64,000 bases of DNA from Gloeocapsopsis sp. IPPAS B-1203 (lineage in GTDB: Bacteria > Cyanobacteriota > Cyanobacteriia > Cyanobacteriales > Chroococcidiopsidaceae), in assembly GCF_002749975.1 (NCBI RefSeq), contig NZ_PEIG01000008.1, positions 62,001-126,000 of the forward strand, read 5' to 3'. The notes below the pieces were generated by a model, which had not been told where the DNA came from, did not search any database, and saw nothing but the letters and a program-made list of their open reading frames with translations. Positions within the stretch are counted from its first letter, which is position 1, and each line of letters opens with the position of its first letter. Positions 1 to 64,000 of the stretch are shown here, piece by piece. The translations under genes and the position numbers were made by a program.

Positions 1-1
1 T

Positions 2-364
2 AGTCAGGCGTCATTACAAGTGCAATACTATATGCCGAAAAATCCTACTGCTTTACGCGGTGCAGGTGCTAACCCTACAGTTCTCAAATCCCTTACAACA
101 AATGATTTTGAATTACTTCCAGGTTGTCTTCTCGATGTCACTGCAAACCAATTAGAACGCGATTGCTATCACTTTAAAGCCACACTACCATCAGATCGCC
201 GCTGCTGTTTTTCCTATGCTGGTAATACTGTACAAGTCTCAATCGGCTTTGAAGCCACTCCAGATGAGTTTTTAAGCTACGACAAAGGAATTGACTCCAC
301 AACTGGTAAAGCCACCTGGGGAGCCATTCTTGGCCCATATCGTTTTCGGAGAGTGAGAAGCTAG
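2..364 (+). CDS. CpcT/CpeT-family phycobiliprotein bilin lyase, C-terminal part (5' end outside window)
   Basis: The reading frame is open from the first bases of the window, so this is the 3' part of a gene that begins upstream; the GTG at 20 is internal. The residues ALRGAG, GCLLDV, CCFSYAG, and the ending GKATWGAILGPYRF match the C-terminal half of the CpcT/CpeT fold (DUF1001), a ten-stranded barrel that attaches phycocyanobilin or phycoerythrobilin to a cysteine of phycobiliprotein beta subunits. The family is about 200 residues long, so roughly 40% is missing. It cannot be assigned to CpcT rather than CpeT from this part. The protein would act in the cytoplasm during phycobilisome assembly. 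The family call is firm; the substrate is not shown by the sequence. Confidence 0.8.
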   Translation, partial: SQASLQVQYYMPKNPTALRGAGANPTVLKSLTTNDFELLPGCLLDVTANQLERDCYHFKATLPSDRRCCFSYAGNTVQVSIGFEATPDEFLSYDKGIDSTTGKATWGAILGPYRFRRVRS

Positions 365-471
365 TGGGAGAGTGGGAGTGTTGGCGAGTTGGCAAGTGTT
401 CGAGTAGTAGAGAAATTACCATACCCTCTTACCCTTCTACTCAACTACCCGCCTACCCTTTCGTCACCCAG

Positions 472-1506
472 TCATCCTTGATCTTTCCAATTTGCCCAAT
501 CTTGGGGTCTTAAAAAGGTTTCGTACAACTCAGCTTCTGGAGTATTTGGTTCAGGTTCGTAACAATATTCCCAACGTACTAATGGTGGTAACGACATCAG
601 AATTGACTCAGTACGTCCATTAGTCTGTAAGCCAAAAATAGTACCTCGGTCATAGACTAAATTAAACTCTACATACCGACCTCGACGATAAAGCTGGAAA
701 TCACGTTCGCGATCGCCATACTCGATATCTTTGCGCCGCTTGACAATTGGTACATATGCTGGTATGAAAGCGTTGCCACAATCTTGCACGAAAGCAAAAA
801 GTTCTTCCCAACCGCGCCGCGGTAAATCGCCGAGAGAGTTACTATAGGCAGCTGATATGCCATCGGGAGTAGGACCGCGATACAACTGTCCTTGCCCATC
901 TTGGTAGTCAAAAAAGATACCGCCAACCCCTCTTGTTTCCTGGCGATGCTTGAGATAAAAATACTCATCACACCACCGCTTAAAGGTTGGGTAATATTCT
1001 GAGTGGTGAGTATCACAGGCTTGCTTAAGAGTTGTGTGAAAATGCCTAGCATCTTCAGCAAATGGATAGTAAGGGGTTAAGTCTGCACCCCCGCCAAACC
1101 ACCATACTGGACCTGCTTCAAAGTAACGATAATTCAGGTGAACAGTGGGGACATAGGGATTTCGCGGATGCAACACTAATGAAGTACCTGTCGCAAACCA
1201 TTTATGTCCTGCTGCTTCGGGACGCTGTGCCAAAATCGAAGGGGGTAGATGCGAACCCCACACTTCTGAAAAACCAACACCGCCTTGTTCAAAGATTGCA
1301 CCATCACGCATGACACGCGATCGCCCACCGCCACCTTCTTCGCGATCCCAAGAGTCTTGGCGAAACTTACCAACTCCATCTAGTTGCTCTAACTCCTGAC
1401 AGATGTTATCTTGCAGATTCTGCATGAGCTGTTTAACTCTGGCTTTTGCATCTTCTGGTGGTGGAGATTGGAAAGAAGATATCTGAGGATTTAAAGCAGT
1501 CGTCAT
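472..1506 (-). CDS. hemF: Oxygen-dependent coproporphyrinogen III oxidase
   Basis: This 344-residue protein has the length and signature of aerobic HemF, which decarboxylates two propionates of coproporphyrinogen III to give protoporphyrinogen IX for haem and chlorophyll. The family signature around residues 120-160 is visible ([21 protein letters not shown]), as are the conserved stretches [17 protein letters not shown] and [15 protein letters not shown]. The ATG at 1506 is chosen because the N-terminus then matches the usual cyanobacterial length. The gene is transcribed away from the following spacer, which contains a perfect 8-bp inverted repeat about 95 bp upstream of the start. It ends about 110 bp from the convergent bilin lyase gene. 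Confidence 0.97.
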
Positions 1507-1598
1507 AAGTCAACTTATCTTAAAAGCGATATTTCCAAAATTTGTGCCGAGTCGAGTCAATAAAGGTGTTTTGTCTTGCTATCAACATTTATAAACTG

Positions 1599-1621
1599 AG
1601 GCACAAATAATAATTGTGCCT
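1599..1621. promoter_or_regulatory. Perfect 8-bp inverted repeat upstream of hemF
   Basis: AGGCACAA and TTGTGCCT flank a 7-base A/T-rich centre. The position, roughly 95-115 bp before the hemF start codon on the other strand, suits an operator or a 5'-UTR hairpin. No T-run follows on either strand, so a terminator is less likely. The function is inference. Confidence 0.35.
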
Positions 1622-1868
1622 TGTTCTGCCCCTTCAATTTTAAAATGCAACAATTCTTTCCACAGCACTCGCACACCGAGGTCAGATGCGTCTGCTGTTG
1701 CTATCAAAAATACTAAGGTTAAGCACGCATTATTTTTTTATCAAGTTCTACCATTCGAGAGAAGACAACAGCTAAATTATCTTAGACAGTCTGACTAGTC
1801 AATTGACTGTTACAGATGAAATAGGCAGCAATTGAAATTTTTCGATAAACATACTAGATTTTAGCGAA

Positions 1869-1889
1869 GTAGCTTATTTGATAAGCTAC
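1869..1889. promoter_or_regulatory. Perfect 9-bp inverted repeat with 3-base loop
   Basis: GTAGCTTAT and ATAAGCTAC are separated by TTG and lie about 75 bp before the SRPBCC start codon. It could be an operator or a leader hairpin of that gene; nothing in the sequence decides which. Confidence 0.3.
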
Positions 1890-1962
1890 ACTGAGCGCTC
1901 AAATTAGTAGCGATCGCCAAAGAATACGCTGGCAAAGCGCTACAGACAGGAGGATTAGAAAA

Positions 1963-2487
1963 ATGCGAGGCTGGTTGTCCAAAATTATTCACCGCAAAGG
2001 TCGCCGGTTTCAATGTTCTTTAGTGCGAACATACCGAGAAATTAGTCCTGCCTCGGTGGATGAACTTTGGCAAAAAGTCGTAAACTTAGCAGATGTTTCT
2101 TGGCATCCGTTGCTCACTAGCACTAATGTTCCCAATGGTTTAGTACCCAAACCAGGTTTGATTTTTCAAGCAGTAACGCGCCTTGGTCCTATTCCCATTA
2201 AGATTTTTGTGGAGCGCGTAAATCCTGGAGAAATGATGAGTGTCAGAGTGTTGTCTATTCCAGGTGTAGAAGAACGAGTCATTTACCGCGTAGAGTCAAC
2301 AGTGTGTGGTACTTGTGTTTCTTACTCTGTCACATTGAATGGTTGGTTATCACCTCTCATCTGGTCTTTAATTAAACCTCGTGCAGCAAAAGTTGCTGCG
2401 GCGTTGGCAGCTGCTACCGAACAAGCAACAAATAGTGCCTTGTCACCAAAACCAAAATCTTTAAAAGATAGTTGTTTTGACTTCTAA
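1963..2487 (+). CDS. SRPBCC-family (START/Bet v1-like fold) protein
   Basis: The 174-residue product resembles the polyketide-cyclase/dehydrase-like SRPBCC proteins: a basic N-terminus, then a region pairing a tryptophan-rich motif (DVSWHPLL at about residues 45-52) with alternating strands (GLIFQAV, PIKIFVERV, VEERVIYRVE) and a long alanine-rich C-terminal helix (about 140-157). These domains bind hydrophobic ligands in a deep cavity; some are enzymes, others carriers. The start is supported by an excellent Shine-Dalgarno sequence, AGGAGG at 1948-1953, nine bases before the ATG. No neighbour points to a ligand. The protein has no signal peptide or membrane segment and should be cytoplasmic. 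The fold call is moderately sure; the function is unknown. Confidence 0.7.
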   Translation: MRGWLSKIIHRKGRRFQCSLVRTYREISPASVDELWQKVVNLADVSWHPLLTSTNVPNGLVPKPGLIFQAVTRLGPIPIKIFVERVNPGEMMSVRVLSIPGVEERVIYRVESTVCGTCVSYSVTLNGWLSPLIWSLIKPRAAKVAAALAAATEQATNSALSPKPKSLKDSCFDF

Positions 2488-2600
2488 GCAACGGTAAGAA
2501 CTCCTACATCACAATATGCTGCTATCCAACTACTACAGCTATAAAATTTAATAGCCGTATTAGGTTGGGTCAATATATTTTGACGCAGTTAGAGGACAAC

Positions 2601-3038
2601 ATGAATACACTTTACGACCGAGACTTTTATCAATGGATCGAAACAACTGTTAATCAATTAAGGCAACAGAAGTTTGACTTAGTTGATTGGGAGAATCTGA
2701 TTGAGGAACTAGAGGGATTGGGCAGGAGTGAGAAACGAGCAGTTAGAAGCCATTTAGTGATTTTATTGCTGCACCTACTTAAATGGCAGTATCAACCAGA
2801 GTACCAAAGTCGGAGCTGGCGAACATCTGTCAATAATGCCAGAAGACAACTGATGAAATTACTGAAAGATAATCCAAGTTTGGCTGGAGATTTTCTTTTA
2901 GAATCAGTTCCTGATGCCTATGAAGAGGCGAAGGAAACAGCAAGTGAAGAAACAACTATTTTTCTGGAAAACTTTCCCGATGCTTGTCCCTATACAGTTG
3001 AGCAACTATTAGCTAAGGATTGGCTGCCGCGATCTTAG
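2601..3038 (+). CDS. DUF29 family protein
   Basis: The 145-residue product begins with the typical DUF29 opening (LYDRDFYQWIETTVNQLR), followed by the conserved DWENLIEELE and GRSEKRAVRSHL segments, a helix LLLHLLKWQYQP, and the ending of the family (CPYTVEQLLAKDWLP). DUF29 proteins are small, helical, cytoplasmic proteins expanded in cyanobacteria, with no established function. I place the start at 2601 because the frame opened further upstream has no ribosome-binding site, while AGAGGA lies a suitable distance before this ATG. The gene stands alone between the SRPBCC gene and mrp. Confidence 0.85.
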   Translation: MNTLYDRDFYQWIETTVNQLRQQKFDLVDWENLIEELEGLGRSEKRAVRSHLVILLLHLLKWQYQPEYQSRSWRTSVNNARRQLMKLLKDNPSLAGDFLLESVPDAYEEAKETASEETTIFLENFPDACPYTVEQLLAKDWLPRS

Positions 3039-3254
3039 GTGACTATTTTTTGCTGCAGGCATTGATGACAGCATGAGCAACGGAGCCAGATCGGGGAGGA
3101 AATACTGCTTTCTACCGCGATGCTCAACGACAATGGCTTTATGTTCTAATGTCTCATTCTCAGATACTCACTAAGTACAGCACTTGCCCGTTAAGATCTA
3201 GGCAGGAGGCAATTTCATTGCCACAGTTGCGCCTTGCGTGAGAGTAAATCACCT

Positions 3255-4325
3255 ATGTTAGAAACACTCAACTCCAGTTCCGTCTTAGAAGTTTTGCGCC
3301 CCGTGCAAGATCCAGAACTCCGCAAAAGTTTGGTGGAACTGAATATGATTCGCAATGTCAAGATTGACAATGGCAAGGTTAGCTTCACCTTAGTTTTAAC
3401 AACTCCAGCTTGTCCATTACGTGAATTCATTGTTGAAGACTGTCAAAAGGCTGTTAAGCAGTTACCTGGTGTAACTGATGTTGCTGTTGATGTGACAGCT
3501 GAAACTCCACAACAAAAAAGTTTACCTGACCGAACGGGAATTTCTGGTGTCAAAAATATTTTGGCAGTTTCTAGTGGTAAAGGAGGAGTAGGAAAAAGTA
3601 CTGTTGCAGTTAATATTGCGGTTGCGCTTGCCCAAACAGGAGCAAAAGTCGGATTACTCGATGCTGATATTTATGGACCAAACGCACCAACAATGTTAGG
3701 ACTTGGAGAAACTCAAGTCATGGTACGGCAAGGTCAACAAGGTGAAGTGCTAGAACCTGCATTCAATCATGGTGTAAAACTGGTATCAATGGGATTTCTC
3801 ATTGATCGCGACCAACCCGTGATTTGGCGCGGACCAATGCTCAATGGTATTATTCGCCAGTTCTTGTATCAAGTTGAGTGGGGAGAACTCGACTATCTGA
3901 TTGTTGATATGCCACCAGGAACAGGAGATGCCCAGTTGACACTAACCCAAGCTGTACCAATGGCGGGTGCAGTGATTGTCACAACACCCCAAACTGTAGC
4001 ATTACTTGATTCGCGCAAAGGCTTGCGGATGTTCCAACAAATGCAAGTGCCAGTGTTAGGTATTGTAGAAAATATGAGCTACTTTATTCCGCCAGATATG
4101 CCAGAAAAGCAATACGACATCTTCGGTTCTGGTGGTGGAGAAAAAACCGCAGCAGAACTTGGCATACCGTTACTCGGATGCGTACCGTTAGAAATCTCGC
4201 TGCGTCAAGGTGGCGATCGCGGTGTCCCTATTGTTGTTGCCTACCCCGATTCTGCCTCTGCAAAAGCTCTAAAGGCGATCGCACTTAGTATTGCTGGTAA
4301 AGTCTCTGTCGCCGCCTTAACTTAG
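3255..4325 (+). CDS. mrp: Mrp/NBP35-family iron-sulfur cluster carrier P-loop ATPase
   Basis: This 356-residue protein has an N-terminal MIP18-like (DUF59) domain (about residues 5-80) and a ParA/MinD-type P-loop domain with the deviant Walker A SSGKGGVGKST at about 106-116, then LLDADIYGP, and the Mrp signature DMPPGTGD. Mrp/ApbC proteins bind an Fe-S cluster and hand it to apo-proteins; here the Fe-S-rich photosystem gene psaC lies 1.6 kb downstream on the same strand. The ATG at 3255 is preferred over the TTG at 3234 because it gives the N-terminus seen in cyanobacterial Mrp proteins (MLETLNSSSVLEVLRPVQD). The gene is complete and shows ordinary codon use. Confidence 0.95.
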   Translation: MLETLNSSSVLEVLRPVQDPELRKSLVELNMIRNVKIDNGKVSFTLVLTTPACPLREFIVEDCQKAVKQLPGVTDVAVDVTAETPQQKSLPDRTGISGVKNILAVSSGKGGVGKSTVAVNIAVALAQTGAKVGLLDADIYGPNAPTMLGLGETQVMVRQGQQGEVLEPAFNHGVKLVSMGFLIDRDQPVIWRGPMLNGIIRQFLYQVEWGELDYLIVDMPPGTGDAQLTLTQAVPMAGAVIVTTPQTVALLDSRKGLRMFQQMQVPVLGIVENMSYFIPPDMPEKQYDIFGSGGGEKTAAELGIPLLGCVPLEISLRQGGDRGVPIVVAYPDSASAKALKAIALSIAGKVSVAALT

Positions 4326-4395
4326 AAATCAGGACGTTTGGATGAAAAATAAGTACACTTGGTTTTACTGAATTCCTTGACCTCTGACCTCCCAT

Positions 4396-5649
4396 ATGCT
4401 ACGAATCTTATCTCCTCTGCGCTGGAAATATTGGCTAGCAGCGTGGCAACAAGTTGATTGGTTATTGCTTATTGCCGTGGTTGGCTTAACTGTGTTTGGT
4501 GGAGTTATGATCCGCAGTGCAGAACTAAATCAAGGGTTAACTGATTGGTGGCAGCATTGGCTTGTGGGTGGTATCGGTTTGATACTGGCGCTAATCATTG
4601 CACGTTGTCGCTACGAGAACTTATTGCAGTGGCATTGGGTTATCTATGCGCTGACCAATATTTCGCTATTGATTGTGATTTTTATTGGTACTACAGCTAA
4701 AGGTGCGCAACGTTGGATCAGTATTGGTGGCTTTAATATCCAACCTTCAGAGTTTGCCAAAATAGGAGTTATTATTACTTTAGCAGCCGTGCTACACTCG
4801 CGAACTGCAGCAACCATTCCGGCTGTCATAAGAGCATTAGCTGTAACTGCAATTCCTTGGTTATTAGTGTTTGTTCAACCTGACTTGGGTACATCCCTTG
4901 TTTTTGGGGCAATTACACTTGGAATGCTCTATTGGGGTAATGCTAATCCTGGTTGGCTAGTACTACTAATTTCTCCGATTGTCGCTGTTATTTTATTTAG
5001 TGTCTATCTACCTGCATGGTTTGTCTGGGCGACAACTATGAGTGTTATAGCTTGGCAAACTTTGCCTTGGCGTTGGTTAGGAGCATTAGGTGCGATCGCT
5101 ACTAATTTTGCGGCTGGTCAATTAGGTTATGTTCTTTGGGGATTATTGCAAGACTACCAAAAAGATCGCTTAATTTTGTTCCTCAACCCCGAAAAAGATC
5201 CGCTTGGCGGTGGCTATCATCTGATTCAATCGCGGATCACTATTGGCGCAGGACAATTGTGGGGACAAGGTTTATATCAAGGAACGCAAACACAACTTAA
5301 TTTTGTTCCAGAACAACATACGGATTTTATTTTCTCAGTCATTGGAGAAGAACTAGGCTTTGTTGGTGGTTTAGCAGTGTTATTTGTATTTTGGTTAATT
5401 TGTCTACGCTTGGTGCATATTGCTCAAACTGCCAAAGATAACTTCGGTTCTTTGTTGGCTATTGGTGTTTTATCAATGGTTGTTTTTCAGGCGATCGTTA
5501 ATATTGCGATGACTATTGGACTTGCGCCTGTAACTGGCATTCCTCTGCCCTGGCTGAGTTACGGACGATCAGCATTACTCACAAACTTTATTGCTATTGG
5601 TATTGTTGAATCTGTCGCCAATTACCGCCAAAAACGATTCAAATTTTAG
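4396..5649 (+). CDS. rodA: RodA, SEDS-family peptidoglycan glycosyltransferase
   Basis: The 417-residue product is a polytopic membrane protein of the FtsW/RodA/SpoVE family, with about ten hydrophobic segments. The family signature RWISIGGFNIQPSEFAK is at about residues 109-125, the catalytic-loop motif QPDLGTSLVF at about 160, and the late motifs HTDFIFSVIGEELGF and PLPWLSYGRSALL are present. SEDS proteins polymerise glycan strands from lipid II together with a class B penicillin-binding protein. The long form with extra hydrophobic material between residues 170 and 260 is the type found in cyanobacteria as RodA. It follows mrp by 70 bp on the same strand. Confidence 0.95.
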   Translation: MLRILSPLRWKYWLAAWQQVDWLLLIAVVGLTVFGGVMIRSAELNQGLTDWWQHWLVGGIGLILALIIARCRYENLLQWHWVIYALTNISLLIVIFIGTTAKGAQRWISIGGFNIQPSEFAKIGVIITLAAVLHSRTAATIPAVIRALAVTAIPWLLVFVQPDLGTSLVFGAITLGMLYWGNANPGWLVLLISPIVAVILFSVYLPAWFVWATTMSVIAWQTLPWRWLGALGAIATNFAAGQLGYVLWGLLQDYQKDRLILFLNPEKDPLGGGYHLIQSRITIGAGQLWGQGLYQGTQTQLNFVPEQHTDFIFSVIGEELGFVGGLAVLFVFWLICLRLVHIAQTAKDNFGSLLAIGVLSMVVFQAIVNIAMTIGLAPVTGIPLPWLSYGRSALLTNFIAIGIVESVANYRQKRFKF

Positions 5650-5882
5650 TTAGCTATTAAAGCTAGTACTCGGTAATGGGTAATAGGCAGTCTAAATCGC
5701 CACTCACTAGTTTTTCTATGTCTGTAAGGAATTCTGATACTACCGACGTCAACTTTCGCTGCGAGCAATTCCCTGACCCCCAATCCCCGATTTCTGACCC
5801 CTTTCTATTACAGAATTTAAAGTTCTGTAGCCTTTTGCTGAAACCGACTTCATCAGTGCGGTAAACTATGCCTTGAATATGA

Positions 5883-6170
<288 letters not shown>

Positions 6171-6274
6171 GAATCTTTGAACTTCTCTGGCAACGAAATC
6201 AAGTTTAATATCAAGCGTCTTAAGCAAGAGTACCTTTTACTTGATTTTAATTGTCCAAATTCAATTCAACAGTT

Positions 6275-6300
6275 GGGGAAGTTTTATTCCCCTTTTTCTT
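6275..6300 (+). terminator. Intrinsic terminator of psaC
   Basis: GGGGAA (6275-6280) and TTCCCC (6287-6292) form a 6-bp G/C-rich stem with a GTTTTA loop, directly followed by TTTTTCTTTCTT. It lies about 105 bases after the psaC stop and 120 before glmS, separating the two units. Confidence 0.8.
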
Positions 6301-6421
6301 TCTTAAGACAGAAGCTTCTTCAAACAAAGCATGGCGATCGCAAAAACTCAGTTCTTGACGATTTAAAATTGGTTATGTAGGTTTGACAAGACAGAGCAAT
6401 TAATCAAGAGTGGTGGTGTAA

Positions 6422-8308
6422 ATGTGCGGAATCGTTGGCTATATTGGCACTCAAGCAGCTACAGAAATTTTACTTTCTGGTCTAGAAAAACTAGAGTATC
6501 GGGGCTATGATTCCGCAGGAATTGCCACCATCTTTGAAGGTGAAATTCATTGTGTACGAGCAAAAGGTAAACTTCACAATCTCCGAGAAAAATTAGAACG
6601 AACTGAGAATCCTGCCCAAATTGGTATTGGACACACGCGTTGGGCAACACATGGCAAGCCCGAAGAGTACAACGCTCATCCACATATGGACATGGCGATG
6701 CGGGTAGCAGTTGTACAAAACGGCATTATTGAAAACTATCGCGAGTTACGCGAGGAACTCAAACAACTCGGACACGAGTTTCGCTCAGAAACTGATACTG
6801 AAGTCATTCCGCACCTCATTGCACAGTTTCTCAAAAACAAAAATTCGCATTCTTCGCCCTTTTTAGAAGCCGTTAGACAAGCCGTCAATAAGCTTGAGGG
6901 GGCGTTTGCGATCGCAGTCATTTCTGCGGACTACCCTGATGAACTGATTATTGCCCGACAACAAGCACCACTAGCAATTGGTTTTGGTCAAGGGGAATTT
7001 TTTTGTGCCTCTGATACTCCAGCTTTAGTACCACACACCCGCGCAGTGCTGGCATTAGAAAATGGTGAAGTGGCAAAATTAACACCCTTAGGTGTGGAAG
7101 TGTATAACTTTTCAGGCGATCGCTTGAAAAAACAGCCTCGTAGACTTAACTGGAATCCGGTTATGGTAGAAAAACAAGGATTCCGACATTTCATGCTCAA
7201 AGAAATCTACGAGCAACCTGGAGTCGTCAGAACATTTATTGAAGCTTATCTTAAAGACAACTGGAAGCCTGATAACGCTACAGAAACACCAATCAAACTC
7301 AATCTACCCGAACATCTATACGCTGACTTAGAGCAAGTGCAAATTGTTGCTTGTGGCACAAGCTGGCACGCTAGCCTAATCGGGAAGTACTTACTCGAAC
7401 AGTTGGCAGGAATTCCGACTATGGTGCAATACTCCTCAGAATTTCGCTATGCACCACCACCTTTAACAACAAATACACTCATGATTGGCGTTACTCAATC
7501 AGGAGAAACTGCTGATACTTTGGCAGCATTGGCGATGGAAAAAGAACGCCGTAGAGATGTCTCACCAGAGTATCAAGTGAGATTATTAGGAATTACCAAC
7601 CGCCTCGATAGTTCAATTGCAACAATTGCTGCTCACTTAATAGATACTCACGCGGGTATTGAAATCGGTGTTGCAGCAACCAAGAGTTTTATTTCTCAGT
7701 TGTTAGCATTTTATTGCTTAGCGTTAGATTTAGGCTTTCGCCGTAAAACATTGTCACCACATCGTTTGTATGAAATTCTTCAAGGAATACGTCAGTTACC
7801 TGCGCAGATTGAGTTAATTTTAGAAAGCCAAGAACGTTATATCCAAGAATTAACGCATCAATTTAACGACACGCAAGACTTTATTTTTATTGGACGCGGT
7901 ATTAATTTCCCCATTGCTTTAGAAGCCGCGTTGAAATTGAAAGAAATTAGCTATATTCATGCCGAAGGATATCCCGCCGGAGAACTCAAACATGGACCAA
8001 TTGCATTGTTAGATGCTAAAGTGCCTGTCGTTGCGATCGCCATGCCTGGTAGTGTTTACGAAAAAGTGATATCTAACGCCCAAGAAGCCAAAGCACGTGA
8101 TTCGCAGCTCGTTGGGGTGACTTCAATGAATGATTCTGAAGCAGTTGAGACCTTTGATGACTTGATTCCTGTTCCTGCTGTAGAAGAGTTACTTTCACCC
8201 ATTATTAGTGTAATTCCTTTACAGTTATTGGCTTACCACATTGCGGCACGTCGCGGCTTAGATGTCGATCAACCACGAAATTTAGCAAAGTCTGTAACTG
8301 TTGAGTAA
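6422..8308 (+). CDS. glmS: Glutamine--fructose-6-phosphate aminotransferase (isomerising)
   Basis: GlmS makes glucosamine-6-phosphate from fructose-6-phosphate and glutamine, the first step to UDP-GlcNAc for peptidoglycan and surface polysaccharide. The 628-residue product starts with MCGIVGYIG, so Cys2 becomes the N-terminal nucleophile of the class II glutaminase domain (residues 2 to about 220; GHTRWATHG, NGIIENY). Two SIS sugar-isomerase domains follow (CGTSWHA, SGETADT, GRGINFPIA, EISYIHAEGYPAGELKHGP), and the C-terminus PRNLAKSVTVE is the conserved active-site tail. The length is normal. The 120-base leader after the psaC terminator shows no recognisable glmS ribozyme. It ends 14 bp from the convergent hydrolase gene. 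Confidence 0.98.
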   Translation: MCGIVGYIGTQAATEILLSGLEKLEYRGYDSAGIATIFEGEIHCVRAKGKLHNLREKLERTENPAQIGIGHTRWATHGKPEEYNAHPHMDMAMRVAVVQNGIIENYRELREELKQLGHEFRSETDTEVIPHLIAQFLKNKNSHSSPFLEAVRQAVNKLEGAFAIAVISADYPDELIIARQQAPLAIGFGQGEFFCASDTPALVPHTRAVLALENGEVAKLTPLGVEVYNFSGDRLKKQPRRLNWNPVMVEKQGFRHFMLKEIYEQPGVVRTFIEAYLKDNWKPDNATETPIKLNLPEHLYADLEQVQIVACGTSWHASLIGKYLLEQLAGIPTMVQYSSEFRYAPPPLTTNTLMIGVTQSGETADTLAALAMEKERRRDVSPEYQVRLLGITNRLDSSIATIAAHLIDTHAGIEIGVAATKSFISQLLAFYCLALDLGFRRKTLSPHRLYEILQGIRQLPAQIELILESQERYIQELTHQFNDTQDFIFIGRGINFPIALEAALKLKEISYIHAEGYPAGELKHGPIALLDAKVPVVAIAMPGSVYEKVISNAQEAKARDSQLVGVTSMNDSEAVETFDDLIPVPAVEELLSPIISVIPLQLLAYHIAARRGLDVDQPRNLAKSVTVE

Positions 8309-8322
8309 ACTGCTGCTCGCGA

Positions 8323-11300
8323 CTACAGTGTGATGGGTGCGATCGGTTCAGTGTCCGGATCGTATCCACCAATTTGATTCGTTCGTAGAATCCATACAGA
8401 TGCACCATACTTTAGAAAAGTCTGCACGATTGTATCGCTAGCTTTACGTGGCAGCATAGTTTGCCAACTACCCAGCCCAGTCCACAAGTTCCGTAATGGA
8501 TTATCCTCTAGCGTGCTGCCCAAGTTGTATTCATTCTTTTCCCAATCTGTCCTTGATCCTCCCAAAGATTGCAGCTTTCCTTCTAGGTCTTTTCCCAATA
8601 GCTGTAGCTTTTTGAATCGCTGTTCTTGGTCTACTTCTTGTAAAAGCATTTGTAATACTTGAGGATTTTCTCGCAGGATACGAGCTGTTGTACGGATACT
8701 GGCAAAGAGTGCTTGGTTAGAGTCCTGCGAACAGTTATTAGCAGGTCCAACATAAGTACCGCCTGTGCCATCTCCAATCCGATAGCGAGCCGTCATCACT
8801 TGAAGCTGACGCATCATCAAATCTAAGGGAGAAACGGTCACGTTATTGATTGTGTAAGTGTTTGTAAAAGCATCAAGTTTAATGAGAATATCACAGGTGG
8901 GACGAGTGCCTACCCAACCAAACTGGCGATCGCCCATGTAGCGCGACCAGTGCAGCGTACCAGCTATTAATCCGTCAGTATTCTGGGTGTAAACCTGGTG
9001 ATAGCAAATGTCAAATCGCAGTTCGTCAGCCAGCGGATCGCGAACAACTTCCGCCAAGCCATAGGCAAAGTGTCCGAAGAAAATGGGCGTTGCCGCAGCT
9101 GGTTCTTTCTTCTTACCACCGATACCACCATAAGTGTGTACCACTAATGCCCGATCGCCCACTTGCCAACCATCGATTGCCACTTTAATTGCAGCATCAG
9201 TACCGTTCAATCGGCTGGGACAAAGTACTGAAGAGATTTTGCCCTTTTGCTCGACTATATTTGCCCAAGCGCGTTTGCGAATATAGGTGTAGGCAGCTTT
9301 ACGACCAAAAACAACCGCTTCAGGTTGCAGCCGGAACAGCACACGCGGCGCGAGGGATTGCACCACAAAAATGTCTTGAGCATCCTTTGCCCCATATACA
9401 TACCAACCTGTTTCATTGAAGGGTGATTTTTCTAGATCGCGAGTTGTCGAGGGATAGCTACCATAAGCCTTTGCCAGGATGACCTGTGGCAAGTGCATCA
9501 GTTCTACTTTGCCGTTAAACTGACGCGCAACTCGATCGAAATGAATAACCTGAAACTGCTCGGTTCCGCCAACTGCTTGCACAAACCGTACTAGTGCATA
9601 AAAGCGTCCTGTAATTTGGATAGGCGTACTGTTGATGTAAAGTGCATCCTCGGTTACTTCTACTGCACGATCGAGCTTGACAATCAAGTCATCAACCGGA
9701 TGCGCCCCTGCCAGAGATTCTAACGGATCAACCTGCTGCCAGTGATTGAGGCGATCGGGATGAATTGAACCGCCATACCTGCTGCTAAATTCTGCATCTG
9801 CGCTGAAGTGAACATCTTTTGTTACTGCTTGAACTAACTTCTGGACATCAGGATGGTCTACCCAACGCAACTTCACTGTCTGCCCAATCAGATGGCGATA
9901 CTCCTTTGGCGCATGATGAACTTCAAATAGCACTCCCTGGACGAGCGATCGCACCTCTAGTTTAGGCAAGATCAAACGTCCCATCCAATCTCCAATTGGA
10001 CGATACCATTTCAAATCAACAGTTTGAGCGATCGGGTAATAGTCAGGACGGTTGAAAGCTGCTGCCTGATACAAGGCATAGTGACTGGTTTGTCTTGAAA
10101 TTGACTGATCCGCCCTCAGTGCTTCTCCGCGCAAAATCTGAAGGATGATCTCGATTGTCTGCTGTAGATAAGTTCGTCCATCTAATAGCGTTGCTTGTGG
10201 GTCCATGTATCCTCCTGGAACCTGATGACCCACAGGTCCGGCAGAGAGGATTGTAATTTTGCCTTTGCGCTTGCCTCGATTCCAATACGACAACACAAAA
10301 ATTTTCCAGCGACCTGGAAACATAATCGGTCCCATCCGCTCGACAGTATCTTTGTCGCCTACAATATGATAAAGCTGCTCCAGCTTCAAAAAGTTATTGT
10401 TAGCGCTCATCACGCCACCCAGAGAGATGACATCAATAGATGCACCAGTTGAGCGCTTCAAATAGGGAGCAGCAGCAACTGACATTTCTCCCCCACCGCT
10501 ATAACCAATCAGCGTAATTGGTACACCGCTTCCAGGCTGATAGCCTCGTTCAACTAAGCCATCAAAAATAACTTGCGCGATGCCCTGATTGTAAATAGGT
10601 CCATAGCGCTTATCGGAAGACACCGCCACAATGATCGTGTTTCGCAGGTTCACTAAAAGTCCTAACAAAGCTGCCGGATTTGTCCATCGCACTTTATCTG
10701 CCATTTTCCACAAAAATGCCAATGGGCGGTCTTGATCGAGAGGCTTGTTCAGCACTGAATACATCATTAAACCCTGTATCAATTCCACATCCTTGGGCAG
10801 AGCAGGCTGTAGTGCAGCCAAAAAATCTTCAATATCAGGCGTATACTTATCTCCCGACTGGGCAATTCCATCCAAATAAACGACATAGCGATTGATTGTG
10901 CGGTTAGCCGGTTGTGCCGCTGCTGATTCAGTATTTGCAGTTGCAGTATCGAGATCATCGCCATACCAACCTGCCCACCAACCTAACGACTCCAGTGGTG
11001 CTAGAATTCCGGCAAAGACGATCGCAACCACGCCAATCCAGACCAAATCAAAAACCAGCCGCAATAGACCCGATAATTCCTTGTACCAACCAAATAGACC
11101 ATTGCGAATTGGACGCAGTAGCACTAAGACAATTGCAAACGCGATCGCCATGACTAATAAGCTCATCGCCAGCTTTAGAGGTTGAGAAATACCGCGTGTT
11201 TGATGTTTAAGCTGCACTAATGGATCGGATGTCTCGATCCTTTGAGTAATATTTAGGGTGGTAGAAGCGATCGGTTGAGTTATAAGGCTTTGAGCAACGG

Positions 11301-12033
11301 TTCGGGCTGCCTCTGGAGCAGAACGCCTTGGGATCTGAATCAATTGACGTTCTGGTAGCGGAGTTTGAGACGCTGTCATTATTGGTGTCGCAGGTCTTAC
11401 CCCTGTTAACACTCGTTCTCTTAACTCTTGGCGCGTGTTTGCTAAATCAACTCCAGCAACGCGATCGGCGAGGCTGTAACCTAGGCGAGCAATGGGCTGT
11501 CCAATAGTTCCTGTTAAAACTTGCTTCACAACCCAGCCAAGCGCAATGTATATCAAAGCAGATCCAGTGTCAACCTGAGCAACAACAGCAAATCCCACCA
11601 CCATTGCTAGTAAGTTCCAGACGGCAAGAATATTGTTGATAGGATAGCCAAAGTAAGGCAAGGCTCCTAGAAAGCTAAACAGCAAAGGTGTGTATCCTAA
11701 TCCCAAAACTTTAACCAAGGTGAGGAATGATACGCGTGTTGACCACGGCAGGCGACAAATTAGCCAAGTGCTCAAGGCGAGAAAGATAAATCCAAACGTA
11801 AATAGAACAGCGTTTAGCAATAAACTAAACGCAAATCGCCTTGGCTTGACACGATTAATAAATAAAATAATACTTTGTCCAACAGCAAGCGATAGACCTG
11901 ATAGCAGCACGACTAATAGTGCTAACCATAGTCCGTAGGGAAGTGTTATGACCTGCTGGAAGGCATCAAAGCTGAAAGTCAATGCACCACTAATCAGTTC
12001 ACGCCAATAGTTCACTGCTAGATCAGACATCAT
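8323..12033 (-). CDS. Large polytopic membrane protein with a cytoplasmic or periplasmic alpha/beta-hydrolase domain
   Basis: The 1236-residue product begins with about four hydrophobic segments (about residues 35-55, 70-95, 105-128, 138-168), a polar proline-rich linker (200-280), two more membrane segments (about 285-307 and 325-348) and then a soluble part. From about residue 380 an alpha/beta hydrolase can be read: strand YVVYLDGI, and a nucleophile elbow GYSGGGEMS with Ser512. A C-terminal region of about 550 residues (650-1236) resembles nothing I recognise. AGGAG just before the tandem ATGs supports the start (the second ATG, 3 bases in, has the better spacing). It follows the GH63 gene by 135 bp on the same strand, so they may be cotranscribed. 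Substrate unknown. Confidence 0.75.
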   Translation of the reverse strand: MMSDLAVNYWRELISGALTFSFDAFQQVITLPYGLWLALLVVLLSGLSLAVGQSIILFINRVKPRRFAFSLLLNAVLFTFGFIFLALSTWLICRLPWSTRVSFLTLVKVLGLGYTPLLFSFLGALPYFGYPINNILAVWNLLAMVVGFAVVAQVDTGSALIYIALGWVVKQVLTGTIGQPIARLGYSLADRVAGVDLANTRQELRERVLTGVRPATPIMTASQTPLPERQLIQIPRRSAPEAARTVAQSLITQPIASTTLNITQRIETSDPLVQLKHQTRGISQPLKLAMSLLVMAIAFAIVLVLLRPIRNGLFGWYKELSGLLRLVFDLVWIGVVAIVFAGILAPLESLGWWAGWYGDDLDTATANTESAAAQPANRTINRYVVYLDGIAQSGDKYTPDIEDFLAALQPALPKDVELIQGLMMYSVLNKPLDQDRPLAFLWKMADKVRWTNPAALLGLLVNLRNTIIVAVSSDKRYGPIYNQGIAQVIFDGLVERGYQPGSGVPITLIGYSGGGEMSVAAAPYLKRSTGASIDVISLGGVMSANNNFLKLEQLYHIVGDKDTVERMGPIMFPGRWKIFVLSYWNRGKRKGKITILSAGPVGHQVPGGYMDPQATLLDGRTYLQQTIEIILQILRGEALRADQSISRQTSHYALYQAAAFNRPDYYPIAQTVDLKWYRPIGDWMGRLILPKLEVRSLVQGVLFEVHHAPKEYRHLIGQTVKLRWVDHPDVQKLVQAVTKDVHFSADAEFSSRYGGSIHPDRLNHWQQVDPLESLAGAHPVDDLIVKLDRAVEVTEDALYINSTPIQITGRFYALVRFVQAVGGTEQFQVIHFDRVARQFNGKVELMHLPQVILAKAYGSYPSTTRDLEKSPFNETGWYVYGAKDAQDIFVVQSLAPRVLFRLQPEAVVFGRKAAYTYIRKRAWANIVEQKGKISSVLCPSRLNGTDAAIKVAIDGWQVGDRALVVHTYGGIGGKKKEPAAATPIFFGHFAYGLAEVVRDPLADELRFDICYHQVYTQNTDGLIAGTLHWSRYMGDRQFGWVGTRPTCDILIKLDAFTNTYTINNVTVSPLDLMMRQLQVMTARYRIGDGTGGTYVGPANNCSQDSNQALFASIRTTARILRENPQVLQMLLQEVDQEQRFKKLQLLGKDLEGKLQSLGGSRTDWEKNEYNLGSTLEDNPLRNLWTGLGSWQTMLPRKASDTIVQTFLKYGASVWILRTNQIGGYDPDTEPIAPITL

Positions 12034-12168
12034 GCTGCTCCTAAAAGAGGGGTCAGAGATCAGGGATCAGGGCTTAGGGAAATTTCCACACAAAAGATGA
12101 GGATGAAATAATAGATACCTTGTGTTTTGTCACATCGGTATAGCTTCTGTGAAATAGTTGTCCAAAAC

Positions 12169-14901
12169 TCATTGTTTATACTGTGGAGCATCGCTTGGCG
12201 TAGCAGTTTGAAGAATAATCTCTTTAGTCATAAATCCAGATACCTGAATTATGCGGGCAATGCAACCTGTCCATCCTGTTTGGTGACTAGCGCCGATTCC
12301 CGCACCGTTATCGCCATGAAAATATTCGTAGAACAAAATCAGATCGCGCCAATGGGGGTCAGTTTGAAACTTTTCTGTGCCACCATACACCGGACGACAA
12401 CTCGATTCATCTTTGGAGAAAATGCGAATCAACCGTTCCCCGATCGCCTGGGCAATTTCAAATAATGTTTTCTGCTGCCCTGAACCCGTTGGGTATTCAA
12501 TTGTGAATGAGTCAGCATAATAACCGTAGAGATGTACTAACGCTCGGATCAATAGAAAGTTGACAGGCATCCAAATCGGACCGCGCCAATTGGAGTTACC
12601 ACCAAACATGCCCGTATTTGAGTCACCTGGCAGATATTCCACCTTGTATTCCTGCCCAGCGTGATAGAAAATGTAGGGATGGTCTTTGTGATAGCGCGAT
12701 AGTGCTCGAATACCGTAATCGCTGAGAAACTCACTTTCGTCAAGCATTCTAGACAAGACACGGCGCAGTTTCTGCTCGTTGAGAATGGACAGCATCAATC
12801 GTCCGTCATGTCCAGGCTGGCTGGGTAAATGCAAGCTATCGACTAATTCGGGATGGCGTAGCATAAATAGCTTTGCCCGTTCTTTAAATCGGGGTAAAAG
12901 CCGGAAAACATCTTTTGGAAAAACTGACACTGCCATCAAGGGTAGCAAGCCAACCATCGAGCGAACCTTTAGCCGCACTGCTCGATCATCCGGCAAGCGC
13001 AGTACATCATAGAAAAAGCCGTCTTCTTCATCCCACAGTTCTTCTTGGTTGTCACCAGCCCGATCCATCGCACCTGCAATCCACAGCGTATGCTCAAAGA
13101 ACTTGATTGCTAAATCTTCATACAAGGAATCGTGAATCGCTAACTCGATCGCAATTTGCAGCATGCGTTGACTGAAGAACACCATCCAGGCAGTACCGTC
13201 TGCTTGCTCTAAATATCCGCCTGTAGGTAGTGGAGAACTGCGATCAAACACGCCAATGTTGTCGAGTCCGAGGAAACCACCCTCAAAGATATTGTTACCG
13301 CCTTCGTCTTTACGGTTCACCCACCAGGTGAAGTTAATCAGCAGTTTCGAGAAGGCATATTTGAGAAATTCGATATCACCCTTGCCGTTGTTGAGTTCGC
13401 GATCGCGGGTGTAGGTTTCCCAAGTTGCCCAGGCATGAACCGGAGGATTGACGTCGCTAAAGTTCCACTCGTAAGCAGGAATCTGCCCGTTAGGATGCAA
13501 ATAGTCATCGCGCAGCATCAGTTCAAGCTGCTGCTTGGCAAAATCGGGGTCAACTAAACTCAGCGGAACCATGTGAAACGCCAGATCCCACGCTGCAAAC
13601 CAGGGATATTCCCACTTGTCTGGCATAGAGATTACATCATCGTTGTACATGTGGAACCACTCGCTGTTGCGAATTCGTTGCTTCTGTTCAGATGCCATCC
13701 AGGGAGTGATACCATGCTCTTTTAGCCATTGATCCAAGTCGTAGTAGAAATACTGTTTTGACCACAGCATTCCAGCTAATGCCTGCCTATAAATGTTGTA
13801 GCGATCGGTGTCGGCTCTTACAGATTTAGGAGTAATCGAATCATAAAATTCATTTGCTTCTTGCAAACGAGTCGCAAAAATCAAATCAAAATCGTCCATC
13901 GGATCGCCAATTTGAGCTGGAGTTGCTTTCGTTAACCGCAACCGCAGAACTTGCGTTTCACTGGCTTCCACAGTTAATGAATAGTGTGGTGCAACCTTTG
14001 TACCGATTTGCATTGAGTTGACTGCTTGCTGCTGTCCATGCACAATATAGTTATTGATGCCATCTTTGACGTAAGGATTGGTATTGGCAGAACCAAATAA
14101 TCGTTCGTTGTTGGTTTCGTTTTCTGTAAACAGTAGCGGTACAGCTTGATCGCAATAGAAATAGTAATCTCCCAGCTTTTCATTAAACAAATCATCTGTG
14201 TGATAGGCATGAATGACACTCACGCCTGTACCTTCAAGCTTCTGCATCACAGGTTTTGATCCACCATTTGCCCAAGACCAAGTATTGCGAAACCAAAGTG
14301 TTGGCAAAATATCAAGTGCTGCTGCTGAGTCTCCTCGATTGCACGCGCTAATCTTAATTAAAATATCTTCGGCATCTGCTTTGGCATATTCAACAAAAAT
14401 ATCAAAGTAACGATTGCCATTGAAGATCCCAGTATCTAATAATTCATACTCCAACTCATCGCGACTACGACTGCGGTTAGTTTGCACCAGATCGTCATAA
14501 GGAAAGGCAGCTTGCGGATACTTATACAGATATTTCATGTACGAGTGTGTCGGCGTGCTGTCGAGGTAGAAATAATATTCCTTAACATCCTCACCGTGAT
14601 TACCTTCACTGTTGGTCAAGCCAAACAATCTCTCTTTGAGAATTGGATCGTTGCCATTCCAAAGCGCCAACGCAAAGCAGAGTAAATTATGATCGTCCGT
14701 TATACCGCCAAGTCCATCTTCTCCCCAACGATATGCACGCGATTGCGCCTGATCGTGTGAAAAATAGTTCCAAGCATTGCCATCTTTTGAATAATCTTCC
14801 CGCACTGTACCCCATTGACGTTCGCTAAGATAGGGTCCCCACTTTTTCCAGTTCGTTTGTCCTTGTCGCGTGGCTGCGAGGCGTTGGGCTTCTGACGTCA
14901 T
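12169..14901 (-). CDS. GH63-type glucosidase (MGH1-like glycoside hydrolase)
   Basis: This 910-residue protein has the (alpha/alpha)6-barrel signatures of the glycoside hydrolase 63 group: an N-terminal beta-rich part with WGPYLSERQWGTVREDYS and AYRWGEDGLGGI, the barrel segment WFAAWDLAFHMVPL bearing the likely catalytic acid aspartate, GNGKGDIEF-type linkers, and the late NSNWRGPIWMPVNFLL. GH63 enzymes invert alpha-glucosidic bonds; bacterial members act on small glucosides such as glucosylglycerate or mannosylglycerate and on oligosaccharides. No signal peptide is seen, so it should be cytoplasmic. I choose the ATG at 14901, which has GGA before it and starts with the typical MTSEAQRL; an in-frame ATG exists at 14934. 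The substrate cannot be told from the sequence. Confidence 0.88.
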   Translation of the reverse strand: MTSEAQRLAATRQGQTNWKKWGPYLSERQWGTVREDYSKDGNAWNYFSHDQAQSRAYRWGEDGLGGITDDHNLLCFALALWNGNDPILKERLFGLTNSEGNHGEDVKEYYFYLDSTPTHSYMKYLYKYPQAAFPYDDLVQTNRSRSRDELEYELLDTGIFNGNRYFDIFVEYAKADAEDILIKISACNRGDSAAALDILPTLWFRNTWSWANGGSKPVMQKLEGTGVSVIHAYHTDDLFNEKLGDYYFYCDQAVPLLFTENETNNERLFGSANTNPYVKDGINNYIVHGQQQAVNSMQIGTKVAPHYSLTVEASETQVLRLRLTKATPAQIGDPMDDFDLIFATRLQEANEFYDSITPKSVRADTDRYNIYRQALAGMLWSKQYFYYDLDQWLKEHGITPWMASEQKQRIRNSEWFHMYNDDVISMPDKWEYPWFAAWDLAFHMVPLSLVDPDFAKQQLELMLRDDYLHPNGQIPAYEWNFSDVNPPVHAWATWETYTRDRELNNGKGDIEFLKYAFSKLLINFTWWVNRKDEGGNNIFEGGFLGLDNIGVFDRSSPLPTGGYLEQADGTAWMVFFSQRMLQIAIELAIHDSLYEDLAIKFFEHTLWIAGAMDRAGDNQEELWDEEDGFFYDVLRLPDDRAVRLKVRSMVGLLPLMAVSVFPKDVFRLLPRFKERAKLFMLRHPELVDSLHLPSQPGHDGRLMLSILNEQKLRRVLSRMLDESEFLSDYGIRALSRYHKDHPYIFYHAGQEYKVEYLPGDSNTGMFGGNSNWRGPIWMPVNFLLIRALVHLYGYYADSFTIEYPTGSGQQKTLFEIAQAIGERLIRIFSKDESSCRPVYGGTEKFQTDPHWRDLILFYEYFHGDNGAGIGASHQTGWTGCIARIIQVSGFMTKEIILQTATPSDAPQYKQ

Positions 14902-14934
14902 AGTAATTCCAAGACAGCTAAGTTTGCTGAGCAT

Positions 14935-15416
14935 AGAATTTTTATGTTTGCATCTTATGTCTAAAAAATTGGAAAACTTGCTTAGAATTTTTATATTTGC
15001 CTCTTATGTTTTGAGCAAAAAAATATCATCAAAAATCAAAAAGCTTTTTAAAAACACTTTTGTAAGCTTTTATTCTATGCTTAGGTTTCGCAGAGGAAAA
15101 TGCTATATAAACTCTTACTATTTTTATATCATAAGAGATTATTCAAAACAGTTTGTCTTGGAAACTAGAGAATAATAATGGAGTAATAGCAATTACACCA
15201 CCTAGTTATTTTACTAATATTCATCAGGAATTTGTTTTTCAGACAATGCGCAGTTTATACAATTGTTTAAACATGCGAACTGACGTTAGCAAGGTAGCGA
15301 GGAGCTTTATTGATAGTAGAAAACTTTATTTGGTTTTGATAAACTACTTTTCAAGTAATCTAACCTCTAAATCCTAAAGTGCAGGTTTGCATAGTGTCTT
15401 CTCTTAAAATTAGTTC
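14935..15416. other. AT-rich spacer upstream of the GH63 gene
   Basis: The spacer is A/T-rich with runs of A and T and lacks GCGATCGC. Two frames of 74 and 101 codons are open here, but both use poor starts, have no ribosome-binding site and show no family features. It must contain the promoter of the minus-strand GH63 gene. Confidence 0.4.
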
Positions 15417-15539
15417 ATGAATAGTGACTTAATTCCTTTTCTTGTTAGTGCGATCTTACTCGTCGCTTACCTCGTTTTTTCGGCAAAAACAGAGATGGGA
15501 ACTAAACTTTTCTGGAAAAAGAAACCCCCAACACGCTAA
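15417..15539 (+). CDS. Putative 40-residue single-pass membrane protein
   Basis: An ATG frame of 40 codons encodes a short polar N-terminus (MNSDL), a hydrophobic helix of about 17 residues (IPFLVSAILLVAYLVFS) and a positively charged tail (KTEMGTKLFWKKKPPTR). This N-out/C-in layout follows the positive-inside rule and looks like the small one-helix subunits common around cyanobacterial photosynthetic complexes, though I recognise no specific family. It ends 31 bases before the aminotransferase start on the same strand. The Shine-Dalgarno signal is weak. It is either a real small gene or a chance frame; the clean hydrophobic/charged division argues for a gene. Confidence 0.45.
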   Translation: MNSDLIPFLVSAILLVAYLVFSAKTEMGTKLFWKKKPPTR

Positions 15540-15570
15540 ATTTGGAGGATTGATGCGCAAGTTGTAGAAA

Positions 15571-16734
15571 ATGAAAACCATGACAACATCGCGGATGCAG
15601 GCGGTACAGTCGCCAGTCATTCCGATTGTGGGAGAACTGATTCGCAGTGTTCCTGGCACAATTTCTCTAGGGCAAGGTATTGTATACTATCCACCGCCAC
15701 CGGAAGCAACCGATCTGACTCAATTCTTTGCCGATCCGACAAATCATCAATATAAAGCTATTGAAGGTATTCCCCCTTTGGTTGCAGCAATTAAAGCAAA
15801 ACTGCAAGCTTTCAATGGGATTGCTCTTGATCGGCAATGCATCATGGTAACGGCTGGTAGCAATATGGGATTTATGAATGCGCTGCTGGCAATTACCTCG
15901 GTAGGTGATGAAGTTATTCTCCAAACACCTTATTATTTCAATCATGAAATGGCGATCCAAATTGCGGGGTGTCGTCCAGTCTTTGTTTCTACTGATGAAA
16001 ACTATCAACTCCGCCCCGACGCGATCGCGCAAGCAATTACAGAAAAAACTAAAGCCGTGGTGACAATTTCACCCAATAATCCAACAGGTGCAGTTTATTC
16101 TCAAGAAGCATTACGCGAAGTCAATCAACTTTGTCGCGATCGCGGAATTTATCACATTAGTGACGAAGCCTATGAATACTTTACCTACGACGGCGTCGAG
16201 CACGTTTCTCCTGGTGCATTTCCTCAAAGTAATTCTCAAACAATTTCGCTGTACAGCCTTTCTAAAGCTTATGGATTTGCAAGTTGGCGGATTGGTTACA
16301 TGGTGATTCCAGAAAACTTACTTGTTCCTATCAAAAAAGTCCAAGATACAAACTTAATTTGTCCGCCAGTTGTTTCCCAGTATGCTGCGTTGGGGGCACT
16401 ACAAACAGGTTTTGATTATTGTGGCAGTCATATTCAAGCGATCGCTAGGGTACGCCAAGTTGTTTTGCGATCGCTCAACTCACTGCAAGGATTATGTACA
16501 ATTGCACCTGCTGATGGTGCTTTTTACTTTTTCTTGAAGGTGCACACGCAATTAGATGCCTTTGAACTAACCGAACGCCTGATTCGCGAACATCGAGTTG
16601 CAGTACTTCCAGGGACAGCTTTTGGTATGGATCGCGGGTGTTATCTGCGCGTTGCTTATGGCGCATTACAAGAATCCACTGCCAAAGAAGGTGTGGAACG
16701 TTTAGTAAAGGGCTTGCAAACAATTTTAGTTTGA
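15571..16734 (+). CDS. Pyridoxal-phosphate aminotransferase, class I/II
   Basis: The 387-residue product is a fold-type I aminotransferase. The PLP lysine is in SLSKAYGFASWRIGY (Lys232), with the usual SPNNPTGAVYS segment at about 167-177, the aspartate of ISDEAYE (Asp198) that contacts the pyridine nitrogen, and a C-terminal arginine in CYLRVAYG for the substrate carboxylate. Such enzymes convert amino acids and 2-oxo acids; aspartate-type or kynurenine-type substrates are possible, but the sequence does not choose. An alternative start is the ATG nine bases further on. The gene converges with a MocR-type regulator that itself carries an aminotransferase domain. Confidence 0.9.
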   Translation: MKTMTTSRMQAVQSPVIPIVGELIRSVPGTISLGQGIVYYPPPPEATDLTQFFADPTNHQYKAIEGIPPLVAAIKAKLQAFNGIALDRQCIMVTAGSNMGFMNALLAITSVGDEVILQTPYYFNHEMAIQIAGCRPVFVSTDENYQLRPDAIAQAITEKTKAVVTISPNNPTGAVYSQEALREVNQLCRDRGIYHISDEAYEYFTYDGVEHVSPGAFPQSNSQTISLYSLSKAYGFASWRIGYMVIPENLLVPIKKVQDTNLICPPVVSQYAALGALQTGFDYCGSHIQAIARVRQVVLRSLNSLQGLCTIAPADGAFYFFLKVHTQLDAFELTERLIREHRVAVLPGTAFGMDRGCYLRVAYGALQESTAKEGVERLVKGLQTILV

Positions 16735-16785
16735 CATTTGTGTAGTTGTGTGCGTGTATAAGTGAATACTAAAATGCCCTTCGAC

Positions 16786-16826
16786 TCCCTTCGGGGCTAT
16801 TCAAACTAAGTGGGCGGAAGCACAAT
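16786..16826 (+). repeat. Short copy of a dispersed palindromic repeat (family B)
   Basis: In the spacer between two convergent genes, GGGCTATTCAAAC followed by T and AAGTG (16794-16812) matches 50004-50022 at all but one position. CCC-TTCG-GGG just before it forms a tight tetraloop hairpin. It may double as a bidirectional terminator. Confidence 0.5.
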
Positions 16827-16916
16827 AGAGTAGGAATTGTAGTAGTAATTGCACGGTGATAAACTTAGTTTTTTAGCTGCAAATTCATTTATTAAGCATT
16901 CGTGCAGGAGGTATAA

Positions 16917-18413
16917 TTATGACAAATACTTTTGCACTAATTCGCCCAAGACTAAAATACCTCGATCGATCTTCTCTGGAGACAAGGTAAAGTTAAGACG
17001 TAATGCAGGATATCCCTGTTGTCCAGGGAAGAATGGTGTTCCTTCAGCAACAAAAACTCCACGCGATAGTGCTTGTTGACAAATTTTGGACATTGGTAAG
17101 CCTGCTGGCATTTGTACCCATAAAAATGCACCACCATTCGGAACTGTCCACGATGCTGAGGGTGGAAAGTACTTTTGCAAGGCACTTAGCATGGCGTTTT
17201 GACTTTGACGATGTTGAGTTTGTAAGTGTGCTAAATGATGACGATAGTGTCCTGAAGCAAGATACTCACTCACAATTGCTTGAGACACTGTAGAAACATG
17301 AAGATCGTCGAGTAACTTGCGTTCGACTAACGGTTGATAATGCTTTCCTGTAACAACTAAGTAACCGACACGGATACCTGGCATTAAGGTTTTAGAAAAA
17401 GTCCCTACATAAGTTGCGATATCTTTGCGATCCAAAGCTTTAATTGGCGCAGGAACAGGTTCAAAGTTCAACCCTTCATAGGCATTATCCTCTAAAATGA
17501 CGCATTCGTAACGCTCTGCAAGCTGTAGCAATTGTTGACGATGTGATTGAGAAGTTGTAATTCCTGTAGGATTGTGCAGAGTACTCACAGTAAATATCAG
17601 CTTTGGGCGATAGGTGTGAAGATTTTTTTCCAACAACTCAAGATTCATGCCTTCAGCTGTCATGGGAATACCAATGACTCTTGCTCCCATGTTGTATAAC
17701 AGTGAAAGCATTCCGTGCCAGGTTGGACTTTCAACAATGACCCAATCACCTGGTTTAACGTAGTAATGAACAACTAACGACAATCCTTGTTTAGAACCAT
17801 TGGTAATAATGAGGTTATCTGGTGTGACATTCATCCCGTGCTGCTGTACTAGCATCCGGCTAATTTGCTGCCGCAGCATCAATTGTCCTTGTGGATTGTC
17901 ATAGTTAAATAAGCTACCCGTAACTTGCTTGACAGCCCTTCTGGCGATGCGTGGTAAATCTTCTAAACCTGATTCAGAAGGAAAGCCGCTACTCAAGTCG
18001 ATCATTCCTGGTGAAGAACGTGCTTGCAATGATGCCATGTAGAGATTAAAAAATGCCCCACTCTTAGCTTCTTCAAATAGAAATGGTGGTGGTTGCTCAG
18101 AGACAATGACATCTTGAGGAGGCGCAAAATTGGAAACTGATTTGCGATGTGTAGGATTGACAAAATACCCTGAACCCTGACGCGCTGCAATTAACCCGTC
18201 AGCTTCAAGAACGTTGTAGGCTTCGATAACTGTTAACTTATTAACTCCTGTATTTTCGGCTAAAGCGCGAATTGAGGGAAGTTTATCGCCGGTTTGCAAA
18301 GCTCCTGTTTCAATTAATCGACGAATGCGATCGCGGATCTGCAAATAAACTGCTTTGGATGAATGCCGCTCTAAAGGAATTCTCACGGTTCCGTCCTTCT
18401 TGAAGAATGACAA
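16917..18413 (-). CDS. MocR/GabR-type regulator: GntR winged helix fused to a PLP aminotransferase domain
   Basis: The 498-residue product has a GntR winged-helix domain at residues 20-85 (YLQIRDRIRRLIETGAL, LPSIRALAENTGVNKLTV, ARQGSGYFV) and a fold-type I aminotransferase domain from about 130 to the end, with the PLP lysine in TFSKTLMPGIRVGY (Lys341) and HNPTGIT, LEDNAYEGL motifs. MocR regulators use the PLP domain as an effector sensor rather than as an enzyme. They often control a nearby PLP-linked gene; the convergent aminotransferase is the nearest candidate. Length and domain order are normal. The target is inferred from position only. Confidence 0.92.
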   Translation of the reverse strand: MSFFKKDGTVRIPLERHSSKAVYLQIRDRIRRLIETGALQTGDKLPSIRALAENTGVNKLTVIEAYNVLEADGLIAARQGSGYFVNPTHRKSVSNFAPPQDVIVSEQPPPFLFEEAKSGAFFNLYMASLQARSSPGMIDLSSGFPSESGLEDLPRIARRAVKQVTGSLFNYDNPQGQLMLRQQISRMLVQQHGMNVTPDNLIITNGSKQGLSLVVHYYVKPGDWVIVESPTWHGMLSLLYNMGARVIGIPMTAEGMNLELLEKNLHTYRPKLIFTVSTLHNPTGITTSQSHRQQLLQLAERYECVILEDNAYEGLNFEPVPAPIKALDRKDIATYVGTFSKTLMPGIRVGYLVVTGKHYQPLVERKLLDDLHVSTVSQAIVSEYLASGHYRHHLAHLQTQHRQSQNAMLSALQKYFPPSASWTVPNGGAFLWVQMPAGLPMSKICQQALSRGVFVAEGTPFFPGQQGYPALRLNFTLSPEKIDRGILVLGELVQKYLS

Positions 18414-18599
18414 TCCGATGATGTTTTGTCATCATAAATGATTCTTTGATAAATGTCCTGGTACACTTCTACTTTATTCATCTAGAACAGTTAAATTTGC
18501 ATGAAACTGTACTATTTAAAATATTTTAATTTGTACCTTCCTTTTAAGAAAAAAGTATAAGAAAACTAAAGATAAGAGCTGAATTAATTATATAAATCC

Positions 18600-18845
18600 A
18601 TGAAAGCCTCTGGTTTTACAAATATTTATCTACAAAAAAAGCAGAATACTAAAAGTCTATTCAGAATTATTTTATTACGTTTGTTTCAAGCTTTAACAAG
18701 TCGCGATCGCCTACAAGTTTGGCAAAAAAAAGATCGTTATGGTCGCTCTTATTGGCAAGCTTATGATCCAGTTTCAGACAGTAAAATTAGCCTTGCCTCA
18801 GAAGCAGAAATGCGAGTCTGGATTGAACAACGCTATTACAAATAA
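18600..18845 (+). CDS. Small conserved-looking protein of unknown function
   Basis: The 81-residue basic product contains SRDRLQVWQKKDRYGRSYWQAYDPVSDSK and ends with a helix EAEMRVWIEQRYYK. It contains a HIP1 site within the coding frame and has codon use like its neighbours, which supports a real gene. The motif with alternating aromatic and charged residues suggests a small beta-sheet domain. No signal peptide or membrane segment is present. I do not recognise the family. It may be translationally coupled to the short frame that begins two bases after its stop. Confidence 0.6.
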   Translation: MKASGFTNIYLQKKQNTKSLFRIILLRLFQALTSRDRLQVWQKKDRYGRSYWQAYDPVSDSKISLASEAEMRVWIEQRYYK

Positions 18846-18847
18846 TT

Positions 18848-19009
18848 ATGGAACCTACAGTTTATTTTCTGACTTATGGATGTTGGTTAAGTTACTGTTG
18901 GTTATTAACTAACGCTAAAAATCAACCGCTTCCTCCTCCATCACGTTTTGAGCGTAAGCGTTCTCAAAAAATAAAGATCCGTCTTCGTTGCCAGCAATTT
19001 TGGTTTTGA
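18848..19009 (+). CDS. Putative 53-residue protein, possibly coupled to the preceding gene
   Basis: The frame starts two bases after the stop of the 81-residue protein. It encodes an aromatic-rich N-terminus with two CW pairs (GCWLSYCWLLTN), a proline stretch (PLPPPS) and a very basic tail (RFERKRSQKIKIRLR). The tight spacing suggests coupled translation, but there is no independent ribosome-binding site and no recognised family, so it may be non-coding. Confidence 0.3.
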   Translation: MEPTVYFLTYGCWLSYCWLLTNAKNQPLPPPSRFERKRSQKIKIRLRCQQFWF

Positions 19010-20527
19010 ACGAGTAATCTAAAGTTTAAAGATACTAATTCACCAAAAATAGCTGCAGTGGAATGTCATGTAGTGCAGAATCTCGCGAGATGTTTCGCTT
19101 GGCTCAACATGACAGTTTAAGTACTTTTGCAAGCAATCTATTATTCTGTCGCTAGACACACCGGCATTGCAACAGCAGAAATCTATTGGCACTTTGTAGA
19201 TATTATCTAGATTGTTTATGTTTACACTGCTATACGTCCTGACTCAATCGTAAAGGAGTGTTTTGTGAACAATCTTTAGGAAAATCGAGAAGCGATCGCG
19301 TTTGGAAACAACCACCTGTTTTGGTATTGCGATGTCAAAGCTGACTGAAACGAACTGCATCGCGCCTTTTGGTTATGGTTATGCTGGATTGCTACGTAGA
19401 ACAAGTAATACTGTTTTGGATTTGTTACATACAAGGAAGCAGAGGTACAGAGGAGAGTAGAGAATTATGATTTATGGCTCATTTTTACTTATAAAGAAAT
19501 TAGACTAGGGCAATTACTACTATTGATAGTTGTCAATAACTTAGTCTTTCGTTAATTGCTTATTGAACATCTACCCTCCAAGTACTCTTTTTATAAAACT
19601 TTACCTTTTCAATATCTTCAAAAAGTGGAAAAGACTTATAGATAAATCTTATCGTTATTATAAGCATGAATTTATTTACAAGTGTTAAAAAAAGTAAATT
19701 GCTATACAGTTGCTTCCTTCAAAAGCAGTAAATATTAAAAAAATCTTAAAAACTAACATTATTTATTGAAAATGAGCTTCCCTGGAAGAGAGGTTGACAA
19801 AAAAACGAAGCCTTAACTTAAAGTAGTTAATGATACAAATCAAGTTAAAAAAACACGTATTTTATAAGCTTCAGTAATCATAACTACTTTTTTGAAATTT
19901 ACTGTATGTCAGAATGATAGATACAGAGTAAACAATGAATCAAGAGCTAAAAGCTTAATCAACAAATGAAACATTAGGAACGAAGCATAAAGTAGATGCC
20001 GCATAAATAAGTTAGCAATATTTTTCTACAAGTGCTAGGATTCTACAGTTAGGTCAATAGCTTATTCATAAATCTGTTTAAACTTAAAATTAAACATTCC
20101 CCTGAGTAAATTTTCTATTGATATAAAGGTTACTAACGTATTAGATAAAACTCTCACTTAAGTCAGTAGAAGATAGAAAGAGTAGCAATCTATAATTAAG
20201 TTATTACTTGTCAAGTTCCGAATAGAGTATTTAAGAAAAAGTTCTAATTTTAGAAACATTCTCATAGTTAGGCATTGTAATTAACATATTTAAAATTGCT
20301 TCCTCAATTTAAGCCAGGTGATTTGTTACTCCAAAAGTGAAAAATCAACAAAAATTTGTTGATTGAATAGCATTTCAGTAGATGAGAAAGAAACATATTA
20401 TGTTCTCCATTTCCCAGTTATATCGACATTAAAATAAATAAGTTTCCTAAGCTTAGTTTCTTGATTAAGCATGAAGCAAAAAGGAATTGATGTAGATTTC
20501 TAAAACTTACAAGGAAGGCATATCAAT
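19010..20527. other. 1.5-kb gene-free region upstream of xfp
   Basis: This stretch has stops in all frames and becomes strongly A/T-rich after 19470. It holds one HIP1 site (near 19295), a 12-bp palindrome (ATCTCGCGAGAT, near 19080), a 42-codon frame at 19332 without support, and the 22-bp inverted repeat at 20343. It is either decayed sequence or a long regulatory leader of xfp. Confidence 0.5.
20343..20364. promoter_or_regulatory. 22-bp near-perfect inverted repeat upstream of xfp
   Basis: AATCAACAAA and TTTGTTGATT flank a two-base centre, about 165 bp before the xfp start. The symmetry and A/T content suit a dimeric regulator's operator; no T-run follows, so a terminator is unlikely. Confidence 0.4.
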
Positions 20528-23008
20528 ATGGTTCAAGCGATCGCATCTACACTCCAAGCAGGTCCTTTATCTGCCGAAGAACTCCGCAAGATGAATGCGT
20601 ACTGGCGTGCAGCAAATTATCTTTCAGTAGGACAAATCTATCTACTTGATAATCCACTACTAAGAGAACCGCTAAAAATCGAACACGTCAAGCCGAGACT
20701 ACTAGGACATTGGGGGACAACACCAGGGTTAAATTTTATCTATGTCCACCTCAATCGCGTCATTAAAAAGTACGACGTAGATACTATATATATCACAGGT
20801 CCTGGTCACGGTGGTCCTGGATTAGTTGCCAATACTTACCTAGAAGGTACTTATAGCGAGTATTACCCAAATATCTCCCCAGATGCCGAGGGGATGAAAA
20901 AACTCTTCAAACAGTTTTCCTTTCCTGGTGGTATTCCTAGCCACGTCGCGCCAGAAACTCCTGGTTCGATTCATGAAGGTGGTGAGTTAGGGTATGCATT
21001 ATCGCACGCCTACGGTGCAGCGTTTGATAACCCTGATTTGCTTGTTGCTTGCGTTGTGGGTGATGGCGAAGCAGAAACAGGACCTCTAGCAACAAGTTGG
21101 CACAGTAATAAATTCCTCAATCCGGTCTACGACGGTGCAGTGTTGCCGATATTACACTTGAATGGCTACAAAATTGCTAACCCGACAGTATTAGCGCGTC
21201 TCTCGCACGAGGAGTTGCAAAGCTTATTTGTTGGGTACGGCTACAAGCCTTATTTTGTGGAAGGCTCTGATCCAGAAACAATGCACCAGTTAATGGCTGC
21301 AACTTTGGATACAGCGATCGCAGAGATTAAAGAAATTCAAAATGAGGCGCGCAGCAATGGATTCACAAAACGTCCTCAGTGGCCGATGATTATTCTGCGA
21401 TCGCCCAAAGGTTGGACAGGACCCAAGGAAGTTGATGGCAAGAAAACTGAAGATTACTGGCGATCGCACCAAGTTCCTTTGGCAAACATGGCTAGTAACC
21501 CAGAACACGTCAAACTCCTACAAGACTGGATGAAGAGTTACAAACCAGAAGAACTCTTCGATGAGAATGGTAAATTTATACCTGAATTGGCAGAACTTGC
21601 CCCGCAAGGACAACGACGCATGGGCGATAACCCTCACGCCAATGGTGGAATTCTGCTTAAAGATTTAAAAATACCAGATTTTCGCGACTATGCAGTGGAG
21701 GTAGATAAACCAGCAACAGTTGAAGCGGAAGCAACGCGCGTTATGGGAACCTTCCTCCGTGACGTGATGAAACGCAATTTAGAAAGCCGCAATTTTCGGA
21801 TTGTTGGTCCTGATGAAACCGCATCAAACAGACTCAACAATGTATTTGAGGCAACAGACAGAACTTGGTTAGCCGAAATCCTGCCAGAAGATGACCAGCT
21901 ATCGCCAGACGGTCGCGTGATGGAAATCTTGAGTGAACACACTTGCCAAGGTTGGTTAGAAGGCTATCTCCTCACAGGTCGTCACGGTTTATTCTCATGC
22001 TACGAGGCGTTTATTCACATTATTGATTCGATGTTCAACCAACACGCTAAATGGTTGAAGACAACCCGTCATATTCCCTGGCGCAGACCGATCGCCTCGC
22101 TCAATTACTTGCTAACTTCGCATGTTTGGCGACAAGATCACAATGGCTTTTCGCACCAAGATCCTGGTTTTCTCGATCATGTCATGAACAAAAAAGCAGA
22201 AGCGATTCGTGTTTATTTGCCACCTGATGCCAATACCCTACTATCTGTCACCGACCACTGCTTGAGAAGTCGTCACTATGTCAATGTAATTGTGGCAGGC
22301 AAACAACCAGCGTTACAGTACCTGGATATGAATGCCGCGATCGCACATTGCACAAAAGGTATTGGAATCTGGGAGTGGGCGAGTAATGATCGCGGCGGCG
22401 AACCTGATGTTGTGATGGCTTGCTCTGGCGATATTCCCACACTAGAAACTTTAGCCGCAGTTGATCTTTTGCGGGAAAACTTCCCCGATCTGAAAGTGCG
22501 CGTCGTCAACATAGTCGATTTAATGACACTGCAGCCTGAGACAGAACATCCTCATGGTTTAAGCGATAAAGACTTCGATAGTATCTTCACCACTGATAAA
22601 CCGATTATCTTTGCCTTTCATGGCTACCCCTGGTTAATCCACCGCTTAACCTACCGCCGAACAAATCACAAAAACTTGCACGTACGAGGTTACAAAGAAG
22701 AAGGAACAACAACCACACCGTTTGATATGGTCGTCCTCAACGATCTTGATCGCTTCCACCTCGCAATCGATGTGATTGACCGCGTGTCCAAACTAGGATA
22801 CACCGCTGCTTATGTTAAACAAATGCTCTACGACAAATTAATTGACCACAAGCATTACATCAAGAAATACGGCGAAGATATGCCAGAAATTCGCAACTGG
22901 AAATGGCGGTACTACGGTGCTGATGGCGAGCAAGCGCCTCCGCAACGCAGTGATAGTGGTACTAATCCATCTCAAGAGGGTGCTGAAGGGACAGCAGCAG
23001 GTTCTTAG
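20528..23008 (+). CDS. xfp: Xylulose-5-phosphate/fructose-6-phosphate phosphoketolase
   Basis: The 826-residue product is a thiamine-diphosphate phosphoketolase, splitting xylulose-5-P (or fructose-6-P) with phosphate into acetyl phosphate and glyceraldehyde-3-P (or erythrose-4-P). The N-terminal ThDP-binding domain shows LRMN[16 protein letters not shown], [21 protein letters not shown] and [19 protein letters not shown]. The middle and C-terminal transketolase-like domains carry [20 protein letters not shown] and [12 protein letters not shown]-like residues ([13 protein letters not shown]). Length and motifs are normal. AAGGAAGG before the ATG fits as ribosome-binding site. The last 20 residues are low-complexity. 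It is followed by two tandem hairpins. Confidence 0.98.
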
Positions 23009-23027
23009 ACAGGTCTTCTCCCCCAAC

Positions 23028-23104
23028 GTCCCAAGTCTAGGGGACTTCTCAGCTGTTTGCAAAGGCTACTGTTATAAACTGCCCCCAACCCCAATTTTGG
23101 GGGC
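23028..23104 (+). terminator. Tandem hairpins downstream of xfp
   Basis: GTCCC/GGGAC (23028-23045) and GCCCCCAA/TTGGGGGC (23081-23104) follow the xfp stop within 100 bases. The second stem is 8 bp and G/C-rich but has only a weak T-rich tail (TTATG), so termination efficiency is uncertain. Confidence 0.5.
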
Positions 23105-23215
23105 TTATGAACCAACTTTGAAGTTTCAAGGTAGAGAAATTGAGGAAACTTCTCTACACCTCTAACTTGAGCAATAGGACTTGCTACATGCCAACTCTCG
23201 TCGTCCTGAAACGCT

Positions 23216-23713
23216 TCAAATAGACAATAAAGCAGGGATAAACACTCCATCCGTCACATAAAAATAACATTGCCAAGTTCTGACCTGTTGCCAAAGTAGT
23301 TCAAACGTTTTAGAGTCTCGTCTTCCGACTACCCATGCTAAAATTCCGGTTTGGAAATAATCAACTGCTACCCACAACTAGATTTTGTTTTTTTCTTGCC
23401 AACGAATTATTTCGAGTTCATCAGTTCTCTGACTTGAGGCATCTCAGAACACTCCGGAGCATCTTTGAGATGTTGTCCAACCTGTTTGACCCAGTAGGTG
23501 ACGGTAGTGTGATGTACGCCTGTGACTCGTTCAATCGCACAAAATCCTAGTCCATTGACGTATAAGTTTGAGGCAGTGTTGTTTAACCTGTTGCGAGTAA
23601 GTTCACGGCGCATCGTAACTATCGAAAAACTGACGACGGCACTTCACACAAATGTGATTCTGCTTACCCTGTTTGATCCCGTTCTTCTGATTAAGATTGT
23701 CTAAGCTGAACTG
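23216..23713 (-). pseudogene. Degenerate IS1-family transposase
   Basis: Read on the minus strand, three pieces in different frames reassemble an IS1-type transposase: a zinc-ribbon/HTH part (NGIKQGKQNHICVKCRRQFFDS), a helix-turn-helix (YVNGLGFCAIERVTGVHHTT, VTYWVKQVGQHLKDAPE), and a DDE-domain part (KIWLWVAVDYFQTGILAWVVG, TFELLWQQVRTWQCYFYVTDG). At least two frameshifts break it, and the C-terminus is cut short. I see no intact terminal inverted repeats or target duplication. It is an old, dead element lying directly beside the RTX protein stub. Confidence 0.85.
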
Positions 23714-23719
23714 TAATAA

Positions 23720-24058
23720 CTAGACAACTTTGATATTGGTACCGGTGCTAAACCCTGAATTAGGTTGGAAAATTGCCACAGCTGTTGTATTAAAGAAGAA
23801 TGTATTGTTGCTGGAAGAGAACTTGCTGGTATCATTTACAGCAACACCAAACCTAGCAGCCGAGACTTCTATTTTATCTCCCTGCTTAACAGAGAAGTCT
23901 TGAATCGTATCAATACCTTCTAATAGAGGCACAAACTCAAAAGTATCAGCATCCGTACTACTAATAAGCGTATCATTGCCACTTTTGCCTGCTAACCCCT
24001 GCAAAACATCGTTGCCACCCAAACCGAATAACGAATCAGCAAGTGCTGTTCTGATCAA
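23720..24058 (-). pseudogene. C-terminal fragment of an RTX (hemolysin-type calcium-binding) protein
   Basis: The 112-residue frame contains calcium-binding nonapeptide remnants (FGLGGNDVLQGLAGKSGNDTL) and the typical end of secreted RTX proteins (DTFEFVPLLEGIDTIQDFSVKQGDKIEV). A normal protein of this class has many more repeats and an upstream catalytic or adhesive domain; upstream here there is only AT-rich non-coding DNA, so the N-terminal part has been lost. The apparent start is a TTG without ribosome-binding site. The frame ends seven bases from the IS1 remnant, so transposition may have been involved in the truncation. Confidence 0.7.
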
Positions 24059-24624
24059 AAAAACGTTCCCAAGTGTACCATATTGAGTTGCTATTATGTT
24101 TCCTTTTAATTGTTAAGTGCAAAAGCATCTTTTGCGTTCGCTGTACTTAAATCTTATCCTCATTCTCTCACAAAGCTATAGTTTTACTTCCATCAGTATT
24201 AATTCAAAATTACGTTTATCTTTTATGCAGCTTATCAATTGTTTGTAACAGTTATTTACAAGTTTTGCACAACAGCGTTACTGGTAACAGTAATTAAAGA
24301 AAATAGTGCTTAAACAGCTTTACACTATACCTAAATTAAATTACTTTTAGTTTTAATGATCGCTACCATTAGCGTTATTTGAGAAAATCTGCCTTAATAG
24401 CATGAATAACTAAAGTCAACTGACAAATCTAAAGAATAAAAATATTTGTACAAAAGTAACAATTACTTTATAAAGTAACTCTACACTCTATAATACAATT
24501 ATTTAGAAGTTAACTTAACAGTTTAGCTCTTATAATAGAAACTGAAGAAACACATTTAAAAAGGCAACCATCTAACTCTCTCTTGTTTGAGAAAACTTGA
24601 GCAATAGGGAAAGGAAGTCTAGAT
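24059..24624. other. AT-rich spacer with no gene seen
   Basis: About 565 bases of A/T-rich sequence with stops in all frames. It presumably once held the missing part of the RTX gene and now includes the promoter of the propeller gene. No repeat or RNA structure stood out. Confidence 0.4.
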
Positions 24625-25590
24625 ATGACTGGATTTGTTCAGCAAACAATAGAATTGTCTAGAATTGACGCTAGCCATGATGAGCTATTAATAGTAGGAA
24701 CAAACGATGGTTTGTTATTGTTCTCGAAATCCGAGCAGAGGATTGAACTAGAGGATCGCAACATCACTGCTATTGCCCCAAGTCTCAATGGAGTGTGGGT
24801 AGTGGTTGATCGTAACTCAGTATGGCATCGCGACGATTGGGGCGAGTGGCAATTAGTAACCTCAACTATCCAAGATTTGCAACTGAATTGCATTGAGCCA
24901 CTCAACGGAAAAGTTCTTGTGGGTACATCAGATGCTCATCTTCTATGGGTTGCACATGGGAGGATTGAATTCATCAATAGCTTTGACTTAGTCCCAGGGA
25001 GAGACAAGTGGTATACGCCTTGGGGTGGTCCGCCATCACTTCGCTCTCTTGCAGTAGGGCACTCAGGCGAACTTTACGCAAACGTACACGTCGGCGGTAT
25101 CTTACGTTCCAAGGATCGCGGACGCTCGTGGCAGCCAACCATCGATCTGCACTCGGATGTTCATCAAGTGCTCACTGTTCCAGATCATCCTAGTTTTGTA
25201 CTAGCAGCTACGGCAAAAGGACTAGCTACTAGCATAGATGGAGGAGATTCGTGGAGCTTTGACCAAGCCAACCTGCACGCCACCTACTCTCGTGCTGTAG
25301 CAGTTTGCGGCAAGACGATTTTGATGAGTACATCGGTCGGTCCATCTGGTACTAAGGCAGCAATTTATCGACGCTCACTTGACCTACCAGGGACATTTGA
25401 GAAGTGCGAACAAGGTTTGCCACAATGGTTCTCAGACAACATCGATACGGCTAGCCTTACTGCATTAAAGGATAAGGCTGCTTTTGCCACGAGCGATGGT
25501 CAACTCTTTGTGTCAGAGGATGCTGGTTTAACATGGAAGCAGCTGGCGTCAGGGCTTCCTCCAATTCATTGTTTGACCTTTTTATATTAA
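24625..25590 (+). CDS. BNR/Asp-box repeat beta-propeller protein
   Basis: The 321-residue product carries several sialidase-type Asp-box turns, SxDxGxxW: RSKDRGRSWQ (about 166), TSIDGGDSWS (about 206) and VSEDAGLTWK (about 297), each following a GTxDGLLLF- or AATAKGLATS-like strand. This pattern builds a six- or seven-bladed propeller, as in sialidases, VPS10 domains and the photosystem assembly factor Ycf48. There is no signal peptide, so a cytoplasmic location is likely, and no sialidase active-site arginines can be assigned. The gene is followed closely by a small acidic protein gene. The propeller call is firm; the role is unknown. Confidence 0.75.
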   Translation: MTGFVQQTIELSRIDASHDELLIVGTNDGLLLFSKSEQRIELEDRNITAIAPSLNGVWVVVDRNSVWHRDDWGEWQLVTSTIQDLQLNCIEPLNGKVLVGTSDAHLLWVAHGRIEFINSFDLVPGRDKWYTPWGGPPSLRSLAVGHSGELYANVHVGGILRSKDRGRSWQPTIDLHSDVHQVLTVPDHPSFVLAATAKGLATSIDGGDSWSFDQANLHATYSRAVAVCGKTILMSTSVGPSGTKAAIYRRSLDLPGTFEKCEQGLPQWFSDNIDTASLTALKDKAAFATSDGQLFVSEDAGLTWKQLASGLPPIHCLTFLY

Positions 25591-25683
25591 CTATTGCTTC
25601 TCCATAAAGTTTCAGATAGTGACTACAATTTTTTAGAAGACTTCTTAAAATGGGTACTAGTCCCAACAAAAACGGGAGGATTT

Positions 25684-25842
25684 ATGACGAACCAACAAGA
25701 AGAAGTTTCCTCTGATAACACACAAAAACTGGCACAAGAGGTAGAAGTTGACGATACTACTCCTTCAGACAGTGAAAATCCAGAAGATCCTATGTCAGAA
25801 GAGTCGGAGGTTCCCAAATCTAGTGATGCCCCTGCTGATTGA
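25684..25842 (+). CDS. Small acidic, probably disordered protein
   Basis: The 52-residue product is dominated by Glu, Asp, Ser and Pro (SDSENPEDPMSEESEVPKSS) and has no hydrophobic core, so it should be intrinsically disordered. The start at 25684 has an excellent ribosome-binding site (GGGAGGA, seven bases upstream); the longer frame from 25594 does not. It follows the propeller gene by about 90 bases on the same strand and may be cotranscribed. No family recognised. Confidence 0.6.
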   Translation: MTNQQEEVSSDNTQKLAQEVEVDDTTPSDSENPEDPMSEESEVPKSSDAPAD

Positions 25843-26403
25843 TCAACTTCAGTGACCTAAAAGCCTGCGCTAAACTCTCAATGAATTTAACGCAGGATAC
25901 AAACGAGCCATTGCTCTGCAAAAACAATGGTGGATCAGCAAAATTCCTCTTTGGATATGAAGCATCAAGTACGTAGGAAATATAGAAATAGTTCGTTATT
26001 AAAAATACTAAGATTAAGATATTCCGGAAGCGATCGCACTTAGTAAAATGATTTAACCTAGCGTCCGTCGGAACTATTTAACACCTTGAAATAATTCTAG
26101 CCACACTCAGGTGAATAAGGAGCCTAATGCGAGTGCATCTAGTCCTGTGTGGATGTCATTAGCCGTGGGAATCAGATTGAGTATGATTTTTAGCTGCTGC
26201 ATCGAAGTACACAAGAAGTTTTTTGACATTGTAGGGCAAAAGGTGGTGAAGTCAATCTCTAAATCAATAGAATCAGTTTAAATCTAATCTAGCAGTGCAA
26301 CTGAATCACCAACATACGCTGTGCCATAGCTTGTGGTGTATAAAGGAGCTGGAAGAACAATCATTAGGTTAAGCTTTACTTGTACTGTTACGCGATCGCT
26401 CTG
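25843..26403. other. 560-bp spacer, possible decayed short gene
   Basis: A GTG-started 56-codon frame at 26111-26281 (containing PVWMSLAVGIRLSM) could be a remnant of a small protein, but it lacks a clear ribosome-binding site and ends in a lysine/serine-rich tail. Nothing else is evident. The region lies between two converging units. Confidence 0.35.
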
Positions 26404-27507
26404 TTAAAGCTGCATATTTGTAAAATCAGGAACATCTACCCAACTACCACTATTGTGGGAAATATGACTGAGATCCATCAGTAACTGTGAGTAAACACCT
26501 TCTTTTAAAGATGGTGTCAAAGATTCACCTACGTCAATTCCTTGTACCCAACGATCCACGACTCGAATAAACGGCGCAATGCGACCATCAGGATAAGTTT
26601 GAGGAAAGTCTAAACGTTGAGGAATTTCTATTTCGGTGAGAGATTCACCCACAGGTGCAGCCCAAAGACGAAAACCATGTACGTAATCTTTTTGATTTTC
26701 GCTTCCTAACACTAAAGTACCGCGATCGCCGTAAACCTCAATCCAGTGCCCCCGTCCTTGAAACGTACTTGCACTAATACAAACATTGCAGGGCGTACCA
26801 TCTGCTAACTCTAATATCAGTAGACAAGTGTCATCTGCATCAACAGGCTTCATCTTTCCAGTATTATCTGGACGCAGGGAGATTGCTGTATTTAAATGGG
26901 CAAATAGTCTTTGTACAGAACCAAATAGCCAACTGACATAATCAAAAGTATGGGAAGCCAAAGCACCCAAAGCACCGCCGCCTTTCTCTTTTTGAGAGTA
27001 CCAATTCCAAGGTCGCGAGGCATCTGCACGGCTAGAAACAAGCCAATCAATCTTTACTAAACGTTTATTGCCAACATATCCTTCGCTGAGTAGTTCGGCA
27101 AAACGTTGCCACGCAGGAACAAACCGAAATTCAAAATCAAGTGCATTCACAGCGCGGTTAGCTTGCGCGAGTTGGTGCAACTCCTGTGCTTCTGTAACCG
27201 CAAGCGTTGTTGGTTTTTCGAGTAATAGATGTTTTCCAGCTTGTAGTACAGATTTTGCCATTTCGTAATGCAGAAATGGTGGGGTTGCGATGCTGACAGC
27301 TTGTACTTCGGGTAATGAAACAACTTCTGCAATTGATTGACAAGCATAGGGAATGTTATGGGATTGTGCGATCGCTGTAGCTTTATCGCGATCTCTGTGG
27401 TAAATAGCAACCACTTGCGTACGATGATGTGCTTGGAACCCAGGAATATGAACTTTTTGACCAAAACCAGTTCCAACAACCGCTACGCCAATATTTTGCT
27501 GATCCAC
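26404..27507 (-). CDS. Gfo/Idh/MocA-family oxidoreductase
   Basis: The 367-residue product opens with a Rossmann nucleotide site (VAVVGTGFGQKVHIPGF, residues 8-24), has the conserved lysine of HLLLEKPTTLA at about 93-103 that is typical for the family, and a C-terminal alpha/beta domain (WNWYSQKEKGGGALGALASHTFDY). These enzymes oxidise or reduce sugars, inositols or other polyols with NAD(P). The substrate cannot be told. The gene is complete and stands alone; its promoter region contains purine-rich simple repeats. Confidence 0.92.
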   Translation of the reverse strand: MDQQNIGVAVVGTGFGQKVHIPGFQAHHRTQVVAIYHRDRDKATAIAQSHNIPYACQSIAEVVSLPEVQAVSIATPPFLHYEMAKSVLQAGKHLLLEKPTTLAVTEAQELHQLAQANRAVNALDFEFRFVPAWQRFAELLSEGYVGNKRLVKIDWLVSSRADASRPWNWYSQKEKGGGALGALASHTFDYVSWLFGSVQRLFAHLNTAISLRPDNTGKMKPVDADDTCLLILELADGTPCNVCISASTFQGRGHWIEVYGDRGTLVLGSENQKDYVHGFRLWAAPVGESLTEIEIPQRLDFPQTYPDGRIAPFIRVVDRWVQGIDVGESLTPSLKEGVYSQLLMDLSHISHNSGSWVDVPDFTNMQL

Positions 27508-27567
27508 GAATACTCTTTAAATAACAACAGCACGAATTATATCGCTTTACTTTAAGGTTGCCACATA

Positions 27568-27670
27568 GCAGAGGTAGTAGGGTAGTAGGGTAAGAGGGCA
27601 AAATAGCATATTAATTAGATCTCTGCCACACTCTTACACTCCTACACTCCTACTCTTCCACTCTTCACTC
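27568..27670. repeat. Purine-rich/pyrimidine-rich short tandem repeats
   Basis: GTAGTAGGGTAGTAGGGTAA and a following run of CACTCTTACACTCCTACACT-like units face each other and can pair loosely. Similar degenerate arrays lie at about 365-460 and 32195-32245. They sit between genes and belong to the short tandem repeat class common in cyanobacteria. Confidence 0.5.
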
Positions 27671-27675
27671 GCACT

Positions 27676-28458
27676 TTAAAACTGTCTACTAAGGGCTGAA
27701 GGTTGAGAATTTACATGTTCTGCAGCGATTTGTCTGCGATGTACAACCTCAGGTGCTTGACTAATATTATTATCCAGTAATTCCATGTTGAAGCGATAGC
27801 CTACATTCCGCACAGTTTGAATCAAATTTGGTTGTCGCGGATCGCGCTCAACTTTCTTGCGCAAGGACAAGACATGCGTATCAATCGTACGAGGATTATC
27901 GATAGCTTCAGGCCAAGCACGACGTAGTAGTTCTAAGCGACTTAGGGGAATTCCTCCAGCTTGTGCTAATACATATAGTAAACTGAATTCTTGAGGAGTT
28001 AAATCGATAAACTCTCCGTGAAAGCAGACACGTCTTTGTACTAGATCAATTTGTAGCGCTCCGTAGTCTAAGTATGCTGGTGCTACTGGAGTACGCTTGC
28101 GACGAATTAAGGCTTCTACTCGTGCTAAGAATTCCTGCATCCCGAAAGGTTTGGCAAGATAATCATCTGCCCCTGCTTTTAATCCGGCAACAACATCTGC
28201 TTCTGAGTTGCGAGTCGATAGCATTAAAATTAAGGGCTGTTGCTGTCGTTGCAACCAGCGGCAAAATTCCATACTTTCACTATCTTTAAGTTCTGCATCA
28301 AGAATCACAAGTGTTGGTTGGCGCACCAGGAAGACTTCTTGTGCTTGATAAAGACTCGCGGCTTGGTGTACTCGATAGCCTACTTGTTGCAAGTGCCAAC
28401 TAAGTAGCGATCGCAAATGCGGATTTCCCTCAACAATTTCAATACAAACCGAACCCAC
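27676..28458 (-). CDS. OmpR/PhoB-type response regulator
   Basis: The 260-residue product has a receiver domain (residues 4-118; phospho-acceptor Asp54 in LVILDAEL, switch threonine/serine in MLSTRN, conserved lysine in DDYLAKPFG) and a C-terminal winged helix (about 128-225; LTPQEFSLLYVLAQ, RTIDTHVLSLRKKVE, VRNVGYRF). In the acidic pocket the usual pair of acidic residues near the N-terminus is reduced (EIVEGN). It acts as a DNA-binding regulator. No histidine kinase is adjacent, so it is an orphan. The sequence type is a cyanobacterial group; I do not assign a name such as NblR. The 30-residue C-terminal tail is disordered. Confidence 0.9.
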   Translation of the reverse strand: MGSVCIEIVEGNPHLRSLLSWHLQQVGYRVHQAASLYQAQEVFLVRQPTLVILDAELKDSESMEFCRWLQRQQQPLILMLSTRNSEADVVAGLKAGADDYLAKPFGMQEFLARVEALIRRKRTPVAPAYLDYGALQIDLVQRRVCFHGEFIDLTPQEFSLLYVLAQAGGIPLSRLELLRRAWPEAIDNPRTIDTHVLSLRKKVERDPRQPNLIQTVRNVGYRFNMELLDNNISQAPEVVHRRQIAAEHVNSQPSALSRQF

Positions 28459-29045
28459 TATGGCAAGTTTCCTCTGCGTTCGTGTGACTCCAAAAGTACC
28501 AAAGCCAGAGTTATGGTTTTGTAACTATTGCTACGATGGGCGCAATTGTCTTTTCGTAGTTGGGTCAGTTACTCTACTGATTTGGGAAATTGGCGCACTC
28601 GAAGGCTGTATTAAATCAGCTTTATTTCTAGATTATAAATCTAACGTTATACTGCATTGGCTATCTTGAGATATATCGCAGGTCACTAGCTTAAATAACT
28701 TTACTGTGTTGAGGATGAATAGCTCTTTTTACAACTTGTGCATAGCTCAATAGCGTCAGATACTCAGTTTTTTAGTTAATTTTCCTAAGTAAAATAACCC
28801 AGTAGATATATGACACTGATAGCTTGTCTGATTACGATAAAAATAAAATAAATTGCAATCGTAATTATTACTACCAATAACGTCAGGAAGTATTGAGTAT
28901 CTCCACAACCGCTATACACTTAGGTAAGTTGACAACGTTATTGTTTAAGCTACGACAAAACCTAGAACGCAAATAGAATTAAACTGTATATAGAGATATT
29001 TTAATTCTGGTAATTTTACATTTATTTGTTGTTTGAGCCTTCACC
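28459..29045. other. Spacer between the response regulator and a small cyanobacterial gene
   Basis: A 69-codon plus-strand frame at 28460-28669 starts immediately beside the regulator's start and has no ribosome-binding site, so I do not accept it. The rest is A/T-rich with no clear structure. It contains the promoter of the minus-strand regulator and of the small gene at 29046. Confidence 0.4.
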
Positions 29046-29294
29046 ATGCTTCAAGATACTTCAACTATTCGCTTCTATCAAAGAATTACCGACGCCTTCG
29101 TCGATATGTGGAATCGCGGCTATCGCGCAGATGATTTACGACTTTACTTAGATGGTTATTTAGCAGCTTTGCATCAAAGTAGCGCTATTGAACCTTACTT
29201 AATCCATCAATTAGAAGAAGAAACTGTTCGATTTCTCTACGATCCATATAATTTTGAATTCGCTCAACCTGAACCCGAGTCAGACTACTATTAG
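29046..29294 (+). CDS. Small conserved cyanobacterial protein (DUF6761-like)
   Basis: The 82-residue acidic product begins with LQDTSTIRFYQRITDAFVDMWNRGYRADDL and continues with a helical stretch LYLDGYLAAL and LIHQLEEETVRFLYDP. It resembles a short helical family restricted to cyanobacteria that I recall as DUF6761; the number is from memory and should be treated as tentative. No signal peptide or cysteine motif. Its function is not known. The gene has its own promoter region and is followed by a bidirectional hairpin. Confidence 0.75.
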   Translation: MLQDTSTIRFYQRITDAFVDMWNRGYRADDLRLYLDGYLAALHQSSAIEPYLIHQLEEETVRFLYDPYNFEFAQPEPESDYY

Positions 29295-29360
29295 CACAAA
29301 TACCATTAAGCTTAATACGATTGTCATAGCACATAAGGAGAATTTATGATGCAAAAATAA

Positions 29361-29392
29361 ATCCCCTCGCTGGCGTAACAACCGCAGGGGAA
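29361..29392 (-). terminator. Terminator of the bolA-grxD unit
   Basis: Read on the minus strand, TCCCCT and AGGGGA form a 6-bp stem enclosing about 20 bases, followed by TTTATTTTTG. It lies 24 bases after the grxD stop. On the plus strand it could also end the small gene at 29046. Confidence 0.6.
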
Positions 29393-29415
29393 TTAACTAA
29401 ACAAATTAAAGCTAT

Positions 29416-29739
29416 TTACGAAGCAAGCGCTACTTCTACTAACTGTTGTAGTTCGCCCTTCTGGTACATTTCAATTAAAATATCAGAGCCACCCACAAAT
29501 TCACCATTGATGTAAACTTGAGGAATTGTTGGCCAATTGGAGTACTCTTTGATTCCTTGGCGAATCTCGTAATTTTCTAAAACGTCTACAGTTTCAAAAG
29601 GAACTCCTAATGCATTGAGGATTTGCACTACATTGTTAGAGAAACCACATTGGGGCATTAGTTTTGTGCCCTTCATGAAAACCATAATTTTGTTTTCTTT
29701 GATCAGATGATCAATGCGCTGTTGTGCTTCTGGAGTCAT
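29416..29739 (-). CDS. grxD: Monothiol glutaredoxin (Grx4/GrxD type)
   Basis: The 107-residue product is a CGFS-type monothiol glutaredoxin: the active-site motif PQCGFSNN has its cysteine at position 31, followed by [19 protein letters not shown], which binds glutathione. These proteins hold a glutathione-coordinated [2Fe-2S] cluster as a homodimer or together with BolA and take part in iron-sulfur trafficking and iron sensing. The bolA gene lies 67 bp upstream on the same strand, consistent with the known physical partnership. Complete and of normal length. Confidence 0.97.
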
Positions 29740-29806
29740 AATTTTTCTTACTCATGCTAAGGTTTACTGTGCTGCCAGGATTTATAGACCTCCCCATAGT
29801 TGTTGC

Positions 29807-30058
29807 TCAACTAACTGCCTGCCAAGCTTGAGGAGTGTAAGTTTTTAGTGCTAAGGCGTGAATAGCTTCAGAAGACATAGCTTGCCGTAGAGCACCATAA
29901 ACCAGTTGATGTTGTTGTACTAGTCCCTTGTTCTCAAATTGAGACGAAACCACCGTCACTTGATAATGATCGCCACCGCCCGTCAAGTCTTGCACCTGAA
30001 CCTCGGCATCTGGAATTTGCGACCTGATCATTTCCTCAACCTGTTGGGGGCTTATCAT
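29807..30058 (-). CDS. bolA: BolA-family protein
   Basis: The 83-residue product has the BolA fold: [32 protein letters not shown], then [17 protein letters not shown] and the C-terminal [11 protein letters not shown], with the conserved histidine that can ligate the [2Fe-2S] cluster shared with a monothiol glutaredoxin. It sits directly upstream of grxD on the same strand, an arrangement widely kept in bacteria. Expected role: Fe-S cluster handling with Grx4. Confidence 0.95.
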
Positions 30059-30121
30059 TGCAATCTCTATAAAAGCTGTTCAACTCTAGTTTTAATTTAA
30101 CTGTTTCTTCGGACAAGTAGA

Positions 30122-30757
30122 TTAGCGCTGATTGCTTTGAGAAGTATTTGGAGGCGTTGGGGTTGCACCACTTCTCGGAAAAGGTGTATCAACAAAGCCC
30201 AGCTCAAACAACTGTTGGTAAGCTTTTTTTCCTAAGTCACGCGTGGGATTTTGACTGCGAATAATCTGTACTAACAGAGGCACTGCAAGTTCAGAGCGGT
30301 TTTGTGCTCGATGAACAAGCGCTAGTTGATAAGTTGCATCATCACGCATCTGGGCAGTTTCTAGAGCCTTTTTTCGTTGACTATCAGCAACACGGTTATC
30401 AATTCCAGAGAAACTAGTAGCAAGCTCCTGGTAGAAATTAGACATTTGGTTATAAACTTCCCGTGCCTCCTGCAATTTCTGTGTTGCTAAAGTATAGTTC
30501 TGAGATGCTACTGCATTACTAGCCTCAGTCATGAGACGCTGCCCTGCTGCCGTACTTAATAAGGTATTATTTTGCGGCGTAGGACGCAGAACATTAGGAT
30601 TACTTGGGTCTATCGGTTGTGCTTGATTAGGAGTGTCTGGTAGGTTCGGTGTAGATGTCTGAGCATTTACAGGTGAAACAACACTTAAAGCTGCCATAAC
30701 CGGAAGAAAAGTCAGGCAGGTGTGACGTAAGAAGCGAACAGTTACAGCAGAAATCAT
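30122..30757 (-). CDS. Secreted or periplasmic helical-repeat protein of unknown function
   Basis: From the ATG at 30757 the product has 211 residues and begins with a signal peptide (basic start, hydrophobic CLTFLPVMAALSVVS, cleavage likely after VNA). A proline/asparagine-rich linker follows (about 35-70), then a helical region with TPR-like spacing (AVASQNYTLATQKLQEAREVY, AQMRDDATYQLALVHRAQN, SELAVPLLVQIIRSQ). A further in-frame ATG lies 42 bases upstream, but it would place an unusual extension before the signal. It probably acts in the periplasm or thylakoid lumen. No family recognised; it lies just upstream of bolA-grxD on the same strand. Confidence 0.7.
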   Translation of the reverse strand: MISAVTVRFLRHTCLTFLPVMAALSVVSPVNAQTSTPNLPDTPNQAQPIDPSNPNVLRPTPQNNTLLSTAAGQRLMTEASNAVASQNYTLATQKLQEAREVYNQMSNFYQELATSFSGIDNRVADSQRKKALETAQMRDDATYQLALVHRAQNRSELAVPLLVQIIRSQNPTRDLGKKAYQQLFELGFVDTPFPRSGATPTPPNTSQSNQR

Positions 30758-30920
30758 GGAGTTATTAATTACGTTTGAGAAAACACAAAAGTAGTTCAAA
30801 CTTCGGGTATCTTAACTCCGATTGAGTCTTTCACCAAACCAGCGGCACCCAAAGTTTCTTGGTTTAGACTTAACCTACACTAAATTGGTTCCTTTTGGCT
30901 GAGCAGTGACCAAAGAGGGG

Positions 30921-30987
30921 GCGAGGAGGAGCCAGTGTGGTGCGGGGGTGTCCCCCGTTGTAGCAACTGGCGTCGAGGGGCGAGGGG
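30921..30987 (+). repeat. Dispersed hairpin repeat, family A, copy 1
   Basis: About 67 bases that match 32021-32088 over most of their length. The core hairpin is CGGGGG-TGT-CCCCCG (30943-30957), and an outer stem GCCAGT/ACTGGC encloses it. The copy lies in the spacer between two minus-strand genes. Confidence 0.75.
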
Positions 30988-31101
30988 TTAGGGGAAGAAA
31001 AACATTGAGGAGAAAAGCAATCAATCACAATCTTTTTACTCGCAGAGCGCTCCTACTCCCTCACTTCTCCTTTCATGTGTCCTTATTCAATCAAGAAGCT
31101 T

Positions 31102-31899
31102 TTAAACATGGGGTATCCCTCGCTCCTCTTGAATGCTTTCAAATTCTGATTGCACTGCTGCGAATTCTGACTCTTGAGCGTTAAGGGCTTTGAGCGCCAC
31201 TTCTAAATCTGTTGTTAACTCTTTGGCATTCTGTTTAATAGAACCTGCGTTATATTTTGCTACTTGTATTGGAGAACCAATGCGAATAGTTACCTCACAG
31301 CCCCACCGAGGATAAGGTTGACTGTAACACAGATGAATAGGTACAATCTTGACTCCTAATCCAGGATGATTTGATTCTGCACTCAAAGCGATACGTGCTA
31401 ATCCTGGTTTGAGTGGGTGAACTGTCCCATCACGAAAAATATTACCTTCCGGAAAAATTACCATCATTTCTCCTGATTGTAGCAGCTCGACTCCATGACG
31501 CAGGGTAGAAATAGCAGGATGCTTAGTATCAATAGGAAATCCTCCCAAATGGCGGATAAACCAACCTTGTAGCCCTCTCACTTCATCTGCTGATACCATA
31601 TAGCGCAAGTCTCTTCCCGTAACAAGTCTACCAGTAGCATAAGGTACAAGTAGAGCATCCCAACGCGAACGGTGAGTAGGAGCAAGAATGACTGGTCCAG
31701 TAATAGGTAAGTTTTCTTGTCCAGTAACTTCAAGCTTGCGAAAGAAAAATGGTAAAACAAAGCGACTTCCTAAAGGATAGACAAGCTGAGCTAACCAAGG
31801 TGAAACACGAGATATATCAGAAGAAGTAGAAGGGGCCACCTTAGTATTCATGCGTGTTTCCAGTGAACCTATAACAAAACGGGAGTCGAGCTGAATCAT
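31102..31899 (-). CDS. PlsC-like 1-acyl-glycerol-3-phosphate acyltransferase
   Basis: The 265-residue product has the PlsC acyltransferase motifs: H-x4-D in APTHRSRWDALL (motif I), GGFPIDT (II), IFPEGNIFRDG (III) and VKIVPIHL (IV). Such enzymes transfer an acyl chain to lysophosphatidate or related lysolipids at the membrane. A hydrophobic N-terminal stretch (WLAQLVYPLGSRFVLPFFF) could anchor it. The start may instead be the ATG at 31851, which also has a purine-rich leader. The substrate is not certain, because cyanobacteria carry several paralogues. Confidence 0.88.
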   Translation of the reverse strand: MIQLDSRFVIGSLETRMNTKVAPSTSSDISRVSPWLAQLVYPLGSRFVLPFFFRKLEVTGQENLPITGPVILAPTHRSRWDALLVPYATGRLVTGRDLRYMVSADEVRGLQGWFIRHLGGFPIDTKHPAISTLRHGVELLQSGEMMVIFPEGNIFRDGTVHPLKPGLARIALSAESNHPGLGVKIVPIHLCYSQPYPRWGCEVTIRIGSPIQVAKYNAGSIKQNAKELTTDLEVALKALNAQESEFAAVQSEFESIQEERGIPHV

Positions 31900-32249
31900 A
31901 GTGGTGGCAAGTCAATGCAAATAACAATCACGGCAGGTAGTTCTTCTTCTACCGTAATTTCTCTATCGCAAAATGTCTTGTATTTCCAGGACACTTTTAG
32001 TAGCGTCATGAGGAAGAGGGGCGAGGAGGAGCCAGTTGCGTGCGGAGGTGTCCTCCGTTGAGCAAACTGGCGTTGAGGGGTGAGGAGTGAGTGAATAGAG
32101 TGACTAGTGGCTAGTGAATAGTTTTGTTAGCGTAGCGGTGCCTTAGCACGTTTTGAATGCGTGAATTATGAGTTATGAGAAGACCTTGATGGCATTGTTA
32201 ACTCAACACTTCACCACTTCACCACTCTCTTAGTCTCCCTACTACCCGC
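31900..32249. other. 350-bp spacer with repeats
   Basis: Contains hairpin repeat A copy 2 (32021-32088), a run of short degenerate repeats (GAGTGACTAGTGGCTAGTGA) and a purine/pyrimidine array near 32195-32245. No gene seen. Confidence 0.6.
32021..32088 (+). repeat. Dispersed hairpin repeat, family A, copy 2
   Basis: Core hairpin CGGAGG-TGT-CCTCCG (32043-32057), outer stem GCCAGTTGC with GCAAACTGGC (one bulged A). Compared with copy 1, a G-C pair in the core is replaced by an A-T pair on both arms, preserving pairing. Confidence 0.75.
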
Positions 32250-32750
32250 CTACCCTTGTTTATGTTGGCGCACAGTGGCAAACCATGTTTGGAGTTGTTT
32301 GCGACAGGTTGATTCAAGAATGCCACCGAGAACAGTCACATGATGGTAGGAGCAAGCACTATCAGGAATATTAGTGACAGTGCGGATGGCACCAGTTTTG
32401 GGATCGTCTGTACCATAGACTAATAATTTTAATCGTGCTTGAATAATTGCTCCTGCACACATCGGGCAGGGTTCTAAGGTAACGTAAAGAGTGCAGTTAT
32501 TGAGATGCCAATCTTGTATTGCTTGACCAGCTTGGCGCAACGCTAAAATCTCTGCGTGAGCCGTGGGGTCTTTATCTCTTTCCCGACGATTTTCCGCAGT
32601 CGCAACGACGTTGTGGTTAGAATCAATAATAACAGCACCTACAGGAACCTCATCTGCTTCACCGGCTGCTTGGGCAAGCGCGATCGCTTTACTCATCCAG
32701 TGACAATGTGTGAGATATTCAGGATGGTCCAGTATTAGTCTTGAGATCAC
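32250..32750 (-). CDS. tadA: tRNA-adenosine deaminase (TadA-type)
   Basis: The 166-residue product is a cytidine-deaminase-fold zinc enzyme: HAEILALR (His65 zinc ligand, Glu67 proton shuttle) and EPCPMCAGAI (Cys95 and Cys98 ligands), with the TadA-like VPVGAVIID, ENRRERDKDPTAHAE and ARLKLLVYGTDDPKTGA. TadA converts A34 of tRNA-Arg(ACG) to inosine; a free-base deaminase is less likely given the motif set. It starts five bases after the grxC stop on the same strand and is probably cotranscribed with it. An alternative start is the internal ATG at codon 19. Confidence 0.93.
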   Translation of the reverse strand: MISRLILDHPEYLTHCHWMSKAIALAQAAGEADEVPVGAVIIDSNHNVVATAENRRERDKDPTAHAEILALRQAGQAIQDWHLNNCTLYVTLEPCPMCAGAIIQARLKLLVYGTDDPKTGAIRTVTNIPDSACSYHHVTVLGGILESTCRKQLQTWFATVRQHKQG

Positions 32751-32755
32751 AGTTT

Positions 32756-33067
32756 TTAAACAGTTACTGTTTTAGCTAATAACGTGTCTAACTGCTCTTG
32801 TGCATCTAGCTGATAAAGGTCGTCACATCCACCAATGTGCTGATTATTAATAAAGATTTGCGGTACTGTCCGACGCCCCTGTGCGCGTTCTGCCATCTGG
32901 TTTCTGGCAGATTCGTTGCCGTCGATTTTATACTCAGTGAAATTTACACCTTTCCACCACAACAGCAATTTGGCACGAATGCAATAAGGACAAACTTGCC
33001 AAGTATAGATTTCTACATTGGCTTTCACTCGTTCAGGATGGCGATTGAGAAGTGAGTTGACAAACAT
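32756..33067 (-). CDS. grxC: Dithiol glutaredoxin 3 (GrxC type)
   Basis: From the ATG at 33067 the product has 103 residues with the dithiol active site CPYC (Cys26 and Cys29), the cis-proline loop RRTVPQIFINNQHIGGCDDL and a typical C-terminal helix. It reduces protein disulfides or glutathione mixed disulfides in the cytoplasm. A longer frame from 33106 adds an unlikely 13-residue extension with no family match. It shares a five-base gap with tadA, which follows. Confidence 0.94.
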   Translation of the reverse strand: MFVNSLLNRHPERVKANVEIYTWQVCPYCIRAKLLLWWKGVNFTEYKIDGNESARNQMAERAQGRRTVPQIFINNQHIGGCDDLYQLDAQEQLDTLLAKTVTV

Positions 33068-33106
33068 AATGAGATAGGAATCGGGGGTCAGAGTCAGCAC
33101 TACCAC

Positions 33107-33466
33107 AAAATAAAAGAAGCCGGAACTTTTTTTAGTAAATTTGTGATAATTACTAGCTTAGATCAACTTAGAAAGCATCACAAAATAACAAATTTCAGTA
33201 AAATTTTTAGTGAAAATTTAGCGTTCAAAAAAACAATAGCAAAAACGCTTATTGCTCCCTAGTATGAGTGCCCCTAGCTCCTCGACGCCATTTTGCTCAA
33301 CAGGGGCTGCCCCCGCACCTTTCGCTTGGCTTCCCTAGTTCTAAGCAGCAAAACTTAACACCAACTTGTGTCAGACGTCTCGCACAGGTATCCTCCCTTT
33401 GGTAGACTTGAGAACTGGTATGACTAGACAAAACAGCGCCGTTAGCAAGCAGTTGGGAGGAAATCT
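33107..33466. other. 360-bp divergent spacer between grxC and glpX
   Basis: Contains hairpin repeat A copy 3 in reverse orientation (33278-33330) and A/T-rich sequence before it. The promoter of glpX must lie between the repeat and 33466. No gene seen. Confidence 0.5.
33278..33330 (-). repeat. Dispersed hairpin repeat, family A, copy 3 (divergent)
   Basis: On the minus strand the core reads CGGGGG-CAG-CCCCTG, with one G-T wobble, and is followed by TTGAGCAAAATGGCGTCGAG, matching the right arm of copies 1 and 2. The left arm is less conserved. Confidence 0.6.
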
Positions 33467-34504
33467 GTGGAAAACACACTAGGGTTAGAGATTATTGAAG
33501 TGGTAGAGCAAGCTGCGATCGCAAGTGCTCGCTGGATGGGTAAAGGAGAAAAGAACACCGCTGACCAAGTAGCAGTTGAAGCAATGCGGGAGCGGATGAA
33601 CAAAATTTATATGCGGGGGCGTATTGTCATTGGTGAGGGAGAACGCGATGATGCTCCGATGCTCTACATTGGTGAGGAAGTTGGCATTTGCACCCGCGAG
33701 GATGCCAAAGATTACTGTAACCCAGACGAGTTAGTCGAAATTGATATTGCTGTTGACCCTTGCGAGGGCACTAACCTTGTTGCCTATGGGCAAAATGGTT
33801 CAATGGCAGTGCTTGCTATCTCTGAAAAAGGCGGTTTGTTTGCTGCACCTGATTTTTATATGAAAAAGTTAGCAGCTCCACCTTTAGCACGCGGTCATGT
33901 TGATATCAATAAATCTGCTACCGAAAACTTGAAGATTCTTTCTGAGTGTTTGAATCGTGCTGTAGAAGAATTAGTTGTGGTTGTGATGGATCGCCCTCGC
34001 CACAAAGAGTTGATTCAAGAAATTCGTCAAGCAGGTGCCAGAGTCCGCTTAATTAGTGATGGTGACGTTTCTGCTGCTATTTCTTGTGCTTTTGCTGGCA
34101 CGAATATTCATGCCTTGATGGGTATTGGTGCGGCTCCTGAGGGAGTCATTTCTGCTGCTGCTTTACGCTGCTTGGGCGGACATTTCCAAGGACAATTGAT
34201 CTACGATCCAGAAGTAGTCAAAACAGGTTTGATCGGAGAAAGCAAAGAAAGCAACATTGCACGGCTCAATGAAATGGGCATTAATAACCCAGATAAAGTT
34301 TACAACGCTGAAGAGCTAGCTTCGGGTCAAACCGTTTTGTTTGCAGCGTGTGGTATCACCCCAGGAACCCTGATGGAAGGCGTTCGCTTCTTCGGTGGCG
34401 GCGCAAGAACTCAAAGCTTAGTCATTTCTAACCAGTCTCAAACAGCTCGATTTGTAGATACAATTCATATGTTTGAGGAGCCGAAGGCTCTACAGCTACG
34501 ATAG
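33467..34504 (+). CDS. glpX: Class II fructose-1,6-/sedoheptulose-1,7-bisphosphatase
   Basis: The 345-residue product is a GlpX-family bisphosphatase; in cyanobacteria this enzyme hydrolyses both fructose-1,6- and sedoheptulose-1,7-bisphosphate in the Calvin cycle. Conserved metal/substrate segments are visible: [46 protein letters not shown] and [12 protein letters not shown]. The start is GTG at 33467, supported by GGGAGG ending seven bases upstream and by the usual N-terminus ([25 protein letters not shown]). Complete and of normal length. Confidence 0.97.
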
Positions 34505-34713
34505 AAGATAGCAGCTAATGAGGTTGAAAAAATTTTCCCGTCTTCAACTTCTTCCTAGGGGAAGCGGGACTACCTCAAATGCCTGTCATGATTGTGCTAA
34601 ACGCGGCACAGCAAAATAAATAGCCAATTGATTGCGCCCTGAATTTATCCATGGCAAAGCAATTGGTAAAAAGAGTAAATTCAATCCTCCTAAGTATAAA
34701 TTTTTTTGGAAAC

Positions 34714-34744
34714 AGGAAAGCGGTAAACCCCGCCCCGCTTTCCT
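34714..34744 (+). promoter_or_regulatory. Strong hairpin in the hemA leader
   Basis: AGGAAAGCGG and CCGCTTTCCT form a perfect 10-bp stem around an 11-base loop, ending 41 bases before the hemA start. No T-run follows, so it is more likely a leader structure or operator than a terminator of glpX. A second, weaker pair (CCCT/AGGG) follows at about 34746-34766. Confidence 0.45.
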
Positions 34745-34784
34745 CCCTGTCTGAATTTGATAGGGTATCCAGCGGGCAATAAGA

Positions 34785-36071
34785 ATGAATATTGCGGTAG
34801 TGGGACTAAGTCATAAAACAGCCCCAGTCGAAGTTAGAGAAAAGCTAAGTATTCCAGAACCCCAAGTCGAAAGCGCGATCGCGCACCTGTTGACATACCC
34901 TCACATTGAAGAAGTTGCGATTCTCAGTACTTGCAACCGCTTGGAAATTTATATTGTTGCACGCGAAACGCAGCAGGGTATTCAAGAAGTCGCGCAGTTT
35001 TTGGCAGAGCATAGTAAGTTGCCAGCGTCAAGTCTAAGACAGCATTTATTTATCTTTCTTCATGAAGATGCTGTTATGCATTTGATGCGCGTTGCTGCTG
35101 GATTAGATAGTTTGGTGTTGGGAGAAGGACAAATACTAGCGCAGGTAAAACAAACGCACAAACTAGGACAGCAATACAACGGAATAAAATTAATTCTTAA
35201 CAAACTGTTTAAACAAGCCCTAACTGCTGGTAAGCGCGTTCGTACAGAAACAAGTATTGGAACTGGTGCAGTTTCGATTAGTTCGGCTGCAGTGGAATTG
35301 GCGCAGATGAAAGTGCAAAATCTCGCAGCTTGTCGAGTGATGATTATTGGTGCAGGTAAGATGTCACGCTTGCTTGTACAGCATTTGATCGCTAAAGGCG
35401 CGGGGCAAATTTGTATTATCAACCGTTCGCGACAACGGGCAGAAGAATTAGCCAATCAATTTCGTCAGATAGAATTACAGCTGCACTCGATTTCCGAAAT
35501 GATGTCAGTGATGGCAGTGTCAGATTTGGTATTTACTAGTACAGCAGCAACAGAACCTCTCCTCGATCGCGCAAAACTAGAAGCAGCATTAGAACCAAGT
35601 CGGGCTTTGATGTTATTTGATATTTCGGTTCCGCGTAATGTTCATGCAGATGTGAATGAATTGGAGTTTGTCCAAGCATTTAATGTCGATGACTTGAAAG
35701 CTGTTGTGGCTCAAAACCACGAAAGCCGCCGCCGGATGGCAATGGAAGCCGAAAAACTTTTAGAACAAGAAGTTCTCGCGTTTGATGTTTGGTGGCGATC
35801 GCTTGACACTGTAACAACAATTAGCTGTTTGCGCGATAAAGTGGAAACGATTCGCGAACAAGAACTAGAAAAGGCATTGTCGCGTTTGGGTTCAGAATTT
35901 GCTGAAAAACATCAAGAAGTGATCGAAGCTTTGACACGGGGAATTGTGAATAAAATCCTGCACGACCCGATGGTACAACTGCGATCGCAACAAGATATTG
36001 AAGCTCGCAAGCGTTGTATGCAAACACTGCAAATGTTGTTTAATCTAGATGTAGAAGAACAATTTAGTTAA
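34785..36071 (+). CDS. hemA: Glutamyl-tRNA reductase
   Basis: HemA reduces glutamyl-tRNA to glutamate-1-semialdehyde, the committed step to all tetrapyrroles. The 428-residue product shows the catalytic cysteine in [10 protein letters not shown] (Cys50), the [10 protein letters not shown] motif, the NADPH-binding [24 protein letters not shown] and the C-terminal dimerisation domain. [20 protein letters not shown] is the standard N-terminus. Normal length; a hairpin-rich leader precedes it. It is the first pathway enzyme, with hemF about 33 kb away in the same window. Confidence 0.98.
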
Positions 36072-36152
36072 GGGTAACTGGTAATTGGGAACGCGGTGAT
36101 TGGGGTTATAGTCTTGTCTTACCCATTACCGATGACCCATTACCCAACCCCT
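36072..36152. repeat. GGTAATT/AATTACC-type short repeats
   Basis: GGTAACTGGTAATTGGG near the 5' end and ACCCATTACCGATGACCCAT near the 3' end are opposed copies of the 7-bp unit also found inside menE and between menA and menC. They can fold into a long imperfect hairpin between hemA and the next gene. Confidence 0.6.
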
Positions 36153-36156
36153 GATT

Positions 36157-39108
36157 ATGTCTAAAACTTTTGGAAACCGATTTTTTTCGCCACTAGCGCT
36201 GTTGATAGGGGTATGGATAGTTGTTGAACTAATCACGCGCTTTATTGGAGAGTGGCTATGGTTTCAGGATGTCGGTTATCTACCAGTTTTTCTCATCCGG
36301 TTAAGAACGCAGTTGGGGTTATGGGCACTTGCCTTTTTCCCTTCGGCGGTGTTTTTGTTTGGCAATTTAGCGATCGCCCAGCGTCTCAAGTCCTCCAAGT
36401 ACGAAATTACTCAAACAACTACGAGGAAGAAACATCCCATACCAAAAAGTTTTGGGTTGCGCTGGCTATTAACTCTCATAATTTTGTTATGCGTGTTAGC
36501 AGGATTAATCTTGGGGTACTACTTATACGAAGCATTAAGTATTTGGCAGCCTCAATTTCGCTTTCCACCTGTCTTTCAGTTACAGTCATGGTTGCCAGTT
36601 ATTCACTTTTTCCAACGAATTGGGCAACTATCGCCATTTCCTATTCCCTATTGGCAAGTTGTTGTCATTGTTGGTTTGAGTATAGCTCTGGGTTTGGGGG
36701 GATTAAGTACGGCAATTTTAGCAGGTCCTTATTTTTGGTTGAGAGCGATCGCCCTAGCAATTAGTTTAAGTATTGCTTTAGTAGCCGCCCTGCGTTGGGA
36801 TACAGTCTTAAAATATTTTTACCCCACTAGCTTTAATGGCGTCGATCCCCTGTTTGAACGCGATATTAGCTTTTATGTGTTTTCTCTACCAGTATGGGAA
36901 CTCCTGAGATTTTGGATTTTAGGATTGTCTCTCTATGGTCTAGTTGCAGTTACTTTAATTTACTTACTTGCGGGCAATACACTCAGTCAAGGGAAATTTC
37001 CAGGATTTTCCTTAGCCCAAATTCGTCATTTAGACGTTTTGGGTAGCTTTGTTTGTGGTGCGATCGCGCTTCATTATTGGTTAGGACGCTACCAGTTACT
37101 TTACTCCTCTCGTGGTGCTACCTACGGCGCTAGCTTTACCGATGTCACGGTTGATTTTCCCGTTTACATTGCTCTTAGTCTAGGTTCAGCCGCAATTTCT
37201 CTAATCTTACTGTGGCAAGCTGTTTTTTCTACTCAAAGAAGATCGCCTTTGAGTCCTTTGCGTCTTGGTGGTTCATTCATTTCTGGCGCAATTTTATACG
37301 TCACAGTCATTGCTATAGCCACCTATACTGTACCGATGATTGTACAGCGGTTAGTTGTTGAGCCAAACGAACTGGCACGCGAAACGCCTTATATTCAACG
37401 AAGTATAAACTATACTCGTCAAGCGTTTAATTTATCAACAATTGATGTAGAAACATTTAACCCTCAACCCACACTAACCGCTGCTGATTTACAAGAAAAT
37501 GATTTGACAATTCGCAATATCCGATTGTGGGATACACGTCCGCTATTAGAAACAAACCGTCAGTTACAGCAAATTCGGACATATTATAGTTTTCCTAATG
37601 CAGATATTGATCGCTATACACTCCTGAGTGCGGTTCCTGGCGAAACAACAGAGAGACGACAAACAATTATTGCTGCAAGAGAACTCGATTACAACGCTGT
37701 TCCTCAACAAGCACAAACCTGGGTAAACCAACACCTCGTTTATACTCATGGCTACGGCTTTACCTTAAGTCCTGTCAATACTGTCGCCCCTGGAGGTTTA
37801 CCAGACTACTTTATTCAAAATATTGGAGATCCAGGAACCGGCGACGATGGTGCTTTAGAAGTCGCTAATGAACAAATTCGTGCTAGCGTCCCTATTGGAC
37901 AGCCACGAATCTACTATGGGGAAATTGCTAATACCTACGTTATGACTGGCACGCGAGTTCAGGAATTAGATTATCCTAGCGGTAATGAAAACGTCTACAC
38001 CACTTATGATGGTCGTGGTGGAGTTAATATTGGTCCATTTTGGCGACGGCTATTGTTTGCCCAGTATCTTAAAGACTGGCAAATGTTACTCACACAAGAT
38101 TTTACGCCGCAGACAAGATTATTATTTCGACGCAATATTAGAAATCGCGTCCAAGCGATCGCACCTTTTTTACGTTATGACCGAGATCCGTATTTAGTTG
38201 CAGCAGATGGTGGAAATACAACTCTACAAGGCGAACCAACATATTTGTACTGGATTTTGGATGCATATACCACAAGCGATCGCTATCCCTATTCCGATCC
38301 TGGTACAGACGACTTTAACTATATCCGGAACTCTGTCAAAGTTGTTATTGATGCCTACAACGGTTCAGTAGATTTTTATATTGCCGATCCGACAGATCCT
38401 GTCATTAACACAATAGCTGCTATTTTTCCTGGATTACTCAAACCACTTGATGCCATGCCAGCAGCTTTACGCAGCCATATTCGCTATCCCATCGATCTTT
38501 TTAGCACCCAATCTGAGCATTTATTAACGTATCACATGACAGATGCTCAGGTATTTTATAACCGCGAAGATTTATGGCGATTTCCCACAGAGATTTACGG
38601 AACTGAACCACAACAAGTACAACCTTATTTTCTAATTACGCGCATACCTACAGAAGAAACTGAGGAATTTATTCTGTTATTGCCATTTAACCCTGTACAA
38701 CGTCCTAACTTAATTGGATGGTTAGCAGCGCGTGCCGATGGCGAACAGTACGGTAGATTGTTGTTGTATGAATTTCCTAAACAACTTTTAGTTTATGGAC
38801 CAGAACAAGTTGAAGCAAGAATTAACCAAGATCCTGTGATTTCACAGCAAATTACACTTTGGAATCGTCAAGGTTCGCGAGTTATTCAAGGAAATCTATT
38901 AGTGATTCCGATTGAAGAATCTTTATTATATGTCGAACCACTTTATTTAGAAGCAGAACAAAATAGTCTACCAACATTTGTACGCGTTATTGTTGCTTAC
39001 GAAAATCGGATTGTCATGGCAGAAACTCTCCAACAAGCACTTGATGCTATTTTCCAACCCGAAATCACGCCTGCAACACCTATTATTCGTCCTGTAGAAG
39101 AGAATTAA
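36157..39108 (+). CDS. UPF0182 family large membrane protein
   Basis: The 983-residue product has about seven membrane segments in its first 400 residues (for example [54 protein letters not shown]) and a long soluble C-terminal part. The segment [21 protein letters not shown], the block [24 protein letters not shown] and [20 protein letters not shown] are typical of UPF0182 (COG1615). These proteins are widespread in cyanobacteria and actinobacteria, with no established function. The C-terminal domain probably lies outside the cytoplasm. Complete. Confidence 0.93.
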
Positions 39109-39172
39109 GAATAGTGTTAGAGCAGTAATGCAAATAAATTAATCTTAGATGTGGGGTAGGCATCTTGCTCAA

Positions 39173-39577
39173 ATGACATTTACTTATACTCGTACTATTC
39201 GCTTTCAAGATACTGATGCTGCTGGTGTCGTTTATTTTGCTAATGTTTTAACAATGTGCCATGAAGCTTACGAAGCTTCACTAGCAGTTTCAGGTTTCAA
39301 TCTTAAGGTATTTTTTAGCAATTCTGCTGCTGCATTTCCCATTGTTCATGCTAGTGTAGATTTTTTTCGTCCTCTGTTTTGTGGAGATAGTTTATCTATT
39401 AGTTTGATTCCGCAAAAATTACAGAATGATAGTTTTGCAATTGCTTATGAAATTATGATAGGAGAAAAAGTAGTGGCAAAAGCTTTAACTCGGCACGTTT
39501 GTATTGATGCGGAGAGTCGAAAAAGGCAAAGCTTATCTGCGGAAATGGGGCTATGGTTGCAGCAGTGGGGAGAATAG
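39173..39577 (+). CDS. menI: 1,4-dihydroxy-2-naphthoyl-CoA thioesterase (MenI-like)
   Basis: The 134-residue product is a hotdog-fold thioesterase with the 4-hydroxybenzoyl-CoA-thioesterase-type active site [16 protein letters not shown] (catalytic Asp) and [14 protein letters not shown]. In cyanobacteria this protein hydrolyses DHNA-CoA in phylloquinone synthesis, and its place beside menE, menC, menA and menF supports that role. I use the ATG at 39173, which gives the N-terminus seen in the family ([15 protein letters not shown]), not the one at 39149. It ends 17 bases from the convergent menE. Confidence 0.9.
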
Positions 39578-39594
39578 TTAGCAAGGAGATATGT

Positions 39595-40962
39595 CTATTT
39601 TTGGAGTGAGGTTAAGGCAAGTTGTTGTAGATGTTGACGGTTAATTTTGCCCTGGGTGTTGCGGGGTAATGCGGTGAGGGAAATCCAATATTTGGGAATT
39701 TTGAATCTACTAAGTTTGTTTTTGAGAGTTGCTTGCAAAGTTGTTACGCATGTACTTGAGTTGGGAACGTAAATAGCTGTTACTGCTTGTCCCCAGTGAG
39801 GATCTGGAATTCCAATAATACAAATATCTTTGACCATTTGGGTGTCGCGAATGGCTATTTCAATTTCGATTGGATAAAGATTTTCTCCGCCACTAATAAT
39901 TTTTTCACTGCTACGTCCGATAATATTTAAATATCCTTGAGAATCCAAATATCCTAAGTCATCTAATATTAACTCAGGTGTTTCAAACACATTAGGATAG
40001 TAGCCTAAGGCTAAAGATTTAGATTGAATTTTAATATTACCAATTTGATTTCGCGCACTACAAATTTCAACTTTTGCATGAGGCAGAATCTTTCCGCAAT
40101 TGTCTTTTCCTTGTAAAAAATCTTCTGGCTTAAGAGTTGCTACCTGCGAAGCAGTTTCTGTCATTCCATAGGTAAGTGCTAGAGGAATTTTGTTTGATCG
40201 GGCTTCTGCTAATAGTTCATTCCATGCTGGCGCACCACCCAATAACACAGTTTGAAATTGTGATAACTGATCTTTGAGTAATGAATTTTGTAATAGTCGT
40301 TGTAGTTGCGTTGGTACTAAAGAAATAAAAAAATCTACAGGGTTGACTTGATATTTTTCTCGACGTTCTAGTTGCTTGAAGTTTTGAATGACTAACTTAC
40401 CTTTACTTGTAAAAGAACGCATAAACTGCATTAATCCACTGACGTGATACAGTGGCAGTACGCAGTAAGAATTAACTTGTTGAAGTTGAAAATATTGTTG
40501 AAAACCTGTAACTGATGCTGTTAGTGTTTCCCAGGTGTGGATGGCAAATTTTATTTTGCCTGATGAACCACCAGTAGGGATCATGATTTGGTTGGTAATT
40601 GGTAATTGGTAATTGGTAATGGGTAATTGGTAATTGATAATGGGTAATTGGTAATTGATAATGGGTAATTGGTTGCTTGCTAAAATGATGTCGGGTTGAA
40701 CTAAACTACATACTTGTTGCCATTCTTGTTTTTTCCAGTCAGGATTACAAAGAAACACCGGATAGCCAGCGCTACAAGCAGCCATAAAGCTTGCTATAAA
40801 TCTTACTGGTTCTCTTTCAGCGATGAGAATGTGAGGAGTTTGTATTTGACACTGAGTAATTTGTGAGTAGATTTCCTCAGTTAATTGCGGTAAGCGATCG
40901 CTGTTTTCACAAACCAAATAATGTTCTATGTAGTTTTTAAAATCCTCTAGCGAGTATTCCAT
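39595..40962 (-). CDS. menE: 2-succinylbenzoate--CoA ligase with an inserted heptapeptide repeat
   Basis: MenE activates o-succinylbenzoate to its CoA ester. The 455-residue product carries the adenylate-forming signatures: P-loop IPTGGSSGKIKFA at about 128-140, LTYGMTETASQ, GGENLYPIEIE and the C-terminal GKINRQHLQQL. Directly before the P-loop, residues about 97-125 are four imperfect copies of a heptapeptide (QLPIINY/QLPITNY) encoded by the 7-bp repeat array at 40593-40673. The reading frame is intact across it. The start overlaps the end of menC by 16 bases. The enzyme call is firm; whether the insert affects activity is not visible. Confidence 0.94.
   Translation of the reverse strand: MEYSLEDFKNYIEHYLVCENSDRLPQLTEEIYSQITQCQIQTPHILIAEREPVRFIASFMAACSAGYPVFLCNPDWKKQEWQQVCSLVQPDIILASNQLPIINYQLPIINYQLPITNYQLPITNQIMIPTGGSSGKIKFAIHTWETLTASVTGFQQYFQLQQVNSYCVLPLYHVSGLMQFMRSFTSKGKLVIQNFKQLERREKYQVNPVDFFISLVPTQLQRLLQNSLLKDQLSQFQTVLLGGAPAWNELLAEARSNKIPLALTYGMTETASQVATLKPEDFLQGKDNCGKILPHAKVEICSARNQIGNIKIQSKSLALGYYPNVFETPELILDDLGYLDSQGYLNIIGRSSEKIISGGENLYPIEIEIAIRDTQMVKDICIIGIPDPHWGQAVTAIYVPNSSTCVTTLQATLKNKLSRFKIPKYWISLTALPRNTQGKINRQHLQQLALTSLQK
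40593..40673. repeat. 7-bp tandem repeat array inside menE
   Basis: About eleven units of GGTAATT, GATAATG or GGTAATG in a row. Three units make 21 bp, so the array encodes a seven-residue repeat without breaking the frame. The same unit occurs at 36072-36152, 41948-42013 and about 59780-59800. Confidence 0.85.
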
Positions 40963-41915
40963 AAGTTTTCTAACCAGTGACTATCCTGTTCTTGAAGCAA
41001 ATGATCGACTCCAAATCCAATAGCCCGATGAGGAGAAGATAATTCAGTTGCAAGTTTCAACGCTACTGATTTACCAATTTGAGTTTCAAAAACAGAGGAG
41101 AAAACTGTATCGATTTGATATCTCTGACAAAACTGGCGCAAACGTGAGGGAAAACCGGCGATCGCTGGCTTAATGATAAAAATCCCTCGCCAACCCTGTT
41201 GATAGCACTGTTGTAGTTGCTGAAGTGTTGCTACTGACTCATCTAAAGCGATCGTACTCTTGTAGCTGTGACTCAACTCTAACATGGCAGCAAATTCTGT
41301 GACTGCTAATGGTTGTTCTAGGTATTCTATTTCTATAGATATTGTTGGATCTTCTTTGAGGCGATCGCACGTCTGTAACCATAAATTTGCTTGGCTGTAA
41401 CTCAATCCTCCATTAGCATCTAATCGCAGCTTTGCTGAGACGGGTATGCGCACAAGTTGTTTAAAGACTTCTAGTTCTGCTGCGATCGCCTCAACCCCAA
41501 TCTTCCACTTAAAAGTACGATAACCTTCACTCCACAATTTCTGCCAAGTCTCTAAAGCAGCTTCCCCAGCAGGCAACAACGCACTACACTCTAAATGTTG
41601 TTCTCTATCACTCACCTCTTCTAACGCTGATTCAAACCCAAATTGACACGCAGGTAAAGTATCAGGAATTGAAAAGATGACCTCTTGAGTTAATTCTCGT
41701 GGTAACTGATCGCAAAAAGCCTTAGCTTGTTCTATTGTTTCTGAACCAAACCAACTTATCGGAGCAATTTCTCCATAGCTCACTTTACCTATTTTATTTG
41801 TAAAACGCAGAATAATTCCTTCGCGAACTTTCCAGCTACCATAATTTGTTTTCAACGGTGACTGAAACTGTCGTTGGTAGTCACGAAACTCAAATTGATA
41901 AGTTAGTATCTCCAC
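40947..41915 (-). CDS. menC: o-Succinylbenzoate synthase
   Basis: MenC dehydrates SHCHC to o-succinylbenzoate. The 322-residue product is an enolase-superfamily enzyme with the KxK motif in RTFKWKIG, metal ligands in LRLDANGG, IEYLEQPL and ALDES, and the second catalytic lysine in IFIIKPA. The N-terminal capping domain (about 1-100) starts with the usual YQFEFRDYQRQFQSPLKT. It overlaps menE by 16 bases and follows menA by about 105 bp, forming a menA-menC-menE unit on the minus strand. Confidence 0.95.
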   Translation of the reverse strand: MEILTYQFEFRDYQRQFQSPLKTNYGSWKVREGIILRFTNKIGKVSYGEIAPISWFGSETIEQAKAFCDQLPRELTQEVIFSIPDTLPACQFGFESALEEVSDREQHLECSALLPAGEAALETWQKLWSEGYRTFKWKIGVEAIAAELEVFKQLVRIPVSAKLRLDANGGLSYSQANLWLQTCDRLKEDPTISIEIEYLEQPLAVTEFAAMLELSHSYKSTIALDESVATLQQLQQCYQQGWRGIFIIKPAIAGFPSRLRQFCQRYQIDTVFSSVFETQIGKSVALKLATELSSPHRAIGFGVDHLLQEQDSHWLENLWNTR

Positions 41916-41947
41916 ATCGAATATTAGAAATCATACTTTTTAGAGTT

Positions 41948-42013
41948 AGGTAATGGGTAACAGGTAATTGTTAATAAGTTGACCCAATTACCAATGACCA
42001 ATCACCAGTTACC
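41948..42013. repeat. Inverted array of the GGTAATT repeat between menA and menC
   Basis: GGTAATGGGTAACAGGTAATTG is followed after a short centre by its loose complement (CAATTACCAATGACC). The 7-bp unit matches that in menE, 1.3 kb away. It may form a hairpin in the menA-menC transcript. Confidence 0.6.
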
Positions 42014-42019
42014 AAGTCA

Positions 42020-42925
42020 TTAACTTGCTGTCAGAATAAAGCCTAAACCTAGTAATAAACTACTCCAAAAATGCATTTCTACAGCTAAAAATTTGCAATT
42101 ACTGACTTTTTCTGGTTGATTGTGGTATTCCAAGACATGGCGAAATAACTTCAATGCAAACGGTAAGCTGATTAAACTAAGTAACGTCCAAATTGGAAAT
42201 ATCCCAAAAATTACAAACAATAGTGTGAAAAGATAAATACTACCACCAATCCAAAGCAGAAGTTGTGCGGATTTTTTTGTACCAAGCCGGACAATTGGCG
42301 ATCGCTTTCCAGCAGCTATATCGTCTTTGACTTGGTGAAAATGCGAACAAAATAAAATCAAACTTGTCACAATTCCTACAATAAAGCTTGCAGCTAAACT
42401 CGTCCATGACCAAGATTGAGTTTGGCTATAGTATGCTGCTGCAACTGCTAGGGGACCAAAACAAAAGAAGCAAATAACTTCTCCTAAACCTTGATATCCC
42501 AAGCGAAAAGGTGGTCCCTGGTACATATAACCCAAAAAACAGCACAACAAAATTAGACCAATGACAGTTAAATCTTGTTGCCACCAAGCAATTAATAGTA
42601 TCCCTAATAACCCTAAAACTAAAAATAGATTTCCTATCCAAAATATTAAGGATTTATTACCTGTTAAGTTAACAAGAGAATGAGCTTTATTTTTATCTAT
42701 TCCAGTTTCCGAATCAAAAACATCATTACTCAAATTCTCCCAAGCAAGAATGAAAACAGCCGCTGCTATAAAAGTAGAAAATATTGCTGGATGAAAATAT
42801 TTAGTCTCAGCAAAGGCAACGGTGCTTCCTATCCATATTGGCATAATTGCCACACTGTACATTGGTGGCTTAATTGCTGCCATCCATAATTTGGTATTTG
42901 GATATTCTATCAGTTTTGTAGTCAT
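42020..42925 (-). CDS. menA: 1,4-dihydroxy-2-naphthoate phytyl/prenyltransferase
   Basis: MenA attaches the isoprenoid (phytyl in most cyanobacteria) chain to DHNA in the membrane. The 301-residue polytopic product is a UbiA-family prenyltransferase with the aspartate-rich motif NLSNDVFDSETGIDK (about 65-79) and a second one near HQVKDDIAAGKRSPIVRLGTK, plus about eight hydrophobic segments. It starts the menA-menC-menE unit and is divergent from menF, with a 347-bp shared spacer. Confidence 0.95.
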   Translation of the reverse strand: MTTKLIEYPNTKLWMAAIKPPMYSVAIMPIWIGSTVAFAETKYFHPAIFSTFIAAAVFILAWENLSNDVFDSETGIDKNKAHSLVNLTGNKSLIFWIGNLFLVLGLLGILLIAWWQQDLTVIGLILLCCFLGYMYQGPPFRLGYQGLGEVICFFCFGPLAVAAAYYSQTQSWSWTSLAASFIVGIVTSLILFCSHFHQVKDDIAAGKRSPIVRLGTKKSAQLLLWIGGSIYLFTLLFVIFGIFPIWTLLSLISLPFALKLFRHVLEYHNQPEKVSNCKFLAVEMHFWSSLLLGLGFILTAS

Positions 42926-43272
42926 TATGTTAGCTTAATTCAACTACTAGTTTGCTTAAAAGCTGTTATATTATTAAACCTTCTTTGTAGTAGATAAAAC
43001 CATCATCTTTTCAAGAAAAAAATATAAAGAATTATTTGAATATTGTCGATTCTGTAACACAAATTCTGTAACATAATATGAGTATTAACCTGCAATGATG
43101 ATGTACTTTACTAAAGAAGTTTTATACAGTAAAAGCCCTCCCAAACCTGCTTAGTAAATTGCCGCTAACGAGCAGAGTGGTTAATCGCAGCATAAGTATG
43201 CTACTAGAAATACACCACGGTTAATCACAAACCAGGAAGAAAACTTTAAAAAAATTTACTTTTTCGACATCC
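42926..43272. other. Shared menA-menF regulatory spacer
   Basis: The divergent spacer contains the direct repeat at 43049-43073 and a looser pair (GGTTAATCGC near 43178, GGTTAATCAC near 43220). No gene is seen. It should hold promoters for both arms of the phylloquinone cluster. Confidence 0.5.
43049..43073. promoter_or_regulatory. Direct repeat ATTCTGTAACA x2 in the menA-menF spacer
   Basis: Two exact 11-base copies start 14 bases apart, about 124 bp before menA and 200 bp before menF. Tandem sites of this spacing suit a regulator binding as a direct-repeat dimer. The function is inference. Confidence 0.4.
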
Positions 43273-44685
43273 ATGCCAGTTTTACCATGTCGTCCTAATA
43301 CGTATCTTTACCACAATGAGCTATATCAGTTTCTTTCACATTGTCAACAAAATTGCGTAGCAGATTCTTCACGCATAGTTAATATTTCTCTCGAAGTTGA
43401 GGACGTCGATCCACTCGTTGTACTTCAGGAAATAGAGCAGCCGAATCAATTAAGTTTTTACTTTGAGAACAAAAGTAACAAATCAGCGATCGCTGCTATT
43501 GATGCTGTTGCTCAACTACAAACTTCTGGTGTAAATCGTTTTTCTCAAGCGCAAAAGTTTGTTAATTCCTGTCTCGATAAAATTATTAAAGTAGACACCA
43601 GTAACGAAGCTTCTACCGGACCTCACTTTTTTTGTAGCTTCAGTTTCTTTAATGAAACCGCTCAAATAGATTATCCATTTCCAGCAGCTACTATATTTTT
43701 ACCTCGTTGGCAGATATCTCGCTATGGCGATCGCTGTATATTAGTTGCGAACTTCTTAATAGAGCAAGAAACAAATTTAAGTAGATTATACCAAGATTGG
43801 TGTCAAAAAATTAGAACGATAAACTTATTAAAACTTCAAAGCAATCCAGAGAACAATTATAATTCAATCAGTCGCAACCAACAAATAAAAAATATTAAGA
43901 ATTTTAAACAATCAATTATATCTAGTTTAAAGTTAATTGAGTCAAATTATTTCCAGAAAATCGTTTTAGCGCATCCTCTTGATGTGAGTTGCGAGACCCC
44001 TTTTAACTTGTTTCAATCTCTTGAAAACCTGCGGAACATTCATCCAGGTTGTTACGTTTTTGCTGTCAGTAATGGTAAGGGACAAAACTTTCTTGGAGCA
44101 AGTCCAGAACGTTTGATTAGTATTGACAATCAACAGTTAAATACCGACGCACTAGCAGGTTCAGCACCACGAGGAAAAACCTTAGCAGAAGACACCAAAC
44201 TCGCAAATTGTTTATTGAATAGTGAAAAAGAAAGACACGAACATCGTGTTGTGATTGATTTTATTACCCAATGCCTGTATGAATTGGGCATAGTGCCCCA
44301 AACTCTATCACCGCGACTGCGGCAACTCTCTAATATTCAGCATTTGTGGACACCAATTCAAGCAAAACTACCAGCAAACGTTCATCCCTTAGAAATTGTT
44401 GCTGCGCTTCATCCTACTCCTGCGGTAGCGGGTGTCTCGCGCGATGTTGCTTGTACAAAAATTCAAGACTATGAAACCTTTGAGCGTGGTTTGTACGCTG
44501 CGCCTTTAGGGTGGCTTGACGATCGAGGAAACTGTGAGTTTATTGTCGGAATTCGTTCTGCTTTGATTGATCGCGATCGCGCTAGACTTTACGCGGGTGC
44601 AGGTATTGTTGCAGGTTCTAATCCCGATCGCGAAATTGCGGAGATTCAACTTAAACTTCAAGCCTTGCTGAAAGCCTTAGTTTGA
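43273..44685 (+). CDS. menF: Isochorismate synthase
   Basis: The 470-residue product belongs to the chorismate-utilising enzymes: ISSLKLIESNYFQKIVLAHPL, FLGASPERLIS, TDALAGSAPRG, SEKERHEHRVVIDFI, LHPTPAVAGVSRD and GLYAAPLGWLDDRGNCEF. The lysine of QKIVLA and the absence of TrpE-type tryptophan-site motifs favour isochorismate synthase, and the menA/C/E/I neighbourhood supports menaquinone/phylloquinone use rather than salicylate or siderophore. The N-terminal 120 residues are more variable. It ends five bases from the convergent proA. Confidence 0.95.
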   Translation: MPVLPCRPNTYLYHNELYQFLSHCQQNCVADSSRIVNISLEVEDVDPLVVLQEIEQPNQLSFYFENKSNKSAIAAIDAVAQLQTSGVNRFSQAQKFVNSCLDKIIKVDTSNEASTGPHFFCSFSFFNETAQIDYPFPAATIFLPRWQISRYGDRCILVANFLIEQETNLSRLYQDWCQKIRTINLLKLQSNPENNYNSISRNQQIKNIKNFKQSIISSLKLIESNYFQKIVLAHPLDVSCETPFNLFQSLENLRNIHPGCYVFAVSNGKGQNFLGASPERLISIDNQQLNTDALAGSAPRGKTLAEDTKLANCLLNSEKERHEHRVVIDFITQCLYELGIVPQTLSPRLRQLSNIQHLWTPIQAKLPANVHPLEIVAALHPTPAVAGVSRDVACTKIQDYETFERGLYAAPLGWLDDRGNCEFIVGIRSALIDRDRARLYAGAGIVAGSNPDREIAEIQLKLQALLKALV

Positions 44686-44689
44686 GGTA

Positions 44690-45988
44690 TTAGTCTAAAT
44701 CTTTGTGAGTAAACGGTTTAGGATTTTCACCAGTATAAGTTGCCACAATATGACCATCACCAGTCAGTTGATACTTATAAGTTACCAAACCTTCCAACCC
44801 TACGGGACCGCGAGGTGGTAATTTTTGCGTACTAATTCCGACTTCAGCACCAAAACCGTAACGGAAGCCATCAGCAAAGCGCGTGGAACAATTATGAAAC
44901 ACTCCCGCTGCGTTAACTTGCGATAAGAAAGTATCTGCTGCTTCTGCATTTTCAGTCACGATCGCATCTGTATGTCCCGAACCATACTCATTAATATGCG
45001 CGATCGCATCCGTTAAAGAATCGACAACCTTAATTGATAAAATTAAATCGCTGTATTCAGTTGACCAATCGGCTTCTGTTGCAGGTGCAATATCTAAGAT
45101 TTCGCGAGTTCCTGCATCACCGCGTAATTCAACATTGTGCTTTTGCATCGCTGGGGCGAGAAGCGTCAAAAATGCAGGCGCGATCGCTTGGTGTATTAGT
45201 AGAGTTTCAATGGCATTACACGCTGCTGGATACTGTGTTTTTGAATCTACAGCAACTGCGACAGCTTTACTTAAATCTGCTGCACGGTCAATATAAAGAT
45301 GACATACGCCATCAGCATGACCTAACACAGGAATGCGCGTATTCTCTTGCACAAAGCGTACAAAAGCATTAGAACCTCTAGGAATAATTAAATCAACGAA
45401 TTGATCGAGTTGCAACAACTCTAGAGTTTCTTCGCGGGTTGTCAGTAACTGCATAACATCAGGACCAATCGCCGTTTGAGCTAATCCTAGATGAATCGCT
45501 TTCACAATTGCTTCACAAGAGCGTATTGCTTCTTTACCACCTTTAAGGATGACACCATTTCCTGATTTTATTGCCAAAGCCGAAATTTGAATTGCCGCAT
45601 CAGGACGAGCTTCAAAAATAACACCTAATACACCTAAAGGACAAGTCACGCGCTTGAGAATCAAACCATCATCAAGCTGACGATGAATTTGCACTGCACC
45701 CACTGGATCGGTAAGTTTCCCAACATCACGGACTCCCGCGATCGCACTTTGCAACTTTGCCCGATCTAACTTCAGCCGATGATACAGTGGTTTAGGAATT
45801 GTATCTCGTGCTGCCGCACAATCCGCAGCATTCGCCGCCAAAATTTCATCTGTAGCTGCTTCTAAAGCTTGCGCAATCGCCTCAATTGCTTGATTCTTCT
45901 GTTCACTAGAAAGAACTGCTAATTTTTGAGCGCAGTCACGAGTTTTGCGGGCGATCGCAGTTAAAGGAAGGTTAATCTGAGTAGTCAT
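44690..45988 (-). CDS. proA: Glutamate-5-semialdehyde dehydrogenase
   Basis: ProA reduces glutamyl-5-phosphate to the semialdehyde in proline synthesis. The 432-residue product shows [19 protein letters not shown], the [11 protein letters not shown] segment, the catalytic cysteine in [14 protein letters not shown] and the family end [26 protein letters not shown]-terminal residues and length are normal. It is a single gene here, without proB. Confidence 0.96.
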
Positions 45989-46082
45989 AACAATACAACA
46001 ATGACTGCTCTACAATCCTATCAATCATTGTTCTAATTGAGAATTTTAGAGAGACCTCTCTATTCTTTCCTTCGCGTTCTTT

Positions 46083-46135
46083 GTGCCTAACGCCTTCGGC
46101 TTCGCTACGCTAGCGCTGCGCTGGGGTGGTTCGTT
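46083..46135. repeat. Palindrome-rich short element
   Basis: GCCTAACGCCTTCGGCTTCG followed by CTACGCTAGCGCTGCGCT is a G/C-rich, self-complementary patch in an otherwise A/T-rich spacer, of a type often dispersed in cyanobacterial genomes. A partly similar patch (AGCGTAGCGGTGCCTTAGCA) lies at about 32130. Confidence 0.4.
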
Positions 46136-46239
46136 AATCTCTTAATTTATACAATCTTCATCAAACCTTTCTGAATGGATCATTAGTCTCCTTGAAGTTC
46201 TGGGTATATATAAAGACAAGAACTTATAGAGGCAATTGT

Positions 46240-48240
46240 ATGTCTCCTCAATTTGAATTATTACAAACAGCTATAGAAGCTTACCAACAACAACGTTACC
46301 ACGAGGCTGTAAAAATACTAGAAAACTATTGCAATAGTAGTATCGACCATAACAATAAATACTATCTACAAGCACAATTTTGGTTAATCAAAGCGTATCA
46401 AAAATCAAATCAAAAGCAACAAGCGATCGCCCTGGCAAAACAGCTTGCAACTCATCCCAACTCAGAAGCTCAAAAGTGGGCAAAACTCGCCCTCGAATCT
46501 TTAAACAGCCAATCACAATCCCGCATAACACACAGTAAACCCAAACGAGCCGCACAAGCAGGAATTAAACTTGCTATGACGAGTGTTGCAAGTAATCTGG
46601 CGCTAGCATCCGGCGTAACAATAACATTGCTCTTAGGAATGGTGTTCGTCTTATTTTTAGCACTAACTTTCATTCTGAGTAGCGACGATCCGGTTAACGG
46701 ATTGAATATTGCGATCGCAGGTACACTTCTATTCAATATCGCAGCCTTTTTCTTATCACCACTGCTGATGGACTTGATGCAGAATTGGCTGTATCATACT
46801 CGTTGGGTATCTTTAGCAGAAGTGCAACGCTATAGTCCAGAAACGGCAAAAATCATTCAACGCATCTGTGCCCAACAAAAGCTACAGCAGCCTCGGCTAG
46901 GCATTATTGATGACCAAAACCCCACCGCTTTCACGTATGGTTCGCTGCCCAATACGGCGCGTTTAGTTGTCAGCCAAGGGCTTTTTACTTACTTAGAAGA
47001 CGAAGAAATTGCCACAGTATACGCTCATGAACTTGGTCACATTGTTCACTGGGACTTTGCTGTCATGACGCTAGCTTCAACTTTAGTACAAATCACTTAC
47101 TTAATTTACACCTTTGCGCGTAGGGTAGGAAGAAGTGGTGGTGAAAAAGTTAAAAATGCCGCAGGAACAGCCGCAGCAGTAGCGTATGTTTTTTACATAG
47201 TCGGCACTTATCTACTTCTTTATCTGTCGCGAACACGCGAATATTTTGCCGATCATTTTGCAGCTGAAACCACAGGTAATCCTAATGCACTATCTCGCGC
47301 TTTAGTCAAGATTGCCTATGGTATTTTAGAAGAAAGCAAACACGCTGCTGAACCAAGTCGCTTAATTGAAGGTACTCGTGCGTTAGGAATTTACGACGCC
47401 AAAGCTGCGACAGCAACAGGAACTGCGTATCGCATCGCGCCACCACAACAACTAGGGCGTGTTTTCTTATGGGATATGTTTAACCCTTGGGGTTGGTTTA
47501 TGGAGTTGAGTTCTACTCACCCCCTCACCGGAAAACGCATCCGCGCTTTGAGTAACTATGCTGAACAATTAGGATTAGAAACAGAGTTTGATCTCAGTCG
47601 TGTTATTGCTGAAGGCAAAAGTCTTGATAAGAAAAAGCTGTATGGTAACTTTGCGTTAGATGTATTGCTTTATGCTGCGCAAGCGATCGGAATTTTTGGT
47701 GGTCTAATTGTTGGTTTGTTCTTAGTTTCAGCCGAAGTTGCGAGTGGAACAGTTATCCTTGCAACAGTTTTAATTGGTTTTGGCATAGGAACTTTAATCA
47801 AAGCTGCGGTGATGTTCCCCAATTTTCAATTTACTGCAAGTTCTGATGTTCTCACCCTAATGTCCGATCCTTACGCCAGCCCCTTGCGCGGTAAACCGAT
47901 CAGACTCCAAGGTGAATTAATCGGGCGTGGTGATGCTGGCTATCAGTTTGGTTCTGATTTGAAGCTACAAGCTCGTACAGGTATGATCTATCTACGCTAT
48001 GCTTCGCGTTTTGGTTCTTTGGGAAACTTCTTTTTTGGTATGAACCGCGTCAAAAACTTAATTGGTTCTTCGGTTAGTACTGTTGGTTGGTTTCGTCGTG
48101 GTGTGATGCCGTGGCTAGATTTAGCGCAGCTACGTACTGATGCAGGTACTGTTGTTAACAGCTATCACCGCTTTTGGTTATATTTTACAGGCACTGGTGC
48201 AATTATTTTAGGTGTGTTGGTATTACCAATGCTTACTTAA
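46240..48240 (+). CDS. M48-family membrane metalloprotease with N-terminal TPR-like region
   Basis: From the ATG at 46240 (AGAGG seven bases upstream) the product has 666 residues. It begins with a TPR-like helical stretch (about 1-95), then two membrane segments (about 130-160 and 170-195), the M48 zinc motif HELGHIVHWD with the third ligand region TREYFADHFAAE, and further membrane segments at about 515-570 and the C-terminus. M48 proteases such as HtpX degrade damaged membrane proteins. The domain layout (TPR plus M48 plus a C-terminal part of about 200 residues) is longer than HtpX. A longer frame from TTG 46192 is unlikely. Confidence 0.9.
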   Translation: MSPQFELLQTAIEAYQQQRYHEAVKILENYCNSSIDHNNKYYLQAQFWLIKAYQKSNQKQQAIALAKQLATHPNSEAQKWAKLALESLNSQSQSRITHSKPKRAAQAGIKLAMTSVASNLALASGVTITLLLGMVFVLFLALTFILSSDDPVNGLNIAIAGTLLFNIAAFFLSPLLMDLMQNWLYHTRWVSLAEVQRYSPETAKIIQRICAQQKLQQPRLGIIDDQNPTAFTYGSLPNTARLVVSQGLFTYLEDEEIATVYAHELGHIVHWDFAVMTLASTLVQITYLIYTFARRVGRSGGEKVKNAAGTAAAVAYVFYIVGTYLLLYLSRTREYFADHFAAETTGNPNALSRALVKIAYGILEESKHAAEPSRLIEGTRALGIYDAKAATATGTAYRIAPPQQLGRVFLWDMFNPWGWFMELSSTHPLTGKRIRALSNYAEQLGLETEFDLSRVIAEGKSLDKKKLYGNFALDVLLYAAQAIGIFGGLIVGLFLVSAEVASGTVILATVLIGFGIGTLIKAAVMFPNFQFTASSDVLTLMSDPYASPLRGKPIRLQGELIGRGDAGYQFGSDLKLQARTGMIYLRYASRFGSLGNFFFGMNRVKNLIGSSVSTVGWFRRGVMPWLDLAQLRTDAGTVVNSYHRFWLYFTGTGAIILGVLVLPMLT

Positions 48241-48263
48241 CTTAACCACAAGCTGCGATCGCG

Positions 48264-48419
48264 CTATTTCTGTATTGTCGGTGAAGTTATTGGTAAATGC
48301 ATCTTATTATCGCGATCGCTAGCAAACCCTAGGTATCCTAAAAACAGTATTAATCCGAATAAACCAACAAATAATTCGATACGGAGAAGTATAGTAGTAC
48401 TGTGTAAAAGTTTGTGCAT
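48264..48419 (-). CDS. Putative 51-residue single-pass membrane protein
   Basis: A minus-strand ATG frame of 51 codons encodes a short polar N-terminus (MHKLLHSTT), a hydrophobic helix of about 20 residues (IELFVGLFGLILFLGYLGFA) and a polar tail (SDRDNKMHLPITS). The frame includes a HIP1 octamer, as other genes here do. It starts 43 bases after the stop of the LuxR-type regulator on the same strand, so it could be cotranscribed. No family recognised and the ribosome-binding site is weak. Confidence 0.5.
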   Translation of the reverse strand: MHKLLHSTTILLRIELFVGLFGLILFLGYLGFASDRDNKMHLPITSPTIQK

Positions 48420-48461
48420 TAGAGTTTTTTAAGAACTTAATATAACCTTTTCTTTCAAAAG

Positions 48462-49169
48462 TTAAAGCATATCACGCAATTTTGCTACCATTTCTGTCCG
48501 CGCAGAAACTTCCAATTTCCGAAACATACGCTTTAAGGCTTGTTTGACAGAATTCTGAGTAATCCATAACTCTGCGCCAATCTCTGCATTAGTTAATCCT
48601 TTAGCAACAAGATTAGCGATTTGAACTTCTCTAGCACTCAGGCGTTTAAATAGTGGATTTGGAACAACTGAAGGGTGTCGCAATTGGGCAAGGCGTGCAG
48701 ACAAATGCATACAAACCGCGCCGAAACTAGCTAAATCAAGTTGGCTAAATGCAGGTGCATTACCAATACGAGCAAAGTTCACTGTACCGATTAATTGACC
48801 TTGCCCAACGATTGGTCCAGTCATGATATGCTCATGGTCGTATGTAGCACAGCACCTTTTGTACAATTCGCTCTGTTTCCAAGCGCCTTTTGGCAAAACT
48901 AACTCTTCATGGGCTGGAGCATGATACTGCACAACATATCGCAGAACTGGATCAACAGATTTACCTATTTGTTGATATTGCTCAACAAAAGCCTCTGAAA
49001 CTCCCTTGACATCAACGCTGGCTAAGCTATTTTCCGTGTCTAAAAGATAAATTCCCCAACGTTGCACCCCAAAGTATCCGCTGATGCTATCCATGAACCT
49101 GAATCGTAATGCCTGTTGGGTAGGTGCAGAGGCGATCGCCTGAAATAAAGGGTGAAGAGAATAAACCAT
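48462..49169 (-). CDS. LuxR-type transcriptional regulator with an N-terminal sensory domain
   Basis: The 235-residue product has a C-terminal LuxR/NarL helix-turn-helix (about 170-232; LSAREVQIANLVAKGLTNAEIGAELWITQNSVKQALKRM split over the motif) and an N-terminal GAF- or autoinducer-like domain (about 1-160; FGVQRWGIYLLDTE, GPIVGQGQLIGTVNFAR). It lacks a receiver aspartate, so it senses a ligand directly. It is divergent from the DJ-1/PfpI-family gene by 89 bp, which makes that gene a likely target. Confidence 0.9.
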   Translation of the reverse strand: MVYSLHPLFQAIASAPTQQALRFRFMDSISGYFGVQRWGIYLLDTENSLASVDVKGVSEAFVEQYQQIGKSVDPVLRYVVQYHAPAHEELVLPKGAWKQSELYKRCCATYDHEHIMTGPIVGQGQLIGTVNFARIGNAPAFSQLDLASFGAVCMHLSARLAQLRHPSVVPNPLFKRLSAREVQIANLVAKGLTNAEIGAELWITQNSVKQALKRMFRKLEVSARTEMVAKLRDML

Positions 49170-49258
49170 GTATTGAGGTACCCACTTGAGGACTATGCGA
49201 GTGTAAAAACTCTGCCTACAATCGTTCCACAGCCATAAATTTCGAGCAACTGTAAACT

Positions 49259-49963
49259 ATGACTCAACTACAAATTGGCTTTCTAATTTATCCGGATGTT
49301 ATTCAACTTGACGTAATGGGAGCTTATCAGGTTCTAGCATTTCCATCGAACACACAACTGCATTTGATCTGGAAAAACCTAACTCCGATCGTCAGTAACG
49401 AAGGTTTAACTCTTACTCCAACTGTAACATTTGCCGATTGCCCACCTCTAGACGTGATTTGCGTTCCTGGTGGGGGTATTGGGCAAGTCGCAGTTACGAA
49501 AGACGCTGAAATCTTAAGCTTCCTGCAACAACAATCTACATCTGTTCAATACCTAACTAGTGTATGTACAGGCTCAATGATCTTGGCTGCTGCTGGTTTA
49601 CTGCAAGGCTACAAAGCAACTTGTCACTGGGCATTTCGAGATCAATTGGCAATGCTAGGAGTTGAAGTTATACCCCAACGAGTTGTGATTGATCGCAATC
49701 GTGTCACAGGGGCTGGCGTCACATCTGGAATTGATTTTGGCTTAACCCTACTGAAATTGCTATGTGGCGAGGAGGTAGCAAAAATGGCTCAATTGATGAT
49801 GGAATATACACCTAAACCACCCTTCAATGCCGGTACACCTGCAACAGCAGGTAAGGAAATTGTGCAACCATTGTTGCAGTTTGGTAAGCCGCTTCTCGAT
49901 GCATTTTTAGCGCAAACACAAGAAATAGCGGCTCAATTGAAAGAGGAAACCCGATTTTGCTAG
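49259..49963 (+). CDS. DJ-1/PfpI-family protein, isonitrile-hydratase-like
   Basis: The 234-residue product has the DJ-1/PfpI fold with a nucleophile elbow LTSVCTGSMILAAAGLL (Cys103, Thr104) and an aspartate in IQLDVMGAY (Asp18). This Asp/Cys/Thr set is the one known from Pseudomonas isonitrile hydratase, which turns isonitriles into N-substituted formamides, so such a reaction is possible. The CHWAFRDQLAMLGVE segment also fits this subgroup. It is divergent from the LuxR-type regulator. Cyanobacteria make isonitrile compounds, but no such cluster is visible here. Confidence 0.88.
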   Translation: MTQLQIGFLIYPDVIQLDVMGAYQVLAFPSNTQLHLIWKNLTPIVSNEGLTLTPTVTFADCPPLDVICVPGGGIGQVAVTKDAEILSFLQQQSTSVQYLTSVCTGSMILAAAGLLQGYKATCHWAFRDQLAMLGVEVIPQRVVIDRNRVTGAGVTSGIDFGLTLLKLLCGEEVAKMAQLMMEYTPKPPFNAGTPATAGKEIVQPLLQFGKPLLDAFLAQTQEIAAQLKEETRFC

Positions 49964-49991
49964 ATTTCCTGCATGAATCGCACTCTTCCTA

Positions 49992-50088
49992 CGACTGAAG
50001 TCAGGGCTATTCAAACGAAGTGTGCCTTCGTACACTCAAACAAGGCTTTATTAGGAGTCCACGGAGGTGGACTTTGTTTATGTAGTAG
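49992..50088 (+). repeat. Dispersed palindromic repeat, family B, long copy
   Basis: ACGACTGAAGTCAGGGCTAT opens the element; GTGTGCCTTCGTACAC and the perfect AGTCCAC-GGAG-GTGGACT (50056-50073) form internal hairpins. This composite resembles short palindromic elements scattered in cyanobacterial genomes. The stretch 50004-50022 recurs at 16794-16812. Confidence 0.65.
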
Positions 50089-50150
50089 GGAATTTATTCG
50101 CACTCTTATTGATGCTATCTCGAAGTAGCATTGCACAATTATTTTTATCT

Positions 50151-50597
50151 CTACAAATACCGCATATTGACTCTAATCGTTGTATCTCCCTCAACACTAA
50201 AACTAGCATTGTTAAACTTGGGGGCACCAATTTTTACTGGGGGATTGTTAGAAATTGCAAAACCTTCTCTAGGAATACCTAAGAAGTTTGTATTTAGTTT
50301 TTGGTCATTATTTTCATCATGAAATATAGTTACCGCATACGTTCCAGCCTGTAATCCATGAAATTCTGCTACAACTGAAGAGCCTTGCGCATTCGTGCAA
50401 CCACTTTGAATCACACCAGCATCACTCTGCGGGAAACCTTTGTCTTTATCGTAAAGTCTAAAACAAACTTGACCTCTAGGACGGGCAATTCTATCTACAA
50501 CTACGGTTAATTTGTTACTCGGTTGGGCTAAGGCTGTACTTGCAATCAAACTTGTAGCAGTCGCGATCGCCAAGCCGAAAAGCAATACTCTTACCAT
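50151..50597 (-). CDS. DUF2141 domain protein, secreted
   Basis: The 148-residue product has a clear signal peptide (MVRVLLFGLAIATATSLIASTALAQ, cut here for length: hydrophobic core, cleavage after ALA) and a DUF2141 beta-sandwich (GQVCFRLYDKDKGFPQ, GLQAGTYAVTIFHDENNDQKL, TNFLGIPREGFAISNNP). These domains occur in exported proteins of unknown role. It lies 20 bases downstream of mazG on the same strand and could be cotranscribed. Confidence 0.85.
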   Translation of the reverse strand: MVRVLLFGLAIATATSLIASTALAQPSNKLTVVVDRIARPRGQVCFRLYDKDKGFPQSDAGVIQSGCTNAQGSSVVAEFHGLQAGTYAVTIFHDENNDQKLNTNFLGIPREGFAISNNPPVKIGAPKFNNASFSVEGDTTIRVNMRYL

Positions 50598-50616
50598 AAA
50601 ATATATTTACTTAAAA

Positions 50617-51477
50617 CTAAACTGCGTCCTCAGAAGACTGGATTTTAGCTAATCTGGCTTTAGCTTGTTGCCATAAATTTTCTAATTCTTCCAGCGTATA
50701 CTCAGACAAAGGACGCTGTGCAAAAGTTTCCATTTGGATGATGCGTTGGACAAATCTTTGATTCGTTCCTTGCAATGCTGCGTCGGGATCGAGTTGATAC
50801 CATCGCGCTAGGTTGATAATTACAAATAGCAAGTCACCAAGTTCTGCTTGTTGTTCTTCTAATGGTTTGTGAGCGATCGCTTCTTGAAATTCGGCAAGTT
50901 CTTCGTGATATTTTGCCCACACGCCCTCGATATTTTCCCACTCAAATCCCGCCGCCGCCGCTTTTTGAGAAATTTTCATTCCGGCTAACAGTGGTGGTAG
51001 CGATCGCGTATATCGACTTAGTTTACTGCTTAATCTTTGCGCATCTGTTAGGGATGTGCCTTTTTCTGCTGCTTTGATTTGTTCCCAATTTTGTCGCACT
51101 TCATCGACATTTTGGACACTAACATCTCCAAACACATGAGGATGGCGGCGAATCAGTTTTTGAGTAATTCCTTGGGCAATCTCTTTAAGGCTAAAATGAC
51201 CAACTTCTGAGGCAATTTGTGCTTGCAAAACAACTTGTAATAATAAATCCCCTAGTTCTTCAGCGATCGCGGTTTGGTCGTGAGTGCGAATCGCATCTAC
51301 GACTTCGTAGGCTTCCTCAATCACATAAGGAATCAAAGTTTCCGGCGTTTGTGCTAGATCCCACGGACAACCACCATCAGGCGATCGCAGTTTTGCCACA
51401 ACATCAATAAGTTCTTGGATTGCTACCAAAGTTTCGTGAGTAGCTTGCGGTTGATTTGAGTTTTGAGGGTGAGTCAT
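50617..51477 (-). CDS. mazG: MazG nucleoside triphosphate pyrophosphohydrolase
   Basis: The 286-residue product has two MazG domains; the first keeps the EExxE metal site (CPWDLAQTPETLIPYVIEEA, EELGDLLLQVVLQAQIA) and the second is similar (GFEWENIEGVWAKYHEELAE, ELGDLLFVIINLARW). MazG hydrolyses NTPs to NMP and pyrophosphate and acts in nucleotide-pool sanitation. Length and order match E. coli MazG. It lies ten bases after the DUF2227 gene. Confidence 0.95.
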   Translation of the reverse strand: MTHPQNSNQPQATHETLVAIQELIDVVAKLRSPDGGCPWDLAQTPETLIPYVIEEAYEVVDAIRTHDQTAIAEELGDLLLQVVLQAQIASEVGHFSLKEIAQGITQKLIRRHPHVFGDVSVQNVDEVRQNWEQIKAAEKGTSLTDAQRLSSKLSRYTRSLPPLLAGMKISQKAAAAGFEWENIEGVWAKYHEELAEFQEAIAHKPLEEQQAELGDLLFVIINLARWYQLDPDAALQGTNQRFVQRIIQMETFAQRPLSEYTLEELENLWQQAKARLAKIQSSEDAV

Positions 51478-51486
51478 CCGAAAATG

Positions 51487-52047
51487 CTATTTCCGACGTT
51501 TGAGTTGTGTTGAGCTGACTTTACGTTTCTTCATTTTGGCACGATTCTGTTGTATCCGCTTGTAGGCAGAACTACTCCAATCGCTTAAAGAATGACTCAT
51601 TGCTCCTAATTCGAGTCCGCCAAACAAGCAAATCCATTCTGCTGTGTTTTGTAGAAGCGATCGCCTACTTGCTGTAACCAACTGTTGCCAAGTTAATTCC
51701 ACTCCCCAAATTAAGTGCGCCACTCCCAAGACGAAAATCCCTGTGAGAGCAAGCCATACACTTAAATACAATACTCGCAGAGTTGTTCCAATAAACAGCC
51801 CATGCGAAAAAATAGAGCGATGTCTTAGTACTTTCTGGTAAGGCAGCCAAATCCACCGTAAGTAACCCCAACGCTGGTACTGTCTAGAGTACAGATCCAA
51901 ATCTGGACCAAACATTAAGCCACTAAAAAGATAGGCTCCAGCCATAATTAAGGTTAAGTTACCACTCTGAGTATGGAAAAAAGTCAGACCAGTAATTAAG
52001 GGCAAGCCCCATAAAGTAATGCGATCGTGCGTTCTACCAGAGGGCAT
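51487..52047 (-). CDS. DUF2227 family (putative metal-binding) membrane protein
   Basis: The 186-residue product begins MPSGRTHDRITLWGLP, then GLMFGPDLDLYSRQYQRWG and LRHRSIFSHGLFIGTTLR: the conserved histidines and aspartates resemble the YdjM/DUF2227 group of putative metal-dependent hydrolases. Three or four hydrophobic segments follow. The C-terminus is very basic (KKRKVSSTQLKRRK). It is the first gene of a probable DUF2227-mazG-DUF2141 unit. Confidence 0.85.
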   Translation of the reverse strand: MPSGRTHDRITLWGLPLITGLTFFHTQSGNLTLIMAGAYLFSGLMFGPDLDLYSRQYQRWGYLRWIWLPYQKVLRHRSIFSHGLFIGTTLRVLYLSVWLALTGIFVLGVAHLIWGVELTWQQLVTASRRSLLQNTAEWICLFGGLELGAMSHSLSDWSSSAYKRIQQNRAKMKKRKVSSTQLKRRK

Positions 52048-52138
52048 TGAGTTTAGTTAATACGTTCAGCAAAATATTTTGCAAAAATACTAGCTTTTTT
52101 AGCAATGATTTGCTACTATTAATACTTGCGTACAAAAC

Positions 52139-52210
52139 GGGCGGTTAGCTCAGTTGGTAGAGCGCTGCCTTACAAGCAGGATGTCACTGGTTCGAGTCCA
52201 GTACCGCCCA
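52139..52210 (+). tRNA. trnV-UAC: tRNA-Val (anticodon UAC)
   Basis: Acceptor arms GGGCGGT and ACCGCCC pair fully, the D arm is GCTC/GAGC around AGTTGGTA, the T arm ACTGG/CCAGT encloses TTCGAGT, and the anticodon loop CTTACAA reads TAC. CCA is not encoded. The gene is 72 nt: the anticodon stem shows four standard pairs (CTGC/GCAG), and one position between D stem and anticodon stem seems to be missing compared with standard tRNA-Val. Confidence 0.95.
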
Positions 52211-52236
52211 TTGTTTTATTGCATGACATTTTGATT

Positions 52237-54408
52237 TTACTTTTTAGTCAGGTTGATAATTGTGCCTAGAACTGAGCAGTTGGACAACTTCAGTCTTTCT
52301 AGTGCCTTCTTTAATGCTGATTTTTTTGTCTTTGCTAACCCTACAACCAAAATGCTGGTGTCAGTTTGGGCAGCAACAATGCTACTGTCTGCAAATTTCA
52401 ATAATGGTGGTGTGTCATATATGACAAAATCAAATGCAGAGTATAAATCTTTGGCTAAAATCTGCATTTTCTGCGAAGTCAGTAGACTGATAGGATTGGG
52501 TGGAACCTGTCCAGCTGTCAAAACAAAAAAGTCATCTTCTAAAGGTGATTTGACTGTTCTTAATTCTGCATCTGCTGAGTTGTAACCTTCAAATGTTGTT
52601 AAAATATTAGATGATCGCTGAATCACATCTTGAAAATTTAATTCTTCAGCAATGATATTACTTAAACCCTTTGTATTTGGTAAGCCCAAAAGCATATGAA
52701 TTTTAGGACAACGCAAGTCTGCATCTACTAATAAGACGCGTTGACCCATTGCCGCGATTGTTTGGGCTAGATGCACAGCAATAGTAGAACGACCATCTCC
52801 AGAAGTTGGTGAGATAATTGAAAGCGATCGCACAGGTGTATCAAAGCTGAGGAAGCGGATGTTCGTGTACAAAGAGTGTAATGATTCTTGATAAGCCTCG
52901 TTATATCGTTGTATAGGAATTTCACCTAATAGTGGAAGGTTAGCGATCGCTTTAACTTCATCACTTGTATAAAAGACATTTTTTAACTTATCTACCAGTA
53001 ACGCAGCCGCAATTCCTAAAATTAAACCGAGACCTGTTCCTAAAATCAGAACTTGTTTCACACTCACTGTAGAAGATTTAGGTTCAGTTGGAGGAGTCAG
53101 TAATTGCCAAGGACTCTGCTTTTGTGCAGCATCAATTTGCAGTGCTTCGCGCTTAGTCAAAAATTGGTTGAGGTTATCAACTGCAATTTTGAGTTGTCGT
53201 TCTAAATCATCATTTTGACGCACAAGTACAGGAAATCGTTGAAACTGTTGTCTTAAAGATTGTTCTGCTTGTGTCAATGCTAGACTTTGTGCCTTTAATG
53301 CTTGTATTTGGTTGGCAGTATCAAAGAATTGCTGAGTTTGCTGCTGACGTAATGAATTGGGAGATGCTAAAGTTTTTGACTCGAAGACATTATTAGGAAC
53401 TGTATTTAATAATACTCGTTGCCCTTCTTGCTCAATTAAAGGCAGTAAATTTTGTTTTTGATCGCGTAGTACTTGAATTTGAGGACTATCATCATGATAT
53501 TTTGATGACTCTACTGCAATTTGACTTTCTAATTCTTGTAGTTGGTTTAATAGCTTTTGGTAGCGGGGAGCCTCACTTAAAGCTGAAGCAGTTTTAGCTT
53601 CTTCAGGTTGCAGTTGCAACTGATTTTGCAAAGTACTGTGGAGTGATTGAAATTTTGCTAACTGTGTTTGTGTTTCCAATCGCTGCTGAACAATTCCGTG
53701 TAGCTGATCGGCAAGTTGCTTACCTTGGTTTGCAGGATCGATAAGATTGTACTGTTGACGAAATGTTTGTATTTGTTCTTGTAGACTTTCGACTTGCTGT
53801 TGTAGTTGCGGTAACTGCTGTTCTACAAATTGAATACCTTGGCGAACATCTGCTTGACGCTCTTCTAAGCTGTATGCTACGTATGCTTGTGACACAATGT
53901 CCAAAACTAGAGAAACTTTTTTAGGGTTTAGAGCTTGATAACTAACCTCTAAAACATTCGTTCCTGTAACCAAATTGAACTTAAGTTTTGGTACGCCATG
54001 ATTTGGATATCTTGCTTCAATATCTTTAACGATAGGAAGCATGATTTTAGGACTTTGCAAAATTCTAAGCTGAGTTTCATTCACACCTCCAGAATGCCTG
54101 TCTACTTCTTTATTTAAAAGCGATGGCGTTAACTTGTTTTCTACAGTTTCTGGTGTAATCAAAAGCTCAAACTTAGCTTGATAAGTTGGTGTACTTGAGA
54201 AAGCAAAAGCAAAAGCAGCAGATGCGATCGCCGTTGTTATACCAGCAACGATCATACCTCTTCTACGTAAAGCTCCAAACAACTGACCAAGATCTAAGCC
54301 ACCTTCATCTCCCTCCTCTAACTGAGTTGTATACACTACAGGTAAAGAGTGAATTGACTTGCCATTTTTCTCTGGTAATAACTTGGGAAAGTAGCTTCTA
54401 GCCTTCAT
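52237..54408 (-). CDS. Wzc/CapD-like polysaccharide co-polymerase with C-terminal P-loop domain
   Basis: The 723-residue product has two membrane segments (about 51-72 and 452-472) around a long coiled-coil-rich periplasmic part (Wzz type, about 190-440, many Gln), then a cytoplasmic bacterial-tyrosine-kinase-like domain. The Walker A region reads SPTSGDGRST with Arg540 where lysine is usual; the Walker A' LLVDADLRCPK and Walker B FVIYDTPPLL are kept. No tyrosine cluster is present at the C-terminus. Such proteins control the chain length and export of capsule or exopolysaccharide. It is divergent from a WecG/TagA gene across a 1.9-kb gap. Confidence 0.92.
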   Translation of the reverse strand: MKARSYFPKLLPEKNGKSIHSLPVVYTTQLEEGDEGGLDLGQLFGALRRRGMIVAGITTAIASAAFAFAFSSTPTYQAKFELLITPETVENKLTPSLLNKEVDRHSGGVNETQLRILQSPKIMLPIVKDIEARYPNHGVPKLKFNLVTGTNVLEVSYQALNPKKVSLVLDIVSQAYVAYSLEERQADVRQGIQFVEQQLPQLQQQVESLQEQIQTFRQQYNLIDPANQGKQLADQLHGIVQQRLETQTQLAKFQSLHSTLQNQLQLQPEEAKTASALSEAPRYQKLLNQLQELESQIAVESSKYHDDSPQIQVLRDQKQNLLPLIEQEGQRVLLNTVPNNVFESKTLASPNSLRQQQTQQFFDTANQIQALKAQSLALTQAEQSLRQQFQRFPVLVRQNDDLERQLKIAVDNLNQFLTKREALQIDAAQKQSPWQLLTPPTEPKSSTVSVKQVLILGTGLGLILGIAAALLVDKLKNVFYTSDEVKAIANLPLLGEIPIQRYNEAYQESLHSLYTNIRFLSFDTPVRSLSIISPTSGDGRSTIAVHLAQTIAAMGQRVLLVDADLRCPKIHMLLGLPNTKGLSNIIAEELNFQDVIQRSSNILTTFEGYNSADAELRTVKSPLEDDFFVLTAGQVPPNPISLLTSQKMQILAKDLYSAFDFVIYDTPPLLKFADSSIVAAQTDTSILVVGLAKTKKSALKKALERLKLSNCSVLGTIINLTKK

Positions 54409-56320
54409 TTATATTCCTATGTTCTTATAGATTTATTCGTATTGCCGTAAAAACAACGAGCTAACTTAAGTATTTTGAAGTAAAGTGTATGAAATAATAA
54501 ATTCGGATTGTATTTTAAAATAAAAGTTCGCTACTTCAAAAAAACTATTAATTATCTATTGATAGAACTGTTCATCTCTATGACCAAACTTAAAATATGT
54601 AAAAATAACGATAGCATTTCCTCAAGCATAAATTATAAAATTGACTTTCATGTAAACTTTATAGACTGCTTCTAATGTGTAAAGCTTAAATGAAAATCAT
54701 CAAGGAGAGTAGCATATAATTTTCTTTTGCTTATGATAGCTACAGAATAAATGAACTCTAATTCTCTATATTGTTTAAATAGCTATTTGCAATAAACTAT
54801 CTAGTGTCACAAGTATGTGCGTATAGTATTTAATTGCTAAGTTCAACTATTAAACACTTCAATTTTAAATTTGAATATTAATCCAATTACTTATTAAGGT
54901 ACTAGTAGTGTTTTCAATAAATCCAACTTCAAAAAAACTGTATTACAAATTTGCAAAGAGCAATAAGTACTCTAAAAAATAAGTTTAAGTATTTATCTAG
55001 ACTTATGTTTAAGGTTCAATTTATCAATTTTATATCTACTATTACTCACCATTCTGACCAAGAGTATTTGTTTAGAAAACTTATTTTTAGACATAGTTAT
55101 ACACAGCAAGAGCTAATGAATACTCAATTAGTGTAACTTTAACTTATGTGTTGAAAAATGAAATGAGCAATATTGTTTATGTTAGTAAAAGCATAAAGCT
55201 ATAAAGAAAAACTATAATTTACTATAATAATTTAATCCAACTATTTTCAAATTATTACTCAAGTTGATTTGCCACGTATCGCAATACAACAGAAAGAAAA
55301 TTGCATTTAGCTATTAAAGTTTTTTTACTGATGAATAGTCTAATGTAGTTAATCTACTTCTTGTTGAAAAAAACTACCACAAAAAAATAACCTTAAATAG
55401 TTTCCCTTTATAACTAAATTTTAATAAGATTGTAACTCTATAAATGCAGAGATGCATAGAAAGATAGAACATTTACTGCCAGGAAAAATACTTTCATATA
55501 CATATATAGAAAGACTGTTTTATTTTAAAGATACATGCAGATGTTGTTTTTGTAAAAGATATTTTGCATAAAAAAACTATCTTTGTTGTTCATAACAAAG
55601 TACTTGCACTCTTTTGGTAAAAAGAGCATAGGGCATGAACGATCGCAAGTCGAAAAGATAGATTTTTATTTTGGGAACACCTATTTTTACTGTGTTAAAA
55701 GCTATGTGCTTACTTGTCTATCTTTAAATAAAAACTAATACTGATATTTCAAAATTTAATTCTTTAAACAACGTCGCTTAACAAGTCACAAACATATGTA
55801 TTTATCAATGATAATAGATACTTGTCATAATAAGCAACTTATTAATTTTTTGTTATTTATATTCAAGGTAAGCCATTAAATCTTCTTCACTCAATTTTTA
55901 AAGAATAAAACTATAATATTTGACCTCTGATCCTTAGGAATAAACAAACTGAAGAGAAAACCAAAGTACCAATAGAATAAACATCACTCTATAGATATAT
56001 TTTTTTTGTAAATGATTCGTTTTTTAATTGCCTTAACTAGGAAATAACATTTAAAATTTTGAACATAAACAATGCATTAATCGTACTGATTTGTGCAATG
56101 TTCTAAACTTCGATTTACAAAAATAGATTCATTTTACCAATCTTTAAGAGTTGTCTGCCTTGCAAGACTCTTAGATTTCAGTATTAATTCACAATTACTT
56201 ACTTTTTCAAATTCATATTATTTGTTGCTTGTTTTACTTTTTAAAAGTACTTCTACAAATTAAATATGCTTAGCTTTTGTAAGTAGAAAATTTCAAAAAA
56301 TACTTTATTAGGACTAAAAC
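54409..56320. other. 1.9-kb AT-rich region without genes
   Basis: All six frames are broken; the longest open frame (61 codons at 54951) has no support. The region is very A/T-rich with almost no HIP1 sites. It holds a pair of tandem hairpins at 55581-55626 and an AAGAGT/ACTCTT pair near 56145. It separates two divergent polysaccharide genes and could hold long leaders or decayed sequence. Confidence 0.5.
55581..55626. other. Two adjacent perfect hairpins in the AT-rich gap
   Basis: CTTTGTT-GTTCAT-AACAAAG (55581-55600) and CTCTTTT-GGTA-AAAAGAG (55609-55626) stand eight bases apart. They could belong to a small RNA, a leader, or a terminator pair. There is no gene within 600 bases. Confidence 0.35.
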
Positions 56321-57196
56321 ATGACTTTAGCTTTAGAAACAATAAAAACAAATAAGTATTATTCACAAACTATTAAGTCAATTAAGTCATTGGTGAATGT
56401 AATTAATGTGCCCATTACTGCTCTTCCTTTAAGAGAACAGATAGAGATAATTCTTGATTGGGCTAATCACTTTGAAAGTAAAACTGTTTGTGTAGCAAAT
56501 GTACATATGCTAATGGAAGCTCACAATCAACCTGCTTTTGCTACCGTTTTGAGAAATGCAGATATGGTGACACCTGATGGTATGCCCTTGGTTTGGATAA
56601 TGAAATTAATGGGGGCATACTGGCAAGATCGAGTAGCTGGGATGGATATTCTTTTATCTTTGTGTCAGTTAGCTCCACAAAGAAATACTAGTCTTTTCTT
56701 TCTAGGTTCCACAACGGAAACATTAGAAAAGATGAAAGAAGAAATAAGTGATAAGTTTCCTGACTTGCAAATTGCTGGCAAGGAGTCATTACCTTTTAGA
56801 CCACTTACAGAAGAAGAGGATAGGGCAATTATTCAAAAGATTAATAGTAGTGGTGCTGGAGTGGTTCTAGTATCCTTAGGATGTCCAAAGCAAGAGTACT
56901 GGATAGACCAACATAAAGGAAAAATTCATGCTGTCATGATTGGGTTAGGAGGAGCATTTCCCGTATTTGCTGGAATTCATAAAAGAGCACCTTTTTGGAT
57001 GAGAAATCTGGGGTTAGAATGGTTGTATCGCCTGATTCAGGAACCTCGTAGACTGTGGTATCGCTACTTGACAACTATTCCACCTTTTCTATTTTTAGCT
57101 TTAGTACAGTTAATAATGTCAAGGCTGAGTATTTGGCAAAGAACAGCAAATTTATGGAGTCAATTTGTAAATAAAACTGCCACAAATAAAGTGTAG
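56321..57196 (+). CDS. WecG/TagA/CpsF-family glycosyltransferase
   Basis: The 291-residue product is a GT26 enzyme: VANVHMLMEAHNQPAFATVL, the catalytic-aspartate motif VTPDGMPLVW, LFFLGSTTETLEKM, LGCPKQEYWI and GLGGAFPVFAG, and a hydrophobic C-terminal tail (PPFLFLALVQLIM). These enzymes add N-acetylmannosamine-type sugars to lipid-linked precursors of surface polysaccharides. Its neighbour across the gap is the Wzc-like gene, consistent with exopolysaccharide synthesis. The N-terminal 25 residues are variable. Confidence 0.93.
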   Translation: MTLALETIKTNKYYSQTIKSIKSLVNVINVPITALPLREQIEIILDWANHFESKTVCVANVHMLMEAHNQPAFATVLRNADMVTPDGMPLVWIMKLMGAYWQDRVAGMDILLSLCQLAPQRNTSLFFLGSTTETLEKMKEEISDKFPDLQIAGKESLPFRPLTEEEDRAIIQKINSSGAGVVLVSLGCPKQEYWIDQHKGKIHAVMIGLGGAFPVFAGIHKRAPFWMRNLGLEWLYRLIQEPRRLWYRYLTTIPPFLFLALVQLIMSRLSIWQRTANLWSQFVNKTATNKV

Positions 57197-57414
57197 GCGA
57201 TCGCTCAGTGTAAAAATATAAACTTCATGCAATATCTGTTTGAGTAGGACTTTGCGAGCGCAAGTCTACGCAGTCAAGCGTACTGAGCAAGGTTTACTTC
57301 TTGGTTATAAGTAGAACATATATTGAGATGGTTCTTGAGTTGAGTTCGATTACTGCTTAAAATGATAAGCATTTCACATATAAGCAGTAGACGCTCTCTT
57401 GTCCTGGAGGAATC

Positions 57415-58371
57415 ATGAGCCATCGCCCTATCATTCTTGGTATTGTCGGAGACAGTGCTGCTGGTAAAACTACATTAACTAAGGGAATTGCTCAGGTACT
57501 TGGACCAGAGAATGTTACAGTTATCTGCACAGATGACTACCATCGCTATGATCGCCGTCAGCGGGCTGAGATAGGTATTACAGCCTTACACCCCGACTGT
57601 AACTATCTCGATATTATGCAGCAACACCTGTCCTTGTTACGCACAGGACAACCTATTCTCAAACCAATCTATAGTCACAAAACCGGTACTTTTGAGCCAC
57701 CACACTATATCAACCCTAGTAAATTTGTCATCGTCGAAGGCTTACTTGGCTATTCAACTCGCGGTGCGAGAGACTCATTTGACGTCAAAGTTTATCTTGC
57801 ACCACCAGAGTCACTGCGCGCACAGTGGAAAATTAAGCGCGATACGCAAAAACGAGGCTATACAGCAGATCAAGTCAAAGCAGAACTAGAAAAGCGCGAA
57901 CCTGATTCTGAACAGTTTATCCGTCCTCAGCGCCAATGGGCAGATGTTGTTGTCAGTTTTTATCCTCCTGGCGATGAACCGAATCAAGGTAACGGTCACT
58001 TAAATGTACGCTTAGTATTGCGTCCAACGATCCCACATCCAGATTTTACGCAAATTTTGAACATTATCAGCACTCATCCTCATCCAGCAGTGCGCTTAGA
58101 TTTGGATCGAGATATGAACAAGCCTGTAGATGTTTTGGAAGTTGATGGTCATGCAACGTCGGAGCAAGTAGATGATTTAGAAAAGATTATCTGTAATGAT
58201 ATGCCACCTCATCTCTCACATTTTTGCAGTCGCGAAAGCAATCCTGAGTTAGGTAAGGTTGCTGGTACTACTGGAGAAACACTTCAAAGCTATCCTCTTG
58301 CTATAACCCAACTTTTGATTACATACCATATGCTCAAAGCCACACAAATTTATCAACAAGTTCTTGTTTAA
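57415..58371 (+). CDS. Phosphoribulokinase-like P-loop kinase (non-canonical paralogue)
   Basis: The 318-residue product belongs to the phosphoribulokinase/uridine kinase family: Walker A GDSAAGKTT (residues 12-20), ICTDDYHRYDRRQRAE (about 37-52), KPIYSHKTGTFEPPHYINPSK, and FVIVEGLLGY. The Calvin-cycle cyanobacterial PRK has a regulatory cysteine inside the P-loop (GDSGCGKST); here that place is alanine, although the second cysteine position (Cys38) is kept, so the classical thiol switch cannot form. The C-terminal half also differs from the standard enzyme. It could phosphorylate ribulose-5-phosphate or another sugar or nucleoside. GGAGG before the ATG supports the start. Confidence 0.85.
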   Translation: MSHRPIILGIVGDSAAGKTTLTKGIAQVLGPENVTVICTDDYHRYDRRQRAEIGITALHPDCNYLDIMQQHLSLLRTGQPILKPIYSHKTGTFEPPHYINPSKFVIVEGLLGYSTRGARDSFDVKVYLAPPESLRAQWKIKRDTQKRGYTADQVKAELEKREPDSEQFIRPQRQWADVVVSFYPPGDEPNQGNGHLNVRLVLRPTIPHPDFTQILNIISTHPHPAVRLDLDRDMNKPVDVLEVDGHATSEQVDDLEKIICNDMPPHLSHFCSRESNPELGKVAGTTGETLQSYPLAITQLLITYHMLKATQIYQQVLV

Positions 58372-58438
58372 ACTTGCAACAGTAAATCCACCAGCGTAAA
58401 CTTAGTCTGTCTAACAGCAAATTCTGCATGTAGCAAGT

Positions 58439-58890
58439 TTAAGTCATATACAATCGTGCAATTCCTTCTTTGATGACTTCAACAAGTTGCTCTTGTCGGA
58501 GACTAATATGGGCAGACATACAGTTTACAATTGTGACGGTAATGTGCTTTTTCCATAGAAATAAGACGCAAATAATATGCGCGGGCATTGATAGCTTCTA
58601 AGGAGTGTAACAGTTCTGCATTTTGCGACAACATGGCAATCTGCTCGTGAAAGCGTTCATCACATTGAGCGCACTCTAGTGGTGATAACTTGTTAAATTT
58701 TCGTGCTGCTGTCTGCCAAAACGTCACTAGCTTGTCTACTTCAGCATTAGTAGCTCATTCTGTAGCTAACTTCGCACTCATCATCTCTAAGCCACAGCGC
58801 ACCTCATATAAATCAAAAATCATTTTGGTATCAAGTGTTCGACAAGAAAAGCCGCGTCGCGGTACAAAATCTAACAATCCTTCTGCCCCA
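58439..58890 (-). pseudogene. GntR/FCD-family regulator, truncated and frameshifted
   Basis: Read on the minus strand from about 58890: GAEGLLDFVPRRGF (end of the winged helix), MIFDLYEVRCGLEMMSAKLATE (start of the FCD domain), then an in-frame TGA, then DERFHEQIAMLSQNAELLHSL and RAYYLRLISMEK, and in another frame SLRQEQLVEVIKEGI at the C-terminus. A full protein of this family has about 225 residues; here the first 60 or so (recognition helix and promoter) are absent because the sequence changes into the Rieske gene at about 58890. Stop and frameshift confirm it is dead. Confidence 0.85.
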
Positions 58891-59731
58891 AGGAGAAATT
58901 GTCAATGGTTGCGTACGCTGTCCTTACCACGGTTGGTCATTTGATCGCCAAGGAACTTGTGTTGCAGTTCCTCAACTTAAACCCGAACAAAGCATTCCTC
59001 CTAGCTATCAAGTGCGATTATACAAGTGTGCTGAACGTTATGGCTATGTATGGGCATGCTTGCGTAATGAACCACTGCTACCTATTCCCTGTATTCCTGA
59101 AGCAGATGATGCTACGATGCAGCTCATTCCCCAGTTCTATGAACCTTGGCAGTGCAGCGGACTGCGTTTGATGGAAAACTCCTTTGACAATGCTCACTTT
59201 AGCTTTGTTCATGCAAATTCATTTGGCGATCAACAACAACCAGAACCAGTTTCCTCGGAAATAAGTTCCCTAGAGTATGGTTTACAAGTTCGGGCAACAA
59301 TTCCTGTAGTTAATCCACCTATGCAGCGCAAAAATCTCAGTATCGAAGATGAAGTCACAGTGCGTTATGTAGTTTCAACTTGGTATATGCCTTTCAGTCG
59401 CACATTGAAAGTTACTTACCCCAACGGCTTGATACATCTGATTTTTACTGCTGCGACTCCAGTGAGCGATCGCACTTCTCAAATTATCCAATTTTGTATT
59501 CGTAATGATATCGAAGCAGATGCTCAAGCAGTTGCTCTTGTCGCGTTTGATCGACAAGTGACACAGGAAGACAAAGCAGTACTAGAAACTACAGATTATG
59601 ACACACCATTATATATCAATGCCGAGCAGCGTATGCCTTCAGATCGACCAGGGATCATCATGCGACGCGAGCTAGCAGCGTTACTCAAAGCCCATGGCGA
59701 AGTAGAACAACGCTTAGAAATGCTGGTGTGA
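58835..59731 (+). pseudogene. Rieske [2Fe-2S] ring-hydroxylating oxygenase, 5'-truncated
   Basis: The homologous part starts at about 58893 (QGEIVNGCVRCPYHGWSFD). It holds only the second half of the Rieske motif (CPYHGW); the first CxH half is missing. The catalytic domain follows: LMENSFDNAHFSFVHANSFG carries the bridging aspartate and iron histidines, then VSTWYMPFSRTL and the C-terminal helix. The first 19 codons of the open frame (58835-58892) are antisense to the gntR remnant, so the ATG at 58835 is accidental. Without the complete cluster site the product cannot transfer electrons. Confidence 0.85.
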
Positions 59732-59815
59732 TAAAGCTTTTCTATTTGAGTTACAAATATCCGGTTAGTGCATCAAGGCTGGTAATTGGTCATTGGTATT
59801 ACGAATGACAAAATC

Positions 59816-60172
59816 ATGTCTGTTTTCATTCACAATGTCTTGATTTCTGATGGAGACTCGACAGCCTCGGCTTCTGTGGAGTTGAAAGGCGATCGCATTT
59901 ACCAAGTCTATTCTCCAATTGATGCAACGGTTGATACTTTCATTGATGGACGTGATAAACTACTTCTACCAGGATTTGTCAATGCTCACACGCATTCTTC
60001 TCAGGTGTGGCAATGCGGTTTAATTCTGCAACGACCTTTAGAAGTGTGGCTAGCAGATGTAGATGTAGCCGCGCTTTATCAAGAATTACGCGATCGCACT
60101 CGTCATACTGATCTACCCCAATTTCGTACGCTCAATTCAATCGAAGCACATTATCGACAGATGTTGCTTTAG
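59816..60172 (+). pseudogene. Amidohydrolase with internal deletion
   Basis: The 118-residue frame joins the N-terminal part of a TRZ/ATZ-type amidohydrolase (MSVFIHNVLISDG to LLPGFVNAHTHSSQVW, with the first metal HxH) to a short C-terminal piece (FRTLNSIEAHYRQMLL). About 300 middle residues, including the other metal ligands, are missing, and the frame happens to stay open. The junction is near GATGTAGATGTAG (60057-60069), a 6-bp direct repeat, which suggests slipped recombination. Its stop overlaps the stop of the convergent intact amidohydrolase gene by four bases. Confidence 0.75.
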
Positions 60173-61686
60173 AACAAGTCCTCAGTCAGAATTTTAGGAT
60201 CGACAGGTTGTGTCAAACAGCGATCGTAAATTTGTCGATAGTAAGGTAAGAAAGTTTGCACAGTTGCTTCCGATTCTTGCATTGCAGGCAATATTTGATC
60301 ATGCACTTTGCAAATTGCTTCAATCAGGGCTTGCTCGTCAACTTGAGTGAGTTTACCACCGCGCATCACTTCCATACCATCAACAACAACTAAATCGACA
60401 GCAGCACCCGTTTGAGCATAAACGAGTTGCCGTAGAGGATGATTCAGTGGTACAAATGATAACTCGTTAAGTCGGTATCCAACAAAGTCAGCCTGATAGC
60501 CAGGGGCAATTTTTCCTAATTGCTCACAGCCAAATGCCTTAGCACCCCCAATTGTAGCAAAGTCAAAAGCTTCCTCGGCAGATATCCACTGTTCCGGAGG
60601 CGTTGCAGGTGACTTGTTCAGTAAAACAGCAGCTTGCATAACACAAAGCATATTGAGGCTATCTCTCGACCCACAGCCATCACTTGCTAGAGCAATGTTC
60701 ACTCCTGCTTGTTGAAAAGCACGAACAGGCATTTTACCACTACCCAGTTTGAGATTAGAAAGCGGGTTATAAACAACACTTGCTCCTGATTTAGCCAGCA
60801 ATTCAATGTCATGTGGTGTTAGCCAAACACAATGTTGCAAAGCAAGGCGATCGCTCAAAATACCCAACTCAGCTAAATACTCAGTCATCGAACATTGGTA
60901 AAACAATTGCCCTGTAACTGCTTGTAAGCGTGTTTCGAGTAAATGTAGCATCATGGGAAGATTGTAGGTATTTGCCAATTCTCCAAGCTGAACTAGAAAA
61001 GTGCGACTACAACGCTGTGGTGCAGAAGGTGCAACAATGTAACCGACTCGATGTCGATTTGGATGATGTGTTTGTGCCAAGTGCTGTGCAAGAGTTAATA
61101 AGCGATCGCGATCGGGTATACCTTGACGCTCTAGTTGTTCACGCAGATGAACTGGCATTTCTTCATCAAAGAAAGGCACTGCACGATAAAACGGTAAATC
61201 ATAAAGACTAACGCTAACTAATGCCCGCAATCCAATATCTTCATAAGCTTGGAAAACAGCATCAATACACTCCAACGAAAACTGAGGAGCATGATTAACA
61301 TCATCTACAACAAACGTTGTCCCCGTGCGAATAGCTTCTATAGCACCAATCATCGTGCGTAGATAAACTTGCTCTGGCGTTAAGGGTGGCGGTGCAACTG
61401 GTGGACGGACAAAGTGCATCCATAGCTCAAGCGGTAGGTTATCAAACCGTCCTTTATGAAAATGTTCATGCGAATGAAAATGTCCATTGATTAAGCCAGG
61501 AGTGACCAATAGCCCTGTTGCATCAATTACCGTACAGTTTTGAGGAACAGATAAACTTGCAGCAACTGCGACAATTCTACCTTTCTCGGTCAAAATATCT
61601 GTATGAGGTTGTGGTAATGTATCACTTGCTGCTAGAACCAAAGCATTTTTGACGAGCAATTTATCAGTTCTTGGGGAAATACTCAT
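60169..61686 (-). CDS. Amidohydrolase-superfamily deaminase/hydrolase
   Basis: The 505-residue product has the metal-binding motif GLINGHFHSHEHF (about 66-78), the mid-barrel histidine in MMLHLLETR, QHCVWLT, and the aspartate of ALASDGCGSRD, so all catalytic ligands of a cytosine-deaminase/TRZ/ATZ-type enzyme are present. The substrate would be a nitrogen heterocycle or amidine, but this is not shown. It starts three bases after the stop of the substrate-binding-protein gene, so both are one transcript. It is the only intact enzyme of the decayed cluster at 58.4-62.8 kb. Confidence 0.85.
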   Translation of the reverse strand: MSISPRTDKLLVKNALVLAASDTLPQPHTDILTEKGRIVAVAASLSVPQNCTVIDATGLLVTPGLINGHFHSHEHFHKGRFDNLPLELWMHFVRPPVAPPPLTPEQVYLRTMIGAIEAIRTGTTFVVDDVNHAPQFSLECIDAVFQAYEDIGLRALVSVSLYDLPFYRAVPFFDEEMPVHLREQLERQGIPDRDRLLTLAQHLAQTHHPNRHRVGYIVAPSAPQRCSRTFLVQLGELANTYNLPMMLHLLETRLQAVTGQLFYQCSMTEYLAELGILSDRLALQHCVWLTPHDIELLAKSGASVVYNPLSNLKLGSGKMPVRAFQQAGVNIALASDGCGSRDSLNMLCVMQAAVLLNKSPATPPEQWISAEEAFDFATIGGAKAFGCEQLGKIAPGYQADFVGYRLNELSFVPLNHPLRQLVYAQTGAAVDLVVVDGMEVMRGGKLTQVDEQALIEAICKVHDQILPAMQESEATVQTFLPYYRQIYDRCLTQPVDPKILTEDLF

Positions 61687-61689
61687 TAG

Positions 61690-62772
61690 TTAAACGACAA
61701 CTTCACGATTGAAACGTTCAATCCACGTTGGTAAGTTTTTACTAATTGTTTGCCAATCGAGTGGTACAAGCTTCTCAACTACAGCTTCTGTTGTGCTACC
61801 TAGTCTTTCGGCAATGAAACCTGAAATTTCCGCCCTGCTGTTTGTCGGCACAAAATAATAAGGTGCTGAAGCCATTTGCGTTTGCACCTCAGGGCTAATT
61901 GCCGCATCAATGTATGCAGCAGCAAGTTCGCGTTCCCTCGGATTCCTGACAATATGCATTGACGGGCTAATTAGTAATGCGCCTTCTTCAGGTACAACCC
62001 AATCAACTGGGGTTCCTGCGGCTGTAAGTGGAGCCATATTATTCAAATAATGCGGGGCGATATCAATTTCTCCTTGCTGAAACAAAACCGAGAGCGCACC
62101 AGGATTAGACGCAACCGCAGCGACGTTTGGTAAGATTTCTCGAATTGCCTCAAAAGCTGGTTCAATATTATTTTCCCCACCACCGCGCATTCTTGCAAGT
62201 TGCACCATAAAAGCAGTTCCCACCGTACTTTGCATACTAACAAGTCCAAGCCGACCTGCATATTCTGGTCTCCACAAGTCTTCCCATGAAGTAGGCGGTG
62301 TAGAAATCCGGTCAGTATTGTAACCGATACCGATCGCTTGCACGGCTACAGTAGGTCCCCATTCATCAGCTTTTGTTTGATACTGCGGTAACAAATCTTG
62401 AAAGTTTTCGCTCTCATCGGCAGGGAAGGGTTGTAATATTTGCTCAACTGGAGCATTACGAAATGGTCCTTCATCTAAGAGTGTTACATCGTATGGAGGA
62501 TTATTAGCTGATGCTGTGAGTTGTGCTACTTGGTCAATTGCCAATTGTGGTACTAAATTAATTGTTGTTCCGGTTTTCTGGGCAAAGTAAGGCACTAAAA
62601 TTGTTCGATGTGCTTCCTCCCAACTTCCTGTAAATGTTGCCGCAACGAGTCTATTACCACCTGTCTGTGTTGCTTGGTTTCCACCACAACCTTTAAGTAA
62701 TAAGCTTGTTCCCGCAAATAGTCCAGCACCTAATAAGGCACGACGAGACATCCTCATTAAAGAATCAGACAT
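61690..62772 (-). CDS. ABC transporter substrate-binding lipoprotein (PotD-like)
   Basis: The 360-residue product begins with a twin-arginine signal and lipobox (MSRRALLG, LLLKGC with Cys29 as lipid site), then shows the type of spermidine/putrescine and iron periplasmic binders (FTGSWEEAH, WGPTVAVQAIGIGYNTD, PPTSWEDLWRPEYAGRL, YFVPTNS). No permease or ATPase gene is adjacent, so it is an orphan here. It probably brings a nitrogen compound to the amidohydrolase that follows. The signal peptide implies folding before export. Confidence 0.88.
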   Translation of the reverse strand: MSDSLMRMSRRALLGAGLFAGTSLLLKGCGGNQATQTGGNRLVAATFTGSWEEAHRTILVPYFAQKTGTTINLVPQLAIDQVAQLTASANNPPYDVTLLDEGPFRNAPVEQILQPFPADESENFQDLLPQYQTKADEWGPTVAVQAIGIGYNTDRISTPPTSWEDLWRPEYAGRLGLVSMQSTVGTAFMVQLARMRGGGENNIEPAFEAIREILPNVAAVASNPGALSVLFQQGEIDIAPHYLNNMAPLTAAGTPVDWVVPEEGALLISPSMHIVRNPRERELAAAYIDAAISPEVQTQMASAPYYFVPTNSRAEISGFIAERLGSTTEAVVEKLVPLDWQTISKNLPTWIERFNREVVV

Positions 62773-63007
62773 AAGTTCGCAGCTATTAACTGTAATAAAA
62801 GTAAGATTGAAGATACAGCTTAGCGGTTTCTAAGTTAGTAAAATTTACGACAGTATCGATGTTATTTCATGTGCTGTCCAAAACCGATTTGCTATAGCCT
62901 CAGATGCGATCATTACTTAATTAGCATTAATATAGAGAACCTAGAACTTTTAATGAATCATGCTTTCTTCTTGTCACTGCAAAAGAAGCTACACATATGT
63001 ATCAACC

Positions 63008-64000
63008 TTAAAATGGAACGGTATTAGTTTGAGCATTGCTAGTTAATTTATGTGTAAATTGATGCATTTTAGAATATAGCTTTAAATATTGATTAGCTGC
63101 ATTTGCTTTTGAAAATCGGTCATCTCTGTTTTTATTGGTATGAGGTTGATTTAGTGCTTGGGTAATAGCTTGAGACAGATTTTTGACTGGGTTATCCTGT
63201 AAATTAAAATAAATGCAAGCTTCAGAACCCACTTCTTCAAAGATGGGAATAGCTGAACAAACGACTCGACAAGAAAGATACAAAGCTTCTGCTAAAGGAA
63301 TACAAAAACCTTCTGTTGAAGAAGGAATGATAAACAATTGGCAATTTTGATATAACCAGCACAACTCGCTATCACTAATTGCCGATACCATCAATACTTG
63401 TTCTTCTAAGGACAATTGAGAGATTAATTGCGAAAGATTATCTGTTTCGGGTCCTGAACTACCTACAATCACAAGCTTAGTAGAAGATGGTAGTTTATTT
63501 TGTTGTAGCAATAGGGCAAAAGATTGAATGAGTAAATCTAAATTTTTGTTTTTTCTATGTTGACCAATAGTTAATAAAAATGGGTTATATAACTTGTGTT
63601 TTAGTTCTAATAATGGTTGAGGAGTAATTTCACTAAAATCGACATAATTATAAATTACACAAGTTATTTTCTTAGGGTCTATATTTGGGAAAAAGTGATT
63701 TAGGCTTGCTAATGTTGTTTGAGAAACACACGTCAATCCGTCACTTTGGTGAATACATTGTTGTAGAAAAAGGCGATTGAACAAAGCTTGGTAGCCAAAA
63801 TTTTCTGGGTATTCATAAGGATAAAGGTCGTGAATAGTAGCAACAACAGGACAACGAAAGAGCGATCGTAAAAATGGTAATGGAAAGGATAAATGCACAT
63901 ACGTAGGGCGAAGCTGCTGTACTAGTCTGGGTAAACCGAACCAAAACCACAGATTTCTAGCAATTGAGTTATTTTGAATATTGATATCAACTAGCTTGAT
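63008..64000 (-). CDS. GT4-family glycosyltransferase (5' end outside window)
   Basis: The open frame runs to the window edge without a stop; the GTG at 63898 is internal. The visible 330 residues show the end of the acceptor domain (VVATIHDLYPYEYPENFGYQ, LTCVSQTTLASLNHFFP) and the donor domain (FLLTIGQHRKNKNLDLLIQSF, LVIVGSSGPETDNL, IPSSTEGFCIPLAEAL with the EX7E motif, VVCSAIPIFEEVGSEACIYF). These enzymes add sugars from nucleotide donors to surface polysaccharides or lipids. The gene continues to the right. Confidence 0.9.
   Translation of the reverse strand: MKLVDINIQNNSIARNLWFWFGLPRLVQQLRPTYVHLSFPLPFLRSLFRCPVVATIHDLYPYEYPENFGYQALFNRLFLQQCIHQSDGLTCVSQTTLASLNHFFPNIDPKKITCVIYNYVDFSEITPQPLLELKHKLYNPFLLTIGQHRKNKNLDLLIQSFALLLQQNKLPSSTKLVIVGSSGPETDNLSQLISQLSLEEQVLMVSAISDSELCWLYQNCQLFIIPSSTEGFCIPLAEALYLSCRVVCSAIPIFEEVGSEACIYFNLQDNPVKNLSQAITQALNQPHTNKNRDDRFSKANAANQYLKLYSKMHQFTHKLTSNAQTNTVPF

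Follow-up and report, generated by a model that had tools for sequence, protein, structure and literature searches.

Gene remnants in the window

The window, by which we mean the whole analysed stretch of 64,000 nucleotides, lies on contig C8 of the 5.9-Mb cyanobacterial genome of Gloeocapsopsis sp. IPPAS B-1203 (G000). The genomes used for comparison were Gloeocapsopsis crepidinum LEGE 06123, of the same genus (G001; contig NZ_JADEWN010000031.1, locus L024, the same as L032), a third Gloeocapsopsis congener (G002, locus L129), and a genome of another genus (G004, locus L023). Remnants of a gntR regulator gene, a Rieske oxygenase gene and an amidohydrolase gene were found between intact neighbours:

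57415..58371, plus strand: PRK/uridine-kinase-family gene, intact left neighbour (Pfam PRK, E 5e-38)
58439..58886, minus strand: gntR/FCD regulator remnant (FCD, E 2.3e-12; alignment to the intact G001 and G004 genes)
58529..58530, no strand: 59-bp deletion with frameshift inside the gntR remnant (alignment and junction mapping)
58755..58757, minus strand: premature stop codon in the gntR remnant (translation; position hand-counted)
58835..59731, plus strand: chimeric open frame of 298 codons with a GTG start (ORF list and junction mapping)
58886..58890, no strand: large-deletion junction (G001/G004 comparison)
58892..59731, plus strand: remnant of Rieske2, a VanA-type oxygenase, 279 codons (Pfam and alignment)
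59816..60172, plus strand: amidohydrolase 1 remnant, 118 codons (comparison with G004)
60169..61686, minus strand: amidohydrolase 2, intact neighbour (Pfam Amidohydro_1, E 1.2e-53)
61690..62772, minus strand: extracellular solute-binding protein 2, intact neighbour (Pfam SBP_bac_6, E 3.3e-27)

The PRK gene is also collinear in G. crepidinum and in the third congener. Amidohydrolase 2 lies outside the decayed cluster; it is open in the third congener and 5'-truncated in G. crepidinum. A search of a plasmid collection with window positions 57400-62800 gave zero matches. The truncated look of a glycosyltransferase at 63008 is a mere effect of the window edge. Further to the left, positions 54751-55900 form a 1.15-kb stretch at 25% G+C, compared with about 38–47% at 57000-62750, and a single ORF of at least 60 codons (54951-55136) is listed from 55000 on.

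The gntR remnant lacks its 5' end, including the start and the helix-turn-helix part, and has its stop codon at 58439-58441 (minus-strand reading). Pfam detected FCD in the minus-strand read-through translation, which crosses one stop. The domain (PF07729) is incomplete, covering profile positions 1-93 of 125, and is cut by the 59-bp deletion. For the GntR helix-turn-helix (PF00392), no Pfam match was obtained in the remnant at E up to 1; the intact gntR of G004 has it at residues 18-76 (E 8.9e-19), together with FCD at 88-211. Because the helix-turn-helix is lost, the regulator is predicted to be unable to bind DNA.

The Rieske2 remnant comprises the last four-fifths of the gene, and its 5' end is missing. 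In the frame 58835-59731 the Rieske profile is matched at positions 51-86 of 88 only (E 8.9e-8), compared with 2-84 of 88 in the intact G004 homologue, and VanA_C (PF19112) is complete (E 4.3e-18, profile 1-193 of 193). The remnant thus keeps C-P-Y-H, the catalytic VanA_C domain and the E-N-x-x-D-x-A-H...H stretch, and lacks the first Cys-x-His; both pairs are present in the orthologues of G. crepidinum and G004. One pair of the [2Fe-2S] ligands (Cys-x-His ... Cys-x2-His) is therefore left, and with the first Cys-x-His lost the oxygenase should be unable to form a [2Fe-2S] cluster. The initial annotation had both genes truncated at their 5' ends, which is what we find, and the alignment with intact proteins that it proposed, run here, placed both missing halves in the G004 homologues. 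Its gntR stop codon and its end of the open frame at 59731 were likewise right.

The surviving oxygenase copy is Rieske2, with 85–86% identity, compared with 60% to Rieske1. The source genome has three Rieske matches in all; the other two are 38 and 30% identical, and there is no Rieske1 elsewhere in it. In a metagenome-assembled genome (MAG) of Elainella sp. Prado103 (L050:10001-10897), Rieske2 is missing the latter half of its Rieske domain; either a further copy of this gene is broken or the MAG is at fault.

From the interior of amidohydrolase 1, 1035 bp (345 codons relative to G004) are missing in frame at 60059-60061, which reduces its metal-dependent barrel (TRZ/ATZ-type) to the N-terminal H-T-H part and the C terminus.

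The large-deletion junction and complete clusters

Comparison with G004 puts the junction between 58886 and 58887, and comparison with G. crepidinum within 58886-58890. In the latter genome both flanks are collinear with the window across this one junction: window 58530-58886 corresponds to L024 14200-13844, and window 58890-59801 to L024 9840-8932. Between these flanks G. crepidinum carries genes for an NMT1-type binding protein and for an ABC ATPase with a frameshift, part of a permease gene, and Rieske1; at the window junction the collinearity comparison turned up no fragment of any of them. The missing interval measures 4000 bp against G. crepidinum and 3491 bp against G004, both of which are shortened by importer deletions of their own; in three complete clusters (L045, L047 and L052) the corresponding interval is 4951-5357 bp. 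Four genes and both 5' ends went in the deletion. Hence, the mapping bears out the earlier observation that two genes abut at a single junction with both promoter regions gone. The frame at 58835 is a chimera, as had been proposed, but about 17 of its first codons, rather than 19, are antisense gntR. Because the deletion ends share only about 2–3 bp in present-day G. crepidinum and G004, the deletion looks illegitimate and not repeat-mediated, and long repeats were rejected as its cause.

The ancestral order, reconstructed from relatives, is gntR in reverse orientation facing an NMT1-type binding protein, followed by ATPase, permease, Rieske1, Rieske2 and amidohydrolase. We surveyed 79 loci from named contigs, drawn from the best 80 of 230 confirmed matches. 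The complete cluster was present in at least three of these 79 (best 80 of 230), namely Nodosilinea nodulosa PCC 7104 (L045), a Synechococcales MAG (L047) and Nodosilinea sp. P-1105 (L052), a count that is a lower bound, as many of the loci are on short contigs. G004 has the same gene order, with the cluster and the PRK gene on separate contigs (C3 and C2). A cluster-type gntR (identity at least 78%) occurred in seven of the 79 loci (best 80 of 230), adjoining the binding-protein gene in five of the seven (L032, L045, L047, L052 and L061). In L038 and L050 (two of 79; best 80 of 230) it is directly divergent from Rieske1, with no matches to importer genes in between.

The source genome also holds, on contig C12 (L135:1038-5248), an intact paralogous NMT1-type importer with binding protein, ATPase and permease. 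Its binding protein is 63% identical to the lost cluster copy, and it is followed by a putative FAD-oxidase-like gene, so named by the look of its sequence.

Among 60 genomes, Rieske matches with E below 1e-90 were found in 11, the source genome included (G000, G001, G004, G007, G015, G016, G019, G021, G022, G045 and G057). None at this threshold was found in the third Gloeocapsopsis congener, nor in G010 and G014, which belong to the genus of G004. The Rieske gene is patchy and therefore so is the cluster, which fits gain and loss.

Course of the decay

In G. crepidinum the cluster occupies the same locus as in the window. Its importer and its amidohydrolase 1 are broken, the latter by a frameshift, an internal deletion and stops, and its Rieske genes are intact. 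The importer ATPase and permease are broken both in G004 (L023:7203-7878) and in G. crepidinum (L024:11198-12307), with different end points, and the Rieske genes of G004 are intact despite this damage. In addition, a 614-bp deletion in G. crepidinum (L024:5926-7887) cuts and joins solute-binding protein 2 and amidohydrolase 2, two genes that remain open both in the window and in the third congener. In that congener the PRK gene adjoins amidohydrolase 2, and the end of gntR lies between them (about 62–69 bp; L129:4038-4113); no other part of the cluster was found there between the two genes. The gntR piece matches the window over 62 bp at 87%, and of an 80-column match to G. crepidinum at 85%, 69 bp belong to gntR. 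From this gntR end it follows that the cluster was once present in the third congener and was then lost. In that genome the amidohydrolase-2 frame extends a few codons into the scar and ends at 4084.

The third congener may show the window's loss at a more advanced point, or an independent loss. Since the three possible pairings of the congeners are supported by nearly equal numbers of sites (40, 34 and 42), we do not claim independence; an unrooted four-taxon tree paired the window with G. crepidinum in 75 of 100 replicates.

In Rieske2, whose 279 codons contain zero stops, 22 of the codon changes unique to the window lineage alter the amino acid and 33 are silent. The corresponding numbers are 5 and 27 for G. 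crepidinum and 7 and 30 for G004, together 12 and 57. The excess of amino-acid changes in the window over the other two lineages has a Fisher p of 0.008, which is one of six tests and borderline at 0.048 after Bonferroni correction. Such an excess was absent from the gntR part (6 vs 14, p 1), and no significant excess was seen for amidohydrolase 2 (p 0.29), for PRK with two different third genomes (p 0.26 and 0.57), or for the N-terminal part of amidohydrolase 1 (p 0.58), where the result says little, the G. crepidinum copy being frameshifted. The dN/dS of Rieske2 was 0.11–0.19 between the window and G. crepidinum and 0.10–0.15 between the window and G004, compared with 0.07–0.08 for the intact pair, G. 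crepidinum versus G004, across these codons. We read this pattern as a recent loss of constraint. The lack of stops and a dN/dS still at about 0.10–0.19 speak against a long-dead gene: either the loss is recent or some constraint remains.

We are confident that the window holds the remains of a seven-gene catabolic cluster that decayed through a deletion fusing gntR to Rieske2, that is, a pseudogene cluster. The cluster, with gntR, an NMT1-type ABC importer, two tandem Rieske genes and a TRZ/ATZ-type amidohydrolase, would once have been flanked by the PRK gene and amidohydrolase 2. A large deletion would then have fused gntR, cut in its middle, to Rieske2 at about codon 61, and smaller deletions would have broken gntR again and gutted amidohydrolase 1. 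By analogy with G. crepidinum and G004, damage to the importer genes may have preceded the large deletion. The single deletion of the initial annotation is thus retained as an event, but not as an isolated one, given the 59-bp deletion and stop codon in gntR and the 1.03-kb deletion in amidohydrolase 1.

Taken strictly, the model of the initial annotation would derive the arrangement from a pair of divergent neighbours, gntR and Rieske2, from which a small deletion removed the short spacer and both 5' ends. The direct divergence of gntR from Rieske1 in L038 and L050 (two of 79 loci; best 80 of 230) speaks in its favour, but four genes intervene between gntR and Rieske2 in G. crepidinum, G004, L045, L047 and L052, and the survivor is Rieske2, not Rieske1, so that we consider such a pair very unlikely. 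The undeleted divergent pair that was to be sought in relatives is replaced there by a gntR facing the NMT1-type binding-protein gene and a Rieske1 preceding Rieske2. Abutting truncated divergent genes, then, need not have been neighbours, which corrects a reading that was plausible from the raw sequence. The same two loci, without importer matches between gntR and Rieske1, leave room for a two-step path, in which successive deletions would, for example, first have brought gntR up to Rieske1. The ATPase and permease deletions with differing ends in G. crepidinum and G004 also agree with this variant of the deletion-fusion account, but one junction with zero leftover intervening pieces is more simply made by one event. 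We therefore regard successive deletions as rather unlikely and a single event as the probable origin of the large junction.

An assembly error at 58890 would mimic the fusion, and the junction is known here from the assembled sequence; still, the lesions flanking it (the 59-bp deletion, the stop codon and the 1035-bp deletion) and the excess of amino-acid changes in Rieske2 are what genuine decay would leave, and the junction sits on a 268-kb contig of an assembly that is 99.91% complete, so that such an error is highly improbable. Equally improbable is that the chimeric frame encodes a novel working protein, in which an N terminus of antisense origin would precede a catalytic domain that lacks a functional Rieske cluster. 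It is open over 298 codons and retains VanA_C and the E-N-x-x-D-x-A-H...H stretch, but its [2Fe-2S] ligands are lost, its constraint is relaxed and its neighbours are broken. Moreover, no purine-rich, ribosome-binding-like sequence was seen by eye in the 20 bases before the GTG at 58835, and no plus-strand promoter-like site was found in 58372-59900, where the one such site is on the minus strand and shuffles average 3.2. The chimeric frame would thus be an accident without function, from which nothing useful appears to have been made.

What the deletion-fusion account describes is ordinary gene and operon decay, with a good comparative series. It forms a natural series of operon loss, from complete clusters in other genera through the partly broken one of G. 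crepidinum to the mostly lost one of the window, and ends with the gntR tail of about 62–69 bp in the third congener.

Probable function and comparison with known systems

The cluster probably imported and oxidised a purine-like compound. Purine oxidation is suggested by HpxO-like and PuuE-like genes near some homologues and by NdmA as the closest solved structure. An HpxO-like gene was found near the Rieske gene in 10 of the 79 loci (best 80 of 230), a count in which L109 is a partial match and L071 is the contig that supplied the query, and a PuuE-like gene in six of the 79 (best 80 of 230). The reference genes scored above the NCBIfam cut-offs (HpxO 642.7 vs 500; PuuE 543.1 vs 424.6). Most of the 10 HpxO loci have a single Rieske gene at 54–60% identity, and L040 (a Pseudanabaena frigida MAG) has a tandem Rieske pair with both HpxO and PuuE. 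HpxO exceeded its cut-off in all 13 genomes searched, the source genome included, and in none of 14 control genomes, so that its neighbourhood, not its presence, is the evidence. The purine reading is indirect, because none of the seven loci with cluster-type gntR (among the 79; best 80 of 230) has HpxO or PuuE nearby. The solved structures nearest to the intact Rieske2 of G004 were NdmA (E 2e-37), SxtDIOX (8.2e-32) and NdmB (1.6e-30). Both amidohydrolases fell below the cut-offs of the listed NCBIfam families, amidohydrolase 1 being nearest to 8-oxoguanine deaminase (260.8 vs 532 bits), and the HpxD model was absent among the NCBIfam matches of the intact Rieske proteins.

No such cyanobacterial cluster was found among the literature matches listed, in their titles and the beginnings of their abstracts, and the cluster may be undescribed in cyanobacteria. 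Tentatively, it could be an as yet undescribed operon through which cyanobacteria take up and oxidise purines or their methylated forms; it would be patchy and repeatedly lost, and its substrate would have stopped mattering to Gloeocapsopsis. The last point is suggested by the three congeners having damaged different parts at one locus, one of them also in the neighbouring amidohydrolase-2 genes. The locus thereby points to a possible, testable purine-related cluster in cyanobacteria.

Pseudogene clusters formed by deletion in bacteria show truncation on both sides of one junction, small lesions and intact relatives. The present case differs from these in general in that two congeners display other stages at the same locus. 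Among known enzymes, Rieske2 is likened, from its sequence, to the methylxanthine demethylases NdmA and NdmB, NdmA being the protein of solved structure closest to the intact G004 copy. HpxD of Klebsiella, which is described as oxidising hypoxanthine or xanthine (PMC7373994, in the part available), is likewise a Rieske oxygenase and is set beside the cluster by description, some homologues here lying near HpxO and PuuE. In Proteobacteria, according to the same part of that source, NMT1/TauA proteins, Rieske-type dioxygenases and guanine-deaminase-like amidohydrolases occur under a xanthine riboswitch (PMC7373994). An Rfam search of window positions 54000-64000 and of L023, L024, L032 and L033 found no family at the gathering score, and so no xanthine riboswitch. 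As far as that part of the source describes them (PMC7373994), the Proteobacterial purine-oxidation sets place the same kinds of protein under one regulator, sometimes in series; unlike them, the cluster described here is cyanobacterial, lies beside gntR and has tandem Rieske genes.
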